A stretch of DNA of 64,000 bases from Acidobacteriota bacterium (GTDB lineage Bacteria; Acidobacteriota; Terriglobia; Acidiferrales; UBA7541): NCBI GenBank assembly GCA_003225315.1, contig QHZD01000018.1, positions 62,001 through 126,000 on the forward strand, given 5' to 3'. A program made the translations under genes and the position numbers. The notes beneath the pieces were generated by a model. That model was not told the origin of the DNA. It worked only from the letters and a program-made list of their open reading frames with translations, and made no database searches. Positions 1 to 64,000 of this stretch are shown one piece after another. Each line of letters opens with the position of its first letter. The first letter of the stretch is position 1.

Positions 1-764
1 TGGAAGATAAGGAGCTTCTCGAATTGGTGGAACTGGAAGTTCGCGAGTTGCTGAAGAGCTACCAGTTTCCGGGCGATTCGATTGCCGTCGTGAAGGGTTC
101 GGCGCTGCAGGCGCTGAACGGCGACGCGAAATGGGAAAAAACGATTGACGAATTGATGGAAGCGGTGGACAAGAACGTGCCGCTGCCAGTGCGTGACATT
201 GACAAGGCGTTCGCGATGCCGATCGAGGACATTTTCTCAATTTCCGGACGCGGTACGGTGGTTACGGGGCGTGTGGAGCGCGGCAAGGTGAAGGTTGGCG
301 AAGAAATCGAAATCGTGGGCTTCCGTCCAACGCAGAAGAAAGTTGTGACGGGCGTGGAAATGTTTCGCAAATTGCTGGATGAAGGGCTTGCCGGCGACAA
401 CGTTGGATTGCTGTTGCGCGGCACGGAAAAAGAAGACGTGGAGCGCGGGCAGGTGGTGTGCAAGCCGGGGAGCATCACGCCGCACACGAAGTTCAAGGCG
501 GAAGCGTACGTATTGACGAAGGAAGAGGGCGGGCGGCACACGCCGTTCTTCACAGGCTATCGGCCACAGTTTTACTTTCGCACGACAGACGTGACGGGTG
601 ACGTGAAACTCGCGCAGGGCGTGGAGATGGTGATGCCGGGCGACAACGTTAGCTGTGAAGTATCGCTGATCACGCCTGTTGCATTGGAAAAGGGTTTGCG
701 ATTCGCGATTCGCGAAGGCGGCCACACCGTTGGCGCGGGCGCCGTCACGGAAATTATCGAATAG
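1..764 (+). CDS. tuf: Elongation factor Tu, C-terminal part (5' end outside window)
   Basis: EF-Tu is the GTPase that delivers aminoacyl-tRNA to the ribosome. The reading frame is open from base 3 to the stop at 762-764, so the first ~140 residues (G1-G4 motifs) lie outside the window. Visible are the end of the G domain ([14 protein letters not shown]), domain 2 ([19 protein letters not shown]) and domain 3 ([20 protein letters not shown]), ending [12 protein letters not shown], which is close to the family's usual C-terminus. It leads into rpmG, tRNA-Trp, secE and nusG, the common bacterial order at this locus. The TTG at 24 is internal and not a start. Confidence 0.97.
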
Positions 765-781
765 CGCGAAAGGATTGGGCG

Positions 782-931
782 ATGCGCGAAATCATTACGT
801 TGCAGTGCGGCGATTGCAAAAACCGCAACTACACAACGACGAAAAACAAGAAGAAGCATACCGAACGGCTGGAAACGAAGAAATTCTGTAATTCGTGCCG
901 CAAGCACACGGCGCACAAGGAAGTGAAGTAG
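782..931 (+). CDS. rpmG: 50S ribosomal protein bL33
   Basis: A 49-residue large-subunit ribosomal protein. The translation begins [17 protein letters not shown] and ends HTAHKEVK. It keeps the zinc-binding cysteine pairs (C9/C12 and C37/C40), so it is the C+ form of bL33. The ATG at 782 follows an AAAGGA ribosome-binding site at 769-774. It sits 17 nt after the tuf stop and upstream of tRNA-Trp and secE, the usual position for this gene. Confidence 0.95.
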
Positions 932-989
932 GTTCGTTTCGACAGGAACGTATTCTTGCAGGGCGAGGGAACAGGCCGGAATTGAATTC

Positions 990-1064
990 AGGGGAGTCGT
1001 CCAACGGTTAGGACTCCGGTCTCCAAAACCGGGTATGGGGGTTCGAATCCCTCCTCCCCTGCCA
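990..1064 (+). tRNA. trnW: tRNA-Trp (anticodon CCA)
   Basis: A cloverleaf can be folded by eye. The acceptor stem AGGGGAG (990-996) pairs with CTCCCCT (1054-1060). The anticodon stem CCGGT/ACCGG encloses loop CTCCAAA with anticodon CCA (1023-1025). The T stem is GGGGG/CCCTC around TTCGAAT, followed by discriminator G1061 and an encoded CCA end (1062-1064). A tRNA-Trp between rpmG and secE is the classical arrangement in many bacteria and is probably co-transcribed with them. Confidence 0.96.
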
Positions 1065-1106
1065 GAGTTCGAGAAGCGCGCAGAGAGCGCACTGGAATGA
1101 GGACTT

Positions 1107-1385
1107 ATGGCCACGCGGGCGGTGAAAATGAGCAGCGATGAATCTCAGGGCGGAACAGGCTCTGAGCTGACGAAAAGGGTTGCCGGAACGGTAGCCAACA
1201 CGCGTGAATTTCTGCATGACGTTCGCGTGGAGATGAAGCAGGTCACCTGGCCGAGCCGCGAAGACGTGGTTTCGACGACCTGGGTGGTGATCGCGACGGT
1301 GGCATTCTTTGGCGCGTTTCTGGCGGTGGTGGACAAGCTCGTACAGCTCGGCGTGGCATACGTTTTCAAGAGATTTGGTGTTTAG
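1107..1385 (+). CDS. secE: Preprotein translocase subunit SecE
   Basis: SecE clamps the SecY channel in the inner membrane. This is a 92-residue, single-helix type. The conserved amphipathic segment (EFLHDVRVEMKQVTWPSRED, ~residues 32-51) carries the diagnostic KQVTWPSR motif. One transmembrane helix follows (~54-75, VVIATVAFFGAFLAVVDKL). It sits directly upstream of nusG, as in most bacteria. The start at 1107 (ATGGCC) is taken; an in-frame ATG at 1128 would shorten it by seven residues and cannot be excluded. Confidence 0.95.
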   Translation: MATRAVKMSSDESQGGTGSELTKRVAGTVANTREFLHDVRVEMKQVTWPSREDVVSTTWVVIATVAFFGAFLAVVDKLVQLGVAYVFKRFGV

Positions 1386-1402
1386 AGGGGACTTGCAAAT
1401 TG

Positions 1403-1936
1403 ATGGGCATGCAGTGGTACATCATTCACACGTACTCGGGCTTTGAGAAGAAAGTCAAAGAAAGCTTGGAGAGCCGCGTGGCCGCGTTCAGCCTGCAGGA
1501 CAAGATCGGCCGCGTGCTGATCCCTACGGAGGAAGTGGTCGAAGTACGCAGCGGCAAGAAAGTGGTTTCGAACCGTATGTCCTATCCCGGCTACGTGCTG
1601 GTGGAAATGGACCTGGACGAAAACACCTGGCACATCGTGCGGTCGACGCCGCGAGTGACGGGATTCGTGGGGTCGGCAACGTCTCCTTCGCCGTTAACAG
1701 AGGCGGAAGTGGACGGGATTATCAACCGTGTGCACACGCCCCAGGATCGGCCTAAGCCGAGAGTGGTTTTCGAGCGCAACGAGCAGGTGCGCATCGTCGA
1801 CGGGCCGTTTGCCAATTTCAACGGTAACGTCGAAGAGATCGACAACGATCACAGCCGGTTGAAGGTTTCAGTGACGATTTTTGGACGGTCGACGCCAGTG
1901 GAACTGGATTTCGCAAGCGTTGAGAAGCTGGGATAG
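1403..1936 (+). CDS. nusG: Transcription termination/antitermination protein NusG
   Basis: NusG binds RNA polymerase and links it to Rho or the ribosome. The 177-residue product begins MGMQWYIIHTYSGFEKKVKE, the canonical NGN-domain start. The linker is followed by a C-terminal KOW domain (EQVRIVDGPFANFNGNVEEI, ~residues 122-141). A GAGGGG ribosome-binding site at 1385-1390 precedes both TTG 1400 and ATG 1403; the ATG at 1403 is preferred because family members begin M-x-W-Y soon after it. The gene follows secE by 17 nt and precedes rplK. Confidence 0.96.
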   Translation: MGMQWYIIHTYSGFEKKVKESLESRVAAFSLQDKIGRVLIPTEEVVEVRSGKKVVSNRMSYPGYVLVEMDLDENTWHIVRSTPRVTGFVGSATSPSPLTEAEVDGIINRVHTPQDRPKPRVVFERNEQVRIVDGPFANFNGNVEEIDNDHSRLKVSVTIFGRSTPVELDFASVEKLG

Positions 1937-1977
1937 ACAGCGCATTGCGCGAACAAACAAGAGATTGAGGCAGGAAC

Positions 1978-2409
1978 ATGGCAAAGAAGATTCAGACAAC
2001 CATTAAGTTGCAATTGCCCGCTGGTAAGGCCACACCGGCGCCGCCGGTAGGCACGGCGCTCGGCCCGCATGGTTTGAACATCATGGATTTTTGCAAGCAG
2101 TTCAATGCCAAGACGGCGAAAGAGCCGGATGGGATGATTTTCCCGGTGCTCGTGACGGTCTACACCGACCGAACGTTTACTTTCATCCTTAAGACACCGC
2201 CGGCCTCGGTTCTGCTGAAGCGCGCCGCGAACATCGCCAAGGGCTCCGCAGAGCCGAACCGCAATAAAGTCGGGAAGGTCACGAAGAAGCAAGTGGAAGA
2301 GATTGCGAGGATCAAGCTTGTCGACCTCAACACCACCAATCTGGAGTCCGCGATGCGCACCGTGATGGGTACGGCGCGCAACATGGGTCTGGAAGTCGTG
2401 GAAGCCTAG
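1978..2409 (+). CDS. rplK: 50S ribosomal protein uL11
   Basis: A 143-residue protein of the GTPase-associated centre of the large subunit. It begins [20 protein letters not shown] and holds the conserved [20 protein letters not shown] segment that contacts 23S rRNA. The C-terminal rRNA-binding half is also clear ([20 protein letters not shown]). Length matches the family norm (~141). It starts 41 nt after nusG and is followed by rplA, so the L11 operon order is intact. Confidence 0.97.
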
Positions 2410-2445
2410 AAGTTCAGGCGCTACGAGGTCACAGAGGTAGAAGCG

Positions 2446-3153
2446 ATGAAGAAGTCGGGAAAGAATGTGGAGAAGGCGCGCAAGCTGGTGGAAGCGCGTC
2501 CGTACAAGCTCAGCGAAGCGACCGAAGTGCTGAAGAAGGCGCATCACACAAAGTTCAACGAGACGGTTGAACTAGCGATCAATTTGGGCGTCGACCCCAA
2601 GCATTCCGACCAGGTCGTCCGTGGCACGGTGGGCTTGCCCAACGGACTCGGCAAAACCGTGCGCGTTTTGGTGATTGCGGGTGGCGAAAAAGTTCGTGAA
2701 GCGCAGGAAGCTGGAGCGGATTTCGTCGGCGGCGATGAAATCGTGCAGAAAATCATGGAAGGGTGGACGGATTACGATGCCGTGATCGCCACCCCGGACA
2801 TGATGCGCTCCGCCGGCAAGCTGGGCAAGGTGCTCGGCCCGCGTGGCCTGATGCCCAATCCGAAGACTGGCACGGTGACTTTCGAGGTTGCCAAGGCGAT
2901 CAAGGAAGTAAAGGCCGGCAAAGTGGAATTCCGTGTCGACAAGGCAGGCATCGTTCATTGCCCGATCGGCAAGATTCAGTTTGACGGCGCGAAGCTCGCC
3001 GAGAACGCCCACGCGGTAATCGAAGCGGTAGTAAAGGCCAAGCCCGCCGCAGCTAAGGGCAAGTACGTGAAGAAAATCACACTGACCTCGACCATGGGTC
3101 CGGGCATCACTATCGACCTGGCCGAAGTGGAAGCGATGGCCGCCGCCGCGTAG
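2446..3153 (+). CDS. rplA: 50S ribosomal protein uL1
   Basis: The 235-residue L1-stalk protein, a ribosomal translational repressor of its own operon in other bacteria. Diagnostic segments are [20 protein letters not shown] (~residues 51-70), [20 protein letters not shown] (~124-143) and the C-terminal [12 protein letters not shown]. Length is normal. It lies 36 nt after rplK and 30 nt before rplJ. No long L10 leader separates L1 from L10, unlike in Bacillus, so the L10-leader type of control is unlikely here. Confidence 0.97.
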
Positions 3154-3183
3154 TGGAGCGGGCGAAGCCAGCGGAGCGAAATT

Positions 3184-3750
3184 ATGAAGAATCGCAACGA
3201 AAAACAGCAGGATCTGGACAAGCTCAGGACCGAGCTTGCCAAAGTATCGACGGTCATTCTCTCGACGTTTCAGGGCATCACGGTCGAGGACGACACCAAA
3301 CTCCGCCGCGCTGTGCAGGCTGCGGGCGGCAAATACAAGGTTGTGAAAAACACGCTTGCAGAGCGAGCCGGGGCGGGAACGCCGGCCGAGAACCTGCTCA
3401 AGAACCTGAGTGGAACGAATTCGATCGCCTACACCGCGGCTGACCCGGTCGCGCTGGCCAAGGCGCTCACGAAGGTTGCCAAGGACGTTCCGGCGTTTCA
3501 GTTCAAGTCCGGCGTGGTCGAAGGCCGCGTCATTTCCATCGCGGAGATTCAGCAGTTGGCGAGTCTTCCGTCGAAGGACGAGTTGATCAGCAAGATCATG
3601 TTCTTGCTGAACGCTCCGGCGCAACGCATCGCCACAGCCCTGAACGCTTTGCCGCGCAACGTGGCGGTAACGGTAAGCGAGGCTATCAAGGCAAACAAGT
3701 TTGGGTCCGGCGGGGGTAGCGCAGCACCGGCTCCCGAAGCGGCCCAGTAA
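3184..3750 (+). CDS. rplJ: 50S ribosomal protein uL10
   Basis: L10 anchors the L7/L12 dimers on the ribosomal stalk. The 188-residue product begins MKNRNEKQQDLDKLRTELAK. It contains the family pattern FQGITVEDDTKLRRAVQAAG and KYKVVKNTLAERA in the N-terminal rRNA-binding domain. The C-terminal helix that carries L7/L12 runs to about residue 175, followed by a short Gly/Ala/Pro tail. A GGAG ribosome-binding site (about 3173-3176) precedes the ATG. Confidence 0.96.
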   Translation: MKNRNEKQQDLDKLRTELAKVSTVILSTFQGITVEDDTKLRRAVQAAGGKYKVVKNTLAERAGAGTPAENLLKNLSGTNSIAYTAADPVALAKALTKVAKDVPAFQFKSGVVEGRVISIAEIQQLASLPSKDELISKIMFLLNAPAQRIATALNALPRNVAVTVSEAIKANKFGSGGGSAAPAPEAAQ

Positions 3751-3786
3751 GTTCAATTTCAAGAATTGAGAGGAGAAGAAAGAGTC

Positions 3787-4170
3787 ATGTCGAAAGTCGA
3801 TACGATCCTGGACGAAATCAAGGGGCTGACGCTGCTGGAAGCGTCAGACCTCGTGAAGAAGATGGAAGAAGCCTTCGGCGTCTCCGCGGCGGCCGCAACA
3901 GTGGTAGCGGCAGGGGGGGGCGGGGCGGCAGCGGGCGGCGCGGCACCGGCGGAAGAGAAGACAGAATTCTCCGTCGTGCTTACGGACGTTGGCGGCAACA
4001 AGATCAACGTCATTAAAGCCGTGCGGGAAGTCACGAGCCTGGGCCTGAAAGAAGCCAAGGACCTGGTGGATGGCGCCCCGAAGACCGTCAAGGAAGGTGT
4101 CAACAAGGACGAGGCGGCGGCGATCAAGAAGAAGTTCGAAGAGGCCGGCGCCAAGGTGGAAATCAAGTAG
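3787..4170 (+). CDS. rplL: 50S ribosomal protein bL12 (L7/L12)
   Basis: The 127-residue acidic stalk protein that recruits translational GTPases. The N-terminal dimerisation helix ([20 protein letters not shown]) is followed by an Ala/Gly/Pro hinge (~residues 36-58) and the C-terminal domain ([20 protein letters not shown], ending [10 protein letters not shown]). Start chosen at 3787 because AGGAGA at 3771-3776 gives a usable ribosome-binding site. An upstream in-frame TTG at 3766 would add seven residues before the conserved [10 protein letters not shown] start and is unlikely. Confidence 0.96.
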
Positions 4171-4174
4171 TTGC

Positions 4175-4197
4175 CGGCGCCGGCTCGTCCGGCGCCG
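4175..4197 (+). other. GC-rich hairpin after rplL (possible attenuator or processing site)
   Basis: A 9-bp perfect stem (CGGCGCCGG, 4175-4183, with its complement 4189-4197) closes a CTCGT loop immediately after the rplL stop. The nearest T-run (4208-4212) is 11 nt downstream, so it is not a canonical intrinsic terminator. An attenuator or RNase site between rplL and rpoB is known in Escherichia coli; a similar role here is inference. The rest of the 299-nt rplL-rpoB gap holds no convincing gene. Confidence 0.5.
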
Positions 4198-4427
4198 TCG
4201 AGAACGATTTTTGCGGAACGGCTTTTTTGAGCGGCGGCGCGGTGCAAGAGCGTGGCGAACCGCGCCAAAGGAATTCGCTTACGCAATTCGAGGCCGGTAC
4301 TTATTACAAAATCCTTGGCCCTTTGGGGGCCCCCCGCAGGCGTGTGTGCAGCGATCCTGGGCAGGTCGTCTCGCATAGCGGTGATTTGTGCTTTCTTTGT
4401 TTCTCCGATTTTGCCCACGTGGGATGT

Positions 4428-4450
4428 CGGCTCCGACCTGGTCGGAGCCG
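4428..4450 (+). other. Hairpin directly upstream of the rpoB ribosome-binding site
   Basis: A 9-bp stem, CGGCTCCGA (4428-4436) with TCGGAGCCG (4442-4450), closes a CCTGG loop. It ends only 6 nt before the AAAGAGGA ribosome-binding site (4456-4463) and 19 nt before the rpoB ATG. It could influence rpoB translation or be a dispersed repeat; the sequence alone does not decide. Confidence 0.5.
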
Positions 4451-4469
4451 CAGATAAAGAGGATCAAGC

Positions 4470-8903
<4,434 letters not shown>

Positions 8904-8984
8904 TCGTGACACGGGGGCTTTAGCCCAGCATTGTAGCGGCCAAGAGCAATTTGCAGTATTCGGTAATTGGGTTCTCAGCCGTCC

Positions 8985-9010
8985 CGGTCAGCGATTTCAA
9001 TCGCTGACCG
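8985..9010 (+). other. Hairpin in the rpoB-rpoC spacer
   Basis: An 11-bp perfect stem (8985-8995 with 9000-9010; core GGTCAGCGAT/ATCGCTGACC) with a TTCA loop lies in the 149-nt spacer between rpoB and rpoC. No T-run follows, so it is not an intrinsic terminator. It could stabilise or process the mRNA; the role is unknown. Confidence 0.5.
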
Positions 9011-9052
9011 AGGACGCGGCCCCGGCGAAAGCTGGGGAGGGAGGAAACAACC

Positions 9053-13255
<4,203 letters not shown>

Positions 13256-13300
13256 CCTCCTTTTTGACCGGTCTTCAAAGCTGGTTAGAGCTCAAATCTA

Positions 13301-13334
13301 AACGGCGTCCCGGTGTAGCCGGGACGCCGTTTTT
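13301..13334 (+). terminator. Intrinsic terminator of the rpoBC transcript
   Basis: A 13-bp perfect stem, AACGGCGTCCCGG (13301-13313) with its complement at 13319-13331, closes a TGTAG loop and runs into TTTTT (13330-13334). This is a textbook Rho-independent terminator 45 nt after the rpoC stop. Confidence 0.92.
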
Positions 13335-13387
13335 GTTCTATGCCTCGTGTACAGGTATCGTTCAGGAACCTGTTATCTCTGCTGCGA

Positions 13388-13417
13388 TTGCCGAAATCCA
13401 GAGTCAGTTCTTACAAT
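13388..13417 (+). promoter_or_regulatory. Putative sigma-70-type promoter for the hybrid kinase gene
   Basis: TTGCCG (13388-13393), an 18-nt spacer and TACAAT (13412-13417) give a plausible housekeeping promoter between the rpoC terminator and the kinase start at 13477. The 13335-13476 spacer otherwise shows no convincing gene. Confidence 0.5.
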
Positions 13418-13476
13418 ATAGAGTTATAGCTCTTTCTGACGAAAGACTCCTGATTCTGCGGAGTCCGTCCACTTGA

Positions 13477-16137
13477 ATGCACGAAGACCACCAACGCGCC
13501 AAGCAGTCCGCCAACCCCTCGACGCCGCATACTGACAAGCATGCAGTGATCTCTGACCGCTTCGAACAGTTTGAGAAACGTCAGAGGGAACTCTGGCTGA
13601 TGGCCATCCTTGTCATTTTTCTACTTGGGGTGGCCTATGCCTGGACGTCTTGGGATTCCATTCGCTCGCTCGCGCACCATTACGAAGCACTCCCTATCGG
13701 CTTCGTCGTTCTCATTGTCCTATTCGGCGTTTACATGTGGAACAAGACGCAGGAAATCTCCGAACTGCGCGGTCTCATGCGCGGCATGGAGCATCGCGAT
13801 GAGAACCCTCCGAGCGAAAAGCAGCTCGACCAGCTCTTCGAGATTATCTCCCGCTCCCAGCAGGGTTATCGCGATCTAATCGATTCTTTCGACGACATCC
13901 TTCTTGCCGTCTCTCTCGACGGCCAGATTCGCGCTGTTAATCGCAGCTTTTCCGATCTTGTGGATACCCCCTTTCAGCAAATTATCGGCAAGCCGTTGGC
14001 AGACTTCGTCCAGGAAAGCAGCGGAGAGGGTGCAAGGCTGGTGGAGCGTGCCATGACGCGTTTCATGGAGCGGCGGCAGTGGGCCGGTGTTATTCAGGTC
14101 CGGCTGAAAAGCCAGTCATCGCCTTTCTTTTTTGATTGCGTAGCCCACGCCATGATGCGCGGCGACAAGATTGGCGGCATCACCGTTCTTGCCCGCGACA
14201 TTTCCGCGCTTCGCAAGAACGAAGCGCGCTTCACTGAACTTTTTGAATCGCTCCAGGAAGGCATCTACATCACCACGCCTGACGGAACCATTGTGGACGT
14301 CAATCCAGCCCTGGTGCGCATGCTGGGCTACGATTCCAAGGAAGAAGTTCTGAAAAGACGGGTTCCAGAAATTTTTGTCGACCGCGAAGAGCGGAAGCTC
14401 ATCAAGGAAGAGGTCGAGCGTCAGCCAATGATTCAGGGCAAAGAAATTACCCTGATTCGCAGAGATGGCACCTCCATCGTATGTTTGAATACCGCTGCTG
14501 CCGTTCGCGACAATTCCGGCCGCGTTCTGCGCTATCAAGGCGCGCTCATGGACATTACCGAGCGCCGCGAGATGGAGCGCCGTCTTCATCAGCAGCAGGA
14601 ATTTGCCCGCCGCCTCGTCGACAGCTTCCCCGATCTCATCCTCGTGCTCGATGCCAACGCCCACTACACCTTTGTCAGTCCCCGTTGCAAAGACGTGCTG
14701 GGGTACGACATCGAGGAGGCGCAGAACATGGCATTTGGCGGCCGCACCCATCCGGAGGATTTGCCAGCGGCCGAGTCCCTTTATCAGGACATCATCGCTG
14801 GCAGGCAGAGCTTTGCCTCCCTGGAAATTCGCGTACGCCACAAACTGGGAGAGTGGCGGCGGATTCGTTTCAATTTCAGTCCCCTAGCCGATGAAAAAGG
14901 GAATATCGAGGGCGTAGTTCTCTCCGGGCGCGATGTTACGGATCTCAAGCGTTTGGAGGAGCAACTTATCCAGGCGGAAAAACTCGCCGCAATGGGGCAG
15001 ATGCTCGCCGGCGTCGCCCACGAGTTGAACAATCCCTTGACCGCCATCCTTGGCGTCACCGAGCTTCTTCGCGAGCGCCAGGGAGAGGATGACTCCACCA
15101 AACGCCAATTGGAACTTACGCACCGGCAGGCCCGCCGCGCGGCGCGTATCGTCCAGAATCTTCTCGAATTCTCGCGCCCCGCTTCCCCTCAGAAAAAGCC
15201 TCTTGACCTCAGCAATCTTCTCGAGCGCACACTCCAACTTCACGAACATTCTCTGCGCCGCAACAATGTTGAGGTGGATTTCCGTCTACAACCAGATCTT
15301 CCCAGCGTTATTGGGGACGCCAACCAGCTGATTCAGGTTTTTCTGAACCTAATTACTAATGCCGAACAGGCTATCCGCGAAGTCCGCGACACTGGCCGCA
15401 TCCAGATTCGCGCCGGCAGGAACGGCAACCAGCTCGCGATCACGGTCCAGGATGACGGCGTGGGCATCCGCCCCGAATCGCTCCCACGCATTTTCGATCC
15501 TTTTTACACCACCAAACGTCCCGGCGGAGGCACCGGCCTGGGACTCAGCATCTGCATGTCCATCATTCGCGAACATGGCGGGAACATCGAAGCGGAGACT
15601 CTTCCGGCTGGCGGATCGGCCTTCACTATCTACTTGCCCATTGCACCCGTTGAGAGCCCTGGGACACCTTCCGCTCCTCGGGAACCGGCATCTGCGCCCT
15701 CCGGTGAAGTTCGGCAGGCCGCGGATCTTCTCACAGGCCGGGCGGTACTCGTTCTCGACGATGAAGAAAGTCTCCGCATGCTTCTTCAGGAAGGCTTGTC
15801 GGCTCACGGTTTGCGCGTGGGCTGCGCGGCGACGACCGAGGAGGCTCTCGCCCTCCTCGAACGTTCCAGCTATGACGCGTTTCTCTGCGACCTGCACCTT
15901 TCTTCCGGCGGCTTCTTTGTGAACGGCCGCGAGTCCGCCGCCCGCATCCTGGAAGCTGCGGGAGCGCAGAAACCGGCTCTTATTTACATGACGGGCGACC
16001 TGGTTGAAGCCAGTCAGGAAGCTGAAGGCCAAAGTGAGCCCGTTTGCCTCCAAAAACCCTTCCGAGTCTCCGACGTGCTGTCTCTCTTGAGAGAAGTTCT
16101 GGCAGATGCTCCGGCGGAAACTCGCCAGACCCGTTGA
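13477..16137 (+). CDS. Membrane-bound triple-PAS hybrid histidine kinase with C-terminal receiver
   Basis: A sensor kinase of 886 residues. Two transmembrane helices lie at ~40-58 and ~71-88 with only a short loop between, so sensing is probably cytoplasmic or intramembrane. Three PAS domains follow (~131-245, ~250-365, ~376-492). The HisKA dimerisation helix has AGVAHELNNPLTAI with the phosphoacceptor His515. The HATPase domain has the N box (NLITNAEQAI, ~624-633), the G1 box DDGVGI and the G2 box GGGTGLGLSI. A receiver domain (~754-870) carries the acidic pair D761/D762, phospho-Asp805, Thr839 and Lys860. No dedicated output regulator is adjacent, so the output partner is unknown. The start is not supported by a strong ribosome-binding site. 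Confidence 0.9.
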   Translation: MHEDHQRAKQSANPSTPHTDKHAVISDRFEQFEKRQRELWLMAILVIFLLGVAYAWTSWDSIRSLAHHYEALPIGFVVLIVLFGVYMWNKTQEISELRGLMRGMEHRDENPPSEKQLDQLFEIISRSQQGYRDLIDSFDDILLAVSLDGQIRAVNRSFSDLVDTPFQQIIGKPLADFVQESSGEGARLVERAMTRFMERRQWAGVIQVRLKSQSSPFFFDCVAHAMMRGDKIGGITVLARDISALRKNEARFTELFESLQEGIYITTPDGTIVDVNPALVRMLGYDSKEEVLKRRVPEIFVDREERKLIKEEVERQPMIQGKEITLIRRDGTSIVCLNTAAAVRDNSGRVLRYQGALMDITERREMERRLHQQQEFARRLVDSFPDLILVLDANAHYTFVSPRCKDVLGYDIEEAQNMAFGGRTHPEDLPAAESLYQDIIAGRQSFASLEIRVRHKLGEWRRIRFNFSPLADEKGNIEGVVLSGRDVTDLKRLEEQLIQAEKLAAMGQMLAGVAHELNNPLTAILGVTELLRERQGEDDSTKRQLELTHRQARRAARIVQNLLEFSRPASPQKKPLDLSNLLERTLQLHEHSLRRNNVEVDFRLQPDLPSVIGDANQLIQVFLNLITNAEQAIREVRDTGRIQIRAGRNGNQLAITVQDDGVGIRPESLPRIFDPFYTTKRPGGGTGLGLSICMSIIREHGGNIEAETLPAGGSAFTIYLPIAPVESPGTPSAPREPASAPSGEVRQAADLLTGRAVLVLDDEESLRMLLQEGLSAHGLRVGCAATTEEALALLERSSYDAFLCDLHLSSGGFFVNGRESAARILEAAGAQKPALIYMTGDLVEASQEAEGQSEPVCLQKPFRVSDVLSLLREVLADAPAETRQTR

Positions 16138-16222
16138 TTTTTTGTGATTTCCTTGGACACGCCTTAGGTAGAGCGCAGGGTTCGTTTGTCGAGGAAGCTC
16201 CTTGCGCGCCACGACTGAGGAA

Positions 16223-17239
16223 TTAGTCCTTCTTTTTGAGTGTCGTCGTCGTTGCCTTGCTGCCAGTTGCGGGGTCCACGCCAAAATCCCAAACGTAGAG
16301 GTTCATTCCATCGGGCAGAATTTCCGCCAGAGCATATTCGCCCGGTGGCAGCGGCTCGCTCATCGTGAAGCGAAAAACAGTAGGCGCGATCTCCCATCGC
16401 TGGATCGAGATCGAATTGCGCTTTTCCTCCACTTGTTCCCCGAATAGATTCTTGATTGATTCTAATTGCCGCTTGTTGCCCTTGACAGTTGCGCGCACGA
16501 GCTCTACTTCAGGCCCGGATTCACCCGGTCGGCTGCTCTTCACGATAGGAGTCGTCCGGTCCGGATCCGGCGGCGCTTCCCGCAGATAAAACTCCGCCTG
16601 CCTGTTAGTTATCCGGATATTTGCCTTGTCACCTAGAATTTCCACGTTTCGCTTGCTGGGAACTATCGGAATGGGTGAAAGCACCTTTTTCAGAAACTGT
16701 TTCTTGTCCGTTTTGACCTGGGAGCCGACTTGCTCGAGTGGCCTTACGGATTTTCCGTCAATCAGGAACATCCCTTCCCCCGGTGGCAAGAAGACACCCG
16801 GTGCCACTTGCAGGCTCGCGTCCACATCCATCATCGTCTCAATTTTCTGGGCTTGCTCCTGTGCATGGATCTTCTTGGCGAGAGCGTCTTCCTCGGCCTG
16901 TTCAGCCGCGGCGGCTTTGGCGGTTGCGTCCCAATCCACGACGGCGGCGGGGATTTCCTCCCAATCACCTCGCTCCGCGCTCAAATAGCGGACCCGCTCC
17001 CCGTTCCGCCGGTAGTCCCTCACCAGCTGAAAAGTACCGTCCTTCAGGACGAGCTTCTTGCCTCGCGGCAAAGCAGGCACTCCGGCCTGCGCGTCTTTGC
17101 CCCTGGCTTGCGTCTCTACGGGGATTTGCGCTTGACTGGGGGCGGCACCGCTAGACGATTGGGCGCCATCGGTTGTGCCAGCCCAGCCCGCAAAGAACAC
17201 GCTACCCATTAGCACGACGAACGTCCTGGGTGATCCCAT
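16223..17239 (-). CDS. Secreted protein of unknown function
   Basis: A 338-residue product from the ATG at 17239 (an in-frame ATG at 17266 would add nine residues). The N-terminus MGSPRTFVVLMGSVFFAGWAG looks like a signal peptide ending near DGAQ. A low-complexity Ser/Ala/Gln segment follows, then a small domain around KLVLKDGTFQLVRDYRRNGE that resembles short beta-rich repeats in secreted acidobacterial proteins, then an Ala/Glu-rich helix (~95-125). The C-terminal half has mixed beta content (VFRFTMSEPLPPGEYALAEI). I do not recognise a named family. It lies downstream of the small gene at 17416-17634 on the same strand, with a terminator between them. Confidence 0.75.
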   Translation of the reverse strand: MGSPRTFVVLMGSVFFAGWAGTTDGAQSSSGAAPSQAQIPVETQARGKDAQAGVPALPRGKKLVLKDGTFQLVRDYRRNGERVRYLSAERGDWEEIPAAVVDWDATAKAAAAEQAEEDALAKKIHAQEQAQKIETMMDVDASLQVAPGVFLPPGEGMFLIDGKSVRPLEQVGSQVKTDKKQFLKKVLSPIPIVPSKRNVEILGDKANIRITNRQAEFYLREAPPDPDRTTPIVKSSRPGESGPEVELVRATVKGNKRQLESIKNLFGEQVEEKRNSISIQRWEIAPTVFRFTMSEPLPPGEYALAEILPDGMNLYVWDFGVDPATGSKATTTTLKKKD

Positions 17240-17350
17240 TGGCTTTACCTGTGGTATGCGATGCACATGGACTGGCCCAGTTTGCCTATAGGGCGAGCAT
17301 ACGCCCGGGCATTCCGGGCATGCAATACGCGGGTTGTGTACATTCCAAAC

Positions 17351-17379
17351 AAAAATGGCCCCCTGGCGCCAAGCCAGGG
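17351..17379 (-). terminator. Terminator-like hairpin downstream of the small minus-strand gene
   Basis: On the minus strand CCCTGGC (17379-17373) and its complement GCCAGGG (17367-17361) form a 7-bp stem. The stem is followed after about five bases by a T-run (17355-17351). It lies ~40 nt after the stop of the gene at 17416-17634 and before the start of the 338-residue gene, so it probably separates the two transcripts. Confidence 0.65.
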
Positions 17380-17415
17380 AGCCGATTGAAAAGTCCGTTT
17401 TGATCGATAGCTATC

Positions 17416-17634
17416 TTAGTGCGTGCACTTCGGAAACAGGGTCACCAGCACCATCAGGTCTGAAAGCGTAAACAGCCATTGATCGGCGCTCAGGCCGGCG
17501 GCTTCCGCCGCCCGCGCGATGAAGCCCAGATGACGGCTCTTGGCAAAATTGTGCACGTGCTCGACGCAAATTCCGGTCAAGCTGGCAACCTCTGAATCGG
17601 TGAAGATTTTTTGGCTCGACTTTACCGTAACCAT
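17416..17634 (-). CDS. Small putative DNA-binding protein
   Basis: A 72-residue product starting MVTVKSSQKIFTDSEVASLT. The start at 17634 is chosen because AGAGGAG lies seven nt upstream on the minus strand; the longer open frame to 17841 has no such support and overlaps the promoter. The pattern FTDSEVASLTGICVEHVHNF, followed by RHLGFIARAAEAAGLSADQW, resembles a short helix-turn-helix with a second predicted helix pair, but I cannot assign a family. A good minus-strand promoter and a terminator flank it, so it is probably a stand-alone transcription unit. Confidence 0.6.
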   Translation of the reverse strand: MVTVKSSQKIFTDSEVASLTGICVEHVHNFAKSRHLGFIARAAEAAGLSADQWLFTLSDLMVLVTLFPKCTH

Positions 17635-17692
17635 GGCCCGGCTCCTCTGCTCCGCCACCCTAATAGCCCACACGTACTTAGATGCTGAAAGC

Positions 17693-17721
17693 ATCATATG
17701 TGCTGCACCATTGCCGAGCAA
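17693..17721 (-). promoter_or_regulatory. Sigma-70-type promoter for the small DNA-binding gene
   Basis: Read on the minus strand, TTGCTC (17721-17716) and TATGAT (17698-17693) are separated by exactly 17 nt. The predicted start point near 17686 leaves a ~52-nt leader before the ATG at 17634. Confidence 0.6.
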
Positions 17722-17866
17722 TAGTCGTTCCGTTCTGCCATCCAAAAACGAACTGTCTAGTACTTTCTCACTAAAGCCAACAATAACGGCCCTTTTCCAC
17801 ACATTTTCATATTGCGGCGGTTGTAGTACGGGCCTAACCATAGGCGGGAATAGTGGAAAGAATATT

Positions 17867-18406
17867 CTACTTTTCCAAACTTGTTACGGTTTTCGGTAGA
17901 GTTTCGGAGATCTCTTGCATCTGTTCGTATGCCGTATTTCATGGGAGGCAATAAACTGTAGCCATTCATAGGCGTTTAGTGTCCCGAGAAACGCATAAGA
18001 CATCCGGTATTTACTGAGACCGCGCTACATGGTTTCCTCGATGAACGCTAAGGTTCTTTCCCGAACTCACCGCAGTTCCGCCAGCATCTCTTCTTTTTCA
18101 CCAACCATCAGTGGCTCCTGCGGAATGGGCTGCCTTGCGCCGGATTACGCGCGCCTCGACAATCATCATTGGAACGTGAAATCGTTTGAAAAAAGGGACT
18201 GACTTCGCAGGTTCCTGGAGCAGCCTGTCACTCCGGCTCAGGATGGCTCGCTCGATCGCGCTCAAGTGGCCGACCAGTTCGCCAGCCGACCAGCGGCCTT
18301 CAGCAGGTCTTGTTTTCCATTGCCTAGCGGGAACGACATCGGCGGCGCGCAAGAGCTCGCCCTTCGCGCGTGCTAGATTTTCGATGATGATCGCGAGAGC
18401 TGGCAC
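17867..18406 (-). pseudogene. DinB-family protein, decayed (frameshifts and in-frame stops)
   Basis: DinB-family (four-helix bundle, often metal-binding) proteins act as thiol-dependent or unknown enzymes. Minus-strand translation from about 18406 reads IIIENLARAKGELLRAADVV, then EGRWSAGELVGHLSAIERAI. The frame shifts near 18125 into PIPQEPLMVGEKEEMLAELR, meets TGA, continues as VRERTLAFIEET, meets TAG, and continues as LSKYRMSYAFLGTLNAYEWL and FIASHEIRH. It then shifts again into QMQEISETLPKTV before a stop at 17867. These pieces in order make one recognisable DinB protein of ~175 residues. The intact part overlaps only the first ~100 residues. It lies directly downstream of gatA on the same strand. 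At least two frameshifts and two stops make it a pseudogene unless the assembly is poor here. Confidence 0.8.
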
Positions 18407-18432
18407 GGATTCATCGGGGCAAACGTGACGGT

Positions 18433-19872
18433 TCAGACAGCGGCCCCTCCCGCTTGCTCGAAAGCATGGGCCAGTTGCAGGACGCGCGCCTCTCCGAAAG
18501 GCGCTCCAAAAATCTGCAGGCCCACGGGCAGTTTCCCATCGATCTTGCCGCATGGCACGGAGATGCCTGGTACTCCCGCCAGGGATCCTGTAACTGTATA
18601 TATATCAGCAAGATACATCTGTAGTGGGTCGGCGGTACGCTCGCCTAACTTGAAGGGAGGAACCGGAGAAGTTGGCGTCAGGATCGCGTCCACCTTGGTA
18701 AACGCGTCGCGGAAGTCCTGGGCAATCAGCGAACGAACCTTCTGCCCTTTCAAATAATAAGCATCGTAGTAACCCGCCGAAAGCACGTACGTACCGAGCA
18801 CGATGCGGCGTTTTACTTCCGCCCCAAATCCCGCGCCGCGCGTTTTTCGGTACATCGCGAGCAGGGAATCGTCATCTACGCGCAATCCATAACGCACACC
18901 GTCGTACCGTGCGAGGTTGGAACTCGCCTCCGCTGTCGCGATGACGTAGTAGCTCGCGATGGCATAGTCCGTATGCGGCATGCGAATGTCGACCAGTTGA
19001 CACCCCAGCTTCTTGAAAAGGCCGATTCCGGTCTCGATCTTTTTTCGCACTCCCGCATCCATGCCTTCACCGAAATACTCTTTAGGGATGCCCAAGCGCA
19101 ACCCCTTGACCCGCTTCTCGAGTTCCACCCCGTAATCGGGGACCGGCGCCGTCGTGGAAGTCGAATCGAGGGGGTCTCGACCGGCGATGACTTGCAGGAT
19201 GGCAGCGACGTCCTTCACATTGGTGGCAAAGGGCCCGATGCGATCTAGGGAAGACGCGAACGCGATCAGTCCGCACCGCGAAACGCGGCCATAGCTCCCC
19301 ATCATGGCGGGAACCCCGCAGAACGAACCCGGTTGTCGGATGGAACCGCCCGTGTCCGTTCCCAAGGATGCTACTGCCAGCCCCGCCGCTACCACGGCCG
19401 CTGAACCGCCGCTGGAGCCGCCCGGCACCCGATCCGGCGCCAGAGGATTCTTGACCGGACCATAGGCGGAGTTCTCATTCGAGCTGCCCATCGCGAACTC
19501 GTCGCAGTTAGTCTTTCCTAGAATGACCGCGCCAGCCGCTTCCAGCCGCTCAACCGCCGTTGCATCATAAGGCGGAACATAGTTCTCCAAAATCTTCGAG
19601 CCGCAGGTGGTCTTGATCCCACGCGTGCTTATGACGTCCTTGATGGCCACCGGTACTCCTGCCAACGGCGGCAATGGCTTTCCTTGTGCCACCAAACCGT
19701 CGATTTTGTCGGTTTGCCTGCGGGCTCGCTCCGGCGATAGCGTCAGGTAGGCGTTCAGCTCCGGATTCCGCGATTCGATCCGCTTGTAAAAATCCGCGGC
19801 CAGTTCGCGCGCAGAAATCTTCTTCGCCGCCAGCGCCACTCTCACCCCGTCAATCGTCCAATTCGTCCCCAT
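18433..19872 (-). CDS. gatA: Asp-tRNA(Asn)/Glu-tRNA(Gln) amidotransferase subunit A
   Basis: GatA is the amidase that releases ammonia from glutamine to convert Glu-tRNA(Gln) or Asp-tRNA(Asn). The 479-residue product carries the amidase-signature Ser-cisSer-Lys triad: the lysine lies in GVPVAIKDVISTRG (~residue 77), the two serines in GGSSGGSAAVVAAGLAVASL and TGGSIRQPGSF. Length matches the family. gatC lies 87 nt upstream; gatB is not in the window. The stop falls 26 nt before the DinB remnant. Confidence 0.96.
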   Translation of the reverse strand: MGTNWTIDGVRVALAAKKISARELAADFYKRIESRNPELNAYLTLSPERARRQTDKIDGLVAQGKPLPPLAGVPVAIKDVISTRGIKTTCGSKILENYVPPYDATAVERLEAAGAVILGKTNCDEFAMGSSNENSAYGPVKNPLAPDRVPGGSSGGSAAVVAAGLAVASLGTDTGGSIRQPGSFCGVPAMMGSYGRVSRCGLIAFASSLDRIGPFATNVKDVAAILQVIAGRDPLDSTSTTAPVPDYGVELEKRVKGLRLGIPKEYFGEGMDAGVRKKIETGIGLFKKLGCQLVDIRMPHTDYAIASYYVIATAEASSNLARYDGVRYGLRVDDDSLLAMYRKTRGAGFGAEVKRRIVLGTYVLSAGYYDAYYLKGQKVRSLIAQDFRDAFTKVDAILTPTSPVPPFKLGERTADPLQMYLADIYTVTGSLAGVPGISVPCGKIDGKLPVGLQIFGAPFGEARVLQLAHAFEQAGGAAV

Positions 19873-19888
19873 GTGTATTTTTCTTGTG

Positions 19889-19957
19889 GGACAGGCATTC
19901 TTGCCTGTCCGGCCTTCTTGAAATTCAAGAAAAAAGGACAGACACGAATGTCTGTCC
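19889..19957. repeat. Three consecutive hairpins between gatC and gatA
   Basis: Three perfect inverted repeats lie back to back: GGACAGGC/GCCTGTCC (19889-19896/19903-19910), TTCTTGAA/TTCAAGAA (19915-19922/19924-19931) and GGACAGACA/TGTCTGTCC (19936-19944/19949-19957). The outer two share the GGACAG core with the terminator at 24674-24701, suggesting a dispersed REP-like family. They fill most of the 87-nt spacer. Confidence 0.75.
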
Positions 19958-19959
19958 TA

Positions 19960-20262
19960 CTATCTCTCAATCACCTTCGGCACCCGGAAATATGGCGGCT
20001 CCGCGTCAGGAGCGTGCTTCAGCACGTCTTCCGCCACCGCGCACGGCACAATCAGGTCCTCTCGCAGCGTGGCATCGGCTGTCTGGTCGTCGCTCAAAAC
20101 TTGCGCCATGGGCTCGACATTAGCAGTGTCCAGCTCGTTCAGCTTTCCGATGTACTCCAGAATCTCGTCAATTTGCGCACGGTACATCTCCAGCTCGGCC
20201 TCGCTTAGGTCGAGGTAAGCCAGCTCTGCCACGCGCAACACTTCTTCCCGGCTAATTTTCAC
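19960..20262 (-). CDS. gatC: Asp-tRNA(Asn)/Glu-tRNA(Gln) amidotransferase subunit C
   Basis: GatC is a ~100-residue belt protein that holds GatA and GatB together. It begins MKISREEVLRVAELAYLDLS and contains ILEYIGKLNELDTANVEPMA, both diagnostic. The C-terminus ends APDAEPPYFRVPKVIER, matching the usual FxVPKVIE tail. It precedes gatA on the minus strand and follows ispG by ten nt, so ispG, gatC and gatA may share a transcript. Confidence 0.95.
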   Translation of the reverse strand: MKISREEVLRVAELAYLDLSEAELEMYRAQIDEILEYIGKLNELDTANVEPMAQVLSDDQTADATLREDLIVPCAVAEDVLKHAPDAEPPYFRVPKVIER

Positions 20263-20272
20263 TATGGATTCC

Positions 20273-21601
20273 TCACCGAGCCGTCGGCCCGACGTCGGCT
20301 GTCTTGCGCGCGTACTTCTTCGCGATGTAGTTGTCGACGAGCGCTTGGAACGCGGCGGCCAGCTCGTCGTAAGTGCCTTCGAGCGTTACATCTTTGTGCC
20401 CATCGATGTAAACGGGGCAGCGCGGCGCCTCGCCTGTTCCCGGAAGGCTAATGCCGATGTTCGCGGCCTTCGATTCTCCGGGACCGTTGACAATGCAGCC
20501 CATCACGGCCAGCGTCATGCTCTCAACGCCTTCGTATTGGGTCTTCCAGATTGGCATGCTGTCGCGAATGTAGCCTTGGATCGCTTCGGCCAATTCCTGG
20601 AATGTGGTGCTTGTCGTTCGTCCGCAGCCGGGGCAGGCTGTCACGCTGGGCGCAAACGAACGCAATCCCAGCGCTTGCAGCAATTCGCATGCAGCGTAAA
20701 CTTCTTCCCTGCGATCGCCGCCTGGTTTGGGGGTCAGTGAAATGCGAATCGTATCGCCAATGCCTTCGTACAACAGAATGCCGAGCGAAGCCGCCGACCA
20801 GATTTGTCCCTTCATGCCCATGCCCGCTTCGGTGAGGCCCAGGTGCAAAGGCTGTTCTGTTTTCGCGGAAAGATCGCGGTACACGGTGATCAGGTCGCGC
20901 GGCCGCGAAGTTTTGCACGAAATAATGATCTGGTCGTGCCGCAGCCCGGACTCCAGCGCCAGCTCTGTGGACTCCAGCGCCGAAAGCACCATGCAGTCGT
21001 TGATGATCTCTTCGGACTCTTTGCCGAGATTCTTGTCCGTGTTCTCCTGCATCTTGCGCATCACCAGCTCTTGGTTAAGGGAGCCGCCATTCACGCCGAT
21101 TCGAACAGGCTTGCCACTGTCGCGTGCGATTTTGCAGATCGTGGAGAACTGCTCGTCGCGGCGCTGTCCCGCGCCAACGTTGCCCGGATTGATGCGGTAT
21201 TTATCCAGCGCCCTTGCGCATTCGGGAAACTTGGTCAGCAGCATATGCCCGTTGTAGTGGAAGTCGCCAATGATCGGCGCGGTGCATCCTGCGTCCAGCA
21301 TCCTTTTCTTGATCTCAGGAACTGCGGCGGCCGCCTCCGGCACGTTTACCGTCCAGCGCACAATCTCTGAGCCCGCCTCGGACAGCTCCAAAGTCTGCTT
21401 CAATGTCGTCGCGATATCGGCTGTGTCCGTGTTCGTCATGGACTGCACGACGATGGGCGCGCCTCCGCCCACGCACACATGTCCCACCTTCACGCCATAG
21501 GTTTTCCGGCGCGGGTGGCGGCTCGCGGCAGCGTCAAATCCTTCAATCTGTGTAAGCATTCCCTTCAATTCTAGCGTGATTTGTCCCTTCCGCGAAATCA
21601 A
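20273..21601 (-). CDS. ispG: 4-hydroxy-3-methylbut-2-enyl diphosphate synthase (flavodoxin/ferredoxin)
   Basis: IspG (GcpE) makes HMBPP from MEcPP in the MEP isoprenoid pathway using a 4Fe-4S cluster. The 442-residue product has the TIM-barrel start ([20 protein letters not shown]), [14 protein letters not shown], and the cluster-binding C-terminal region ([17 protein letters not shown] and [20 protein letters not shown]). The ATG at 21601 follows AGGA with a six-nt spacer. An in-frame ATG at 21559 (MLTQIEGF) also has a purine-rich upstream and would give 428 residues. It precedes gatC. Confidence 0.95.
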
Positions 21602-21663
21602 GTATCCTAATCGCTGGCTACGCTGAGGTCTGCGAGTCTTCTATAGGATTATTCGTGCCAGGC

Positions 21664-22191
21664 TTACGATCCGCAGCCTTGCCGAGTGGGAACTTCTTTC
21701 TGAGGTTTTTCCAGGTCGACGGCTATGTGAGCGAGTCTGTCTAGCTCATTTCGAAGGTTAAGCCAATATCCTGAACCGACGGTTGCGACGAATCGCTCCT
21801 GTGCATTTCGCCAGGCGGGCAGGCTGCGTGCCAGCACGCGCTCCCCTTTGGCCGTAATGGTCAAAAAACGCTGTCGCATGGCTGCGCGATTTGAGATGGC
21901 GATGAATCCTTCCGTCTGCAAGAGCCGTAGACTCCTCGTCAGCGTGGTGTCGTCAATGACCAGCAGGTTCGCGAGGGCCCCGATGGAAACCGGCTGACTC
22001 TTGGCAATGCCCACTAGAATGGCGAACTGTGTCGAGCGTATACCGGACTTCTGTAACGCGGTGTCGAACAAACTTGTGACCGCGCGCGCCGTTTTTCGAA
22101 AATTGAACGAAGCGCAGTATCCCGTTCCGCTCAGGTCCAGGGAGGGATTTTTTTTCACTTTCTGCATCTCAGTCTTGACATGTATATGCAT
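21664..22191 (-). CDS. MarR-family transcriptional regulator
   Basis: A 175-residue winged-helix regulator. The pattern RSTQFAILVGIAKSQPVSIG, then ALANLLVIDDTTLTRSLRLL (recognition helix) and RQRFLTITAKGERVLARSLP (wing and following helix) is typical of MarR. MarR proteins usually repress a divergent neighbour. Here the divergent gene is the membrane-anchored winged-helix protein at 22311, and the shared 120-nt region holds a promoter pointing to that gene. A second start at 22167 is possible. The ligand is unknown. Confidence 0.88.
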   Translation of the reverse strand: MHIHVKTEMQKVKKNPSLDLSGTGYCASFNFRKTARAVTSLFDTALQKSGIRSTQFAILVGIAKSQPVSIGALANLLVIDDTTLTRSLRLLQTEGFIAISNRAAMRQRFLTITAKGERVLARSLPAWRNAQERFVATVGSGYWLNLRNELDRLAHIAVDLEKPQKEVPTRQGCGS

Positions 22192-22204
22192 CTCAAGATA
22201 TAAC
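22175..22204 (+). promoter_or_regulatory. Sigma-70-type promoter towards the membrane-anchored winged-helix gene
   Basis: TTGACA (22175-22180), 18 nt, TATAAC (22199-22204). It overlaps the first codons of the divergent MarR gene. The AT-rich, partly palindromic spacer (ATGCAT within it) would be a natural MarR operator, but this is inference. Confidence 0.6.
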
Positions 22205-22310
22205 TGACCTCAACGTGATGTCAAGTGACGGCGCATCGCCCGTGCGCCATTTTGTGAGTGGAATAAGAAAAATGTTGCATCAGCGGAAAGCTGCTGCCAA
22301 GGGGATTTCC

Positions 22311-22883
22311 ATGAGCACGCAAATGGTTCCCATGCATTCTCCGGAGGGCGCGAGTTCAAGTAACACTACCTTCGGTTCCAAACGTTTCGTTCGCTTTGGC
22401 GCGTTTCATCTGGACCTGAAAAAAGAAGAATTATACAAGGATGGCGCGCGCGTAAAGCTGCAAGGCAAAGTCTACCAGGCGCTGGTCGCACTTCTGCAAA
22501 AGGCCGGCGAAGTCGTGAAGCGCGAAGATCTGCGCGTGGAGCTCTGGCCTTCGGATACCCACGTCAACTACGACGCTAATGTGAACACGACCGTAAACAA
22601 GCTTCGGCAGGTTCTTGGCGATTCGGCGGATCAGTCCGCGTTCGTGGATACCATCCCGCGCCAAGGCTACAGCTTTATCGCCAAAGTAGAATTCCTTGAC
22701 CGCCCGGTCGTGCCCCAAGCGCCGCAGCCGTCGAAGCTCTCAGCGGTGGCGGCGTTCCAGGATCGAGCGGCATCGTTGTTTCGAACGGCTTTCCTTTCCA
22801 AATGGCTTACCGCTGGGGCGCTTGCTCTCCTAATCGCCAGCATGTTGTTCGGCGCGGCTCTCGTGTTGTACGCGCATCGTTGA
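22311..22883 (+). CDS. ToxR/CadC-like membrane-anchored winged-helix regulator (no periplasmic domain)
   Basis: A 190-residue protein. An OmpR/PhoB-type DNA-binding domain occupies ~residues 25-125 (RFGAFHLDLKKEELYKDGAR; GEVVKREDLRVELWPSDTHV; VNTTVNKLRQVLGDSADQSA; VDTIPRQGYSFIAKV). One transmembrane helix follows at ~164-187 (LTAGALALLIASMLFGAALV), and the protein ends only a few residues later. ToxR-like family members usually have a large sensor or TPR domain after the helix, which is absent. ATG 22311 is chosen because AAGGGG precedes it by six nt; the frame is open from 22215. Confidence 0.83.
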   Translation: MSTQMVPMHSPEGASSSNTTFGSKRFVRFGAFHLDLKKEELYKDGARVKLQGKVYQALVALLQKAGEVVKREDLRVELWPSDTHVNYDANVNTTVNKLRQVLGDSADQSAFVDTIPRQGYSFIAKVEFLDRPVVPQAPQPSKLSAVAAFQDRAASLFRTAFLSKWLTAGALALLIASMLFGAALVLYAHR

Positions 22884-22926
22884 TCGAGTCCGGCTCACGC
22901 TTGATTCAACCTGGTCAACTTTCACC

Positions 22927-23508
22927 CTAAAGCGAGCCGCGCAGCCCCAGCGCGTCCGCGTGCTCGCGCAGAGCGGCGATGCAGAAGGCGATGTGCTCTT
23001 CCAGTGGCACGCCAAGTTCTTCGGCACCCTTGCGCACGTCCTCGCGCGAGACGCCCTTGGCGAAGAGCTTGTCTTTCATGCGACGCTTCACCGAATCCAC
23101 TTCCAGATCCAAAATACTCTTCGACGGACGCACGTAAGCGCAAGCAGTGAGGAATCCGGCGATTTCGTCGCAAGCGAAGAGTGTGTGCTCCAACGCCGTT
23201 TGCCTTGGCACACCGCAGTAGTCCGCATGCGTGATGATGGCACGCACGACCTCTTCGGGGTAGCCCTGCGCCCGCAGAATCGTTGCCCCCTCGGAAGGAT
23301 GGCCCTGATCCGGCGAGTGCTCGTGATTGGGCAAGCGCTCGTAATCGAAATCGTGCAACAGCGCGGCGAGCCCCCAGGTCTCTTCGTTGGCACCGGCTTT
23401 GCGCGCGTAGGCGCGCACACATGCCTCCACAGCCAGCATGTGCTTGCGCAGGCTTTCCGAAGCGGTGTACTCGCACAGCAGTTTCCAAGCGTCCTCGCGC
23501 GTCGGCAT
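22927..23508 (-). CDS. HD-domain protein (putative phosphohydrolase)
   Basis: A 193-residue product beginning MPTREDAWKLLCEYTASESL. The metal-binding HD signature is visible: His24, the HD pair at 52-53 (ALLHDFDYERLPNHEHSP) and a later His94 (AIITHADYCG). HD proteins of this size hydrolyse nucleotides or related phosphoesters; the substrate cannot be read. Start at 23508 is supported by GGGGAG nine bases upstream; the open frame to 23661 is not conserved-looking. It converges with the winged-helix gene. Confidence 0.85.
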   Translation of the reverse strand: MPTREDAWKLLCEYTASESLRKHMLAVEACVRAYARKAGANEETWGLAALLHDFDYERLPNHEHSPDQGHPSEGATILRAQGYPEEVVRAIITHADYCGVPRQTALEHTLFACDEIAGFLTACAYVRPSKSILDLEVDSVKRRMKDKLFAKGVSREDVRKGAEELGVPLEEHIAFCIAALREHADALGLRGSL

Positions 23509-23893
23509 GCGGTTCTCCCCAACAAAGAACAGATAGTGTAGCGCAGGAGGCGCCAGTCGAGCGTCGACACCACCGTCAGCGTCTGTTGGGGAAACGATTC
23601 GAGCCTGGCTGAAGCGGGAGTGCACCACAATTGGTGTGGCGGGCGTAGAACGAGTACACAAGGACTCGCGGAAATCGCGGAGAGTAGAGGCTTGGCTGGC
23701 CGGACGGACAGGCGAAAACCGGGCGTAGAACGGCGAAACGCATACAGCAAACGTAAAAATAGTTCAAAAATACTCTTGACAGAATTTGGCGATTCGCACG
23801 ATACTCCCACTGCGCCAGTCACTGCCTTCCAGTGAACGTTCCAGCGTTCCTCCCCTATCCGCACGCCGGAAAAACAGTCAGCAAGGAGTGCCG
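23509..23893. other. Intergenic region between the HD gene and the XRE gene
   Basis: No convincing gene. It contains a short direct repeat (GGGCGTAGAACG at 23641-23652 and 23721-23732) and the promoter at 23776-23805. Confidence 0.5.
23776..23805 (+). promoter_or_regulatory. Sigma-70-type promoter for the XRE regulator
   Basis: TTGACA (23776-23781), 18 nt, GATACT (23800-23805). The predicted transcript start near 23812 gives a ~80-nt leader to the GTG at 23894. Confidence 0.6.
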
Positions 23894-24652
23894 GTGTCCG
23901 CACAATTAGAAAAAGAGATGACCTCGTTAGAATTGGATCGGGAAGTCATTCGCTGTAAGACTTGTGGTCTCGTCCAGTACCGGACGCGCACTGGGAACTG
24001 TCGTCGTTGCGTGCGCGCCTTACCCCAGCGTCTGGAGTTCCTGATTCCTCCACCGGCTCCACCGGAGGAAGCAGCCGCTGAGCCAACCGCAGAAAAGTTC
24101 GTCAACCAGGAGACCGTCGAGAATATCGGGCAGCGCATTCGCCAGTTGCGCGAGTCGCGCAGCATGACCCAGAGCCAGCTTCAGTCGCGCTCGAAGGTCT
24201 CGCGCTCCTACCTCTCCCGCATAGAGAGCGGCCAGATGACGCCGAGCCTCGGCACGCTGGAGAAGATCTCTGAGGCGCTGAACGTCGGCCTGAACAGGTT
24301 CTTCATCCCGGAATCCGACGGCGAAGCGCTGCTGGAAGATCCCTTTATCCAAGGATTGCGCCCGTTCCTACGCCAACTGGATTGGGAACAGTGGCAGTCC
24401 ATACTGAAGAGGTTGCAAGCCATCAGCGACCACGTTCATACAGCGCCGAGCAATCTCCGCCCTATCGGTAATCCGGCGCGGCTGCCGCAGCCCGCGTCGG
24501 CGAATGGCAACGGTCACATCGGCATTGGCCATTCGAATGGGCTTGCGCATTCGCACGCCCATGGTAATCCGCAGGGCTATCCGCTGCGGCGTCCGGGCGC
24601 GCCCTTTGGGGCGCAGGGCAAGCCCGTTTTTCAACGGCCGCTCGCGCGCTAG
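23894..24652 (+). CDS. XRE-family regulator with N-terminal zinc ribbon
   Basis: A 252-residue protein. The N-terminal CKTCGLVQYRTRTGNCRRC (~residues 21-39) is a CxxC...CxxC zinc-ribbon pattern. A helix-turn-helix of the XRE/Cro type follows (IGQRIRQLRESRSMTQSQLQ; VSRSYLSRIESGQMTPSLGT; ~78-135). The C-terminus is rich in Pro, Gly, His and Asn, including GIGHSNGLAHSHAHGN, which might bind metal. GTG 23894 is chosen because AAGGAG precedes it with a five-nt spacer; the ORF is open from 23786. A strong terminator lies 22 nt downstream, so it is monocistronic. Confidence 0.87.
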   Translation: MSAQLEKEMTSLELDREVIRCKTCGLVQYRTRTGNCRRCVRALPQRLEFLIPPPAPPEEAAAEPTAEKFVNQETVENIGQRIRQLRESRSMTQSQLQSRSKVSRSYLSRIESGQMTPSLGTLEKISEALNVGLNRFFIPESDGEALLEDPFIQGLRPFLRQLDWEQWQSILKRLQAISDHVHTAPSNLRPIGNPARLPQPASANGNGHIGIGHSNGLAHSHAHGNPQGYPLRRPGAPFGAQGKPVFQRPLAR

Positions 24653-24673
24653 TTTTTTAAGCTGCAAGGAATC

Positions 24674-24708
24674 GTGGGACAGGCTGATGTGTCTGTCCCA
24701 CTTTTTTT
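24674..24708 (+). terminator. Intrinsic terminator of the XRE gene
   Basis: GTGGGACAG (24674-24682) pairs with CTGTCCCAC (24693-24701) and is followed by seven T (24702-24708). The GGACAG core matches the hairpins between gatC and gatA. Confidence 0.88.
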
Positions 24709-24728
24709 AGCGTTGGAGATAAGGCTGA

Positions 24729-25463
24729 CTACTCGCGGACGACTGAAACCTTCGCATCTGGCACTTCCAGCCGCATCAGCCGATGATTCCCGTCGAGCAA
24801 GAGTAGAATCTCGAGGTCAGAGGTGTTGACCTTGAGGCCTTCGTAGGTCTTACCGTCGGAGCTGGCCGATCCCGTGGATTGCACGGTGATCGTGCCAGGT
24901 GTCAGTTCCTGCGGAATGAGTACGGGAAAAGTCTGCACGCCGCGCTTGGACCAATCGTAAATCCGAGCCAAAACCGCGTATTGATGGTAGAGATTGTTGT
25001 CCAGAACAGCGATGAGCGGCGTATTGAAAGTGAGGTCTTGTTGAAACGGGCGCGCGCCCTGCATCTCTAGTGTGATACTGGCCACGCCATTGGCGAAGAG
25101 GATGTGCGCTCCGTTTGTCTTTTCCGCCTGAGAGCTCCAATCGTAGCTGATCGGTGCCCCGTTGCCCTGCAGCGTTAGCGAACCGGAGACCTTGCTGGCG
25201 CCACCATCCGGAGGCTTGATCTCCGCGAGGCCCTTGGCGAGCCAGCCGCCGCCGGATGGCGAGATTTCAAAGTCCTCGTGGCCGACGGTTTGTCCGCCGA
25301 GCTTGATAGTCAGCTTGCCCTTATCCTGAACGAAAACAACGGGGCCGGATGTGGCCGCGGACTTCTTCTGGGCCGCAATGGAAACGGCGCACGCCACGAT
25401 TCCAAATGTCAGTGCAATCGAAATGATTCTGAATTTCACGGTGCCTCTTACCCCCGCGTCCAT
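24729..25463 (-). CDS. Secreted protein of unknown function
   Basis: A 244-residue product with a signal peptide (KFRIISIALTFGIVACAVSI), cleavage probably near AAQ. The mature part is beta-rich (GKLTIKLGGQTVGHEDFEIS; LEMQGARPFQQDLTFNTPLI) and lacks cysteines or recognisable catalytic motifs. The start may instead be GTG 25439, directly before the signal peptide. It lies 6 nt after aroK and may be the last gene of the sigma-factor operon. No function is assigned. Confidence 0.78.
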   Translation of the reverse strand: MDAGVRGTVKFRIISIALTFGIVACAVSIAAQKKSAATSGPVVFVQDKGKLTIKLGGQTVGHEDFEISPSGGGWLAKGLAEIKPPDGGASKVSGSLTLQGNGAPISYDWSSQAEKTNGAHILFANGVASITLEMQGARPFQQDLTFNTPLIAVLDNNLYHQYAVLARIYDWSKRGVQTFPVLIPQELTPGTITVQSTGSASSDGKTYEGLKVNTSDLEILLLLDGNHRLMRLEVPDAKVSVVRE

Positions 25464-25469
25464 TCTCTC

Positions 25470-26066
25470 TCAGGGAAGGGGTTTCTCAACCACCAGATGC
25501 GGCGCGTTTCCACCGGATGCAACAATGCCCCGGCGCAGAATTTCCGCGACCACTTGTGTGGGTTGGCCGGAGCTATCCACGCGATAGTCGGCAAGTTGAT
25601 AGGAGGGGAGGCGTTGAGCGTAAAGCGCGCGGAAGCTCGCTTCGTCGCGGAAAAGCGGGCGGCCAGTCATTGTCATGCACCGTGAGAGCAGAACTTCGAT
25701 GGGCGAGTCCAGCCACAAAACGGGAGCGCTCGCGGTACGCAGAAATTCAGGGCAGCCCGGCTGCGCGTAGGTGCCGCCGCCCAGAGCCAGAACGGTGCTT
25801 TCTTTCATCTCGGTGGCACGGCCAAGAGCGGCGCGCAGTTGGTCTGCCTCAAGCTGGCGGAAAGCCGGCTCACCGAGGCGCTCGAAAATTTGTGGGATTG
25901 TGAGGCCCGCAGATTCCTCAATGCGGTCATCGAGATCGACAAAGCGCCAAGCGAGTTGCCGCGCCAGGAGCGTGCCAATGGTGGTTTTCCCGGAACCCAT
26001 AAAACCGGCGAGGCACAGAATCGGGACGCGCGCTTGCGGGCCGCGAAAAGGAAGTGTTGTTGTCAC
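25470..26066 (-). CDS. aroK: Shikimate kinase
   Basis: Shikimate kinase phosphorylates shikimate in aromatic amino-acid synthesis. The 198-residue protein has the Walker A loop GFMGSGKTTIGTLLA (~21-35), the shikimate-binding FVDLDDRIEESAG and FRQLEADQL, LALGGGTYAQPGC, and the lid region MTGRPLFRDEASF. Length is slightly above the ~170-190 norm owing to N- and C-terminal extensions. It is located between the DUF4097 gene and the secreted protein gene on the minus strand. Confidence 0.94.
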   Translation of the reverse strand: MTTTLPFRGPQARVPILCLAGFMGSGKTTIGTLLARQLAWRFVDLDDRIEESAGLTIPQIFERLGEPAFRQLEADQLRAALGRATEMKESTVLALGGGTYAQPGCPEFLRTASAPVLWLDSPIEVLLSRCMTMTGRPLFRDEASFRALYAQRLPSYQLADYRVDSSGQPTQVVAEILRRGIVASGGNAPHLVVEKPLP

Positions 26067-26086
26067 GCGAACGCAGCGCGAAAAAA

Positions 26087-27001
26087 CTAGTCGCGCTTCA
26101 AAATGCGTATTGTACCACTGTAGGAGGAGAGCTCGACTTTAGCCAGGCCTTGCCCGACGGTGCCGAAGAGTCCCTTGGTGAACTTTGATGCTCGGCGCAT
26201 CATGCCGTGAGAATCGGGCTTGAGGTACGCCGCCGCCTGATTGTCAACCGTGCCCGTGGCAGTTTGCGCCTTCAGGTCAAAGGAATCGTTGCCCGAGAAG
26301 CGAACCTCAACAAGGCCTCGGCCGCTCTTCATGGTGTAAAGGCCAGTGCGGACAAAGTCGCCGTCAAAAAGAATATTTCCTGAAGTGGTGAAGAGACTGA
26401 CGTTGGTCAGGGCCGGCTGGAGAACTTGCGCGCCGCCGCTAATGGACTTGAAATCAAGTTTGCCGGCACATTGGGTGCAGACCAGTGAACCTTCCGTGGT
26501 CTTAACAATGATGTACCCGGAAACCTCTCTTAAGTGTACATCACCGGCCACGCTCTCCAGCGTCATATCGCCCATGACCTGCTCGACATAAATGAGTCCC
26601 GTCTCCGTCTTGAGCTGCAATTCCGTTTCTTCCGGCACGGTGAGCTGTAGACTGGCCGCCAACTCCGGGGCTTGCGCCAAAGCGTCCAGAACATTAGCGG
26701 TGACGTCGATGCGGTCTCCAGCTTGCTCCATGTCAAAGCCAATCTTGTCGGACGTCTGGCTGGCGACAACGTCGACTTCCTTGTTTTTCCAGGACTTCAC
26801 TTCGATGCGCCCGTTGGCAACGTTGTGGATCACCACGACCGGGCGGGTGTTGACCGCGAAATGCCTTTCGACGTGCTGGCTTGCCGCCGCATGCGCGGGC
26901 GAAATACCCGAACAGAAAAAAGCCGCCGCGCCAAGTACCGGCAGCATGCCGCGTTTCATATCTGAGGGTAGAGCGGACAAACTCATCATTCCAATTCCCA
27001 T
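26087..27001 (-). CDS. DUF4097-type secreted beta-helix protein
   Basis: A 304-residue product. A hydrophobic signal segment (MKRGMLPVLGAAAFFCSGIS) precedes the mature part, which shows the DUF4097 pattern of short regularly spaced beta strands (TGLIYVEQVMGDMTLESVAG; VHLREVSGYIIVKTTEGSLV; GTIRILKRD at the end). Such proteins often sit beside ECF sigma/anti-sigma pairs and are thought to act in the envelope, but the role is unproven. Its ATG at 27001 nearly abuts the anti-sigma stop (27003-27005), so translation is probably coupled. A later start at 26959 would begin directly with the signal peptide. Confidence 0.82.
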   Translation of the reverse strand: MGIGMMSLSALPSDMKRGMLPVLGAAAFFCSGISPAHAAASQHVERHFAVNTRPVVVIHNVANGRIEVKSWKNKEVDVVASQTSDKIGFDMEQAGDRIDVTANVLDALAQAPELAASLQLTVPEETELQLKTETGLIYVEQVMGDMTLESVAGDVHLREVSGYIIVKTTEGSLVCTQCAGKLDFKSISGGAQVLQPALTNVSLFTTSGNILFDGDFVRTGLYTMKSGRGLVEVRFSGNDSFDLKAQTATGTVDNQAAAYLKPDSHGMMRRASKFTKGLFGTVGQGLAKVELSSYSGTIRILKRD

Positions 27002-27002
27002 G

Positions 27003-27671
27003 TTAGTTGACACTCCCTCCGCGATCCATCATCGCGGACAGCAATTCGGCTTTTTGCTGATAGGCATTGGACAGGTATTCACGCGCCAGATCATCCCGCG
27101 GTTCAGCGCTCACACGGCGCTCGCAGTCAGCAATAAAATCATCCACTTGCTTCAGGTTCTGCCGGAAAGAGGCGTCCACCGCCGTGGTGCTGGCAAGCTG
27201 CATGTTGGTGAGATCGATTTCCTGCTCGTTCAGGACCTTGGCGGTTTGCGCGAAAGGAATTTGCCGAGCGGGGCCAGCAACCCTCAGAGGAATTTCCGCG
27301 GAGTCATCCGGCGGTTGCCGCAATTGCAGCACGCCAGCAACGACGATCAGCAAGCCCACTGTCGCAGTGGCCAAAGCGCGGCTCCGGAATAGATTGTTGA
27401 ATCCGTGCCACCACGGAGCGCGTTCACTGCGACCAGCCACGACGGGCGTCTTGATAATCCCTTCGAGTTCCAGTTGTGTCCGGAGGGAAACCCACACCCG
27501 GGCAGGAGGTTCGACTTCGGCCGGCAATCCATTCGCGGCAGAAACGATCGTCTCGAGATCAGCCACAAATTCCTGGCAATGGCTGCACGTAGCCACGTGC
27601 GCTTGTGCTGCTTCCGGCAGCGGCGCCAGACCTTCCTGCTCTACTGCGAATTCCACGTCCCTGCACTGCAT
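27003..27671 (-). CDS. Zinc-finger anti-sigma factor (putative, membrane anchored)
   Basis: A 222-residue protein. The N-terminal anti-sigma zinc-finger pattern His-x3-Cys-x2-Cys is present (HVATCSHC, ~residues 25-32), with Cys3 as a possible fourth ligand. A single transmembrane helix follows (~99-117, ALATATVGLLIVVAGVLQL). The C-terminal region is helical and outside the membrane. It is encoded directly downstream of the ECF sigma gene, so it most likely sequesters that sigma factor and is released by an envelope signal. Confidence 0.86.
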   Translation of the reverse strand: MQCRDVEFAVEQEGLAPLPEAAQAHVATCSHCQEFVADLETIVSAANGLPAEVEPPARVWVSLRTQLELEGIIKTPVVAGRSERAPWWHGFNNLFRSRALATATVGLLIVVAGVLQLRQPPDDSAEIPLRVAGPARQIPFAQTAKVLNEQEIDLTNMQLASTTAVDASFRQNLKQVDDFIADCERRVSAEPRDDLAREYLSNAYQQKAELLSAMMDRGGSVN

Positions 27672-27798
27672 GACCCTTCACTCCGCGAGGCCGACGCTGG
27701 ATGCCTGCCCCGTTCGACTTCTCTCAATTCGCTTCGGCGCAATTCCTCGATGTTTCGCCGTGAAGTCGCACACACCCTTGAATTGCACTCATTGTAGC

Positions 27799-28512
27799 TC
27801 AATCATCGTGCGCCGTCTGCGTTTTTGCCGCATGCCGTTCTTGCCGGGCCTGCTGGCGTACCTCTTCCTGTAGCAGGTCCCGCAGACGAGTGCGCGCTTT
27901 GTGCAATTGCGACTTCGAATTTCCCACCGAACATCCCATAATGTCCGCGATCTCGTTGTGCTCGTACCCCTGGACGTCGTGCAACACGAACACAGTGCGG
28001 TAACCCGGTGGCAGCTTTTCAACCGAACGTTCCAGATTGACCCGGTCGACGGCGCCGCTCAGGCGCAAATCCGGTGCGCCGATGTCTTTCCTGGGGCCGC
28101 TCGTCTCATCGTCGGGATCCATCGTTTCTTCGAGCGAAGCCACAGGGAGCGACTTCTTGCGCAGCCGCATCAGCACCACATTGACCGTCATCCGGTGCAA
28201 CCAAGTTGAAAAGGCCGACTCTCCCCGGAAGGTCCCAATCTTGCGGAAGAGCTGCAGAAAGGCTTCCTGCATCAGGTCTTCCGCATCGGACGGGTTATTC
28301 ACCATCCGCAGGCACAAAGCGTAGACGCGGCGGCTATGTAAGCGGTACAGAAACTCAAAAGCCGCTGCATCTCCAGCCTGGGCCAGACGTATGGCCTCCG
28401 CTTCAGTCACCTGTTTGGTGGACTGCCGAGAGGTCGACGCATCGGGATCGCTTGGTCGGTTTCGGGCCAACGGTCCATTAGCGGCGCATCCTCCAATTCG
28501 GATGCGCCTCAT
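27799..28512 (-). CDS. ECF RNA polymerase sigma factor (RpoE-like)
   Basis: A 237-residue sigma-70 family protein. Region 2 is clear (YALCLRMVNNPSDAEDLMQE; AFLQLFRKIGTFRGESAFST; WLHRMTVNVVLMRLRKK), and region 4 has VEKLPPGYRTVFVLHDVQGY, EIADIMGCSVGNSKSQLHKA and RTRLRDLLQ. The start at 28512 (MRRIRIGG) gives a short Pro/Ser-rich N-terminal extension; an ATG at 28545 is also open. The gene heads the run sigma, anti-sigma, DUF4097, aroK, secreted protein. Confidence 0.9.
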   Translation of the reverse strand: MRRIRIGGCAANGPLARNRPSDPDASTSRQSTKQVTEAEAIRLAQAGDAAAFEFLYRLHSRRVYALCLRMVNNPSDAEDLMQEAFLQLFRKIGTFRGESAFSTWLHRMTVNVVLMRLRKKSLPVASLEETMDPDDETSGPRKDIGAPDLRLSGAVDRVNLERSVEKLPPGYRTVFVLHDVQGYEHNEIADIMGCSVGNSKSQLHKARTRLRDLLQEEVRQQARQERHAAKTQTAHDD

Positions 28513-28619
28513 GCCTCCAAGAGTTGTCCTGTCAGAAGCCCGCATGTACTAGCAAACACCCCTGCGGGGCGCTAGTTCCGGTCCAATTGCGCCGGACGTC
28601 TACGGGCAAGCAGGTTGGA

Positions 28620-29345
28620 TCATTCTCCCGCGATTGTGGTCGTTCGTCTATGGTGGATCAGGCCCTGGCGGGACGCCACGGTTTCCTGGGGCTCGGATTG
28701 CTCGCGAACGGTGTCTTGAAACGTCCCGAGCTGGCTCTGGGGCAGGGCAATCAAGAAAGATTTGAGCACCACAATAGCCTCTCTCAAGCAGGTGTTCAGG
28801 TCGTAGTGGTCCGTGTCCACCTCGTCCCACATTTCCTTGGGATTTACAGTGAGTCCTTCGGCGAGGTCCTCCGCGGCATGGCGAAAATCCTTGCCAAGAT
28901 CCTCGACCATCTCCACCAGCGTACCAACTTTATGGAGGAACTGGAGCCGTTGGGAGAGCAGCACGTGATTGAGCAGGTTGCTCATGCGGGCAGAACGTTG
29001 CCCTTTTTGCCCTTGAAAATTCGCGGGATCGAAAGGCGCGGCGTTGGGAATGGTTCCGTAGTGCTTGGCATGCTCCGACAATGCACGAAGCAAGCCTCCG
29101 AGCGCATGAGTCAGCAGTCTGCAAAGGCTCGAAGTGATGCCCACCGCTTGGAGGGATTTGCCGGGCTGTCCCAACTGCCGCAGTTCGATCGCCTCATCCA
29201 GGGACACACTCAACATCACGTAGCTGGATTCGAGTTCATGGACCTGTTTATTGAACACCACTGCTTTTGCTTCTGGAAGCCAGGCGCGCCAGTCATCTTT
29301 GACAGACTTGCCGCGGGCTGAGAGGGGGCGGACACAGTCGTTCAC
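28620..29345 (-). CDS. Conserved helical protein of unknown function
   Basis: A 241-residue product from GTG 29345, behind GGAG with a six-nt spacer. It is predicted largely alpha-helical (KQVHELESSYVMLSVSLDEA; LCRLLTHALGGLLRALSEHA; SNLLNHVLLSQRLQFLHKVG), without signal peptide, transmembrane segment or recognisable catalytic motif. I do not recognise the family. The opposite-strand open frame (28524-29321) is considered its shadow because this one has a proper start site and more protein-like composition. It lies 107 nt upstream of the sigma gene on the same strand. Confidence 0.7.
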   Translation of the reverse strand: MNDCVRPLSARGKSVKDDWRAWLPEAKAVVFNKQVHELESSYVMLSVSLDEAIELRQLGQPGKSLQAVGITSSLCRLLTHALGGLLRALSEHAKHYGTIPNAAPFDPANFQGQKGQRSARMSNLLNHVLLSQRLQFLHKVGTLVEMVEDLGKDFRHAAEDLAEGLTVNPKEMWDEVDTDHYDLNTCLREAIVVLKSFLIALPQSQLGTFQDTVREQSEPQETVASRQGLIHHRRTTTIAGE

Positions 29346-29513
29346 GGGATTCTCCGTATGGGACAGGTTCGGGAGTATAGCAAAAAGCTGTGGTCAAGCC
29401 ATAGTATTCTTCAAACGAAGCGCTGATTGGGCGGATTTTGTCAAAAGGTTAACGGGGACCGAGCCATTAGAAAGGGTGGGGCGCGAAACGAAGGGAAGTA
29501 GGGACCGTATTCC

Positions 29514-29543
29514 TTGCTCAGTCATAACGCGCGCCGTTATACT
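29514..29543 (+). promoter_or_regulatory. Sigma-70-type promoter for lysS-lolC-lolD-clpC
   Basis: TTGCTC (29514-29519), 18 nt, TATACT (29538-29543). The predicted start near 29550 leaves a ~26-nt leader to the TTG of lysS. The 29346-29513 part of the spacer shows nothing clear. Confidence 0.65.
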
Positions 29544-29575
29544 CAAACTCCGTCGCTTCCGAAAGGATTTTCCCC

Positions 29576-31135
29576 TTGCAATTTGAGCCGCGCGACCAGT
29601 TTGAGCAGCGCCAGAAGAAACTCGAGCAGATCCAGGCGCTGGGGCACGATCCTTATCCCCGCGAATTTCGCTGGACAGATACTCCGGCTTTGCTGGTGGA
29701 GAAATACAGCCAGTCCACCACTGCGGAATTAGAGTCGGCCAATCGGGAAGTGCGGGTGGCCGGCCGAATTGTATCTTCCCGGCTTATGGGTAAGGCGGGC
29801 TTTGCGCACCTGCAAGGTGCTGGAAGGCGCATCCAGATCTACGTAAAGAAAGATGTTGTCGGCGAAAAAGGGTTTCAACTGTTTCATCTGCTGGACTTGG
29901 GTGATTCGATCGGCGTGCGCGGGCGCCTGTTTCGAACCAAGACGAATGAGCTGTCCATTTGGGTCGAGGAAATCTTCTTCCTTTCGAAAGCCCTGTTGCC
30001 ATTACCGGAGAAATGGCACGGTCTGACGGACGTCGAGCTGCGGTACCGCCAGCGGTATCTGGACCTGATCGCCAATGAAAAATCGCGTCAGGTGTTTGTG
30101 ACACGCGCGCGCATCATCCAGGAAATGCGCCGGTTTTTCGACGCTCGTGGTTACATAGAAGTCGAAACACCGATGATGCATCCCATCCCTGGGGGCGCGG
30201 CCGCGCGGCCCTTTGTTACCCACCACAACACGCTGGACATTGATCTCTATCTGCGGATTGCGCCGGAGCTTTACCTGAAAAGGCTGACTGTCGGAGGATT
30301 CGACCGCGTATACGAGATCAACCGCAATTTTCGCAACGAAGGCATTTCTACGCAGCATAATCCCGAATTCACGATGCTGGAGTTCTACGAGGCCTACAGT
30401 AATTACCGCGATTTGATGGATATGAACGAGCAGCTCTTCGCGCTCCTGGCCAAGAACATCACCGGCTCGACGACGGTGAAGTATGGCGGCGTCGAGCTTG
30501 ATTTCTCGAAAACGCAGCGGCTTTCGATGCGCGAAGCCATAATAAAGTATTGGCCAACGGCGGCAGGCGAAGCTCCTGCGCTGGAGAAGCTGGCTTCTCC
30601 CGGCGGGGCGCGTGAAATTACGGCGCGCTATAACGAATGGGCTAAGCGCACCAGCGCGCCCTATGCCGTGGCCAAAGGCACCCTCACGGACGGCGAATGG
30701 ACTGGCCTTCTTTTTGAAACGATGGCCGAAGACAAATTGGTTCAGCCAACCATCCTCTACGATTTTCCGACGGATATTTCTCCACTTTCGAAACAGAAGC
30801 CCGAAGACCCATCCCTTACGGAGCGATTGGAGATCTACGTTGCCGGAATGGAAGTGGCCAATGGTTTCTCCGAATTGAACGACCCTGTCGAGCAGGAACG
30901 CCGCTTCCTTGCGCAAATCGCGCAGGGCGGAGTGGAAGTGCCGAAGCAGCTCGATGTGGATTACATCCGCGCCCTTTGCCACGGAATGCCGCCGACTGCC
31001 GGCGAAGGCATCGGCATCGATCGTCTTACGATGGTGCTTACGGATTCCCCCTCGATCCGCGACGTCATCCTCTTTCCTTTGCTGCGCCAGGAAGGCGGAG
31101 AACCATCTTCCGCTTCCGAAGCGCACGGCGCATAA
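29576..31135 (+). CDS. lysS: Lysyl-tRNA synthetase, class II
   Basis: Charges tRNA-Lys. The 519-residue product has an OB-fold anticodon domain (GRIVSSRLMGKAGFAHLQGA) and class II motifs: motif 1 around RFFDARGYIEVETPMMHPIP, motif 2 as FRNEGISTQHNPEFTMLEFY, and motif 3 as GIGIDRLTMVLTDSPSIRDV. Translation starts at TTG 29576, eight nt after AAAGGA. It is the first gene of a run with lolC, lolD and clpC. Confidence 0.96.
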   Translation: MQFEPRDQFEQRQKKLEQIQALGHDPYPREFRWTDTPALLVEKYSQSTTAELESANREVRVAGRIVSSRLMGKAGFAHLQGAGRRIQIYVKKDVVGEKGFQLFHLLDLGDSIGVRGRLFRTKTNELSIWVEEIFFLSKALLPLPEKWHGLTDVELRYRQRYLDLIANEKSRQVFVTRARIIQEMRRFFDARGYIEVETPMMHPIPGGAAARPFVTHHNTLDIDLYLRIAPELYLKRLTVGGFDRVYEINRNFRNEGISTQHNPEFTMLEFYEAYSNYRDLMDMNEQLFALLAKNITGSTTVKYGGVELDFSKTQRLSMREAIIKYWPTAAGEAPALEKLASPGGAREITARYNEWAKRTSAPYAVAKGTLTDGEWTGLLFETMAEDKLVQPTILYDFPTDISPLSKQKPEDPSLTERLEIYVAGMEVANGFSELNDPVEQERRFLAQIAQGGVEVPKQLDVDYIRALCHGMPPTAGEGIGIDRLTMVLTDSPSIRDVILFPLLRQEGGEPSSASEAHGA

Positions 31136-31153
31136 CGTATTCTTCCAACCACC

Positions 31154-32380
31154 ATGCGATTTGAATGGTTTGTGGCCCAACGGTACCTGCGGTCGCCGTA
31201 CCGGCCGGCGGTCCTGCGGCTGGTCACATTGTTTTCCACGGTGGGCGTAGCTGCGGGCGTGGCCACGTTGGTGATCGCGCTCTCCATGAACACCGGATTC
31301 CGTGAGACGCTTCAAGACCGGTTGCTGGGCGTGACTGCCCACGTTTCTTTAACACGACCGGGAACTTCCGGAATCAAGGATTACGAGGAATTGGCCACGA
31401 AACTAGCGCGGATAACCGGCGTGCGCTCGGTCACGCCGGCGGTCTATCAGACGCTACTGCTTTCGTTCGCTGGGCAAGCGCGTGGTGTGGTCGCGAAGGG
31501 CGTTGATCCTGAGCGCGAGAGAAAGAGCGACGACGCGCTCCAGCGGATTGTCGCGGGCAAGCTTGATTTTTCTCCCGATGCGGATGGCATCGACGCGGTG
31601 TTGATTGGAAAACAGCTTGCCGAAGAGTGGAAAGTCTCTCCAGGCGACTTCGTGACCCTCACAAGCCCGCAGGGGCGTTTGACCCCTTTTGGATTGCTGC
31701 CACGGACGCGGCGGTTTCGTGTTACAGGAGTTTTCGATTCCGGCTTTTATGATTACGACGAGAACTGGTGCTTCATGACACTGGCCGCCGCCCAAGGTCT
31801 TTCTGGCGTGGGCGATGTTGTTAACGTTCTGGAATTTCGTTTGAACCAGCCTGAACGCGCGGGCGAAATTGCGGAACAGATCCGGCAAGCCGCCGGACAG
31901 GGCTTTTCAACGACGACCTGGATGGAAGAAAACCGTGCGTTGTTTCGTGCCCTGCGGCTTGAAAAACTCGTTACGGCGATCTTCATCGGACTGATTACCT
32001 TCGTCGCCGGCCTTAACATTCTGGTGGTTCTTTCCATGACGGTCACCGATAAAGCGCGCGATATCGCCGTGCTCCGCTCCTTGGGCGCGCGCCGCGAGCA
32101 GATTCGCACGATTTTCCTGTGGCAGGGAATCAGCATCGGAGCGACGGGCACGCTGATTGGCCTGTTCACCGGTTACCTGTTTTCGTTCGTGGCCGGGAAT
32201 TATCATCTGATTCCTCTTGATCCCCAGGTGTACGCGGTTCCTTATGTGCCTTTCCATCCGAGTGTTTTCGACGGTGTGTGGATCACTTCCGTGGCCATGG
32301 GAATCTCGATCGCCGCCACAATCTTGCCCGCGCACGCTGCGGTACGCCTCCTGCCCGTGGAAATCCTGCGGTACGAATGA
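31154..32380 (+). CDS. lolC: LolC/LolE-type lipoprotein-releasing ABC transporter permease
   Basis: An inner-membrane permease of the MacB/FtsX family that extracts lipoproteins for transport to the outer membrane. The 408-residue product starts MRFEWFVAQRYLRSPYRPAV, a typical LolC/E N-terminus, followed by helix 1 (~24-45), a large periplasmic domain, and three C-terminal helices (~278-300, ~325-350, ~375-395). The conserved KARDIAVLRSLGARREQIRT coupling helix is present. Only one permease gene is seen, so a homodimer (LolF-like) is possible. It starts 18 nt after lysS. Confidence 0.93.
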   Translation: MRFEWFVAQRYLRSPYRPAVLRLVTLFSTVGVAAGVATLVIALSMNTGFRETLQDRLLGVTAHVSLTRPGTSGIKDYEELATKLARITGVRSVTPAVYQTLLLSFAGQARGVVAKGVDPERERKSDDALQRIVAGKLDFSPDADGIDAVLIGKQLAEEWKVSPGDFVTLTSPQGRLTPFGLLPRTRRFRVTGVFDSGFYDYDENWCFMTLAAAQGLSGVGDVVNVLEFRLNQPERAGEIAEQIRQAAGQGFSTTTWMEENRALFRALRLEKLVTAIFIGLITFVAGLNILVVLSMTVTDKARDIAVLRSLGARREQIRTIFLWQGISIGATGTLIGLFTGYLFSFVAGNYHLIPLDPQVYAVPYVPFHPSVFDGVWITSVAMGISIAATILPAHAAVRLLPVEILRYE

Positions 32381-32725
32381 CTCGCAGGCGTGGGTGGGCA
32401 ATAACCATATTCTTCGGCCCATTTGGCGTGAGATTTGCTCCTATCAGGAGGAGTAGCCGGAGGGTAAGACCTGGGTATGTCATCGACCCTCGGTCGCACC
32501 AAAGGGCCCACCGCAAGGTGTTGAAAACAGAAAGATTATAAGTGCATTAGTTTTGATCCAGAAGTGCCCTCTTTTCGGCAGGCAATGGACTGGCGGAAAA
32601 AGGAAACTCTGTGGGACTTTGGAAGTTCGAGGGGGCTCCGCGGGTCGCACGGCACGAAGGTTGCTGAAAACGCATCTAAGTAAGTAGCAGGAACGGGCCT
32701 AGTAGACGAAAGGCGCTGCAAAGGG
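32381..32725. other. 345-nt gap between lolC and lolD
   Basis: Unusually long for an otherwise tight operon. Its composition is less coding-like than its neighbours and no known gene, terminator or tRNA is seen. A 32-codon frame (32585-32683, MDWRKKETLWDFG start) lacks a good ribosome-binding site and is not annotated as a gene. A decayed gene or an mRNA element are both possible. Confidence 0.4.
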
Positions 32726-33502
32726 ATGAGCCAGGGTGCACAATTCGCGGACGGGGTGGGGGCAGAGGATCCGCGCAACGCGGCAGTTGTTCTGGAATCG
32801 AGAGGCCTGAAGAAAACTTACGGCAGCGGCGAGAAAATCATCTCCGTATTGACGGATGCAAATTTGCTCTTGCGGCAGGGAGAGATGGTTGCGATCGTCG
32901 CGCCGTCGGGAGCGGGCAAAAGCACTCTGCTGCACCTGCTGGCTGCGCTAGACACACCAACGAGCGGTACAGTATACTTCGCAACGAAAGCCATTGAATC
33001 GATTCATGACGCAGCGCTGGCGGAATTTCGGAATCGTGCCATCGGGTTTTTGTGGCAACGCCACCAGTTGCTGCCAGATTTTACGGCTGCGGAGAACGTA
33101 GCGATGCCGCTGTTGGTGCGAGGCAACGATTTCACGACTGCGCTGGAGACGGCGCGGAAGTGGCTCGCGGAGGTTGGCTTGGAAAACCGGGCCGATCACC
33201 GCGCAGGGGAACTCTCTGGGGGGGAACAGCAGCGCGTCGCGATTGCCCGGGCGCTCGTCACTGGGCCGTCGGTGCTGCTGGCAGATGAACCTACCGGGGA
33301 TCTGGACGAGCAGAATGCTTGGGCTGTGTTCGAGTTGCTGCAACGGCTGCATCGCACGCACAAGTTGACGTCGCTGATCGCGACGCACAACTTGGCGCTC
33401 GCCGCGCGATGCGACCGCATATTGGCGCTGGAACATGGCGTTCTGCAAACTCGCGAGGCTGCGGCTTCAGCGGGCGGGGTCCCAGGGGGAGAAGCGAGCT
33501 AA
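32726..33502 (+). CDS. lolD: LolD-type ABC transporter ATP-binding protein
   Basis: The ATPase that powers lipoprotein release with the LolC/E permease. The 258-residue product has Walker A APSGAGKSTLL (~58-68), the signature LSGGEQQRVAIARAL, Walker B VLLADEPTGDLD and the switch histidine in LIATHNLALA. A ~25-residue N-terminal extension precedes the usual LKKTYGSGEK start; a later start is possible. The stop lies one base before the clpC start. Confidence 0.93.
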   Translation: MSQGAQFADGVGAEDPRNAAVVLESRGLKKTYGSGEKIISVLTDANLLLRQGEMVAIVAPSGAGKSTLLHLLAALDTPTSGTVYFATKAIESIHDAALAEFRNRAIGFLWQRHQLLPDFTAAENVAMPLLVRGNDFTTALETARKWLAEVGLENRADHRAGELSGGEQQRVAIARALVTGPSVLLADEPTGDLDEQNAWAVFELLQRLHRTHKLTSLIATHNLALAARCDRILALEHGVLQTREAAASAGGVPGGEAS

Positions 33503-33503
33503 C

Positions 33504-35930
33504 GTGTTCGAACGTTATACAGAGAAAGCGCGACGCGTCATATTCTTTGCAAGATACGAAGCCAGCCAGTATGGCAGCCCGTACATCGAGACCGAGCATC
33601 TGCTGCTTGGCTTGATGCGCGAGGACAAGGCCCTGGCCAACCGTTTCCTGCGCCAGCAAGGCTCGATCGAATCGATACGCAAGGAGATCGAAGCCCGCAT
33701 CACCATCCGCGAGCGCATCTCGACTTCCGTCGAAGTGCCGCTCAGCGCGGAGTGCAAGCGCATCCTGAATATGGCGGCGGAAGAAGCGGAACGCCTCGGC
33801 CACAAGCATGTTGGCACCGAGCATTTGCTTCTCGGCATCCTGCGCGAAGAAAAGTGTTTTGGCGCGGAAATTCTAATGGAGCGCGGCCTGCGTCTTTCTA
33901 CACTGCGAGAAGAGTTGGCACGCACGTCCGGCGAAAAAACAGCCGCGGCGCGGCCCAAGGAAACATCCTTACTCGCGGAATTCAGCCGCGACCTGACGCA
34001 AGCGGCTTCCGAAGGCTCGCTCGATCCTCTCGTAGGGCGAGAAAACGAAGTCGAACGCGTCATTCAGATTCTTTGCCGTCGCACCAAAAACAATCCCGTT
34101 TTGATTGGCGAGCCCGGGGTGGGCAAGACCGCCATCGTCGAAGGTCTTGCGCAGCGTATCTCCGATGGCGACGTCCCCCCCTTCCTAGCAGACAAGCGCA
34201 TCCTTTCTCTCGACCTTTCCTTGATCGTTGCGGGCACCAAGTACCGCGGTCAGTTTGAAGAGCGGCTGAAAACCATCATGAAGGAATTGATGGAGAGCCA
34301 GAACTCCATCGTCTTTATCGATGAGTTGCATACGCTCGTCGGCGCTGGTTCTGCGGAAGGTTCTCTTGACGCCGCCAATATTCTGAAACCCGCACTCTCT
34401 CGCGGGGAAATTCAGTGCATCGGCGCGACGACGCCGGGCGAATACCGCAAGTCGGTCGAGAAAGACCGCTCGCTCGAGCGCCGCTTCCAATCTGTCAAGG
34501 TTCCCGCGCCGGATGAAGACCAGGCCGTGCAAGTGATTCAAGGTGTTCGCGAGCGCTACGAAAAATTCCACGCCGTCAGCTACACGGACGAAGCGCTGCG
34601 CTATTCCGTCTATCTTTCCAACCGTTACATTCCCGATCGTTTCCTTCCAGACAAAGCCATCGACTTGATCGACGAAGCCGGCGCCCGCGTGAAGTTGCGC
34701 CAGGCCACTGTCCCCGAAGAAGTCGGCGAAGTGCAGAAGCGTGTAAAATTCATCACTCACCGCATGGAAACGGCCATCGCCAATCACGAATTTGAAAAGG
34801 CGCGGTTTTATTCTGAGGAAGAGCGCAAGGAAAAGGAAAATCTGCGCGGCCTTCGCGAACGTTTCAAATTGGACGACGCCTCTACCGGCATCGTCACCCG
34901 CGAAGACATTGAAGAAGTCGTTTCGCGCTGGACCGGCATCGGCGTCACTTCCATCAAGGAAGACGAGCAACAAAAACTGTTGCGCATCGAGCCGGAACTT
35001 CACAAACGCGTCATTAGCCAGGACAAAGCTATTACTGCGCTGGCCCGCGCCATTCGCCGCAGCCGCGCTGGTCTCAAGTCGCCATTGCGCCCGGTAGGCT
35101 GCTTCTTCTTCCTCGGTCCCACGGGCGTGGGCAAAACGGAAGTTGCCCGGCGCTTGGCGGAGTTTTTGTTTGGTTCGGAGAAGTCGCTGGTCCGCTTCGA
35201 CATGTCGGAATTCATGGAAAAGCATTCCGTCTCGAAGCTGATTGGCGCCCCTCCAGGGTACGTGGGCTACGAAGAAGGCGGACAATTAACGGAGCGTGTC
35301 CGCCGGACGCCTTACTCGGTCATCCTCCTCGATGAAATCGAGAAGGCGCATCCGGACGTCTTTAATATATTGTTGCAAGTCTTTGAAGACGGTCAGTTGA
35401 CGGACGGGCTCGGCAACACCGTGGATTTCCGTAATACCATCATCATCATGACCTCCAATCTCGGCGCGCGTCATTTGCAAAAGCGCACTGCGTTGGGTTT
35501 CCAGTCCGGCGCGGATGAAGTCGGGCAAAAGAGCATGGAAGATATGGTGATGAACGAAGTAAAGCGGGCGTTCAATCCGGAGTTCTTGAACCGGCTGGAC
35601 GAAGTCATTATCTTCAATCCGCTCGGCGACGAAGATCTGCTCCGCATCATCGATTTACTGGTGGGCCAGCTGAACGACACGCTGATTCACCGCCAGGTGC
35701 AGATTGTCGTCTCGCCGGAAGCACGTCAGTGGATACTCGAGAAAACGTGTGCGGACCGCAGTTATGGCGCGCGTCCGCTTCGCCGGGCTTTGCAGAAGTA
35801 TGTAGAGGACCCGCTCTCCGAGGCCCTCATCCAGGGTGGAATTCAAAGGCCGGCGACATTGCAGATTTACGTTGCAGGGGAAGGCCTCTCGTTCCGTCCC
35901 GTCGGTGAGGCAACCCCGGTCGTCCATTAG
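33504..35930 (+). CDS. clpC: ATP-dependent Clp protease ATP-binding subunit ClpC
   Basis: A Hsp100 unfoldase feeding ClpP. The 808-residue product has a double Clp_N repeat ([40 protein letters not shown]), a first AAA domain ([18 protein letters not shown]), a UVR-like middle region ([20 protein letters not shown]), and a second AAA domain ([20 protein letters not shown]; Walker [17 protein letters not shown]). Start is GTG 33504, one nt after the lolD stop, with GGGGAG upstream, so translation is probably coupled. clpP is not in the window. Confidence 0.96.
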
Positions 35931-36006
35931 CGAATCTGAACCAGCGCACGGCCGGCCCACACCGGGTCCGGCGGGAGAATGACAACTTGAGTTTGGGGGC
36001 GCGGCC

Positions 36007-39000
36007 TTGACGACCTCACCGGCCGCTCAAAGAAGAGTCTGTTTGCCGTTCGGATTTTTTGCGGCTCGAGTGACGTGGTTGGTCGCCCTTGTGTATCTTT
36101 TCGCGATCCCGTCACCCGCGGCGCCGAGCGAAAATTCCCACGCGAGCGCGTCCTTATCGACCCGTTCTTATCTTTTCTCTACTACCTTTGATTACGCAAC
36201 TGGCAAAGAGGTTACAGAAGATCATTCCGCGGAGCTTCCGCAGGCCGCCCAACAGCAGCAGTTTGTCATCGACCGTATCGAGTTCATCGGCAACCGCCGC
36301 GTGCGCAGTGACACACTGACTGCGCGAATCTTCAGCCGTCCCGGAGATGTCTTCAATGAAGAAACGTTGCGCCGCGATTTTCAGGCGCTGTGGAACACCC
36401 AATTCTTCGAGGACGTGAAACTCCGCGTGGAAGATTCCCCCAATCGCGCTAACGGTAAAATTATCATCTTTGAGGTCAAAGAACGACCGCAGATCCGCCG
36501 CATCCGTTACGACGGCATCCACTCCATTTCCGAATCCGACATTCTCGACCGCTTCAAGGAACGCAAGGTCGGTCTGAGCGTCGAAAGCCAGTTCGATCCC
36601 ACCAAAATCAAGAAAGCGGAAGTCGTGCTGAAGGAATTGCTGGCCGAGCACGGCCGGCAGTTCGCGAAAGTCACTCCGCAGTACGAGCGCATCGCTTCCA
36701 GCAACGCCGTCATTCTCGTTTTCAAGATCGAGGAAGGCCCGAAAGTCAAGGTCGGCAAAATCAAATTCAAGGGAAACCATGCTTTCAGTGACCGCAAGCT
36801 GATTCGCGCCATGCGCCACGATCGTCCCTACGCGATCCCGCTTTATTTCTGGTACATTCCGGTGCTCACCAAGACCTACGACCGCGAAAAGTTGAGCGAG
36901 GACCTGGAAGTCGGCGTTCGCGGCCTCTATCGTGACAACGGTTACTTCAAGGTTTCCGTCGGCGAACCCATTCTGGAGAACATTGACACCACGCATTCAC
37001 GCCTCGGCGTTCCCCTCGTCACCGGAAAAGGCCACGGCAAGGCCGTCAACATCACCATCCCCATCGAAGAGGGAGAACGCTACCGCATGGGCACGCTGAA
37101 GATCGTCAGTGCCGATCCGGACAAGGCCCTGTCCCTCAAGGTCGATGCCCTCAAGGCCGCTTTCCCTCTTAAACAGGGCGACATCTTCTCCACCGAAAAA
37201 GTTCGCAAGGCCCTCGAGACCTACGGCAAAATTTACGGCGAATACGGATTCATCGACTTCACTCCCGAGCCGGACACCGAAATCGACGAAGAAAAGAAAA
37301 TCATCAACCTCACCATGAAGTTTGACGAGCAGAAGCAGTATTTCGTCAGACGCATCGACTTCAGCGGCAACACCACCACGCGCGACAAGGTCATTCGCCG
37401 CGAGCTGATGATCGATGAAGGCCAGCTCTTCAACAAGCGCCTCTGGGAGCTCAGTATCCTCCGCCTCAATCAGCTCGACTATTTCGACAAGATCGAGGCC
37501 GACAAGGCTGCGGAGATTAAGCGCAACAGTAAAGAAGGCACCGTAGACATCAACCTCAAGCTGAAGGAAAAGGGCAAGCAGTCCATCGGTTTGCAGGGTG
37601 GCGTCAGCGGCTTGGCCGGCAGCTTCATTGGCCTTACCTATCAGACCAACAACTTTCTGGGACTGGGCGAGACTCTTACTTTTTCCGCGCAGTTCGGCGA
37701 TCTTTCGCGCAGTTTCCTCTTCGGATTTACCGAGCCTTATCTCTTTGACCGGCCCATCTCCTCCGGTTTCACGATTTTTTCCAGCCGCTACAAGTTTGAC
37801 CAGGCCCGCCAGGCCGCTCTCCTGACCGGCCAGTCCGTCAGCATCAACCCGCAATTCATTCAGAATTACAATCAGGACAGCACCGGCTTCACTCTTTTCG
37901 CCAGCTATCCCGTCCGCAAGCTCTCTTTCACCCGCATTGGCTTGCAGTACGGATTGACGCGCACCAACATCACCGCGTTCAACGACGCCTCCAAGCTCTT
38001 GTTCACCCAGGTGCAATTCCGCAGCATCGCCGGTCCCAGCGCGCTGAATGGAATCGTCTCCAGCACCATCACTCCCACGATCACCTATAACACCGTCAAC
38101 AATCCCATCAATCCCACCGGCGGCAAGAGCTACTTTTATTCGCTTGGATTTTCCGGGCTCGGCGGCAACGTTAAGAGCATCACCAATGTTGTTGATTGGA
38201 AGTACTACCATCCGGTGAACAAACACCGCAACGTTTTGGGCTTTCATGCTTCTGGCGCGTTCATCACCGGGTATGGGGGAGGGGAACCGCCTCCCTATAG
38301 CCGCTTCTATATGGGCGGCGAGTCGGATGTTCGCGGCTTTGACATTCGCTCCATTACCCCCGTCACCTTTATCCCCGTCGCCACCGCGCAGCAGTTCAGC
38401 TACACTTGCGGAACTTGTTTGAATGGTTTCGGCCAACCCACTCAGCGGACCGTCAGTGTTCCGGTCCTCGGGTATACCATCACGTTTCCAGGCGGTGACA
38501 CTCAGGGCTACGGAAACGTCGAGTACCGCATTCCCATCATCGGCAACACCTTCCAGACCGTGCTGTTTTTTGATGGCGGCACCAACGGCATTCTCCGCAA
38601 GGGCGCGTTGCGGCTTGACCCTACCGGGTTCAACAATCTACAGACGAGCTTTCCTAACGCCGTTAGCTCCGGCGCGCTCGACGCCAACCGGCAGCTGGGC
38701 ATCGCTCCGAATACTAATTTTCGCTTGCGCGGTTCTACGGGTATCGAATTTGTCGTACAGTTGCCGATCATCCAGGCGCCCTTCCGCGTCTACTACGCAT
38801 ACAACATCCACCGTTTGCACTCGCAGCTTTTGGCGCCCCCGGATTTCATCGAGTCCAGCGAGATTTGCGATCCAAGCCTGGGAGACAAGTGCGGCACTCT
38901 GGGCCGCCTCCCCGCCACGCTCCCGCCGGACGTCTGGAGGTTTCAGGTCCGGCCCACGATTGAGCAACTGCTAAAGAATCCGGGGAGCCTCAACTATTTC

Positions 39001-39045
39001 GAGCCGGCGCGGACATTCCGTTTCACGGTCAGCCGGACCTTTTAG
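36007..39045 (+). CDS. bamA: Outer membrane protein assembly factor BamA
   Basis: BamA inserts beta-barrel proteins into the outer membrane. The 1012-residue product (normal ~800) has a signal peptide (WLVALVYLFAIPSPAAP), several POTRA domains (~80-500; e.g. FVIDRIEFIGNRRVRSDTLT and RRIDFSGNTTTRDKVIRREL) and a C-terminal 16-strand barrel with the lid-lock GGESDVRGFDIRS motif. It ends FRFTVSRTF; the final Phe is the barrel-recognition signature. Cysteine pairs in loops (YTCGTC; ICDPSLGDKC) could form surface disulfides. Start is TTG 36007. Followed by the giant lipoprotein and a Skp-like gene. Confidence 0.95.
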   Translation: MTTSPAAQRRVCLPFGFFAARVTWLVALVYLFAIPSPAAPSENSHASASLSTRSYLFSTTFDYATGKEVTEDHSAELPQAAQQQQFVIDRIEFIGNRRVRSDTLTARIFSRPGDVFNEETLRRDFQALWNTQFFEDVKLRVEDSPNRANGKIIIFEVKERPQIRRIRYDGIHSISESDILDRFKERKVGLSVESQFDPTKIKKAEVVLKELLAEHGRQFAKVTPQYERIASSNAVILVFKIEEGPKVKVGKIKFKGNHAFSDRKLIRAMRHDRPYAIPLYFWYIPVLTKTYDREKLSEDLEVGVRGLYRDNGYFKVSVGEPILENIDTTHSRLGVPLVTGKGHGKAVNITIPIEEGERYRMGTLKIVSADPDKALSLKVDALKAAFPLKQGDIFSTEKVRKALETYGKIYGEYGFIDFTPEPDTEIDEEKKIINLTMKFDEQKQYFVRRIDFSGNTTTRDKVIRRELMIDEGQLFNKRLWELSILRLNQLDYFDKIEADKAAEIKRNSKEGTVDINLKLKEKGKQSIGLQGGVSGLAGSFIGLTYQTNNFLGLGETLTFSAQFGDLSRSFLFGFTEPYLFDRPISSGFTIFSSRYKFDQARQAALLTGQSVSINPQFIQNYNQDSTGFTLFASYPVRKLSFTRIGLQYGLTRTNITAFNDASKLLFTQVQFRSIAGPSALNGIVSSTITPTITYNTVNNPINPTGGKSYFYSLGFSGLGGNVKSITNVVDWKYYHPVNKHRNVLGFHASGAFITGYGGGEPPPYSRFYMGGESDVRGFDIRSITPVTFIPVATAQQFSYTCGTCLNGFGQPTQRTVSVPVLGYTITFPGGDTQGYGNVEYRIPIIGNTFQTVLFFDGGTNGILRKGALRLDPTGFNNLQTSFPNAVSSGALDANRQLGIAPNTNFRLRGSTGIEFVVQLPIIQAPFRVYYAYNIHRLHSQLLAPPDFIESSEICDPSLGDKCGTLGRLPATLPPDVWRFQVRPTIEQLLKNPGSLNYFEPARTFRFTVSRTF

Positions 39046-39142
39046 GGTGTGATGACTTTTATGGTCTTTGATAAAACCCGGGAATTCACCAGCGCAGTAG
39101 AGGCGAAACGCTTGCAACGTGCGCGAATGTGGGGGAGTGGGT

Positions 39143-42100
39143 ATGAAGTGGCATAAACGTACGAAAAACATCCTGGTGGCGGCAGCTTTAGCCGGTCTTT
39201 GGATCAGCGGCTGTGGCAGCAGCGGCACGGCCAATCAGATCGTTGTTACCGTCACGGGCACGGCGTCCATCATGGTCCCGACGCAAACACAGACCATTAC
39301 ATCCACTGTCACCGGCGCCACTGACGTGTCTTCCACTTTCGACTGCTCCTACACCACCACGCCGAATCCTACGACGGCTGTGCCGAGCCCCAAGCCTTCC
39401 GCTTCCGCGTCCTGCGATAGTGCCAAGACCGCCAGCGGCGATCCCGCCGTCGGCGCTCTCTCCAACATTCAGAACACCAGCACCACTGTCTCTTCCACGG
39501 CTACTTTTACCGCTCCGAGGGTTTTTCCCGATCAGACCAAGCTTCCCAACGTGATCGTTACCATCACCGCAACCTCCAACGCCGACAAGAAGAAGACCGG
39601 AAAATTCAACATCACCTTTGATTCCGGCATTCGCATTCATATCATCCCCGCGACCGCGACCCTCGCCACCAATGCAACGCAGTTGTTTCTCGCCGAGGAT
39701 TTGAACAACACGGTCATTGATCCCGCCCAGCTTACTTGGGGCGTAACATTCGAAGTTACCGCGAAGATCGATAGCGCGGACTGCAGCACTGGGAGCAACG
39801 CTTGCGGCTCCGTTGATGCAACCGGCCTCTACAAGGCTCCCGCGGCTGTTCCCACTGCTGCGCCGGCCTCGACGACCACGCCCGTCAATGCGGCGGGCAT
39901 CGTCACCGTCTTCGCTTTCTCCAAAGTCGACAACGCCCGCATCGCTCAGGCCGCCGTCACCCTGGTCACTGCGGGCGACATCACCTTCAGCGGCATCTCT
40001 CCCTCTATCGCTCCCCAGGGCGCTCTACAGCAGGACATCTTTCTCGCCGCCGCCAACGCCGACTCGCAGATGGGTGTTAACCTCATCGATTCCTCTGGGA
40101 ATGCCACTACCATTAATCCCCAAACACAGATCAAGGTGGTCTTTGCTGCGGGATCGACTTCAACTTCCATTGGTGCTCGCGTTCGCCTGAACTCGGAGAA
40201 TTTGAAGACCCCCGGCCACTATACCGTGCAAGTGACCAGCAGCAATTCCTCCGTCAATGTGACAGGCGGGCCGTTCCCGCTGGACATTGTCCCGGTACGC
40301 CCCACCATCGTCGGCTCCTCCCCGGGCAGTTTTCAGGAAGCCACGCTGGGCCAGACGGGCGGCGTGCCGTTCATCATCGACGGCGGTTTCTTTGGCCCCT
40401 CGGACTCGCCTACCGTCGCCACTAATTTCAATGGACAGGCCTTGCTTACGAATTCCTCGACAGTGTCCGCTTCCACGGCGCGGCGAATCTCGGGCTTCTT
40501 GCCCGCTCCCAGCGGCACCGGCCACACTGCAGGTTTGTATTCATTCGGCGTCCAGTACACCACGTCGCCGGGGCCGTTCACTGCTCCCACGCCGGCAACT
40601 GCCTTCACCAACGTCGCCATCATCCCGGACTACGGAAATTCGAACAAACCCGGCACTCCTTCACTGCTCACGCTTCCCGCGTCTTCAACTCCCAGCGCGA
40701 TTGCCTTGGACTCCGGCCTCGGTTACGCCGTTGTGACGCTCGCGGGTCTGAATACGCCCGGCAGCAACACCAATACACAGAACAACGTGCAATTCCTCAA
40801 TCTCGCTAGTGGTACTCCCGTCTTAGCGACAGCAGTTTCTTCCGGGGGCAACGTCGCGACGGGCGTAGCCGTCGATGAGCACTTGCATGTCGCAGCCGTG
40901 GTGAACTATGCGAGTCGGTCCCTCTCGGTTCTCTCCATTCCAGCAGGCACGTTGCTGGCTACCGTGGATTTGAGCGCCGTGATTCCGCAGCCTGTCCCAG
41001 CTAACCCATCGTTCGTGGAGCCGTTTCCATACTCCGTGGGTGTTGATCCATTTACGGATCGCGCCCTGGTGGCCTTCGCTTCCACAAACGTAGGGCTCAT
41101 CATCAATTTGGATCCCAATTTCACCTTCAATCCCGATCCCAAGGTTCCTCCGCAGTGCATACTTCCGGGACCGGTTTCAGCTCCAAACTATTGCCCCATC
41201 GGCTACGTCACGCTGAACAGCGGGCCAAATCCCCAGGTTGCTTTCGAGGCCGGTGCGCGCATGGCTTACGTCACTCCTGGTGGGGCGGGGCTTCTCTCGG
41301 CGGTGGACCTCTCCAATGCTTCCAAGGGTTCACTCGGTGTACCCATCGCCAGTGCCACCCGCGCTTCCAACGTTGTCACCATCACGACGTCCTCTTCTCA
41401 CAATCTCAATCCCAGTAACCCCGGCACTGTGCTCGTCAGCGGGCTGCCGAAAGGAACCACCAACGGCACGAATTTCGATGGTTCTTTCTCCGTTGGCGCT
41501 GTCCTTGATGCCACGCACTTTCAGTATTTCCAGGCGGACAAAGATGACACCACCACCTGCTCCGGCTCCTGTCTTGCCAGTTCCGGAACTCCGTTCCTCA
41601 CGTATACGATATCTCCGTCAATCACGGGCATTGCGTTCAATCCCGTCACGCGGCAGGCCGTTCTTGCCGACCCCAACGTTACCTCCAGCCAGATTAATTT
41701 CATCGATCCGCAGAGCCAGTCTGTTGCTTCGATGACCCTTTTTGTGGGTGCCACGGGCCAGGTAGGCACGGGTTCACCGGAGCTTGGCGCCGATGATGTT
41801 GCATTCCAGCCCTTGTCCAATACCGCAGTTTCTTTTAATCCAAAACTCAACCAAGTCTCTCTCCTTGATCCATCTCTCTTGCAGCGCGCCGCCATCGTTA
41901 GCACTGGCCAAAACGGCCTGGCTACAATCTGCGCGGCGAATTGCACTTCCACCACACCGGCGAATGTGTCCATTCCTGGAGCCCTCGCCGTCGATTCCGT
42001 CGACAACCTGGCTCTGGCCGTCAATTCTGGCAGCGACAGTATTTCTTTCTTCCAACTCGGTACTATTAAGGCTGTTCACATTGAAAGCGTTCAAACGCCC

Positions 42101-43486
42101 GCGATCGATGCCGGCAATTCGAATCTCACAACCCCCGCAAGCCTCAGCCCTGCCGTGAAAATCACTCTGGGCACGGCGCCATCGGCCGTCAGCGGCGTGA
42201 AAATTCTCGGCACGGGTTTTGACTCCGGCTCCCAAGTCCTTCTGGACGGCGTTGCTTTTGCCTCGACTGCGTTGGGCAATTTTTCGCTCGTGAGCGGTCA
42301 CGAAATTGACGTAACTATTCCCGTGTCCGTTCTCAATGCCGGCCCGCGTCACTATGCGCTCAGCGTCGCCAGCAGCTCAGGTGTCGCTTCGAACGTCATC
42401 GACTTCACTGTCCTCGAGGAAATTCCTTTGGCTCCCTGCAACGTAACCTCCACGTCGGCAGGCACCGCCGCCGCGCCGGGTGGCGTCGCCATCGACGAAA
42501 TCAATAATCTTGCGGTGGTCACCAATACGGGCTCGGGCTGCAATCAGGTTTCTGTCTTCAGCCTGAATCCCGCCAACATTTTCAGCCAAACCCTCAAGAC
42601 CATCGCCACGGGCGACACGCCTACTGGCGTCGCTGTTCTTCCCAGGCTCGCCTATACCGGCCAAGCTGCCGGAACCTCCGGGGTCGCTGTGGTTACCAAC
42701 AGTGGTTCAAACTCCGCCTCTATTCTTGACCTCGTAAACGGCGTTCCCGTGGCGGATGCCACCGGAAAGGCCATCACTGTGACTGTCGGCACTGGTCCCA
42801 GCGGCGTGGCCATTGACCAGGAGACTAACCTCGCGGTAGTCGCCAACACCAGTTCGAATACCGTTTCCACCATTGATCTCACGCCCCTGACCGCCAGTCC
42901 CATCGGCACTCTCACACCGGGCACTGTTGCCGTCGACCAAAATCCCATTGCCGTCGCCATTGACCCGGATCGCGGCACCAACGGCCGCGGCCTCGCCGTC
43001 GTGACCTGCCTCCAGGTTAGTGGGGCCTCCAGTCCGCAAGGCGCTTTGGACGGCGTGGACATTGGCGCGGCCACCCCTGCTAGATCGGCATCTGCAACTG
43101 CCTCTTTCCTTTCTGCTACGCCGACGGGCATCGTCTTTGATCCAAGCGTGGTTACTGGCACTACGAACCCTGGCCTCTTTTATGCCGTCTCCACACAGGG
43201 CAACGTCATCACCGAATTCAATCCGGACAGCGGCCAGACTCAAACAATTAAAGTCGGCATTAATCCCAACGCCATTGCCCATAATTTCCAGACGAGCACC
43301 ATCCTCACCGTGAATTCGTTGAGCAATACCATCTCGATTGTGGATTCCCAGACTTTCGCGACCAAGGCAACTCTCGGTATTGGCGCCACATCGAAATTTG
43401 CAGCAGCCATCCAGACTTTTACGAACCTGGCGGTCATCGCCGACCAGGCCAACAACCGGGTCATCCTGTTCCCGCTGCCGAAATAG
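39143..43486 (+). CDS. Giant surface lipoprotein with Ig-like/IPT and YVTN-type propeller repeats
   Basis: A 1447-residue protein. The signal peptide ends in a lipobox (WISGC, Cys ~residue 24), so it is likely a lipoprotein. After a Ser/Thr-rich segment come Ig-like and IPT/TIG-like domains (PSIAPQGALQQDIFLAAANA; GVKILGTGFDSGSQVLLDGV). These are interleaved with beta-propeller strands (SAIALDSGLGYAVVTLAGLN; GVAIDQETNLAVVANTSSNT; GVAVDEHLHVAAVVNYASRS). The ATG at 39143 has GGGGGAG upstream. Its location between bamA and the Skp-like gene suggests an outer-membrane or surface role; ligand unknown. Confidence 0.85.
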   Translation: MKWHKRTKNILVAAALAGLWISGCGSSGTANQIVVTVTGTASIMVPTQTQTITSTVTGATDVSSTFDCSYTTTPNPTTAVPSPKPSASASCDSAKTASGDPAVGALSNIQNTSTTVSSTATFTAPRVFPDQTKLPNVIVTITATSNADKKKTGKFNITFDSGIRIHIIPATATLATNATQLFLAEDLNNTVIDPAQLTWGVTFEVTAKIDSADCSTGSNACGSVDATGLYKAPAAVPTAAPASTTTPVNAAGIVTVFAFSKVDNARIAQAAVTLVTAGDITFSGISPSIAPQGALQQDIFLAAANADSQMGVNLIDSSGNATTINPQTQIKVVFAAGSTSTSIGARVRLNSENLKTPGHYTVQVTSSNSSVNVTGGPFPLDIVPVRPTIVGSSPGSFQEATLGQTGGVPFIIDGGFFGPSDSPTVATNFNGQALLTNSSTVSASTARRISGFLPAPSGTGHTAGLYSFGVQYTTSPGPFTAPTPATAFTNVAIIPDYGNSNKPGTPSLLTLPASSTPSAIALDSGLGYAVVTLAGLNTPGSNTNTQNNVQFLNLASGTPVLATAVSSGGNVATGVAVDEHLHVAAVVNYASRSLSVLSIPAGTLLATVDLSAVIPQPVPANPSFVEPFPYSVGVDPFTDRALVAFASTNVGLIINLDPNFTFNPDPKVPPQCILPGPVSAPNYCPIGYVTLNSGPNPQVAFEAGARMAYVTPGGAGLLSAVDLSNASKGSLGVPIASATRASNVVTITTSSSHNLNPSNPGTVLVSGLPKGTTNGTNFDGSFSVGAVLDATHFQYFQADKDDTTTCSGSCLASSGTPFLTYTISPSITGIAFNPVTRQAVLADPNVTSSQINFIDPQSQSVASMTLFVGATGQVGTGSPELGADDVAFQPLSNTAVSFNPKLNQVSLLDPSLLQRAAIVSTGQNGLATICAANCTSTTPANVSIPGALAVDSVDNLALAVNSGSDSISFFQLGTIKAVHIESVQTPAIDAGNSNLTTPASLSPAVKITLGTAPSAVSGVKILGTGFDSGSQVLLDGVAFASTALGNFSLVSGHEIDVTIPVSVLNAGPRHYALSVASSSGVASNVIDFTVLEEIPLAPCNVTSTSAGTAAAPGGVAIDEINNLAVVTNTGSGCNQVSVFSLNPANIFSQTLKTIATGDTPTGVAVLPRLAYTGQAAGTSGVAVVTNSGSNSASILDLVNGVPVADATGKAITVTVGTGPSGVAIDQETNLAVVANTSSNTVSTIDLTPLTASPIGTLTPGTVAVDQNPIAVAIDPDRGTNGRGLAVVTCLQVSGASSPQGALDGVDIGAATPARSASATASFLSATPTGIVFDPSVVTGTTNPGLFYAVSTQGNVITEFNPDSGQTQTIKVGINPNAIAHNFQTSTILTVNSLSNTISIVDSQTFATKATLGIGATSKFAAAIQTFTNLAVIADQANNRVILFPLPK

Positions 43487-43560
43487 ATGGACACCGGGAG
43501 AACTCTTGATACGCGAGCCGTCTTATCGTTCTGGGCTGTCGGGCAAAGGGTGCTTTCTGA

Positions 43561-43590
43561 TTGCGGGAAGCAAATGGCCTCGGCTATACT
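43561..43590 (+). promoter_or_regulatory. Sigma-70-type promoter for the OmpH/Skp-like gene
   Basis: TTGCGG (43561-43566), 18 nt, TATACT (43585-43590). The predicted start near 43597 gives a ~110-nt leader to GTG 43707. Confidence 0.6.
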
Positions 43591-43706
43591 TTCAGGTTTA
43601 CGACAGGCTCGCAAAGTCCGCAGGGTGTGGAATCAGTTTTAAGCCAAGCTGACTTGGCACGGGTTCGCCCCGGTTTTCCGTGGCGGGCCACAACAAGGAG
43701 AGAAAA

Positions 43707-44405
43707 GTGAATTCTAGATTGTTGACCGCTTTGCGGTCGCCAAATACGTTGACCGCTTTGCGGTCACGAAATATGTTGAATCGTACAGCAGCCCTCACTG
43801 CCGCGTGCATATTGAGCACCGGAGCCGCCTGGGCACAGTCGCCCGCCGCTGCCGGCTCGGCCGCATCGGGCAAGGTCGGCGTCATCAGCATTCGCCAGGC
43901 CATCGTTACCACTGCGGAGGGAAAGGTCGCTTCCGCGGAGTTGCAGTCGCAGTTCGCTTCACGCCAGAACGAGATCGAGGCTCTGAACAAGCAGATCAGT
44001 GATTTGCAGCAGCGTCTTCAAGCCGGCCAGAACAAGCTGAGCCAGGAAGAAGAAGCCCGCCTCCGGCAGCAAGGGCAGCGGCTAACGCAGCGCCTCGATC
44101 GCATGAACACGGAATACCAGGAAGACGTAAACGCCGCGCAGGCTGACGTCATTGACCGCATCGGCCGCAAGATGGTCGACGTGCTGGACCGCTATTCCCG
44201 CGAAAACGGCTATGTCGTCGTTCTCGATTCCTCCGCGCAGAACACTCCGATTCTCTTTGCTTCCACGCAGATCGACGTCACACAGGACATTGTCCGCCTC
44301 TACGATCAGGCTTACCCGGTTAAGGCTGGGGCATCAACACCGGCGAAGCCGGCTGCCTCAAAACCCGCTCCGACAACGTCTCAGCCGCCTGCTTCGAAGC
44401 CCTAA
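43707..44405 (+). CDS. OmpH/Skp-family periplasmic chaperone
   Basis: Skp holds unfolded outer-membrane proteins in the periplasm. The 232-residue product has a signal peptide whose hydrophobic core is TAALTAACILSTGAAWAQ. The mature part has VGVISIRQAIVTTAEGKVAS, the typical beta strand and start of the tentacle. A long coiled coil follows (~85-155; EIEALNKQISDLQQRLQAGQ), then the closing strand (GYVVVLDSSAQNTPILFAST). The C-terminus is Pro/Ala/Ser-rich. GTG 43707 follows AAGGAG with a six-nt spacer; an internal ATG at 43773 starts directly at the signal peptide and may be the ancestral start. A 27-bp tandem duplication lies in between. Confidence 0.9.
   Translation: MNSRLLTALRSPNTLTALRSRNMLNRTAALTAACILSTGAAWAQSPAAAGSAASGKVGVISIRQAIVTTAEGKVASAELQSQFASRQNEIEALNKQISDLQQRLQAGQNKLSQEEEARLRQQGQRLTQRLDRMNTEYQEDVNAAQADVIDRIGRKMVDVLDRYSRENGYVVVLDSSAQNTPILFASTQIDVTQDIVRLYDQAYPVKAGASTPAKPAASKPAPTTSQPPASKP
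43721..43774 (+). repeat. Tandem 27-bp duplication within the signal-peptide n-region
   Basis: Two copies of a 27-bp unit (43721-43747 and 43748-43774) begin with the same 18 bases, GTTGACCGCTTTGCGGTC. The unit contains a perfect hairpin, GACCGC-TTT-GCGGTC. The duplication is in frame and yields LTALRSPNT-LTALRSRNM. Confidence 0.85.
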
Positions 44406-44440
44406 CAAACATAGTTTTTCACCGCGGTTTGAACTTCGGC

Positions 44441-44479
44441 AAAACGCTCCCAACGAAGTTGGGAGCGTTTTGTTTTTTT
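44441..44479 (+). terminator. Intrinsic terminator of the OmpH/Skp-like gene
   Basis: AAAACGCTCCCAAC (44441-44454) pairs perfectly with GTTGGGAGCGTTTT (44458-44471) around a GAA loop and is followed by GTTTTTTT (44472-44479). It also reads as a partial terminator on the minus strand. Confidence 0.93.
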
Positions 44480-44668
44480 GCATATCACTGCAGGCTTACC
44501 TCGAAGAATGCGTCATACGCGCGTGTTCCGTTGCCAATTCGCTGCTAGCGAAATTCCCTCTGACCATTCGGTCAGGTTCTTGAATGCAACGGCCCTGTAC
44601 CATTTCTCCGTTGCCTTCTTTTGCAGCAGCGTCTTACTGTTGTGGTGTACCGCTCCTCTCCCGGGAAT

Positions 44669-45544
44669 ATGCGCTCAATACTCGGCACTCGCCACACCAT
44701 ACAAAGTTCCTCACCGCTGGAGGGATCGGATTCTTTCCGCGCGCAGCAAGCGGATTCCAGCCTGCGGAAACTGGCGCGGCGCGAGTGGTGGCTGTGGTTC
44801 TCCGCATTTTTTGTCGCCGCGCTCTCCGCAGTCGCTTTTGTGCTTACCTCATTCACTTCTTTGTTCCGCCACCACGAACATTTTTACGAAATCCGCTCCG
44901 ATCAAGCGCGCTGGGGAATTCTTTCCCTGCTGTTGCTTTTCAACGGCTGGATGCTCTACCGGCAATGGTTCTTCCGCCGTGAACGGAAACATTTGAGCGG
45001 ATACAACGCCGGCAGCGCGGACGAAGCGGCGGTGCCCGATAAAATTTTCACTTCTTCCTCGGGCGTCGATTCCGTCACCGGACTGCACACGCGGGTATTC
45101 ATCGAGCAGCAGCTCGGAAAAGAAATTGCCCGCGCGCGGCGGCAAAATACCGCGCTAAGCCTGGCAACCGTCCATTTGGACGAATTTGCCGAGCTCACCA
45201 AACGCTACGGGCAATCCGCCGTGGACGAAGCGCTGAAAGAGCTTGCGCGGCGTTTGAAGAAAGCGTGCCGTGGCTCCGACTTTGCAGCGCGGCTGGCCAG
45301 CGACGATTTCCTGTTGGTGCTGCCGGAATGCAACCTCGGCGAAGTCAAGACCGTCTTGAACCGGCTCGGCGCCATCGAAGTGGTCTGTTCCGGCCACCGG
45401 GTCAACCTCGCCTATACGACCGGCTTTGTGGACTATCAACCGGGCGATCTGCCCGCTGATTTGCTCAAGCGCGCGGCGCAGCTTTTACACCTTTACGAAA
45501 ATGCCGCCAAGGAAAGTTTCTCCGCCACGCTGACGCCGCACTAG
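44669..45544 (+). CDS. Membrane protein with degenerate GGDEF domain
   Basis: A 291-residue product. Two transmembrane helices (~38-62 and ~83-98) precede a GGDEF-like domain (~132-275; DSVTGLHTRVFIEQQLGKEI; ALSLATVHLDEFAELTKRYG). The catalytic GGDEF/GGEEF signature is replaced by ASDDF (SDDF at ~211-214), so diguanylate cyclase activity is unlikely; it may bind c-di-GMP or GTP, or be a scaffold. The start is uncertain because ATG 44669 lacks a clear ribosome-binding site and the frame is open from 44621. No partner is adjacent. Confidence 0.82.
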   Translation: MRSILGTRHTIQSSSPLEGSDSFRAQQADSSLRKLARREWWLWFSAFFVAALSAVAFVLTSFTSLFRHHEHFYEIRSDQARWGILSLLLLFNGWMLYRQWFFRRERKHLSGYNAGSADEAAVPDKIFTSSSGVDSVTGLHTRVFIEQQLGKEIARARRQNTALSLATVHLDEFAELTKRYGQSAVDEALKELARRLKKACRGSDFAARLASDDFLLVLPECNLGEVKTVLNRLGAIEVVCSGHRVNLAYTTGFVDYQPGDLPADLLKRAAQLLHLYENAAKESFSATLTPH

Positions 45545-45651
45545 CCTCCACCACCACGAAATTCAAAGACAGCGAGGCCCGCCGAGAGGCGCAGAGGTTC
45601 TCGACGGGCCAAACATTCTCAGCAGGCGACTGCTTGCCGCTCGCTCGGATC

Positions 45652-45755
45652 AGCTTGCGGCCAAGCTTCCCGAACAGCTTCCAAGCTAGCTTGCCGCGAG
45701 CTTCTAACTAGCTTCCCGCTAGGTTGCCAGCTAACTCCCCGCTAGCTTCCCGCTG
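45652..45755. repeat. Degenerate 11-12-bp tandem repeats
   Basis: About nine imperfect units related to CTTCCCGCTAG are arrayed head to tail (for example CTTCCAAGCTAG, CTTGCCGCGAG, CTTCTAACTAG, CTTCCCGCTAG, CTCCCCGCTAG, CTTCCCGCTGG). The array spans most of the region between the GGDEF gene stop and the end of the opposite small membrane gene (overlapping its last codons). Confidence 0.65.
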
Positions 45756-46158
45756 GGGACCGCAGCCAATTGATGGCTTTACGCCACGGGGCGGTGCCGC
45801 TGCTCTTCATCATCGGAGTGTTCAACCACCCCACCAGGCCGTGCCCCGCGCTCAATATGGGGCTCGGGCTGCTTTCCACGGGCGCTGGCTGGTCAGCAGG
45901 AGCCGATTCCGATGGCGTAAGCCAGTACGAACCGGCGCTTGGGGCCGGCCGCTCGGCGACGGCGCTCGGAACCTGCCGCTCGGGAACCGCGCCGCCAACT
46001 GACAGCCTTATAAGCGCTCCAACCTGCTCCTGGGACGCCCTGATGGACCTCAGGATCTTTCGGGCGAACCAGATACCCGTGCTCAGGAAGACGACCTCGA
46101 CAGAGAGGTTTCCTAGCTCATACCAATTGCTTTGCATCCATGCGGTAAATTCGTTCAT
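45742..46158 (-). CDS. Small membrane protein of unknown function
   Basis: A 138-residue product starting MNEFTAWMQSNWYELGNLSV, behind GGTGAGG. One transmembrane helix lies at ~17-34 (LSVEVVFLSTGIWFARKI). The rest is a Pro/Ser/Ala-rich soluble tail ending in a basic hydrophobic segment (WRKAINWLRSPAGS). No family is recognised. It is divergent from the gene at 46311 and its 3' end runs into the tandem repeats. Confidence 0.7.
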   Translation of the reverse strand: MNEFTAWMQSNWYELGNLSVEVVFLSTGIWFARKILRSIRASQEQVGALIRLSVGGAVPERQVPSAVAERPAPSAGSYWLTPSESAPADQPAPVESSPSPILSAGHGLVGWLNTPMMKSSGTAPWRKAINWLRSPAGS

Positions 46159-46310
46159 GGCCTCACCTTGGACTGGGACAGCATCAAGTTACAACCGGGC
46201 TCCGTCCCAGGAAACTGGCAGGAGGTCCAGTAAATGGTCAGGCCGTTATCTGCCCCCGCGGCCCATCGGCCCCGTTGCGGCGCGCGCATGCCAGCGCAGT
46301 GTAGGTACTC

Positions 46311-46757
46311 ATGGACACCCCTGCGTTGCTGCGGCGGTTGCGCGGCCGAATAATCCGATACTATGAACGTTGGAGATGGGGCGGGCTCCGTATCTTGTTT
46401 AAGCGGCTCACGATTCTGGGGATCGCGGGGATTGTGTTTGTCCTGGGGGCCAACTACCTGCTGGTTTACACGCTGAACCAGCAAGTGAATCGGCGCCGCG
46501 ACCCGCAGGATGAGAGCTATTGGAGCGCCTACACTGCGATCGTGCAGTTCGCGCGGCATCCGGATAGCGCGTCTGAACAGAAGGCCAAAGCCGCGTTGGA
46601 CGAAGCTTCCCGAAAAGGCGTGAGCAAGACACGCGAGAAAATCCTCCAGAATTATCTTGAAGACCTCCAGCACTGCTACCAAGGCCAGCGCGACTCCTGC
46701 AAACAAGCCAACACGGATATGAACGGAGCCATGAGAGTCCCCGCTACACGCCAGTAG
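46311..46757 (+). CDS. Small membrane protein of unknown function
   Basis: A 148-residue product from ATG 46311. A basic N-terminus (RRLRGRIIRYYERWRWGG) precedes one transmembrane helix (~32-54, TILGIAGIVFVLGANYLLVY). The soluble C-terminal part is helical and charged (SYWSAYTAIVQFARHPDSAS; SKTREKILQNYLEDLQHCYQ). No family is recognised. The opposite-strand open frame 46155-46925 is judged a shadow because it has no ribosome-binding site and odd composition. Confidence 0.68.
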   Translation: MDTPALLRRLRGRIIRYYERWRWGGLRILFKRLTILGIAGIVFVLGANYLLVYTLNQQVNRRRDPQDESYWSAYTAIVQFARHPDSASEQKAKAALDEASRKGVSKTREKILQNYLEDLQHCYQGQRDSCKQANTDMNGAMRVPATRQ

Positions 46758-47381
46758 GCGATTAGTCAGCAAGGCGCGTCCTTTCCGATCCAGTGGTTCG
46801 GTCCAGTGGCGAGTGGCGAGCTCCGGGAGCAAGACCCTCCCCCCGTGTTTTTTGTAAATGTTGCATCTACAGGGTTTAGCCTTGCTGTAAGTCTTTTGTC
46901 TGCAACACTTACGAGGGGGATCCATAAGTGTTGCAGTTGAAGGACTTAGAGATGAGGAAGCAGGGGCGTAAGAGGACTTGGGGAATGCCGAGGTTGACAG
47001 TTCAAAGTTGAAGGTTGAAGGGAAAACAGAGGGAGAGACGGCCAGGATCTTCCCGATAAGATCGGGACAGGCCGATTGAAGGTTGAAAAGGAAGAAGGGA
47101 AGTTAGCATCCGAGCGGGACGGGCGGCGAGGATGGCGAGCCTGAATCACATGGAAAGATAGTACGGAGACTTACAAATGTTAAGTAATTATTTGTGTATC
47201 ATTCGAATGGAGCGGGAAAGCGTTGAAAAGAGAGAGGGTTAGAAGGTTGAAATTCGGGAGGGGCTGAATGCAGGGACAAAACCGCAAGCAGCGATGCGCT
47301 TCGGGAGGACTCAGGGCTGGCCGGCGCTCTGGGGAACGGCCGGAACAGAGTTTCAGGAAGCATTCGCGGGGGCGCGAAACG
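46758..47381. other. Non-coding stretch with inverted repeats
   Basis: No convincing gene. It holds a 12-bp perfect inverted repeat CTGCAACACTTA/TAAGTGTTGCAG (46900-46911/46925-46936) with a 13-nt spacer, a short CCCGAT-AAG-ATCGGG hairpin (about 47053-47067), and several copies of AAGGTTGAA-like strings. The composition is more A/G-rich than its neighbours. Confidence 0.5.
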
Positions 47382-47412
47382 TACACCAAATCCTTGAGAA
47401 ATGGTGTATACT
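47382..47412 (+). promoter_or_regulatory. Putative VapBC operator and -10 element
   Basis: An inverted repeat TACACCA/TGGTGTA (47382-47388/47402-47408) overlaps a TATACT -10 (47407-47412). Antitoxin autoregulation through such a palindrome is typical of VapBC. The predicted start point coincides with the vapB ATG at 47419, so the mRNA may be leaderless. A good -35 is not seen. Confidence 0.55.
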
Positions 47413-47418
47413 TTCGGG

Positions 47419-47619
47419 ATGGGCAGAACAAACATCGAGATTGACGAGAAACTGGTGAGCAAGGCGCGAAAGCTGACGCGGCTGAAAACGAAGCGAGAAA
47501 TCGTAGACAAAGCGCTGGAACTGCTGGTGCGTTCGGAGAGCCGGAAGGGCATCCTTCGCTACCATGGATCGGGGATCTGGAAGGGCGAGCTGAAGGCGAT
47601 GCGAAGGAATCGAGGTTGA
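47419..47619 (+). CDS. vapB: VapB-type antitoxin (module 1)
   Basis: A 66-residue antitoxin starting MGRTNIEIDEKLVSKARKLT, typical of the VapB/ribbon-helix-helix family (RTNIEIDEKL strand, then two helices with TKREIVDKALELLVRSE). The C-terminal tail (GSGIWKGELKAMRRNRG) would bind the toxin. ATG 47419 is preferred over the in-frame ATG at 47401, which lies within the putative operator. Its TGA overlaps the vapC TTG start by four bases. Confidence 0.85.
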   Translation: MGRTNIEIDEKLVSKARKLTRLKTKREIVDKALELLVRSESRKGILRYHGSGIWKGELKAMRRNRG

Positions 47620-48014
47620 TCCTGGTGGATAGTTCGGTGTGGATCGATTTTTTCAGTTCCGCACCGGGGCGCGCGGGCGATGAGCTGCGGCGAATGATCA
47701 AGGACGCGGAACCGTTTGCGCTGACGGGCGTGGTGGTGGCGGAAATCCTGCAGGGCTTGACGCGGGATATCACCCGGATGGAACAGTATCTCTCCCAATG
47801 GGAAATGGTTGAGCCGCGGGGCTTCCGAACCTATCGGGAGGCGGCGGCGATTTTCCGGCTGGCCCGCTCCAAGGGCGTGAGCCTGACAACCATTGATGCC
47901 CTCATCGCGGCGATTGCGCTGGAGCATCGCGCCAGCGTGTTCACTCTCGACAAGGATTTCTCTCGCATTGCGCGCTTGACGGGACTCCCACTCTATCCAC
48001 TCCCCGCACCCTAA
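47616..48014 (+). CDS. vapC: VapC-type PIN-domain ribonuclease toxin (module 1)
   Basis: A 132-residue PIN-domain RNase that cleaves specific RNAs, inhibited by VapB. Acidic active-site residues are visible: Asp5 (LVDSSVWIDFF), Glu43 (VVVAEILQGL), Asp94 (TTIDALIAA) and Asp112 (FTLDKDF). It starts at TTG 47616, overlapping the vapB stop (ATGA-like TTGA overlap), so translation is coupled. The pair is flanked by dispersed repeats. Confidence 0.9.
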   Translation: MILVDSSVWIDFFSSAPGRAGDELRRMIKDAEPFALTGVVVAEILQGLTRDITRMEQYLSQWEMVEPRGFRTYREAAAIFRLARSKGVSLTTIDALIAAIALEHRASVFTLDKDFSRIARLTGLPLYPLPAP

Positions 48015-48068
48015 GGACAAGAATTAGCGGCAAGTCGAAGAGAATGTGCCTATTTAAGGCTTGGAAGT

Positions 48069-48208
48069 ACACAGCCAGGAATGGCTGTGCCACGAGAACC
48101 CGAGAAGGGCACGATTTATCGTGCCCCTACGCAGGTAAGGGCAAGATGCCGGGCCAAAGCCCGGCCTCTACAAAACCTTGGAAGACCACTTGCCCCCTTC
48201 GCAAGTGG
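48069..48208. repeat. Cluster of four hairpins, including a 53-bp dispersed repeat
   Basis: Four inverted repeats lie in 140 bp: CACAGCCA/TGGCTGTG (about 48070-48089), GGGCACGA/TCGTGCCC (48107-48127), GCCGGGC/GCCCGGC (48148-48165) and CCACTTGC/GCAAGTGG (48186-48193/48201-48208). The segment 48103-48155 recurs with one mismatch at 50876-50928. REP/BIME-like elements are the closest description. Confidence 0.8.
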
Positions 48209-48259
48209 AAAATCCCGCACAACCTGCTAGGCTGTCTTGGAGTCCACGGCGCTTTCGCC

Positions 48260-48655
48260 ATGTTGAACAGTGTTACTCCCTTTTTTATTGTCGACGACTT
48301 GGGCGCTACGCTTGCGTTCTATCAGTCCAAGCTGGGATTCGACGTTCGTTATAAGGGAGGAGGCGACGGAAACACAGACGACTTCTGGGCTATCCTTGGA
48401 CGTGACCGGGTCATGCTCATGTTCAAGGCCATCACGCCCGAGGTCCATCCACAGCCGAATCGTTCGCGTCACGAATGGGCTCGCTGGGACGCCTACATCT
48501 ACACGGATGATCCCGACTCACTGTACAGAGAGTTCGTAAGCAAAGGGGTTCCCATGCAGAGGGAACTGGCCAATACAAGCGATGGACTCAGGGCCTTCGA
48601 GATCACGGATAACAGCGGATATTTGCTGTGTTTTGGGCGCCCCGTTGACAAGTAG
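48260..48655 (+). CDS. VOC (glyoxalase/bleomycin-resistance) superfamily protein
   Basis: A 131-residue product from ATG 48260, starting MLNSVTPFFIVDDLGATLAF. The pattern of one beta-alpha-beta-beta-beta repeat is visible (FYQSKLGFDVRYKG; RDRVMLMFKAI; WDAYIYTDDPDSLYREFVSK; FEITDNSGYLLCFGRP), which is the VOC fold. Metal ligands cannot be read with certainty; Glu near AFEITDN is a likely one. The substrate is unknown. The upstream in-frame sequence from 48044 runs through repeats and is not coding. No strong ribosome-binding site is seen. Confidence 0.82.
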   Translation: MLNSVTPFFIVDDLGATLAFYQSKLGFDVRYKGGGDGNTDDFWAILGRDRVMLMFKAITPEVHPQPNRSRHEWARWDAYIYTDDPDSLYREFVSKGVPMQRELANTSDGLRAFEITDNSGYLLCFGRPVDK

Positions 48656-48745
48656 CCGGGTGCCCCGTTCCTGCGGAGCATACCTCCCCTACCAGCCAGG
48701 AGGCTGTATACTTGTGCCTACAGGGCTTTTGCAAGGGCAACATCT

Positions 48746-49954
48746 ATGCGCTTCCACACGTTCCCGTTTCCCACGATAGTCCTCACTCTTGCTTGGTGCG
48801 TCTTGGCAGCCCCGGCGCTTCCGCAGGACCGGCCGGAGAAGAAAGAGGCCAAAAGGGTTTGGACCAACGACGAGCTCCAACATCTTGCCGCCCGTCCGCT
48901 GGCGAATGCAGCTTCGCCACCGGCCTCCGAGGAATCCGCTCAGACGGCCTCCGTTGAAAAACACTACGTCAGGGCAAAAGACCCCAAGTGGTACGTCTCA
49001 CAACTGAAGCCCCTGCAGGCACAAACCGAACAGATTGATCGTGAGTTGCGAACGCTTCGCCGGGCCCGCAAAGACGGAAGGGGCACAACGGGAACCTTTG
49101 CGCTCGACCAAGACACCGAAGGCGTTACGACAGATGCGGAGATTCAAGTCCTCGAAGTGCGGCGGAAGCAGCTTCTTTTGCGGATAGACGAACTAGAAGA
49201 GCAAGCCCGCCATAATGGGCTTGATCCGGGCTCCGTGCGGGCGGATATTCCTGAGGCTCCCGCTGAACCAACCGAAGCGCCAGGAACCGCCTTGCACTCT
49301 GATAAGACTGCCACTGACGAAGAAGATCCGCAGATAGCGGAGACGGAGAGCTCAATCGAACAGGAAAAAAAGCAGTTGGAACGCGCTCAGAAGGAGAAGG
49401 AGTTGCTCCAACGAACTCTTGACCTTCAGCGACGGCAAGTCGTTGCTAATCCCGAATACCTAACGCGGCATGTCGGGAGGTCAAAGCTCTTGTGGGCCGA
49501 GAAGGAAATCAGGGAAAAGGAAGAGGAAGTCCAAGCAGAACAACAAAAGATTGCAGACCTGGAAGAGCATCTTGCAGACCTGAAACTCAACCGTCCTCCT
49601 AAAGAAGCATCGGAAGCAAAGCGCGCGGCAACCGAAGAAACCGGCGCCAAGAAAGACAAAGAGGAGAAGAACGAAGCTTATTGGCGGAAGCGGTTTTCTG
49701 AAGTCCACTACAAGATGCGCATCGCTCAAAAGGAGCTTGACCTCTTGCAGCGGGAATGGAATGTCCTGCTACTTCAGGACGATCCCAATCCGGCAAAGGC
49801 TTTGCGGCAATCGATTACCAGAAAACAGATCAACGAACACCGCAAGAAAATAGGGGAGAAGAAAGCAGAAATCCGGCAACTGCGGCAGGAACAGTCAGAC
49901 TTGGAAGATGAGCTGCGCCATTCGGGGGGCGATGCCGGCTGGTCGCGGGAGTAG
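48746..49954 (+). CDS. Secreted coiled-coil protein of unknown function
   Basis: A 402-residue product with a signal peptide (FPTIVLTLAWCVLAAPALPQ). The mature part contains a KDPKWYVSQLKPLQAQTEQI segment and a long charged coiled coil (~200-395; QEKKQLERAQKEKELLQRTL; EKEIREKEEEVQAEQQKIAD; EHRKKIGEKKAEIRQLRQEQ) with a Pro-rich break at ~170-185. There is no catalytic motif. The family is not recognised. It stands alone between the VOC gene and the second toxin-antitoxin module. Confidence 0.76.
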   Translation: MRFHTFPFPTIVLTLAWCVLAAPALPQDRPEKKEAKRVWTNDELQHLAARPLANAASPPASEESAQTASVEKHYVRAKDPKWYVSQLKPLQAQTEQIDRELRTLRRARKDGRGTTGTFALDQDTEGVTTDAEIQVLEVRRKQLLLRIDELEEQARHNGLDPGSVRADIPEAPAEPTEAPGTALHSDKTATDEEDPQIAETESSIEQEKKQLERAQKEKELLQRTLDLQRRQVVANPEYLTRHVGRSKLLWAEKEIREKEEEVQAEQQKIADLEEHLADLKLNRPPKEASEAKRAATEETGAKKDKEEKNEAYWRKRFSEVHYKMRIAQKELDLLQREWNVLLLQDDPNPAKALRQSITRKQINEHRKKIGEKKAEIRQLRQEQSDLEDELRHSGGDAGWSRE

Positions 49955-50043
49955 ACGATGCGGCAACCCTCTCGCCCTTGAAAGGGCCTGCCCTAAGGAT
50001 GGGGAACGAGCCACGCCGATCCAAAGAGTCTTATCAGAAGAAT

Positions 50044-50073
50044 GTATAGAATCTATACCGAAGTATAGAATCT
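50044..50073 (+). promoter_or_regulatory. Putative operator upstream of the second VapBC module
   Basis: GTATAGA-A-TCTATAC (50044-50058) is a 15-bp palindrome with one central mismatch base, and its half GTATAGAATCT is repeated at 50063-50073 (19-bp period). This looks like a cooperative binding site for the antitoxin. Confidence 0.55.
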
Positions 50074-50138
50074 TTCCCCAGAGTTTGTTAGACTTTCTTG
50101 ATGGAGGGCAGTGCGAACTTCAATAGAGAGCGAATCAC

Positions 50139-50426
50139 ATGCCGATTAGCATTAAGAACGCGGAAACCGAAGAGTTGGCGCGGGAGCTCGCCAAAGAGAC
50201 TGGAGAGACCATCACAGAGGTCATAAAGAGGTCTTTGAAGGACCGGCTGCAGCGCGTGCGGGGGCGGCGGCACGCGAGGGGGCTTCCCGAGCAAGTGGAG
50301 GATATCCTGGAGCGTATTGATGCCCTACCGACTCTCGACAAACGAGCCGAAGATGAAATCCTGGGCTACGATCAGGACGGCATTCCGGCGAGTTTGTCCA
50401 AGGATGGCACTTCCGGTGGTGATTGA
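50139..50426 (+). CDS. vapB: VapB-type antitoxin (module 2)
   Basis: A 95-residue antitoxin starting MPISIKNAETEELARELAKE. The strand ISIKNAETEELAREL and helix TGETITEVIKRSLKDRLQRV fit the Rv0623/PSK-type VapB family, longer than module 1. The acidic C-terminal tail (KRAEDEILGYDQDGIPASLS) would bind the toxin. The stop overlaps the vapC start by 23 bases. Confidence 0.83.
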   Translation: MPISIKNAETEELARELAKETGETITEVIKRSLKDRLQRVRGRRHARGLPEQVEDILERIDALPTLDKRAEDEILGYDQDGIPASLSKDGTSGGD

Positions 50427-50802
50427 CACTTCGGCTCTGCTGGCAATCCTCCTAGGTGAGCCGGAACGAGGGAAGTTTCTCCAACTGCTCAGCGAATCAG
50501 AAACTCGCCTGCTGTCGGCTGCAAACGCCCTGGAAACGGCGATGGTAGTGGAGTCGCGCCGCGGGGAAGCAGCAGGCCGGGAACTTGACCTATTCCTGCA
50601 CAGGACGAAAATCGAGATTGTTGCGGTTGATGAGGAGCAGTTTTCCATTGCGCGCTTTGCGTGGCGAAAATTTGGGAAAGGCCGTCATCCCGCGGCGCTG
50701 AATTTTGGAGACTGCTTTGCCTATGCCCTAACGAAGACTTCCAGCGAACCGCTGCTTGCAAAGGGCGACGATTTCCGGCGAACTGATTTGCAAATACTGT
50801 AA
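50404..50802 (+). CDS. vapC: VapC-type PIN-domain toxin (module 2)
   Basis: A 132-residue PIN-domain protein from ATG 50404. Acidic residues match the family: Asp8 (VVIDTSALLAI), Glu44 (NALETAMVVE), Asp103 (LNFGDCFAYAL) and Asp122/123 (LLAKGDDF). The longer frame from 50317 would overlap vapB too far and is rejected. The gene overlaps vapB by 23 bases, which ties their translation. Confidence 0.88.
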   Translation: MALPVVIDTSALLAILLGEPERGKFLQLLSESETRLLSAANALETAMVVESRRGEAAGRELDLFLHRTKIEIVAVDEEQFSIARFAWRKFGKGRHPAALNFGDCFAYALTKTSSEPLLAKGDDFRRTDLQIL

Positions 50803-50875
50803 GCGGTGGGAGGGTTGAAGCGGGGGCATGGTTCGGCTGCGGTCACCTTAGGCGCACCCCCATGCAGAAGGCCCA

Positions 50876-50928
50876 AGAAGGGCACGATCTATCGTGCCCC
50901 TACGCAGGTAAGGGCAAGATGCCGGGCC
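50876..50928. repeat. Second copy of the 53-bp dispersed hairpin repeat
   Basis: Fifty-two of 53 bases match 48103-48155 (same orientation). It carries the GGGCACGA/TCGTGCCC hairpin. It lies in the 330-nt gap between vapC and rimP, which otherwise has a promoter and leader hairpin. Confidence 0.85.
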
Positions 50929-50996
50929 TCCCGACTCAAGCCGTCGAGACTCCAGGAACAGGCAGAAAGCCCGCCGCTACGGGCGGGGGCCGTATC

Positions 50997-51025
50997 TTGC
51001 ATTTACCGTGCTGCGGGAATATACT
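50997..51025 (+). promoter_or_regulatory. Promoter of the rimP-nusA-infB operon
   Basis: TTGCAT (50997-51002), 17 nt, TATACT (51020-51025). The predicted start near 51032 leaves a ~100-nt leader that contains the hairpin at 51058-51080. Confidence 0.68.
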
Positions 51026-51057
51026 CTTGTTTCGCTCTGAAGCGGGTCGAACGGATG

Positions 51058-51080
51058 AGTGGGCGCGAGCCCACTTTTTT
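51058..51080 (+). terminator. Terminator-like hairpin in the rimP leader (possible attenuator)
   Basis: AGTGGGC (51058-51064) pairs with GCCCACT (51069-51075) around a GCGA (GNRA) loop, followed directly by a T-run (51075-51080). Read-through control of the nusA operon by NusA is known in other bacteria and a related leader hairpin is described for rimP in gammaproteobacteria; here the same role is inference. Confidence 0.65.
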
Positions 51081-51132
51081 GTTGGGCCGGTGGGAGTGCA
51101 TCGCGGACCGGCTAGGGTCGGGGAGTCTCTGC

Positions 51133-51666
51133 GTGGATTTGGAAAAAATCCGCGGCGCGGCCGAGCGAGTGGCACGTTCGGAAGGCCTGGAAGTCGTTGA
51201 TGTCGAATGGAGAATCGGCAAGCAGCGGTTCTTGCGGGTGTACATCGATCGGATCGCGAAGCCGGCAGCGGTAATGAGCGATGCAGCGGGGACGATCGGG
51301 GCGACGGAAGTTGTACACGACCCCTTTCCGAAGATCAGCCACTCCGATTGCGAACGCGTCAGCCAGCAATTGAGCGTGATCCTCGACGTGGAGGATCTGA
51401 TTCCTGGCCCGGCAGGGTACACGCTGGAGGTCAGTTCGCCGGGGATGGACCGCGCGCTGAAGAAGGCGGCGGATTTTGAGCGCTTCAAAGGGCGGATGGC
51501 GAAGATTTCCACCAGCGAGCCGGTGGGGGAAGCGAAGTTTTTTGAAGGGCGTCTGGCGGGATTTGCGGACGGGAAAGTCCGCATGGAGTTGAAAGGGAAG
51601 GAAGCGCGGACCGTCGAGGTGCCGCTGGAGGCGATTCGGAAGGCGAATCTGGTCGTCGAGTTTTAG
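51133..51666 (+). CDS. rimP: Ribosome maturation factor RimP
   Basis: RimP assists 30S subunit maturation. The 177-residue product begins VDLEKIRGAAERVARSEGLE (GTG start) and contains VVDVEWRIGKQRFLRVYIDR, HSDCERVSQQLSVILDVEDL, YTLEVSSPGMDRAL and the C-terminal SH3-like part. GTG 51133 is chosen since GGGGAG lies seven nt upstream; the frame open from 50806 runs through the terminator hairpin and cannot be coding. A 22-residue insert (~50-72) with AAVMSDAAGTIGATEVVHDP separates the N-terminal strands. First gene of the operon. Confidence 0.92.
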   Translation: MDLEKIRGAAERVARSEGLEVVDVEWRIGKQRFLRVYIDRIAKPAAVMSDAAGTIGATEVVHDPFPKISHSDCERVSQQLSVILDVEDLIPGPAGYTLEVSSPGMDRALKKAADFERFKGRMAKISTSEPVGEAKFFEGRLAGFADGKVRMELKGKEARTVEVPLEAIRKANLVVEF

Positions 51667-51690
51667 CGGAGAAATTTTAGGAATCTAGAC

Positions 51691-53184
51691 ATGGCGAATT
51701 TGCTCTACCAACAGATTGAAATGCTAAGCCGCGAGAAGCACATCGAGCCGGAAGTAGTGGTGTCGGCGATTGAAGACGCGATGGTGGTGGCGGCGCGGAA
51801 GTTTTACAAGTCTGAAGAGGACCTGCGCGCGAAGTTCAATCCGGAAACCGGACAGGTGGACGTGTACTCGGTGTATACGGTGGTCGAGGAAGTGACCGAC
51901 CCGAAAAAAGAGCTCACAGTGGCGGAAGCGAAGAAAAAGAATCCGGAGGCGGAAGTCGGCACAGAAATCGTGGCGGCGAAACCGACGGACGTGCTGGGAC
52001 GGATCGCGGCGCAGACGGCGAAGCAGGTGATTTTGCAGAAAGTGCGCGAAGCCGAGCGCGACACGATTTACAACGAGTATCACACGCGCGTGGGCGAGCT
52101 GGTGACGGTGATCGTGAAGCGCGCCGAGGGTCCTGACTTGATCGTGGACATGGGGCGCACGGAAGCGCGGCTGCCGAAGCGCGAACAGTCGAAGCTGGAA
52201 ACATACAACATCGGCGAACGGCTGCGCGTGGTGATCAAGATGGTGGATCGCGCGGCGAAAGGGCCGCAGGTGATTGTTTCGCGCGCGGATGCGAGCCTGG
52301 TGCAGCGTTTGTTTGAGATGGAAGTGCCGGAAATTTATGACGGCACGGTGCAGATTCGATTCGCAGCGCGGGAAGCGGGCGAACGGACGAAAGTGGCGGT
52401 GGCGAGCCGCGACAAAGACGTCGATCCCGTGGGCGCGTGCGTGGGTATGAAAGGGATGCGCGTGCAGTCGATTATTCGCGAGCTGCGCGGCGAGAAGATC
52501 GACATTATCCCTTATAACGAAGAGACGGTGGCGTTCGCGCAAAAGGCGTTGAGCCCGGCAAAAGTGACGCGCGTGCAGATTGTCGATCCAGAAACGAAGA
52601 AGCTGGAAGTGATCGTCGAGGATTCGCAGCTTTCGCTGGCTATCGGCAAGAAGGGGCAAAACGTCCGGCTGGCAAGCAAGCTGATTGGCTGGGACATCGA
52701 CATCAAGAGCGAGGAAGAAAAGCGGCAGGAAATCGAAGAGCAGATGACCGCGTTGACCGCGCCGGCGACGCCATTGACTTCACTGGCGGGCGTGGGCGCC
52801 AAGACCATCGAGAAGATCGAAGCGGCGGGGATTAATTCCGTTGAGAAGCTCGCGGGCATGACGCCGGAACAGTTGATGGAAATTCCGGGCATCGGCGAAA
52901 AGATGGTGGACAAGATTTATCAGGCGGTGAACCGGTTTTATGAAAGCGGCGCCGAGGCGGCGGCTGCGACAGGCGAAGCGGCTGCGAGCGGCGAGGCTCC
53001 CGCAGAAGAGGCGGCGGCTGAAGCCGGGGCCGAAGGTGAGACGGCGGAGTCTGCCGAGAGTTCAGAGACGGCAGAGGCAGTCGAGGAAGCTCCTGCGGCG
53101 GAGGAAACGTCGGAGCCAGCGGTAGAGGCAACGCCCGCCAACGATGAAGGCGATCCAGCGAAGGCGGAAGAAGCGAAGTCGTAG
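51691..53184 (+). CDS. nusA: Transcription termination/antitermination protein NusA
   Basis: NusA binds RNA polymerase and nascent RNA. The 497-residue product has the N-terminal polymerase-binding domain (ANLLYQQIEMLSREKHIEPE), an S1 domain (~135-200), two KH domains (~205-345; DPVGACVGMKGMRVQSIIRE; SLAIGKKGQNVRLASKLIGW) and a C-terminal helix-hairpin-helix (LAGVGAKTIEKIEAAGINSV, ~372-420). A low-complexity Ala/Glu tail (~420-497) follows. It starts 25 nt after rimP. Confidence 0.96.
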   Translation: MANLLYQQIEMLSREKHIEPEVVVSAIEDAMVVAARKFYKSEEDLRAKFNPETGQVDVYSVYTVVEEVTDPKKELTVAEAKKKNPEAEVGTEIVAAKPTDVLGRIAAQTAKQVILQKVREAERDTIYNEYHTRVGELVTVIVKRAEGPDLIVDMGRTEARLPKREQSKLETYNIGERLRVVIKMVDRAAKGPQVIVSRADASLVQRLFEMEVPEIYDGTVQIRFAAREAGERTKVAVASRDKDVDPVGACVGMKGMRVQSIIRELRGEKIDIIPYNEETVAFAQKALSPAKVTRVQIVDPETKKLEVIVEDSQLSLAIGKKGQNVRLASKLIGWDIDIKSEEEKRQEIEEQMTALTAPATPLTSLAGVGAKTIEKIEAAGINSVEKLAGMTPEQLMEIPGIGEKMVDKIYQAVNRFYESGAEAAAATGEAAASGEAPAEEAAAEAGAEGETAESAESSETAEAVEEAPAAEETSEPAVEATPANDEGDPAKAEEAKS

Positions 53185-53199
53185 TCGAGAACGGAGCGC

Positions 53200-56124
53200 A
53201 TGACCGACGCAAATCAAGTCCGAATCAACGAGCTGGCCCGCGAACTCGAGGTCAAAGCCAAAGCCATTATTGACCTGCTGCCCGGGTATGGCGTCACGGA
53301 GAAGAAGACGCACTCGAGCTCAATTCCGGCGGACGTCGCTGAGAAGGTGCGGAAAAAGATTCTGGGCGCCGCCGAAGAAGAAGCGCAAGCGGAAGCGGCG
53401 GCCAAAACAGAAAAAGAAGCGAAGGAAGCGGCTGCGAAGGCTGCACGGATGAAACCTGCCGCAGCTCCGGCGCCTGCGCAAGCAAGTGTTGCGCCGAGTG
53501 CCGTGAAACCGAGCGCGCCTGCCCAGCCCGCTGCGCCCGTGGCAAAGCCGAGTGCACCAGCAGCACCGACAGCGGCTGCTCCAGGGGCGCACAAGCCGCC
53601 GGCTCCTGCGCCCGCTGTAGTGCCGCCAGCCACGAAGCCTGCTGCTCCCGCAACTACAGTGCCTGTGGCGACGCCAATTCGTCATCCGGCACCGACAGGA
53701 GCGCCCGCAATGCCTGCCGCGGCAAAGCCTTCCGCGCCCGCGCGGCCAGCGGCCCCGTCTGGTGGCCAGCCTTCGGCAAATCGTCCTGCGGCAGCTGCGC
53801 CTGGCGGCGCTCCCGGACGTACTGGTACGCCAGCGAGAGCAGGCGCGCCCGCACGGCCATTGCCGACGGGAAATCGCGGGCCAATGCCATCAGGACCGAC
53901 AGGTAACCGCGGACCACTTCCAGATGCAAGCCGAGAGTCGCGCCCCAGCGGACCGCGTCCCGGGCAGCCTATGCGTCCACAGCAACCCGGGCAGGGGCGG
54001 TCGTTCACGCCGAGATCAGGAGGCCCAGGCAGTCCAGGTGGACCGCAGTCGCGCCCATTTGAGCAACGCCGCGGCCCGATGCCGACAGGCACGCGGCCCG
54101 GCCCGCGAGCGCCCGGGCGTCCGGGGATGCTGCCGCCGCCGTTTCCAGAGAAATTGCCCCCAAAGGCGGAGCCGGGCAAGCCGCTGTATACGCGTAAGCC
54201 GCCGCAGCGCCAGCGCCCTGTTTTGGACAAGCGCGAGCAAGAGGGCGAGCGCAAACTGCATCCGACACGGCAACGTCCAGGCGCGGGCCGCAGCGCAGCC
54301 GCGGCGGTTATCGCGCCGCCGGAGCCGCGTCCGCCGCGCGATGTGACGATTACGGAAGGCATCACGATTCGCGAACTTGCCGAAAAGCTGGATGTGCGCG
54401 CGAAAGACTTGTTGAAGAACCTGCTCGACCGCGGCGTCTTCGCGAGCATCAACCAGGCGCTTGACGTGCCGACGGCTACAACACTTGCTGAGGCGTTCAG
54501 CGGAGTGGTGAACGTGGTCTCCCTCGAAGAAGAGATGGTGCTGGAAGTTGCGAAGGAAGAGACCAAGGAAAGTTTGAAGCCGCGTCCGCCGGTGGTGACG
54601 GTAATGGGCCACGTCGATCACGGCAAAACGAGTCTGCTGGACGCGATTCGCGAAGCGGATGTGGCGGCGGGCGAAGCGGGCGGCATCACGCAACACATTG
54701 GCGCCTACAAGGTGGTCGTGAATGACCGCGCCGTGGTTTTCGTGGATACGCCGGGTCACGAGGCGTTCACGCGCATGCGCGCGAGAGGCGCGAAGGTTAC
54801 GGATATCGTGGTGCTGGTCGTGGCCGCTGATGACGGCGTCATGCCGCAAACGAAGGAAGCGATCGACCACGCGCGGGCGGCGAAAGTGCCCATCATCGTA
54901 GCGATCAACAAGATCGACAAGCCGGAAGCGCAACTGGAGCGCGTGAAGCGGCAACTGACGGAAAACAGCCTGATGCCGGCGGAATGGGGCGGGGACACGG
55001 AGTTCGTGGAAGTTTCGGCAAAAAAGAAGCAGGGCATCGATAAGCTGCTGGAAACGATTTTGTTAGTCGCGGATTTGCGGGAGCTCAAGGCCAATCCGGA
55101 CGCGCCCGCGACGGGAACAGTGCTGGAATCGCGCGTGGATAAGGGACGCGGTCCGGTAGCAACGATCCTGGTGCAAAACGGCACGCTGAAAGCCGGCGAC
55201 TTTTTCATTTGCGGGTCGGTATTTGGCAAAGTGCGCGCGATGTTTGACGATCGCGGCCGCGTAGTGAATGACGCGCCGCCGTCGACACCTGTCGAAGTGC
55301 TTGGTTTGCAGGGCGTACCGGATGCGGGCGACCTTTTCCAGGTTACAGATGAAGCCAAGGCGCGGCACATCGTGGAGTACCGGCAGAACAAACAGCGCGA
55401 CGCGGCGATGGCGCGCATCAGCGGCTCGCGTATCACGCTGGACCAGCTGCATGAGCAATTGAAGGCCGGTGACGTCAAGGAATTGGGAATTGTCATCAAG
55501 GGTGACGTGCAAGGGTCCGTCGAAGTGCTCAGCGAAATGCTGCCGAAACTTTCGACTGACCAGGTGAAGCTGAAGATCATCGGCTCAGGCGTCGGCGCGG
55601 TCACGGAAAATGACGTGCTCCTTGCCTCCGCATCGAGTGCCATAGTGATTGCGTTCGGCGTGCGGCCAGACCGCAAGGCGTTGGACCTGGCGCAGCAGGA
55701 ACACGTGGACATCCGCACGCACAACATCATTTACGAGGTTTCCGACGAACTTAAGAAGGCCATGGAGGGCCTGCTCGAGCCGGTGGTCACGGAAACATAC
55801 CTGGGCCGCGCGGAAGTACGCAACACGTTCCGCGTCAAGGGCGCAGGAACGATTGCGGGCTGCTACGTGGTCGACGGTATCCTGAAGCGCGACGCGCAGG
55901 TCCGCGTGCTGCGCGATGGGGCGGTGATTTACACGTCGAAGCTCAACTCTTTGAAGCGATTCAAGGATGACGCCAGCGAAGTACGCACCGGTTTTGAATG
56001 CGGCGCGGGCGTCGCCAATTTCAACGACATCAAAGTTGGCGATGTACTGGAATGCTTCAGCGTTACCAAGATGAGCGCCGCAGAAGCCGCCGGACAGGCC
56101 AGCGCGTCCGCCGGCAAGAAATAA
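53200..56124 (+). CDS. infB: Translation initiation factor IF-2
   Basis: IF-2 recruits initiator tRNA. The 974-residue product has two IF2_N-type domains (~1-50 and ~385-430), a ~300-residue Pro/Ala/Gly/Arg-rich low-complexity linker, the G domain with GHVDHGKTSLLDAIREADVA (G1), VDTPGHEAF (G3) and NKIDKPEAQL (G4), and the C-terminal domains (GSVFGKVRAMFDDRGRVVND; YTSKLNSLKRFKDDASEVRT). It starts 16 nt after nusA. The long linker is typical of this phylum's IF-2 but very GC-rich, which explains many shadow frames. Confidence 0.97.
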   Translation: MTDANQVRINELARELEVKAKAIIDLLPGYGVTEKKTHSSSIPADVAEKVRKKILGAAEEEAQAEAAAKTEKEAKEAAAKAARMKPAAAPAPAQASVAPSAVKPSAPAQPAAPVAKPSAPAAPTAAAPGAHKPPAPAPAVVPPATKPAAPATTVPVATPIRHPAPTGAPAMPAAAKPSAPARPAAPSGGQPSANRPAAAAPGGAPGRTGTPARAGAPARPLPTGNRGPMPSGPTGNRGPLPDASRESRPSGPRPGQPMRPQQPGQGRSFTPRSGGPGSPGGPQSRPFEQRRGPMPTGTRPGPRAPGRPGMLPPPFPEKLPPKAEPGKPLYTRKPPQRQRPVLDKREQEGERKLHPTRQRPGAGRSAAAAVIAPPEPRPPRDVTITEGITIRELAEKLDVRAKDLLKNLLDRGVFASINQALDVPTATTLAEAFSGVVNVVSLEEEMVLEVAKEETKESLKPRPPVVTVMGHVDHGKTSLLDAIREADVAAGEAGGITQHIGAYKVVVNDRAVVFVDTPGHEAFTRMRARGAKVTDIVVLVVAADDGVMPQTKEAIDHARAAKVPIIVAINKIDKPEAQLERVKRQLTENSLMPAEWGGDTEFVEVSAKKKQGIDKLLETILLVADLRELKANPDAPATGTVLESRVDKGRGPVATILVQNGTLKAGDFFICGSVFGKVRAMFDDRGRVVNDAPPSTPVEVLGLQGVPDAGDLFQVTDEAKARHIVEYRQNKQRDAAMARISGSRITLDQLHEQLKAGDVKELGIVIKGDVQGSVEVLSEMLPKLSTDQVKLKIIGSGVGAVTENDVLLASASSAIVIAFGVRPDRKALDLAQQEHVDIRTHNIIYEVSDELKKAMEGLLEPVVTETYLGRAEVRNTFRVKGAGTIAGCYVVDGILKRDAQVRVLRDGAVIYTSKLNSLKRFKDDASEVRTGFECGAGVANFNDIKVGDVLECFSVTKMSAAEAAGQASASAGKK

Positions 56125-56152
56125 TCCGCCAAGCTGTTCCCCGGAGCTGCTC

Positions 56153-56434
56153 ATGCCGGTTGGTTTGCTTACCCTCGAGCTGCACATCCCGGATGCGCAA
56201 TCGCTGAAGGACAAGCGGCAGGTGCTGCGGAGCTTGAAGGATAAGTTGCGGCGTGACTTCAACGTGGCGGTGGCGGAGCTAGAGCATCATGACACGTGGC
56301 AGAGGTCGGTTGTTGGAATTGTCACGATTTCGAATGAAGAGAAACACTTGAGGGAAGTGCTGCAGAAGGTCTTGGACGAGGCAGACGGCATCCTCGGCTC
56401 AGTCTTGATCAATCAAGCGATCGAGATTGTTTAG
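56153..56434 (+). CDS. DUF503 (YlxP-like) family protein
   Basis: A 93-residue product starting MPVGLLTLELHIPDAQSLKD. The conserved KDKRQVLRSLKDKLRRDFNV and AELEHHDTWQRSVVGIVTIS segments define DUF503. Such genes commonly lie between infB and rbfA, as here, and are thought to assist ribosome or translation functions, but no activity is established. Confidence 0.93.
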   Translation: MPVGLLTLELHIPDAQSLKDKRQVLRSLKDKLRRDFNVAVAELEHHDTWQRSVVGIVTISNEEKHLREVLQKVLDEADGILGSVLINQAIEIV

Positions 56435-56454
56435 AAGGTATTTCAGAGACGCCA

Positions 56455-56823
56455 ATGAGTCCAGCGAATCACAGGCACGAACGCGTGGGCGAGGAGATCG
56501 CGCACGAAATCAACGCCATGCTGGCGGGGGAACTGAAAGACCCACGCCTGGAAGTCAGCGTGGTGGCCAGCGAAGTGCGCGTCCAGCCGGACATGAAGCA
56601 CGCGCGCGTGTTCATCAACGTGAAGGGGACAAACAAGGAGCAAACCGATGCGATCAAGGCGCTCGAACACGCTTCAGGTTACATTCGGCGGGAGCTGGTC
56701 GAGCGGTTGCAACTCCGGCGTGTTCCGGAACTGCATTTTATTCTGGATCTTTCGCAAGAGCATGTGGAGCGCATCGAACGGCTCTTGAAGGAAATGAAGA
56801 AGGACAATCCGCCCGCGCCATGA
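56455..56823 (+). CDS. rbfA: Ribosome-binding factor A
   Basis: RbfA assists 30S maturation and 16S 5'-end processing. The 122-residue protein has the single KH-like fold: RHERVGEEIAHEINAMLAGE, DPRLEVSVVASEVRVQPDMK, HARVFINVKG, ASGYIRRELVERLQLRRVPE and LHFILDLSQEHVERIERLL. Length is normal. It precedes truB, the common order. Confidence 0.95.
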   Translation: MSPANHRHERVGEEIAHEINAMLAGELKDPRLEVSVVASEVRVQPDMKHARVFINVKGTNKEQTDAIKALEHASGYIRRELVERLQLRRVPELHFILDLSQEHVERIERLLKEMKKDNPPAP

Positions 56824-56873
56824 GTCTTGCGTCTTTAATGTCAGATCCAGTGTAAGAAGTCCTAACCGCGAGA

Positions 56874-57848
56874 ATGACACGTCAACCACAGCCGGCGCCG
56901 AACGACGGTGCGCTTGTCATCAACAAACCGAAAGGGAAAACGTCGCACGACGTGGTCGATGCGGTGCGCCACCTTGCGGGCTTCCGGCAAATCGGACATC
57001 TGGGCACGCTCGATCCTCTTGCGACCGGTGTTCTCGTGCTGTTGCTCGGAAGGGCCACGCGGCTGGTGCAATTTTATGCCGGGCGCCGCAAACGATATGA
57101 GGCGGGATTCCGTTTTGGCTTTGCGACGGATACGTACGATTCCGATGGCGAAGCGCAGGGCCCGGACGCGACGCCGGCGCTGGATGCCGCGATAATTGAA
57201 AAGTTTGCGGCGGAGCGTATCGGGCGTTTCGAGCAGATACCACCGTCCTTTTCCGCGAAAAAAGTGAAAGGGCGTCCTGCGTACGAGCTGGCGCGCAAGA
57301 AACAAGCTGTCGTGCTGAGGCCTGTCCAAGTCGAGATTTTTGAGTACAAACTCAACGAGATAGAGGGCGGCATCGCGCGGTTCGTCATCGAGTGCTCGTC
57401 CGGCACGTACATCCGCTCGCTCGCGCACGAGATGGGACAAAAACTTGGATGCGGCGCGCATCTGGCGGAAATCACGCGCACGGCAGTGGGAGAATTCTCG
57501 CTCGAGCAAGCCATCACTCTCGAGGAACTCGCCGAAGCCAAACAGGCCGGAAAATTCGCCGATTGCCTGATCCCCCTGGAGAGTTTGCTGATGAATTTCC
57601 CACGAATCAATGTCCTGCCCGTGGTCGAAAAACGCGTGCGTCATGGCACGAAATTCAACATCATGATCGCGCAGCTTCAGCCGGGCCGTGTTGAGCCGCC
57701 TCCTGGCGCGACGACACAGCTCGATGGCGGCGAACCAAAGCCGCCACGGCTGCGCGTCTTCAGCCAGCAGGACAAGCTTATCGCCATCGCCGAAGCCGTC
57801 GTGCCGCGGACGTACCAACCCATCGTAGTGTTCGAAGCTTTGCCGTAG
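56874..57848 (+). CDS. truB: tRNA pseudouridine(55) synthase
   Basis: TruB modifies U55 of tRNAs. The 324-residue product has VINKPKGKTSHDVVDAVRHL, the catalytic Asp in HLGTLDPLATGVLVLLLGRA (~residue 46), YEAGFRFGFATDTYDSDGE and the substrate-contact segment GTYIRSLAHEMGQKLG. The C-terminus is slightly extended with Pro-rich spacing. It starts 50 nt after rbfA and is the last gene of the rimP operon; it converges with the secretin gene. Confidence 0.95.
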   Translation: MTRQPQPAPNDGALVINKPKGKTSHDVVDAVRHLAGFRQIGHLGTLDPLATGVLVLLLGRATRLVQFYAGRRKRYEAGFRFGFATDTYDSDGEAQGPDATPALDAAIIEKFAAERIGRFEQIPPSFSAKKVKGRPAYELARKKQAVVLRPVQVEIFEYKLNEIEGGIARFVIECSSGTYIRSLAHEMGQKLGCGAHLAEITRTAVGEFSLEQAITLEELAEAKQAGKFADCLIPLESLLMNFPRINVLPVVEKRVRHGTKFNIMIAQLQPGRVEPPPGATTQLDGGEPKPPRLRVFSQQDKLIAIAEAVVPRTYQPIVVFEALP

Positions 57849-57903
57849 TCAGAATTATCAGCCACGAATTTCTGCCACATCTAAGCCTAGACTCCCAGGT
57901 AAG

Positions 57904-57937
57904 ATCCTTCGAGTCCGACTTCGTCGAACCTCAGGAT
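57904..57937. repeat. Imperfect hairpin between truB and the secretin gene
   Basis: ATCCT...TCGA and its complements TCGA...AGGAT form an imperfect hairpin in the 149-nt convergent spacer. Similar ATCCTTCG...CAGGAT elements are common dispersed repeats in bacterial genomes; it could act as a bidirectional end signal. Confidence 0.4.
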
Positions 57938-57997
57938 GACAGGCAGCTTTAGCGTCGGTGGCAGAACGCCAGGCCTGCGATCGTGGCGCTCTCAGGC

Positions 57998-60900
57998 TTA
58001 CTGTTGAGGCGGTGGCGCGGGGGATTGCAGAGTTCCCGGACTCGCGGCTCCGCGGCCGCCGGTATCGCCGCGGCCGGCGAAAATTGTCCGCGTGAGGTGA
58101 TCCGCCAGCCGCAGTTTTCGCGGGGTGACAAGAATCAGAAGTTCCGTGTCTTGATTCGAATTCTTCCGTCCGCCGAACACATAACCCGCGATGGGGAGAT
58201 TAGCGAAGCCCGGCAAGCCGGTGATCGAGCGGGTCTCTTCCGTATCGGTGAGCCCGCCAATCACGGTCGGTTCGTCCTGTTTGACGCGAACAGTTTGCGT
58301 CAGCGTACGATTCGAAATGATGGGAATGCCGTTCACGCTGGAGCCCGACAGGGAGCGGATTTCGAATTCGAGCAGCAAAGTAACTTCATTGTTGGAATGC
58401 AGCGTGGGAGTCGCTTTTATTTTCACGCCGAGATCGACATATTCCGAAGCCGGATAGGGCGTCTGTGCAACTCCAACCGTCGAGCTGTTGGCGAAATTCG
58501 TGGAATCCTGAATGATCGTAACAACGCCTTGAGTGGCGGCGGGATCCTGAGACACCAAAGCGACGTCGGGCAGTCCGCTGGTGGTCAACGCGGAGGCGAT
58601 GAGTGCGGAAGGCCTCGTGGGGGTGTTGAGCTCAATACGCGAGGCAAACGTGCCTTGTCCTTGACCGAGATAAACTCCGATCGTGTTGGAGCCTTTGTTG
58701 GTTACAGCGAGGTCCGGGACGGTTCCGTTGGCAAAATTGGCGATCACGATTCCGGCAGGAGTTGACGAGGTTGGCAGGGGAGAGCCGGTCGCTTCTTTGA
58801 ACATGCCGTCCAAATTGCTGCTTCCGAGCAAGATCGAAACGGTAGCGCTGCCCTGGTTCACGACGGCGAGGTCCAGCACGCCGTCGGCGTTCAGGTCCCC
58901 CGTTGCAATGGCCACAGGAGTAGTTCCCACGGAGATTGGAGAACCGGCGGCTTCGACAAGAGTGACATTCAGGTTTTGATCGACGGAGCTGAGGAGAATG
59001 GAAATGTTGTTCGAACCTTGATTGACGACGGCAAGGTCTTGCTCAGCGGCGTTATTGACGGTGTTGGTGCGGTTGCGAAAATTCCCGCTGACCATGGCAA
59101 CGGGAGCGGCTTCCGAAATTGCGGTGGTATTCGTCAGCTTGAAGGGCGAGCCGGGGAATTCCGTAAAGGTGCCATCTCCCTGTCCGCGGAAAAGGGAGAT
59201 GGAATTGTCACCTTGATTGGCGACTGCAAAGTCCAGAAGTCCGTCGCCGTTGAAGTCCGCGACGACCACCGATCTGGGATTATTTCCAACAGCAAAAGGA
59301 GAGCCGGGCGCTTCCGTAAAAAGCCCATTGGCTTTGCCGTTGGCGTCGACGCTTCCCAATAGAACCGAAACATTATTCGAAGTGGAATTCACCAGGACCA
59401 CGTCCGGCGGCTGCGTAGTGGGAAATTTTGTGAGGTCGTTCCGGAAAACCCCCGTGCCAATAGCGACCTGCCCCGTTTCTTTGGCGTCCAAAGTGATCGG
59501 CGACGGCGTTACCTGAGCGAAATTCCCATTGTCTTGATTCTGCAAAATGACAAGAGTGTTGGCCTTGGGATCATCAAAAACGACCGCCAGATCAGGCAAA
59601 GCGCCGCCGGTAAAGTTATTGGCAACCAGCGCGGAAGGATTGGCGCCAACGGTGAAACTTGTTTGCGGGAAAACCGTGGAGCCAGGAAGTCCCGTCAATG
59701 CGGCGGAGTTCCCCACGCTTCCGGAGAGCAGGCTAAGTGTGATCGGATAGCGATCGCCCACGAAAAAGCTGGCAGGCTTGCCGCTTTGCGCGCGCAGCAG
59801 CACCTGGCGCCCGCTCTGCACCAGCGAAAGAGAGTCAGAGAAATCCATGGCGGCGCTTGGAAGCGTAAGTAGAAAAGTGGAAAGGCCGCCGCCGACGACA
59901 GCGACGGCGGGAATGCTGGAGAATCCTTTTCCCGCGAAGATTTGTTGGATGTTGGTGAGCAGGTTGGTCAGCGTCGTCGACGATTTGAGCTTGTTCACGT
60001 CGTTGGTATTCAGGGAAATGAGCTGACTGGATGCCGGAGGCGTGATTCCAAGAGCGCGCGCCTTGTTGCGATCGACTTCCAGGAATTCGATTTCGAGCAT
60101 GACTTCGCCGCGGGCGCGCTCGAGCTGTTGGATGAGCTCACCGGCAAGCGCGAGCCGCTCAGGCGTGTCGCGCATGGTGATGGTGCGGCTGCGAGTGTCA
60201 ATGTCGATGCGCGTTCCGCCGGTTATGTCGCGCAGGATGCGCAGCAACTCGGTAGCGTCTTCAGGCGCAACGGCCGCGGAGAGTGGAAAAGTCTGTTCGG
60301 CTTGCAGGCCGTACTGCCGCCGCTTCTCCGCCGTGTCGGGGGCGACAAAGAACAGGGTGGGGTTCAAGGGGCGCCAAAACGTTCCGGTTTGTCCGCCCAG
60401 AAGGGCAATGGCGGTATAAAAATCCACATCATCCACGCGCAACTGCACGTTCCTGGCAACTACGTCCGGATCAAAAGCCGCCTTCACGCCGAACAGTGCG
60501 GCCAGTTGTTCGTAAACCGTCTTGGTATCGCCGCGCAGATCCAGTTTGCGCTTCACGGCTTGCGCTTGCAGCCGCGGCAAGCCTGAAATTTTCGCCGTGG
60601 ACTTCGCGCGGGGCGAGTCTTCCATGGCCGTGAGCTGCCCGAGGCGCTCTTCAACAATGGTGTTTCCGGGATCGATTCGGAGCGCGGCGCCCAGTTCTTC
60701 GGTGGCCTCCGTCAGGAGTCCTGCTAGAGCATCGCGTTCTGCGGCTTCCACGTAGGCGCGAACCAGCTTGGAGCGCAACGCCGCACCCCGCTCAATGATG
60801 GCGGCGTCCTGCGGTGCGTAACGTGCGGCTTCCTCGTAGGCTGCGAGCGCCTCCTCGAAACGGCCAGCTGCTGCAGCCTTGTCGCCTCGCTCGGCGGCTT

Positions 60901-61039
60901 TCTGAGCACGTTTGGGGTCAGGGCGCCCTATATTGTCTTGAGCATGCAAGGGAGAGGGCATCTGTGCCTTGTGGGCGGGAACCTGCGCAGACAAGAATAG
61001 CGACAAGACCAGAAACGCGCTGAGGCGGAGGATGCGCAT
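57998..61039 (-). CDS. Secretin (type II/IV-pilus type) with inserted seven-repeat FG-GAP propeller
   Basis: A 1013-residue outer-membrane secretin. Signal peptide RILRLSAFLVLSLFLSAQ; TPR-like helices (~43-140); an STN-like short domain (~160-235); a secretin-N module (~250-308); the first half of the secretin barrel (GEVMLEIEFLEVDRNKARAL, ~311-330, to VGDRYPITLSL, ~427-437); then ~430 residues of FG-GAP repeats; then the second half (YVDLGVKIKATPTLHSNNEV; GIPIISNRTLTQTVRVKQDE; TVIGGLTDTEETRSITGLPG; TELLILVTPRKLRL, ~867-985) and a Pro-rich end. Blades 3 and 5 keep calcium-type motifs (DFNGDGLLD, DLNADGVLD). Start 61039 is chosen for the signal peptide; the frame is open to 61228. No pilus or type II genes are adjacent. 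Confidence 0.9.
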   Translation of the reverse strand: MRILRLSAFLVLSLFLSAQVPAHKAQMPSPLHAQDNIGRPDPKRAQKAAERGDKAAAAGRFEEALAAYEEAARYAPQDAAIIERGAALRSKLVRAYVEAAERDALAGLLTEATEELGAALRIDPGNTIVEERLGQLTAMEDSPRAKSTAKISGLPRLQAQAVKRKLDLRGDTKTVYEQLAALFGVKAAFDPDVVARNVQLRVDDVDFYTAIALLGGQTGTFWRPLNPTLFFVAPDTAEKRRQYGLQAEQTFPLSAAVAPEDATELLRILRDITGGTRIDIDTRSRTITMRDTPERLALAGELIQQLERARGEVMLEIEFLEVDRNKARALGITPPASSQLISLNTNDVNKLKSSTTLTNLLTNIQQIFAGKGFSSIPAVAVVGGGLSTFLLTLPSAAMDFSDSLSLVQSGRQVLLRAQSGKPASFFVGDRYPITLSLLSGSVGNSAALTGLPGSTVFPQTSFTVGANPSALVANNFTGGALPDLAVVFDDPKANTLVILQNQDNGNFAQVTPSPITLDAKETGQVAIGTGVFRNDLTKFPTTQPPDVVLVNSTSNNVSVLLGSVDANGKANGLFTEAPGSPFAVGNNPRSVVVADFNGDGLLDFAVANQGDNSISLFRGQGDGTFTEFPGSPFKLTNTTAISEAAPVAMVSGNFRNRTNTVNNAAEQDLAVVNQGSNNISILLSSVDQNLNVTLVEAAGSPISVGTTPVAIATGDLNADGVLDLAVVNQGSATVSILLGSSNLDGMFKEATGSPLPTSSTPAGIVIANFANGTVPDLAVTNKGSNTIGVYLGQGQGTFASRIELNTPTRPSALIASALTTSGLPDVALVSQDPAATQGVVTIIQDSTNFANSSTVGVAQTPYPASEYVDLGVKIKATPTLHSNNEVTLLLEFEIRSLSGSSVNGIPIISNRTLTQTVRVKQDEPTVIGGLTDTEETRSITGLPGFANLPIAGYVFGGRKNSNQDTELLILVTPRKLRLADHLTRTIFAGRGDTGGRGAASPGTLQSPAPPPQQ

Positions 61040-61096
61040 AAACGTCAGAATAGGATAACCTAACTTCGCAGAGCATATAGGACTAGGCTGGTCCGG

Positions 61097-61153
61097 TTGA
61101 CGGAAGTCACTGGTTGCGGTAGACTTAAATCGTAGTTGCAATTCATTTACAAC
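61097..61153 (+). promoter_or_regulatory. Promoter and Fur-like palindrome upstream of the iron permease
   Basis: TTGACG (61097-61102), 17 nt, TAGACT (61120-61125) form a promoter pointing to the FTR1 gene. Directly after it, GTTGCAATTCATTTACAAC (61135-61153) is an imperfect palindrome (14 of 19 positions symmetric) that matches 10 of 14 fixed bases of the 7-1-7 Fur consensus. Fur control is inference. Confidence 0.5.
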
Positions 61154-61163
61154 TGGAGTTCTC

Positions 61164-62426
61164 GTGCTTTCGGCTCTCCTTATCGCACTCCGTGAAGGCG
61201 TCGAAGCTTCGCTCGTCGTCGGCATCATTCTTGTCTATCTCTCGCGAACAGGCCGCGAGCACCTTGCGCGGTTCGTGTGGTACGGCGTTGCGGCCGCCGC
61301 GGCGCTGAGCCTGGGAGTGGCCGTGGCGCTGGAACGCTGGGGCATCAGCGAAGACGGCTTCGAGGGGCTAATGCTCCTTGTTGCTTCGGTCTTCGTTGTT
61401 ACGATGATCGTATGGATGAACCGCGTTGCGCGCCACCTGAAAAAAGAAATTGAGGCCAAGGTGGAGGCCTATGCGGGGAAGGCCGGCAGGGCGGCGGGCT
61501 GGGGGATTTTTCTTTTTGTTTTCCTGATGGTTCTGCGCGAAGGGGCGGAGCTGGCGCTGATTCTGCGAGCCGTGGAGCTTTCGAGCGAAGGCTTGCAAAC
61601 GTGGATTGGGACGATTATTGGAATTTCCGGGGCTGTCGCGGTGGGGCTTTTCTTTTTCAAGGGCACGCTGCGGATTCCGCTGCACCGTTTTTTTGCGGCG
61701 ACGAGCGTCATTCTGATGCTGGTGGCGTTTCAACTGGCGCTTACCGGGCTGCATGAGCTGAGCGAAGCGCGCTGGCTGCCTTCGAGCAAGGCGGAAATGG
61801 CGATTCTGGGACCAATTGTGCGGAACGAGCTGTTCTTTTTCGTGTTCATCTTCGGAGCCGCGGCGCTGTTGATTCTGCGCGAATGGCAGTCGGCGAAGCG
61901 TGACAAGAGCGCTCAAGAGACAATGAACGACGCAGAGAAGCGTTTGCTGGAATCGCAAAGCCGGCGGCAGCGGAATTGGATGATGGCTGCGGCAATCGCG
62001 TCCCTCACAGTGATTCTGGTGCTGACGGCGGATTTCATTTATGCGCGGGCGAATTCGGCGCCGCCGGCGGCGCGACCGATCAATGCCGGTGGCGACGTCG
62101 TGCGCGTGCCGGTCAGCGAAGTTCAGGATGGGAGCATGCATCTTTTCACCGTGAATGCGGGCGGGCAATCGCTGCGGTTCATGATCATCAAGAAACCGAA
62201 CGGATGGGGAGTGGCGCTGGACGCCTGCCGGATTTGCGGGGCGGAAGGCTACCGGCAAGATGGACAGAACGTGATCTGCCGGCACTGCGCTTCGGCGATT
62301 TACATTCCGTCGATTGGCGATCAGGGCGGATGCAATCCCATCGGCGTGCCATCACACTTGGATGGCGGAGAGTTGGTAATCGATATTTCGTCGTTGACGC
62401 AGGCCGCAAAGGAGATTCCGCAGTAG
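61164..62426 (+). CDS. Fused FTR1-type iron permease and DUF2318 (FtrD/Cj1660-like) protein
   Basis: A 420-residue inner-membrane protein. The N-terminal half is FTR1-like, with two REGxE iron motifs on helices: REGVE (residues 10-14) and REGAE (125-129); seven helices are predicted. After an eighth helix (~272-293), the C-terminal ~120 residues match DUF2318, with cysteines C355, C358, C372, C375 and C390 (DACRICGAEGYRQDGQNVIC; RHCASAIYIPSIGDQGGCNP), probably binding a metal or Fe-S cluster outside. In the Campylobacter P19 system these two parts are separate proteins (Cj1658 and Cj1660). GTG 61164 follows GGAG. Confidence 0.88.
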   Translation: MLSALLIALREGVEASLVVGIILVYLSRTGREHLARFVWYGVAAAAALSLGVAVALERWGISEDGFEGLMLLVASVFVVTMIVWMNRVARHLKKEIEAKVEAYAGKAGRAAGWGIFLFVFLMVLREGAELALILRAVELSSEGLQTWIGTIIGISGAVAVGLFFFKGTLRIPLHRFFAATSVILMLVAFQLALTGLHELSEARWLPSSKAEMAILGPIVRNELFFFVFIFGAAALLILREWQSAKRDKSAQETMNDAEKRLLESQSRRQRNWMMAAAIASLTVILVLTADFIYARANSAPPAARPINAGGDVVRVPVSEVQDGSMHLFTVNAGGQSLRFMIIKKPNGWGVALDACRICGAEGYRQDGQNVICRHCASAIYIPSIGDQGGCNPIGVPSHLDGGELVIDISSLTQAAKEIPQ

Positions 62427-62466
62427 GGGCACGAACGACCGCGCGCCTAAGGCTGTCTTTTACATC

Positions 62467-63774
62467 ATGTTTCTAAGAATTGTTGCTGATTCGTTTGGAC
62501 GCCGTCCGCGCCATAAGCTCCTTACCGGGGCGGCGCTGGCGCTGGGCATGGGAGTAGTCACTGCGGCCTTGAGCGTGTCGTTGGATGTGGGCGACCGGCT
62601 GGCGAAAGAATTCCGGAGTTTGGGCGCGAATCTTGTGGTGACGCCGCAAGCGGATTCGCTGCCATTGGAGATTGGCGGCGTGGACTTCCGGCCGGTGAAT
62701 GCGGGCGCTTACCTGCCGGAAGCAGACCTGCCAAAATTGAAGACCATTTTCTGGCACAACAATATTATGGGCTTCAGTCCAATTCTCGAAGTTCCGATTG
62801 AGGCTTGGTCGCCGGCTTCCCAGACTTGGATTACTCCCGCTGTCGCAGGCCATACGTCCTTGATTGGGACCTGGGCGCAACACCGTGTCGAAATTCCCGA
62901 CGGCGCGACATTTCTCACTGGAGTGGTGAAAACAAATCCTTGGTGGGGTGTCCAGGGACAGTGGTTTGGCGAAGACTCGCTGCAATGTGTTGTCGGAGTG
63001 AATCTCTCAAGAAGAATTGGAGCAAAAATAGGCGATGATTTGAACGTAAGTTCCGGAGACCACGCAAAATGGGTCACCTTGAAAGTCGTAGGTCTTCTTT
63101 CGTCAGGCGGGTCCGAGGATGAGAGTGTTCTCGCTCCACTTTCAATTGCGCAACAACTTGCGGGCAAACCGGAGCAGTATCGCAAATTGTATGTGAGCGC
63201 GCTGACTAAACCGGAAGACGATTTCGCGCGGCGCGATCCGAAGACGATGAGCGCTGGCGAATTCGAGAAGTGGTCCTGCAGTCCCTATGTCTCCTCGATT
63301 GCCTATTCTATTAAACAGGTCCTGCCCGGGGCCGATGTTCGCGTGATTCGGCGCGTGGCGGAAGGTGAAGGGCAGATTCTCACGCGTATGCGCATGCTGC
63401 TGTGGCTGGTCACAGGCGCGGCGCTGCTCGCTGCGGTGCAGGCCGTTGGGGCGTCTTCGGCGGCTTCGGTGATTGAACGGCGCACGGAAATTGGCTTAAT
63501 GAAGGCGCTGGGTGCGGGCTCCGGCACCGTGGGATTCCTGCTTGCGGCAGAACAGCTTTTGCTCGCGTTCGTGGGCGGGGGAGTCGGTTACTCGCTGGGG
63601 ATTGTTCTGGCGCGCCTCCTGGGACAAAAAATCTTTGGCGCGGCACCGGAATCATCTTTGATTGTCTTTCTTGTGGTTATTGCGCTTGCTGCCGGTGTCA
63701 CCTTTCTGGGCAGCGCGCTTCCGCTGCGTCGCGCTTCGCAATACGAGCCGGCGCCAATCCTGCGAGGCGAATGA
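62467..63774 (+). CDS. FtsX/MacB-type ABC transporter permease
   Basis: A 435-residue permease. Helix 1 (~18-38, LLTGAALALGMGVVTAALSV) precedes a large extracytoplasmic domain (~60-300; GANLVVTPQADSLPLEIGGV) and three C-terminal helices (~308-335, ~345-385, ~390-420). The coupling-type sequence SVIERRTEIGLMKALGAGSG is present. In the P19 iron system two such permeases (Cj1661 and Cj1662 types) follow the FTR1 and DUF2318 genes, matching this order. It ends ATGA-overlapping the next gene. Confidence 0.88.
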   Translation: MFLRIVADSFGRRPRHKLLTGAALALGMGVVTAALSVSLDVGDRLAKEFRSLGANLVVTPQADSLPLEIGGVDFRPVNAGAYLPEADLPKLKTIFWHNNIMGFSPILEVPIEAWSPASQTWITPAVAGHTSLIGTWAQHRVEIPDGATFLTGVVKTNPWWGVQGQWFGEDSLQCVVGVNLSRRIGAKIGDDLNVSSGDHAKWVTLKVVGLLSSGGSEDESVLAPLSIAQQLAGKPEQYRKLYVSALTKPEDDFARRDPKTMSAGEFEKWSCSPYVSSIAYSIKQVLPGADVRVIRRVAEGEGQILTRMRMLLWLVTGAALLAAVQAVGASSAASVIERRTEIGLMKALGAGSGTVGFLLAAEQLLLAFVGGGVGYSLGIVLARLLGQKIFGAAPESSLIVFLVVIALAAGVTFLGSALPLRRASQYEPAPILRGE

Positions 63775-64000
63775 TGCCAGGCTCTCGCGCGACAAACAAA
63801 GCCATGTTCTGGCGGATCATTAGGCGATTGCTTGGAGCCAACCGCGGACGCCTTTTCGTGATGCTGCTCGCGCTCGGAGCTGGTGCCGCCGTGACCGCCG
63901 CGCTGCTCAATTTGCAAGTGGACGCCAAGCGCCGCCTCACCACCGAATTTCGGGCTTTTGGACCGAACGTGCTAATTCTCCCGAAAGGTTCATCGTTTTC
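63774..64000 (+). CDS. Second FtsX-type ABC permease (3' end outside window)
   Basis: The frame begins at ATG 63774, overlapping the preceding stop (ATGATG...), or at the internal ATG 63804. About 76 residues are visible: MFWRIIRRLLGANRGRLFVM, then LLALGAGAAVTAALLNLQVD (helix 1), and FGPNVLILPKGSSF at the start of the extracytoplasmic domain. This parallels the upstream permease. An ABC ATPase is expected beyond the window by analogy with the P19 system; not seen here. Confidence 0.8.
   Translation, partial: MPGSRATNKAMFWRIIRRLLGANRGRLFVMLLALGAGAAVTAALLNLQVDAKRRLTTEFRAFGPNVLILPKGSSF

Follow-up and report, generated by a model that had tools for sequence, protein, structure and literature searches.

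A secretin seals the outer membrane by means of its central gate, which has to move if anything is to be transported; in the solved secretins included in this comparison, that gate is a short loop. A 64,000-nucleotide stretch of DNA from an Acidobacteriota bacterium (contig QHZD01000018.1; hereafter the window, whose positions are used throughout) encodes a secretin whose two halves stand far apart. This raises the question of what separates them, where in the channel it sits, and what a pore built in this way could do. An earlier note, made from the sequence alone, had proposed that ~430 residues carrying seven FG-GAP repeats form a propeller inserted into the barrel or gate region. What is added here is where exactly the insert sits, that the repeats always number seven, which family carries it, that insertless relatives exist, and that it is under selection.

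The secretin gene is an open reading frame of 1076 codons on the minus strand (57998-61228). Its true start is likely the internal Met64 (base 61039), a judgement resting on two points: codons 1-63 overlap the divergent FTR1 gene, which starts at 61164, and Met64 is followed by a hydrophobic signal-like stretch of ~26 residues (judged by eye). From this likely start to the stop, the gene spans 57998-61039 of the mechanical frame that begins at 61228, and all features of the protein given below lie on the same strand. Nearest the N-terminus is a TPR-like helical region (residues 113-202; 60623-60892), seen as sub-cut-off Pfam TPR matches and five helices in the AlphaFold2 model. An N0/STN-like domain follows (residues 227-297; 60338-60550), assigned from model secondary structure; the Pfam search of the protein gave no STN match. 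The N1-like ring-building domain (residues 310-370; 60119-60301) is visible in the model and matched by Secretin_N (PF03958; 36.4 bits against a cut-off of 28.2, residues 324-373). The first half of the secretin domain (59738-60106; supported by Pfam, the model, and a match to XcpD G466) runs to the first gate pivot, G491 (bases 59756-59758). The second half (58109-58447) resumes from the second pivot, G934 (bases 58427-58429), and was identified by Pfam Secretin (PF00263; 95.8 bits against 27.5, best stretch residues 891-1037) and by phmmer alignment to solved secretins. The domain order is TPR-N0-N1-secretin, with seven FG-GAP repeats separating the secretin halves (FG-GAP_3, PF13517, 75 bits against 26.9; FG-GAP, PF01839, 41.3 against 22.1). 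The first half closes at FFVGDRYPIT and the second resumes at EYVDLGVK, with 427 residues between these landmarks; the claimed split of ~430 residues held, and the halves end and restart as the earlier note had quoted them. Beyond the barrel, positions 58001-58108 encode a short conserved stretch (consensus R-x-IYAGRG) and then a proline-rich C-terminal tail.

By sequence and prediction, the host protein is a member of the secretin superfamily. The AlphaFold2 model of the window protein, a monomer prediction made with 56 aligned homologues, had a whole-model mean pLDDT of 78.9 and a pTM of 0.48, with the barrel parts less certain. For G044, a homologue from the same family that lacks the insert, the first 40 PDB rows returned by Foldseek were all secretins or secretin-containing complexes (best E 1.2e-17); the TM-scores were low to moderate, owing to domain movements. 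Identity as GspD or PilQ was rejected, as NCBIfam whole-protein scores fell far under the equivalog cut-offs: the GspD model TIGR02517 (cut-off 351.35) gave 85.8 bits for the window protein and 86.7 for an insertless homologue, and the PilQ model TIGR02515 (cut-off 284.35) gave 69 bits for the window protein. In addition to these unmet cut-offs, the window protein differs from GspD and PilQ in having an N-terminal TPR-like region and no system operon.

The insert is a closed seven-bladed propeller of ~44 kDa, a structure predicted by the model and without experimental support. Together with a closing N-terminal strand, it covers residues 522-911 (58496-59665; AlphaFold2 and VIA-align 2). A repeat profile placed repeat 1 at residues 528-571 (59516-59647), repeat 2 at 588-629 (59342-59467), repeat 3 at 648-689 (59162-59287), repeat 4 at 708-751 (58976-59107), repeat 5 at 768-810 (58799-58927), repeat 6 at 823-862 (58643-58762), and repeat 7 at 871-911 (58496-58618). 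The whole array occupies residues 528-911, from 59647 down to 58496, in agreement with the earlier placement of the repeats at 58505-59647. Block pLDDT across the propeller region was mostly 81-97. Reading the strand list by hand, we found three strands per repeat and a fourth after six of the repeats; repeat 7 has only three, and the model strand 422-426, ahead of repeat 1, is left over to complete blade seven. Such a closure is termed a Velcro closure, and the characteristic loops of such repeats are termed calcium loops. The possibility raised beforehand that the propeller might not close was not borne out in this predicted model. Foldseek TM-scores for the whole window-protein model were 0.13-0.29 by query length for most rows, low because the chain is multi-domain. 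The first 50 rows of VIA-align 2 included seven-bladed propellers at Z 30.7-33.2, with streptogramin B lyase, YncE, and integrin alpha chains among them. These Z-scores were computed on chains ranked first by Foldseek, and the absence of a family from the lists is uninformative.

Exactly seven repeats were counted in all 51 inserts recovered from related genomes, which upheld the earlier count of seven. The profile was built from a single homologue's repeats (G036), iterated over those very inserts, and applied at a permissive threshold, so that "seven" is that profile's count; the window-protein model supports seven blades independently of it. A variable, open repeat array was rejected on this basis, the bigger inserts being explained by extra sequence between blades. 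Nine enlarged inserts (550-680 residues) contain the same seven repeats and another 140-280 residues, which fall between blades 3 and 4 or 1 and 2. The extra sequence could be named by Pfam in the four enlarged members checked, as He_PIG in three and Big_2 in one, both Ig-like. In L014, L016, and L017, three of the loci checked, He_PIG separates blade 3 from blade 4 (L022 and L053-L055 belong to the same group of enlarged loci); in L056, the fourth, Big_2 separates blade 1 from blade 2 (L056 and L057 are from G034 and G035). The nested sequence sits at two different blade positions in two lineages.

Across the 51 inserts together, the strict calcium-loop motif was counted 159 times; 200 shuffles gave a mean of 0.29 and a maximum of 3. 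The loops are unevenly spread, with one to seven per protein (seven in G009 and G043). In the window protein, intact calcium-type loops are present in two of the seven repeats, namely repeat 3 (DFNGDGLLD) and repeat 5 (DLNADGVLD), and the full loop D-x-[DN]-x-[DN]-G-x-x-D is missing from the other five, so calcium dependence may be weak in this protein. The repeat consensus originally proposed, GxxPxAxxxxDFNxDGxxDLAVxNxxxxxVSILLG, held only in part, as it is an idealised form. The insert shares the seven repeats and fold of FG-GAP/integrin-alpha propellers and, to a varying extent, their calcium-type loops, and integrin alphaIIb (9e8a) matched the window-protein model with a Z of 32.0 over 337 aligned residues at 14% identity. 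The streptogramin B lyase propeller matched equally well (Z 33.2), and no specific kinship to integrins is shown. Searching the window's own genome with the propeller at E <= 1e-6 returned only the propeller itself, and the donor is therefore not identified.

By sequence and prediction, the propeller sits inside the central gate loop, with a pivot glycine on either side. The insert is flanked by G491 and G934, which are invariant in 56/56 aligned homologues with or without the insert; P495 and P926, beside the pivots, are also identical in all 56. The gate of XcpD is bounded by pivots at 466 and 496 (PMC10550240), and the hinge glycines of pIV are Gly267 and Gly297 (PMC8563730). A phmmer alignment of insertless G044 to XcpD (5wln) paired G404 and G444 with chain positions 432 and 462, which an offset of 34 turns into XcpD 466 and 496. 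Through this alignment, G491 and G934 of the window protein match the XcpD pivots G466 and G496. From pivot to pivot, the gate loop measures 444 residues in the window protein (58427-59758), 31 in XcpD, and 41-42 in 12 insertless relatives (7 from the window's own order and 5 more distant), consistent with the earlier expectation of a few tens of residues at this point in ordinary secretins. In the window-protein model the insert lies between strands 386-397 and 828-843, and in the G044 model the gate strands 399-412 and 437-453 enclose a low-confidence tip; the propeller and the short tip fall between the same two strands in both models. The suggestion of a domain in the barrel or gate region therefore held and is refined to the central gate loop. 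GspD/XcpD, PilQ, and pIV share with the window protein the Secretin and Secretin_N domains, an N0-like domain (by model), and a two-glycine central gate; the difference is a 444-residue gate holding a folded domain, against 31 residues in XcpD. The top gate (cap gate) of Vibrio-type GspD is likewise extra loop sequence that adds matter at the pore and is tolerated by the barrel (PMC10550240). That gate, however, is a loop of >=80 residues in the apical part of the outer barrel, whereas the insert of this family belongs to the central gate, has 368-680 residues, and forms a separate fold. A top-gate insertion was rejected, as the insert lies between the central-gate pivots and not in the apical region of the outer barrel.

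The split architecture is widespread in one family. Of the 67 genomes of the window's own order that came up in a search of its nearest relatives, 63 were used, after excluding G042, G057, G058, and G066 for weak or partial matches. Both secretin parts were present in 59 of the 63, in a single open frame in 58; G005, G012, G015, and G027 were cut by contig ends. In G053 (L062), a frameshift places the C-terminal secretin part in another frame, through sequencing error or decay. Among the 58 intact homologues, the insert was present at one and the same position in 51, with a length of 368-680 residues; these were all from the window's own family (f1) of Acidobacteriota, and the remaining 7 had just 24-25 residues there. 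These insertless seven comprise G044 and G055 (genus g10, in the same family) and G061-G065 (two sister families). Beyond this set, matches at E <= 1e-20 turned up in 97 of the 101 genomes nearest to the window's, for the most part paralogues outside the order, and a wider order search (95 genomes) was read from its table only. At the class level, 259 of 399 genomes matched. All of the examined frames of >940 residues whose match stops at the gate came from the window's own family, and two long frames outside it (G408 and G096) matched straight through the gate. In a phylum sample of 297 genomes, no split match was found at E <= 1e-36 except in the window's own genome, though distant cases could escape such a search. 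A scan of public genomes returned 19 related loci, nearly all titled Acidobacteria, many of them "gp2", and one Betaproteobacteria.

These homologues bear on a first rival explanation, that the locus is an artefact of chimeric assembly or a decaying gene. In its favor are the frameshifted G053 (1 of 59 two-part homologues) and the four cut by contig ends. Against it stand 51 open frames of the same architecture from different assemblies and dN/dS ratios well under 1, and we regard it as all but excluded: assembly chimerism, which the earlier note had named as one finding that would overturn its reading, was rejected by the split architecture in 51 genomes, and a pseudogene by purifying selection. 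In the insert, dN/dS across 15 pairs was 0.05-0.20; the 295 residues ahead of it gave 0.08-0.27 and the C-terminal part 0.04-0.18, with dS near saturation in some pairs. The insert is old, conserved, and under purifying selection like the secretin parts. Its history is less settled. In a maximum-likelihood tree of the secretin parts, G044 and G055 were nested among the carriers (path support 95, 87, 36, 77, and 80), a position that would mean loss of the insert. An alternative tree, with all carriers in one clade and G044 and G055 outside it, was not rejected (p-AU 0.0625). By eye, the 41-residue gate of G044 and G055 resembles the 42-residue gates of more distant homologues, so these two may never have had the insert. 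Loss and primitive absence are both possible and neither is excluded; the simplest account is that the insert was gained once, at the base of the carriers.

No secretion or pilus genes adjoin the secretin gene. On its converging side lie truB, rbfA, infB, and nusA, of which rbfA and nusA are putative names given from the reading frames; where enough sequence was available, truB was present in 33 of 37 members of the family. The genome's T2SSF (GspF/PilC-type) genes are found only on contig C43, and the window is on C29. Two further secretins occur in the genome: a PilQ on contig C23 (354.4 bits, TIGR02515), close to PilM, and a TPR secretin with a pilin-like protein nearby. The latter, lipoprotein-like and TPR-containing (L088:8938-11184), lies beside a protein with an N-terminal methylation motif, with no obvious full system in the stretch read. 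With no type II or pilus genes alongside, and T2SSF and PilQ elsewhere, we describe the window protein as an orphan secretin, which supports the earlier proposal of a stand-alone channel. Elsewhere in the window, 36007-43483 contains a BamA-like gene (POTRA/Omp85) and, after it, a frame of 1455 residues that has no Pfam match at 1e-6 and that we take, as a guess, to be perhaps a TamB-like partner.

The divergent neighbor is an FTR1-FtrD fusion (61164-62426, plus strand; PF03239 140.6 bits, PF10080 87.2 bits; synteny), the first gene of a Fet-like iron cluster. This cluster, at 61164-63774 and onward (L086:13165-18152), comprises the FTR1-FtrD fusion, then two frames for FtsX-like permeases and one for an ABC ATPase; the permeases, which diverge from the secretin gene past FTR1-FtrD, are FtsX/MacB-like. 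The Campylobacter fetMP-fetABCDEF cluster (PMC10783030) also has FTR1, an FtrD-like protein (DUF2318), two permeases, and an ATPase, unlike the window cluster in that FTR1 and FtrD are not fused. A second rival explanation is that the secretin is the outer-membrane part of this iron system, the propeller serving as receptor and the channel letting through chelated iron or iron derived from minerals. Supporting it, the divergent FTR1-FtrD gene, followed by FtsX-like permeases and an ABC ATPase, was found in 32 of 39 family members with >3 kb of upstream sequence, and the same arrangement occurs in two of five insertless sister-family members (G061 and G062). Furthermore, the outer-membrane step of the Campylobacter Fet cluster is termed "as yet unidentified" (PMC10783030). 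Against it, the neighborhood is missing in 7/39 family members, 3/5 sister-family members, and all 18 class-level homologues, which sit in other gene surroundings. A conserved divergent neighbor may merely share a promoter region, and the link is an association only. Secretins are, to our knowledge, not known to act as iron receptors, and we consider this explanation very unlikely.

Our main reading is that the protein is an orphan outer-membrane secretin with its gate tip replaced by a propeller, and that the propellers form an extracellular, ligand-binding crown that sets the state of the gate. We give this reading a probability of roughly 0.5. Its structural parts, namely the secretin host, the gate-pivot site, the seven-bladed propeller, the conservation, and the insertless relatives, are shown by sequence and prediction. 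The oligomer, membrane side, ligand binding, gating, and transport are all inferred, in the absence of oligomer, ligand, or conductance data; the ring of propellers at the pore entrance and the ligand binding suggested in the earlier note likewise remain inference. If the channel is a 12-15-mer as in other secretins, each pore would carry 12-15 propellers, hanging from the gate hinges on linkers of ~30 residues N-terminally and roughly 10-20 C-terminally. As a rough estimate, 12-15 propellers would occupy 6.4e5-8.0e5 cubic angstrom, against a lumen of 3.8e5 (90 by 60 angstrom). The 90 angstrom is the inner-barrel diameter of pIV (PMC8563730), the 60 angstrom height is assumed, and the stoichiometry is taken from other secretins. 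With the propellers larger than the lumen, the gate tips could not all meet inside the pore. In solved secretins, the gate swings up and outward towards the barrel wall during opening (PMC8563730 and PMC10550240). From the size of the propellers and this upward swing together, an extracellular crown resting above the pore appears most likely, and the Ig-like Big_2 and He_PIG domains nested in the four enlarged members checked are a further point for the extracellular side. There, the propellers may bind an extracellular ligand or surface, and binding or crowding of the propellers would set the gate state, so that gating would come from outside rather than solely from the push of substrate inside. 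That the gate still moves is suggested by its invariant pivot glycines. Several observations count against this reading: the barrel parts of the model are less certain, five of the seven repeats lack a full calcium loop, the GspD and PilQ equivalog scores are unmet, so transport by analogy is not guaranteed, and G044 and G055, from the same family, manage without a propeller.

A third explanation places the propellers below the gate, as a periplasmic receptor or plug that binds cargo or blocks the channel until cargo comes. The gate loop could in principle exit towards either side, and no feature of the propeller fixes the side. However, secretin gates swing upward when opening (PMC8563730 and PMC10550240), 12-15 propellers are larger than the estimated chamber volume, and nested Ig-like domains bring some inserts to 680 residues; we find a periplasmic arrangement unlikely. 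A fourth, surface display without gating, remains possible. Here, the secretin would be a multivalent anchor for an adhesin- or lectin-like propeller crown, with the pore permanently plugged or open and no transport. The absence of secretion and pilus genes beside the gene fits this explanation, as does the estimate that a domain this large at the gate tip would impede closure, and as do the Ig-like domains nested within the propeller, such domains being frequent in surface proteins. Against display, the pivot glycines and their flanking prolines are invariant in 56/56 homologues, insertless ones included, suggesting a working gate, and dN/dS of 0.04-0.27 over the N0/N1/TPR region and C-terminal barrel suggests more than an anchor. 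A bolder extension of the externally gated channel, a giant ligand-gated pore with 12-15 propeller receptors that is possibly the missing outer-membrane entry for the Fet-like system, seems improbable to us.

We found no description of a secretin with a gate-loop propeller in the open-access full-text literature searched. Propellers are tied to a secretin-dependent machine in the PilY1/PilC-type pilus-tip proteins. PilY1 is a protein in its own right, which exits by way of the secretin; the propeller described here is instead part of the secretin itself. It also differs from other FG-GAP/integrin-alpha propellers in sitting inside a membrane-channel loop. Our search for homologues of the same split architecture, a check that the earlier note had proposed, found 51. 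The gate tip evidently accepts large folded inserts, even with nested Ig-like domains. The gate loops of this family, with a 44 kDa domain and intact hinges, are a natural gain-of-domain experiment for which the insertless relatives are the controls, and they make testable both the control of a secretin gate from outside and the sealing of such a pore. The carriers are a family of uncultured soil bacteria, in which this modification of secretins is both unusual and physically puzzling.
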